Part shown: piece by piece, positions 1 through 5,209 of the stretch
How the letters are laid out: the number at the start of each line of letters is the position of its first letter
How positions within the stretch are numbered: the stretch's first letter is position 1
Assembly: GCA_012270665.1 (NCBI GenBank)
Contig: JAAXHY010000071.1
Location: 1-5,209 of the forward strand
Length of the DNA stretch: 5,209 bases
Direction of reading: 5' to 3'
DNA from: Dehalococcoidia bacterium
GTDB taxonomy: Bacteria; Chloroflexota; Dehalococcoidia; SAR202; UBA11138
Position numbers and translations under genes: made by a program
The notes under the pieces: generated by a model
What the model saw: only the letters and a program-made list of their open reading frames with translations
Told to the model about the DNA's origin: nothing
Databases searched by the model: none

Positions 1-90
1 AACACCTGGCGCTTCTGGGACATCTCCAACTCGCGCGAACTGGTCGGGTACGAACCCGAAGACGACGCCGAACAGTGGAGAACGGGCTGA
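1..90 (+). CDS. C-terminal end of a probable NAD-dependent epimerase/dehydratase (partial)
   Basis: Only the last 29 codons are in the window, open from the first base and ending in TGA at 88-90. The peptide NTWRFWDISNSRELVGYEPE followed by DDAEQWRTG resembles the C-terminal tail of extended short-chain dehydrogenases (NAD-dependent epimerase/dehydratase, uronate-dehydrogenase-like). In that family an 'I-S/D-x-x-R/K-x-x-L-G-Y-x-P-x-D-D' segment follows the last helix. The Rossmann fold and active site lie outside the window, so the substrate cannot be stated. The gene converges on the - strand ADP-ribosylglycohydrolase gene, with 27 bp between the two stop codons and no obvious terminator hairpin between them. 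The family call rests on this short tail alone. Confidence 0.6.
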   Translation, partial: NTWRFWDISNSRELVGYEPEDDAEQWRTG

Positions 91-117
91 ACTACACTCC
101 GGAAGCGATTGAGAGAC

Positions 118-1119
118 CTACGCCAAAGACTCCAGCGCCGCCAGTCTCTCCTTCGACTCTTCGATGCGTCTGCGGACTATCCGCGCCAGTCGCCGGGAGT
201 CATCCCTGTATGTGACGTCCGTATTCGCCTCCACCTTGGCGACCCACTCGGATGGTAGCCCGGACGCCCCGTGCAGCGCGCCCGCTACGCCCCCGACCAT
301 CGTGGCGATTGTGTCGGCGTCTCTCCCAAAATTGGCGCCCCACGTTATCGCGCGCGCTGGGTCGCCCTCGGCTAGGGTCAGTATCGCTAGGGTCGCGGGG
401 ATAGTCTCCATCGAGTCCGCCAGCACGGTCCGCTGGAACCGTTCGTAGAAACTCTCGCGGAACAGTTCGTATGAGCCGCTCTCGGCAGCCAGGTCCAAGG
501 CCGCGGCGATGGTCTGCTTGATCTCCGCGGCGCTCACGGGCAGCAGATACCGGGTAGCGGCATATACTACGCTCTCCACAGTCGCGTTTGCGTCGAAGGC
601 CGCCGCCACCGACGCTGCCATAGCGCAGGCCGCGTCGCGGCAATACCCCGAGGCCCCGTTGTGGATGAACGATGCCACGTCCATCGTCTCCAGCTCCGCC
701 TGGCGAGGATCGCAGGCGTTGATTATTCCCATCGGAGATATGGCCATGGCGGTCGAGGAACTCTGCATATTCCCCCATCCCGCGTAGGCCGGCAGCTCCA
801 CTCCCTGGTCGAACTTGTGGAAAGCGTTCCGCACCGGAATGAACCACAGATGCCGGTTCTGGTCCCTGAAGTCCTTGAACGACTGTGCGAAGTGGTCCAC
901 CGTCGGATGACCGTCGCTCTTGAATATGGCGTCTATCAACTGGCCCCTGATAGCTGTGTCGTCGGTGCCGACCCCCTCGAAGTCGGTAACGCCCTCGGGT
1001 CCAAACTCTTCGATGATCTGCCTGTAATGCATTCCCTCAGTGGGCGCGCCCATTGCGTCGCCAATGAGACCTCCCAGAAGGCATCCGTATATCTTGTCGG
1101 TCAGTCTGTCCGCAGCCAA
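118..1119 (-). CDS. ADP-ribosylglycohydrolase family protein (DraG/ARH-like)
   Basis: Predicted 333-residue soluble cytoplasmic enzyme of the ADP-ribosyl-glycohydrolase fold, a family that removes ADP-ribose from modified proteins or related small molecules using two Mg ions. Counted from the TTG at 1119, the metal-site motifs are all present: GDAMGAPTEG (about 20-29), TDDTA (52-56) and GRDADTIA (265-272), the last followed by the usual glycine-rich GGVAGALHG helix. The central WGNMQSSSTAMAISPMG (115-131) and the HNGASGYCRDAACAMAA stretch (153-169) match the family's substrate-loop regions. Length is normal and nothing is truncated. I prefer the TTG at 1119 because GGAGGGG lies 7 nt upstream and family members usually start shortly before the GDAxG motif; an in-frame TTG at 1161 would add 14 residues that look unlike the family. 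The gene lies 68 bp downstream of the GMC oxidoreductase gene, probably cotranscribed. The real substrate is unknown: many bacterial members do not act on dinitrogenase reductase, so draG should not be assigned. Confidence 0.93.
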   Translation of the reverse strand: MAADRLTDKIYGCLLGGLIGDAMGAPTEGMHYRQIIEEFGPEGVTDFEGVGTDDTAIRGQLIDAIFKSDGHPTVDHFAQSFKDFRDQNRHLWFIPVRNAFHKFDQGVELPAYAGWGNMQSSSTAMAISPMGIINACDPRQAELETMDVASFIHNGASGYCRDAACAMAASVAAAFDANATVESVVYAATRYLLPVSAAEIKQTIAAALDLAAESGSYELFRESFYERFQRTVLADSMETIPATLAILTLAEGDPARAITWGANFGRDADTIATMVGGVAGALHGASGLPSEWVAKVEANTDVTYRDDSRRLARIVRRRIEESKERLAALESLA

Positions 1120-1126
1120 TTCGATA

Positions 1127-1133
1127 CCCCTCC
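1127..1133 (-). promoter_or_regulatory. Ribosome binding site selecting the TTG start of the ADP-ribosylglycohydrolase gene
   Basis: On the - strand the sequence reads TGGAGGGGTATCGAATTG. GGAGGGG sits 7 nt before the TTG at 1119-1117. The alternative TTG at 1161 has only a short GGAG placed very close (4 nt), so the downstream start is favoured. Confidence 0.6.
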
Positions 1134-1187
1134 AACTTCTAAGATTAACGCGGTGACGCAAAGGTCTCCGTCAGGGGATACCGATCT

Positions 1188-2753
1188 TCACTTTCCCTGC
1201 TTGATGAAGTCCGCGACCCGCTCGCCCATCATCAGGACGGTGACGTTGATGTTGGCCCGGACGCACTCCGGCATGATCGAGGCGTCCGCGACCCGCAGAC
1301 CATCCGCCCCATAGACCTTGCCGTACTGGTCCACCACGGCCATTGGGTCCGAACTGGGCCCCATCTTCGCGGTGCAGGATATGTGATGTCCGGTCCCTAC
1401 GTACCTCTTCATCCACATATCCAGTGCCTCGTCCGATTCAAGGTCAGAGTCCTCGGGATAGACCCTCTTGTCTATCATGGCGGCCATCGCCGGATGTTCC
1501 TCCAGGCCGACTATCAGCCGGACGCCGTCTCGATACCTGCGCAGGTCCTCCTCGTGGTCAAGAAGGTTGTAGTCAAGGTAGGGATAGTCCCTGTAGTCAT
1601 TGGATCGGAGCCGAAGTTCGCCCTTGGACAGCGCCAGGTTCAGCCCGAGTCCGGCGCCCAGTCCCACCAGGTCGCCGTGCTGGCCGCCCATTTTGCGTAT
1701 CTTGCCGGATGCCGCCGACAGGTAAACGATCATGTCGTTATCCATAGAAGAACCCTCCGCGGTGTACCTCACCAGTAGCTGCCCGTTGGGCACGAAGCGT
1801 TTCAGTTCCACCTCCGGCCTGGTCGCCCACAGAATCATGAGGAGAGGGTGGTCTGCCAAATTCTGGCCGACGCCCGGTGAATCTATGACGGTCTCGATTC
1901 CGTGTTCTCCCAGGTGATCGGCTGGGCCCACACCCGAGAGCATGAGTATCTGGGGCGACCCGATGGCGCCCGCGCTGAGGATTATCTCCTCCGCCTCGAC
2001 GACGAAGGTCTCGTCGTCTGAGACCGCCTCCACGCCGGTCGCCCTGGGACGTTCCCCTCTGGTGTCGAACAATATTCTCTTGACCGTCACGTTGGCCCTG
2101 ATGGTCAGGTTGAGCCGGTGGCGCGAGAGGCCGAGGTATCCTATGGACGTGGACCAGCGTATGCCCTCTGGATTGTTCAGCGGTATTGGCCCCACTCCGG
2201 CGGTGCCGGGTGCGTTGTGGTCCTCGCAGTGCGGATGCCCACTGTCTCGCCACGCCTCGAACCAGGCGTTGTTCCCCTCCTGCCACTCCTCCTGCGGGAA
2301 CCGGTGACAGATGATGGGTCCGCTCGAGCCATGAAAATCTCCGGGATCGTCCTGGTAGGTGGTGTCCGTCTCCACCATGTTGAAGTAAGGTACCAGCTTC
2401 TGGAAGCCCCACTCGTCGTTCCCCCACTTCGCCCAGTCGTCATAGTCCTCCGGAATGCCGCGCAGGAAGACCTGCCCGTTGATCGCGCTCGACCCGCCGG
2501 TCACCTTGCCCCTGGGAATCTCGATCTCCGCCTTGTCGGTGCCCCTGGCCGTGTACTGCCAGTTGTGGTCACTATCCCAGATGGGCTTGGTGGACTTGTA
2601 GCCGTACTTGACCTCCTCCGGCAGGCCGTCTATGTCCGGGTAGTCCGGGCCCGCCTCCAGCAGGAGCACAGAGGTGTTGGGGTCTTCCGAAAGCCTCGTG
2701 GCGAGGATCGCGCCCGCCGACCCCGCTCCAATCACGATGTAGTCGTACTTCAC
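1188..2753 (-). CDS. GMC-family FAD-dependent oxidoreductase (choline/alcohol dehydrogenase-like)
   Basis: A 521-residue flavoprotein of the glucose-methanol-choline family, which oxidises an alcohol to an aldehyde or ketone using FAD. Visible elements are the FAD dinucleotide fold at the N-terminus (YIVIGAGSAGAILATRL, 5-21, with LLEAG at 31-35); GMC signature 1 (RGKVTGGSSAINGQVFLRG, 81-99); GMC signature 2 (SAGAIGSPQILMLSGVG, 260-276); and the C-terminal active site. His457 in TGHHISCTAKMG is the expected catalytic base, and the NIN of ANINVTVLMMGERVAD (501-503) supplies the Asn at the second catalytic position. There is no signal peptide, so it should be cytoplasmic. The start is GTG with AGGAGG 6 nt upstream (2760-2765), and the FAD motif begins at residue 5, which fixes the start well. 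Length is typical. The substrate cannot be deduced from the sequence. It is the first gene of a likely two-gene unit with the ADP-ribosylglycohydrolase and has its own promoter at 2794-2822. Confidence 0.95.
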   Translation of the reverse strand: MKYDYIVIGAGSAGAILATRLSEDPNTSVLLLEAGPDYPDIDGLPEEVKYGYKSTKPIWDSDHNWQYTARGTDKAEIEIPRGKVTGGSSAINGQVFLRGIPEDYDDWAKWGNDEWGFQKLVPYFNMVETDTTYQDDPGDFHGSSGPIICHRFPQEEWQEGNNAWFEAWRDSGHPHCEDHNAPGTAGVGPIPLNNPEGIRWSTSIGYLGLSRHRLNLTIRANVTVKRILFDTRGERPRATGVEAVSDDETFVVEAEEIILSAGAIGSPQILMLSGVGPADHLGEHGIETVIDSPGVGQNLADHPLLMILWATRPEVELKRFVPNGQLLVRYTAEGSSMDNDMIVYLSAASGKIRKMGGQHGDLVGLGAGLGLNLALSKGELRLRSNDYRDYPYLDYNLLDHEEDLRRYRDGVRLIVGLEEHPAMAAMIDKRVYPEDSDLESDEALDMWMKRYVGTGHHISCTAKMGPSSDPMAVVDQYGKVYGADGLRVADASIMPECVRANINVTVLMMGERVADFIKQGK

Positions 2754-2793
2754 TCCCTACCTCCTGGACATGACGTTGATATGATACCGCTGG

Positions 2794-2822
2794 ATAGTAC
2801 GCACTGGAACATGGAACGTCAA
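2794..2822 (-). promoter_or_regulatory. Predicted sigma70-type promoter of the GMC oxidoreductase gene
   Basis: On the - strand, TTGACG (2822-2817), a 17-bp spacer and TACTAT (2799-2794) match the -35 and -10 consensus 5/6 and 4/6 with optimal spacing. Transcription would begin near 2787 and leave a leader of about 34 nt before the GTG at 2753. The -35 box lies 18 bp from the left end of the repeat-bracketed unit, so that insertion would have replaced whatever lay upstream of the promoter. This is a pattern call only. Confidence 0.55.
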
Positions 2823-2831
2823 TGCCCGCAG

Positions 2832-2840
2832 CCGGTCGTA
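2832..2840 (+). repeat. Left copy of a 9-bp direct repeat, possible target-site duplication
   Basis: CCGGTCGTA directly abuts the left end of repeat copy A. It matches CCAGTCGTA, which directly abuts the right end of copy B, at 8 of 9 positions and in the same orientation. Because copies A and B are inverted, shared repeat sequence would have given an inverted rather than a direct match here. Confidence 0.5.
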
Positions 2841-2988
2841 TAGGGCCTGTGAAAGATCGGCATTATTGAAACTTCGTCAGCAACCACACACTGGATTGCC
2901 AAGCGGCGAGCCCTTCGGGGTTCCCGCTTTCGCAGGAATGGCGGGAGAAATAAGCGGGTGTGCGAATCGAAACTTTGCGCAAGCCCTG
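2841..2988 (+). repeat. 148-bp MITE-like repeat, copy A
   Basis: Aligns without gaps to the reverse complement of 5015-5162. The first 99 bp or so (starting TAGGGCC, containing AAGATCGGCATTATTG and ACTGGATTGCC) show about 15 differences. The last part (AATCGA..CTTTGCGCAAGCCCTG) is also well kept, and about 24 bp near 2941-2963 are dissimilar. The two ends are imperfect inverted repeats of each other (TAGGGCCTGTGAAAG against CAGGGCTTGCGCAAAG). The core holds two small hairpins, CCC-TTC-GGG (2911-2919) and TTCCCGC-TTTC-GCAGGAA (2921-2938, one mismatch). The latter resembles the ATTCCCGC..GCGGGAAT palindromes common between genes in many bacteria. It contains no ORF of its own. Confidence 0.8.
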
Positions 2989-3021
2989 CAAAAGTGGGTA
3001 CGCGTTAGCTCATATTGGCCA

Positions 3022-3050
3022 TTGACAGCATAACATGCCTAACATAAAAT
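3022..3050 (+). promoter_or_regulatory. Predicted sigma70-type promoter of the FN3 protein gene
   Basis: TTGACA (3022-3027), a 17-bp spacer and TAAAAT (3045-3050) are a perfect -35 box and a 5/6 -10 box at optimal spacing. Initiation near 3057 would give a leader of about 35 nt to the ATG at 3092. It lies between repeat copy A and the gene, so the cassette carries its own promoter. The ATG at 3035 falls inside the promoter spacer and could not be in this transcript. Confidence 0.65.
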
Positions 3051-3074
3051 GCCGCTCGCGCAACCACACCACAC

Positions 3075-3080
3075 GAGGAG
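3075..3080 (+). promoter_or_regulatory. Ribosome binding site selecting the ATG at 3092
   Basis: GAGGAG is followed by 11 nt to the ATG at 3092. The spacing is somewhat long, but there is no comparable site before the upstream in-frame ATG at 3035. Confidence 0.5.
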
Positions 3081-3091
3081 ATTTTACTCAA

Positions 3092-4588
3092 ATGATATCA
3101 ATCTCGAAGAAATTCTATGAACAGGTTGCTGGCCGCCGCCGCCGATCTTTTATTCTGGGAACAGGCTTATCAGCGCTCCTTGCCCTTGCGATGATATTCA
3201 GCGCAACTTCCTCCGCTCGCGCTGGTGGTAACGGAGGGATCGAAACTACATACGGAGACGGAGAGATAAGCGTATCCTGGATAGATGATGACGCAGCTTC
3301 ACATACGGGTTACGTTGTTCAGTGGCGTCTGTCCGATACTGATTTCGATCCAGCCATATCGGATATGGAACTTGATTCCGGTTGGTGGGATTTCAACGGT
3401 GTCAAGGTCTTGAGTCGGTGGGGAAGTGGACGTTATGCCGAAGTGTACAGTAATGGCGGGTCATACTCAGCCACAGTCTGGCTATCTGATGGTGTCGTAG
3501 AAAGAAGTCCAAACTATGACCAATTGCTCTACGCCCAACTGTGGGCGCAGAACGCCATAAGGGACCACTACGGGGACATTTGGTTGTATGCCAGATTGGA
3601 GTACGTAGAAACCTCTTGGTACACGATAACCGGACTAACCAACGAAAATACCTACTTGGGTCGAGTTCGCGCGGCGTATGGCAGATATCAAGACGGAACA
3701 ATTCTGTATGACAATGTAATCGGCGGATTCACCATCATGATGCCTCCTGTGGATCTCCTCGAGAGTCCATACGACCTCACGATCACGCCCGGGAATGGAA
3801 AGTTCGATGTATCCCTGACAGACCCTCACTCAGCCTCACGCATCCACGGATACTATGTGCGGTGGCGTGAGGGTACTGATTTCGACCCGGCCGCATCGGT
3901 TATGGAACTCGACTCCGGTTGGTGGGATCTCAACGGTGTCAAGATCTTGAGTTGGTGGGGAAGCGGACGTTATGCCGAAGTGTACAGTAGTGGCGGGTCA
4001 TACTCAGCCACAGTCTGGCTATCTGATGGTGTCGTCGAAAGAAGTCCAAACTATGATCAATTGCGCTACGCTCAACTGTGGGCGCAGAACGCCATAAGGG
4101 ACTACTATCATGAACCTTGGCTCTATTCCAAGGTAGTATGGGTCCTACAACCTTCGTACACGATAACCGGGCTAACCAACAAATATTACTACACAGTTCA
4201 AATGTATGCCAATGATGGTCCGTCCTATGATGCAGTCAACCCCATGACTACCGCCCAGCCGTCTGTACCGCCATCTACACCGAGTACACACACGCTTAGC
4301 TATAGAGCCTCAGAGATAGGTATCTCTTGGTATGTGCCCTACGACAACGGGACGCCCATCCACGAATACATCGTGCAGTGGGAAGAAGACAAGGACAGTG
4401 GCCAGTGGCTCAATCCGATTGAGGATACTGTGCCTGGAGATCAAAACTCCTACACTATGACTGGATTGGTTGAGGGCGTAACTTACGTCTTTCGTGTGAG
4501 GGCCGTTAATGTGCTCGGAGCGCCGGGTGGGTGGTCCATAACCGAACATCTGAGCTTAAGTGATCTAGATGATCTGATCCCAGAATGA
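3092..4588 (+). CDS. Secreted protein with three fibronectin type III domains, two carrying a duplicated insert
   Basis: A 498-residue exported protein. The n-region (MISISKKFYEQVAGRRRRS), a hydrophobic stretch (FILGTGLSALLALAMIFSAT, 20-39) and a SARA cleavage site suggest cleavage after Ala44. RRSFI fits the twin-arginine pattern, so Tat export is possible though Sec is not excluded. The mature part has three FN3 domains, about 48-215, 226-388 and 391-488, shown by YVVQWR / YYVRWR / YIVQWE strands and YTITGLTN / YTITGLTN / YTMTGLVEGVTYVFRVRAVN segments. Domains 1 and 2 carry an extra 75-80 residues between the W-R strand and the YTITGL strand (about 91-171 and 270-350), rich in Trp and Tyr and nearly identical to each other. 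Domain 3 lacks the insert and looks canonical. The tail is short and acidic (LSDLDDLIPE). No enzyme motif, sortase signal or membrane anchor is visible. FN3 domains usually bind surfaces or partner proteins; the specific role is unknown. The start at 3092 is favoured by promoter, GAGGAG and signal-peptide position. An ATG at 3035 would add 19 residues but lies inside the promoter. Codon use is less GC-rich than in the - strand genes. It is the only convincing gene between the inverted repeats. Confidence 0.88.
   Translation: MISISKKFYEQVAGRRRRSFILGTGLSALLALAMIFSATSSARAGGNGGIETTYGDGEISVSWIDDDAASHTGYVVQWRLSDTDFDPAISDMELDSGWWDFNGVKVLSRWGSGRYAEVYSNGGSYSATVWLSDGVVERSPNYDQLLYAQLWAQNAIRDHYGDIWLYARLEYVETSWYTITGLTNENTYLGRVRAAYGRYQDGTILYDNVIGGFTIMMPPVDLLESPYDLTITPGNGKFDVSLTDPHSASRIHGYYVRWREGTDFDPAASVMELDSGWWDLNGVKILSWWGSGRYAEVYSSGGSYSATVWLSDGVVERSPNYDQLRYAQLWAQNAIRDYYHEPWLYSKVVWVLQPSYTITGLTNKYYYTVQMYANDGPSYDAVNPMTTAQPSVPPSTPSTHTLSYRASEIGISWYVPYDNGTPIHEYIVQWEEDKDSGQWLNPIEDTVPGDQNSYTMTGLVEGVTYVFRVRAVNVLGAPGGWSITEHLSLSDLDDLIPE
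3337..3571 (+). repeat. Intragenic duplicated segment, copy 1 (insert of FN3 domain 1)
   Basis: Matches 3874-4108 without gaps at a fixed offset of 537 bp (179 codons), with about 18 mismatches over 235 bp (about 92% identity). It encodes TDFDPA, MELDSGWWDFNGVK, GSGRYAEVYSNGG and WLSDGVVERSPNYDQ through to AQLWAQNAIRDHY. Identity falls sharply on both sides, although FN3 homology and the same frame continue. Confidence 0.9.
3874..4108 (+). repeat. Intragenic duplicated segment, copy 2 (insert of FN3 domain 2)
   Basis: Second copy of the segment at 3337-3571. From the MELDSGWW codons to the end (69 codons) I count 13 base differences, 7 silent and 6 replacing a residue (F/L, V/I, R/W, N/S, L/R, H/Y). 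Part of an internal tandem duplication with a 179-codon period. Confidence 0.9.
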
Positions 4589-5014
4589 GTCTCTCACATT
4601 CTTGCTTCCTGCAACGGGGTCCGACGAGTGTCGTAGTTGTGGATGGCGTGGAGAGCGAACGGCATAGGCGGGAACCTCGGTATCAGCAGAGGGGCGTCTG
4701 TAACGTGGACGGGGGCGCTGAGCGCGAATGATGAGCCCGCCACCGTTGCGGCGATGGCTTTGCCTGTCTGGTCTCTAGCCGCGAACGTGGTAACGGCGGT
4801 TATCGCGATGTGTGTCAGCAGATGCATGGCCGCATACAAGACCGGAATCGGAATAAACCCGTCAATCGCGGCGACGGCCACGAGTGAAGTGACGCCTGGG
4901 GCCGAACCCTGACGCCTCGCTCATTTGGAAGTCGTTGACGAGGCACTCCGCGTCACCGGCCGGTAGATTACGGGAAACTGCTCGGCATGGTCTATCGCGC
5001 CGAACACATATCCT
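4589..5014. other. Stretch of about 430 bp inside the cassette without a convincing gene
   Basis: Between the FN3 stop codon and repeat copy B. Opposed open frames overlap here: - strand 4594-4881 (95 codons, mildly hydrophobic, Ala/Thr/Pro-rich) and + strand 4637-4912 (91 codons), plus the - strand frame 4862-5137 that runs into copy B. None has a clear Shine-Dalgarno, a recognisable domain or a family I know, and the + and - frames mirror each other over the same bases. The region is more GC-rich than the FN3 gene. It could be a decayed gene, most plausibly on the - strand, where the frames ending at 4862 and beginning at 4881 adjoin in different phases as a frameshift would leave them. It could equally be non-coding. 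I see no terminator hairpin after the FN3 gene. Confidence 0.4.
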
Positions 5015-5162
5015 CAGGGCTTGCGCAAAGGCTCGATTCCGCGACTCATAGCCACATATTGTCATTCCCGTGAAAGCGAGAACTCCGAAGGGCTCGCCGC
5101 TCGGCAATCCAGTGTCTAGTTGCTGGCGAAATCCCAATAATGCCGATCTTGCGCGGGCCCTG
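5015..5162 (-). repeat. 148-bp MITE-like repeat, copy B (inverted relative to copy A)
   Basis: The reverse complement aligns end to end with 2841-2988. This copy has the better preserved termini: CAGGGCTTGCGCAAAG at 5015-5030 and, on the other strand, CAGGGCCCGCGCAAGA reading inward from 5162, which agree at 12 of 16 positions. The conserved core includes ATTCCCGTGAAAGCGAGAA, the ATTCCCGC-type hairpin in degenerate form, and CCGAAGGGCTCGCCGC. No ORF lies within it. Confidence 0.8.
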
Positions 5163-5171
5163 CCAGTCGTA
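5163..5171 (+). repeat. Right copy of the 9-bp direct repeat, possible target-site duplication
   Basis: CCAGTCGTA begins at the first base after repeat copy B and matches CCGGTCGTA at 2832-2840 with one transition difference. Confidence 0.5.
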
Positions 5172-5182
5172 TTACTCCCTAG

Positions 5183-5196
5183 CGCAAACCCTTGCG
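5183..5196. repeat. Small hairpin resembling the cassette termini
   Basis: CGCAA-ACCC-TTGCG is a perfect 5-bp stem with a 4-nt loop. Read on the - strand, the surrounding AAGGGTTTGCGCTA resembles the repeat end CAGGGCTTGCGCAA at 11 of 14 positions. It may be the edge of another member of the same repeat family continuing beyond the window. Confidence 0.25.
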
Positions 5197-5209
5197 GTTG
5201 CCCTTAGCC

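Follow-up and report, generated by a model that had tools for sequence, protein, structure and literature searches.

The 2322-bp segment at positions 2841-5162 of the 5,209-nucleotide stretch of SAR202-like Chloroflexota DNA analysed here (the window) is probably a composite, non-autonomous transposon made up of two MITEs and moved by a transposase acting in trans. Two related, diverged MITEs with ISAs1-type terminal repeats would have come to flank a gene for an FN3 protein, and a transposase from another source in the cell, presumably of that same family, would then have acted on the two outer ends and not on both ends of one MITE. The whole segment appears to have been inserted upstream of a GMC oxidoreductase gene with duplication of a 9 bp target, as supported by an 8/9 match at its outer boundaries and the absence of repeats at the inner ones. 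Having a promoter-like site of its own and a probable secretion signal, the cargo gene could work wherever it lands. What this reading chiefly lacks is an empty site and a second unit.

Structure of the unit and its outer duplication

A repeat search of the window returned two pairs of inverted arms, one of 99 nt at 86% identity (2842-2940/5063-5161) and one of 25 nt at 92% (2964-2988/5015-5039). End-to-end alignment of these arms gives two 148-bp copies in opposite orientation, at 2841-2988 on the plus strand and 5015-5162 on the minus strand, which enclose a single cargo gene, as the original prediction had it. The left copy has the outer terminus TAGGGCCTGTGAAAG, with two mismatches to the family pattern, and the inner terminus CAGGGCTTGCGCAAAG; the right copy has CAGGGCTTGCGCAAAG at its inner and CAGGGCCCGCGCAAG at its outer end. 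Since CAGGGC-type terminal repeats are thus present at both ends of each copy, each is a complete MITE. Their mutual identity is only about 76%, too low for one to have arisen from the other by a recent duplication.

The predicted near-perfect direct repeat at the exact outer boundaries was likewise recovered. The nonamers CCGGTCGTA (2832-2840) and CCAGTCGTA (5163-5171), both read on the plus strand, directly adjoin the left and right outer ends and agree imperfectly, at 8/9 positions. When duplication lengths of 5-14 were tried at the outer ends, only 9 gave a match, all other lengths having at most five matching bases, and the inner ends of the two copies are without duplication (1/9 and 2/9 flank matches). 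As a control, the plus strand of the window holds three nonamers within one mismatch (8/9) of CCGGTCGTA, counting itself and its partner, which leaves one extra by chance. No transposase family was detected in the six ORFs scanned, four of which lie wholly or partly within the unit, namely three small ORFs besides the FN3 ORF. The segment therefore has the features of a MITE-bounded composite: two complete copies at its ends, a direct repeat around the whole and none inside, and no transposase gene among the ORFs scanned.

A very unlikely origin of this arrangement is recombination or misassembly, either as an inversion between inverted MITEs or as a joining of unrelated pieces at the repeats. 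Inverted repeats do permit inversion, and the right flank is short, the window ending 47 bp past the unit. However, after an inversion each inner flank should be the reverse complement of the outer flank at the other end, and by eye the inner flanks, CAAAAGTGG and ACATATCCT, show no such match. An 8/9 outer duplication is not what a false join would yield, and at an identity of about 76% the two copies would lend themselves badly to either event.

The MITE family and the likely source of its ends

The two copies belong to a family that is well represented in related genomes. With the left copy as query, matches were found in six of nine genomes. G001 has at least 42, every one of them in a REP-like core some 54 nt long (2891-2944, plus strand, in the left MITE) that is also a dispersed repeat in related genomes, and G002 has at least 40, of which 34 cover this core. 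Across the order, at least three of 250 genomes (G001, G002, and G010) contain a MITE match at 1e-8. Plasmids gave no match to the MITE and viral contigs none to its core, and a search of Rfam was likewise empty. No Y1 or REP-associated transposase was found in G001, G002, or G010, though the REP-like repeat is abundant (at least 42 matches in G001 and at least 34 in G002).

The sample consisted of sixty stretches from G001, G002, and G004 and was not random, since each stretch was chosen for a match or a terminal-repeat hit within it. After removal of duplicates, 34 candidate end pairs lie 90-400 bp apart, all from G001 or G002, and their flanking nonamers agree at 9/9 in eight cases, at 8/9 in ten, at 7/9 in four, and at 6/9 or fewer in 12, a few of these last (at least two) being alternative pairings of an otherwise paired end. 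A match of 8/9 or better was thus seen in 18 of the 34 pairs, vs. 1 of 1122 cross-element comparisons (at 8/9, with none at 9/9). Long-core single copies are among those with duplications (L043, 148 bp, 9/9; L032, 146 bp, 8/9), as is L127 (148 bp, 9/9), which falls outside the 34 pairs owing to an end with four mismatches; L038 (148 bp) matches at only 6/9. The target duplication of this MITE family is 9 bp long, and because family copies duplicate 9 bp, the 8/9 match around the window unit is most likely a transposition scar. The window is also the only duplication-bearing case among eight end pairs more than 400 bp apart. Given the outer repeat, the lack of inner repeats, and the 9-bp duplications of the family, transposition of the whole unit through its outer ends is most likely.

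The same data bear on a further possibility, namely that two independent MITE insertions flank an ordinary accessory FN3 gene, with an outer match due to chance and inner duplications that have decayed. The divergence of the window copies (76%) and the numerous family members in relatives speak for it, and the 12 of 34 pairs at 6/9 or fewer indicate that copies lacking a recognisable duplication are not unusual, though at least two of the 12 are alternative pairings. Against this, both inner duplications must have been lost, and an 8/9 outer match must have arisen by chance at exactly the family length, for which the probability is about 1e-4 with random nonamers and 1/1122 in the cross-element null. 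This explanation is accordingly judged unlikely.

Family members also occur at 319 and at 341-345 bp, and their interiors vary. The 319-bp class in G002 (L061, L063, L064, L108, and L120) has the same ends and 8/9-9/9 duplications, and L063, the only 319-bp copy printed in full, is without the REP core. Such differing interiors, together with the identical outer structure to be expected, would suit another reading, in which the unit is not a composite and is instead one formerly autonomous transposon that has decayed, its arms being 148-bp terminal inverted repeats and the FN3 gene having taken the place of its transposase gene. This is nonetheless highly improbable, as each 148-bp arm has an inner CAGGGC terminus of its own, and stand-alone elements that equal the arms in length and core occur in relatives with their own duplications.

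A REP-type hairpin is located near the center of all 21 aligned single MITEs (111-148 bp), in a short 23-nt form (L066, L073, and others) or a long 48-nt form. The long form is found in four of the 21 (L032, L038, L043, and L127) and in both window copies (2891-2944 and 5061-5112). On a tree of the remainder of the element the form switches five times, with at least four switches forced by well-supported branches, and its clustering is not above that of shuffled labels. L038, with the long form, and L073, with the short one, are 93% alike outside the hairpin. These patterns suggest that the hairpin has been exchanged repeatedly, perhaps with dispersed REPs as partner. In single-strand folding, the window copies are no stabler than shuffles (z -0.67 and -0.94); a relative's copy, L031, is stabler (z -4.1). 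By eye, the right flank of the unit (5172-5209) looks on the minus strand like the beginning of a further palindromic repeat (GGGCAACCGCAAGGGTTTGCGC); the insertion may thus have taken place next to a REP.

Pieces of ISAs1 transposase (NF033564) were detected in five of six genomes, above cut-off in three. The ends of 12 ISAs1 loci were inspected: six have terminal repeats (L081, L088, L090, L094, L095, and L097) and six lack them. Duplications of 10 bp, each at 9/10, are present at L090 (1227 bp) and at L097 (1291 bp) and absent from the other four with terminal repeats. The ends of the G004 element L090 read CAGGGCCTTTTCATTTTC and those of L095, which has no such duplication, CAGGACGATTGCAAAGTC; the MITE L073 of G001 has the ends CAGGGCCTTTTCAAAGTT and CAGGGCCTTTGCAAAGTC. 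The MITE start (CAGGGC) and tail (GCAAAGTC) are each common to different G004 ISAs1 elements, and the ends match at 14-15 of 18 positions by eye, with partial matches to L090, L095, and L097. The autonomous full-length element with a transposase that the original prediction had proposed to look for was not encountered in the relatives: none of the 12 loci has ends identical to those of the MITE (CAGGGCYTKYGCAAAGTC). G001, G002, and G010 yielded only partial or stop-interrupted ISAs1 pieces, and in the family of G001, to whose eight genomes G004 does not belong, such pieces occur in four. Only G002 is above cut-off there, its two copies being one partial and one interrupted by a stop. ISAs1-type elements produce target duplications of 8-10 bp, a range that includes both the 9 bp of the MITEs and the 10 bp of L090 and L097. 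With start and tail shared with different ISAs1 elements and no identical end found, ISAs1 can be put forward only as the likely source of the MITE ends and of the transposase.

The cargo gene and its locus

The cargo gene (3092-4588, plus strand) encodes a presumed secreted protein of 498 aa and is, as predicted, compositionally distinct, with a GC content of 51.0% and a GC3 of 53.5% vs. a GC3 of 76.4% and 81.4% in the two neighboring genes. It is preceded by an AGGAG ribosome site at about 3076-3080, noted by eye, and the proposal that it has its own promoter agrees with a TTGACA-17-TAAAAT site at 3022-3050 on the plus strand, within the cargo and outside the MITE. This is a consensus match only, at 11/12, and the best of five such sites in 2750-5209 (shuffles expect 2.0). 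Downstream, a 426-bp segment (4589-5014) has a GC content of about 60%, and three small ORFs scanned there have no family match.

The N-terminus of the protein combines basic residues, a hydrophobic stretch, and the motif ATSSARA, which by eye makes a secretion signal likely. Pfam recognises one canonical FN3 domain above cut-off (residues 403-477, 3.5e-18) in addition to a marginal related hit. N-terminal to this domain are two copies of a module of about 180 aa, seen in the DNA as a 257-nt stretch that recurs at 89% identity; by eye the modules look like FN3 domains interrupted by an insert of about 85 aa. The description of the protein as multi-FN3 is on the liberal side, since Pfam sees a single canonical domain. 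The insert has conserved WW and WAQNAI motifs and was found, among the matches listed, only in the cargo protein and two relatives, P0001 and P0002.

These two proteins are also the only near-full-length relatives among the matches listed. Searches of a large database returned six and eight matches, with about 8000 candidates scored each time; P0001 (68-69% identity) covers 98% of the cargo protein and P0002 (48-49%) covers 87%, both with the same module arrangement, and the remaining matches cover 24-28%. Both are unplaced and come from contigs of 2.7 and 2.3 kb, respectively. Generic FN3 matches occur in three of four genomes of the genus and three of eight of the family. Among 250 genomes of the order, 28 have matches at 1e-10, and those listed all begin from profile position 345 on, in the C-terminal FN3 part. 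In 393 genomes of the class, a search run without a positive control found no cargo protein at 1e-15. Viral contigs gave no match to the single cargo protein and one weak match to the alignment (L150). A sequence search of solved structures returned, among the best 60 of 150 matches, ordinary FN3 chains that align with the C-terminal portion. An AlphaFold2 model of the cargo was set aside for its low confidence (pLDDT 53, pTM 0.30, 3 sequences).

The host flank consists of the choline-dehydrogenase-like GMC oxidoreductase gene (1188-2753, minus strand), beyond which lies an ADP-ribosylglycohydrolase gene (118-1161, minus strand). Used as query, the GMC protein has counterparts of 79-95% identity at nine loci, on genome contigs titled Dehalococcoidia, SAR202 cluster, or Chloroflexota/Chloroflexi. 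The gene is conserved in these relatives, and the cassette is missing at all nine loci. An FN3 gene at this site in relatives would have spoken against the original prediction and was not seen at any of them; nor do the two window copies carry duplications of their own that would mark them as independently acquired. In the closest relative (L001, 89.8% DNA identity), similarity stops at window position 2830, ten bases short of the left copy, and returns only left of the GMC gene. Because its neighborhood differs beyond 2830 and the 47-bp right flank has no match there, an empty site is not demonstrable in L001. The other eight loci match at the DNA level in the GMC region, L003 also near window position 1. 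A clean empty site with one CCRGTCGTA, the first kind of support that had been proposed, was not found among the nine GMC loci.

The second kind, the same bracketed unit at other loci or with other cargo, was not found in the stretches examined from G001, G002, and G004. The cargo DNA (2989-5014) had no match in 15 related genomes, again in a search without a positive control. Around strong ends, 20 G002 stretches comprise ten with a partner at 7/9 flanks or better, all 111-341 bp away, and ten without. Eighteen unpaired ends (17 distinct, 11 of them in G002, four in G001, and two in G004) have no such partner within 6 kb or the fetched reach; in a random-position control, 8 of 920 gave an 8/9 partner. 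Taken together, the predicted transposase-less, MITE-bounded cassette is borne out as a unit by its outer 9-bp repeat, its lack of inner repeats, and the many MITE copies with 9-bp duplications of their own, and it is left without the joined empty site and the second unit or other cargo that were sought.

Wider meaning and known systems

A broader and unlikely reading is that the cassette belongs to a population of MITE-bounded units that shuttles single secreted FN3-type surface genes within and between sponge-associated Chloroflexota. The occurrence of P0001 and P0002 on contigs of 2.7 and 2.3 kb is what would be expected if this were true and assemblies break at flanking repeats. The published paired-MITE composites found have resistance or plasmid genes of Proteobacteria as cargo; an example from an uncultured Chloroflexota lineage, with another type of end and an apparently secreted cargo protein, would, if true, show that MITEs also move host-interaction-type genes. 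For finding others, the cassette gives a defined end pair and duplication length.

In the open-licence literature searched, no composite of ISAs1-type or Chloroflexota MITEs was found, nor was an ISAs1 composite in the ISAs1 and MITE literature as judged by title and the start of the abstract. A search for SAR202, sponge, and fibronectin found no published work, and the part of one review consulted has nothing on ISAs1 or the cargo (PMC10969869). The original premise that MITE-bounded passenger cassettes are known in principle is correct for TIME-COMP elements and the 439-bp MITEs of Acinetobacter. TIME-COMPs are composites with a Tn3-derived miniature element at either end, in inverted or direct orientation, and have unrelated cargo, no transposase gene, and a target duplication around the whole (PMC4133298, PMC13367494). 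TIME-COMP1 is 2469 bp long, with inverted ends and a GC content lower than that of its plasmid, and it and TIME-COMP2 were caught transposing (PMC4133298); TIME-COMP elements also carry resistance genes (PMC13367494). Like these, the window unit consists of two miniature elements around unrelated cargo, lacks a transposase, and is flanked as a whole by a direct repeat. Unlike their Tn3-type ends and 5-bp duplications, its ends are ISAs1-like, its duplication is 9 bp, its host is a member of the Chloroflexota, its cargo is an FN3 gene, and its transposition is inferred. The unit was not assigned to the TIME/TIME-COMP group, as the window and its relatives have 9-bp instead of 5-bp Tn3-type duplications.

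In Acinetobacter, pairs of 439-bp MITEs around class 1 integrons form a comparable composite-transposon-like unit with a duplication around the whole, and differ in their identical copies, direct orientation, 5-bp duplication, and resistance cargo (PMC3934969). Mobile insertion cassettes, such as the qnrS2 cassette of Aeromonas pAC3, similarly have a passenger gene and transposon-type ends without their own transposase; the qnrS2 cassette has a MITE structure upstream of the gene, whereas here the gene is enclosed by two complete MITEs (PMC5444012). With ISAs1-family insertion sequences (NF033564) the unit shares CAGGGC-type ends, and two G004 elements of that family have 10-bp duplications; it differs from them in having no transposase, only partly matching ends (14-15 of 18, by eye), and a 9-bp duplication. 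The paired-MITE composite arrangement has thus already been published in other bacteria, and it is these ends and the FN3 cargo that look new.
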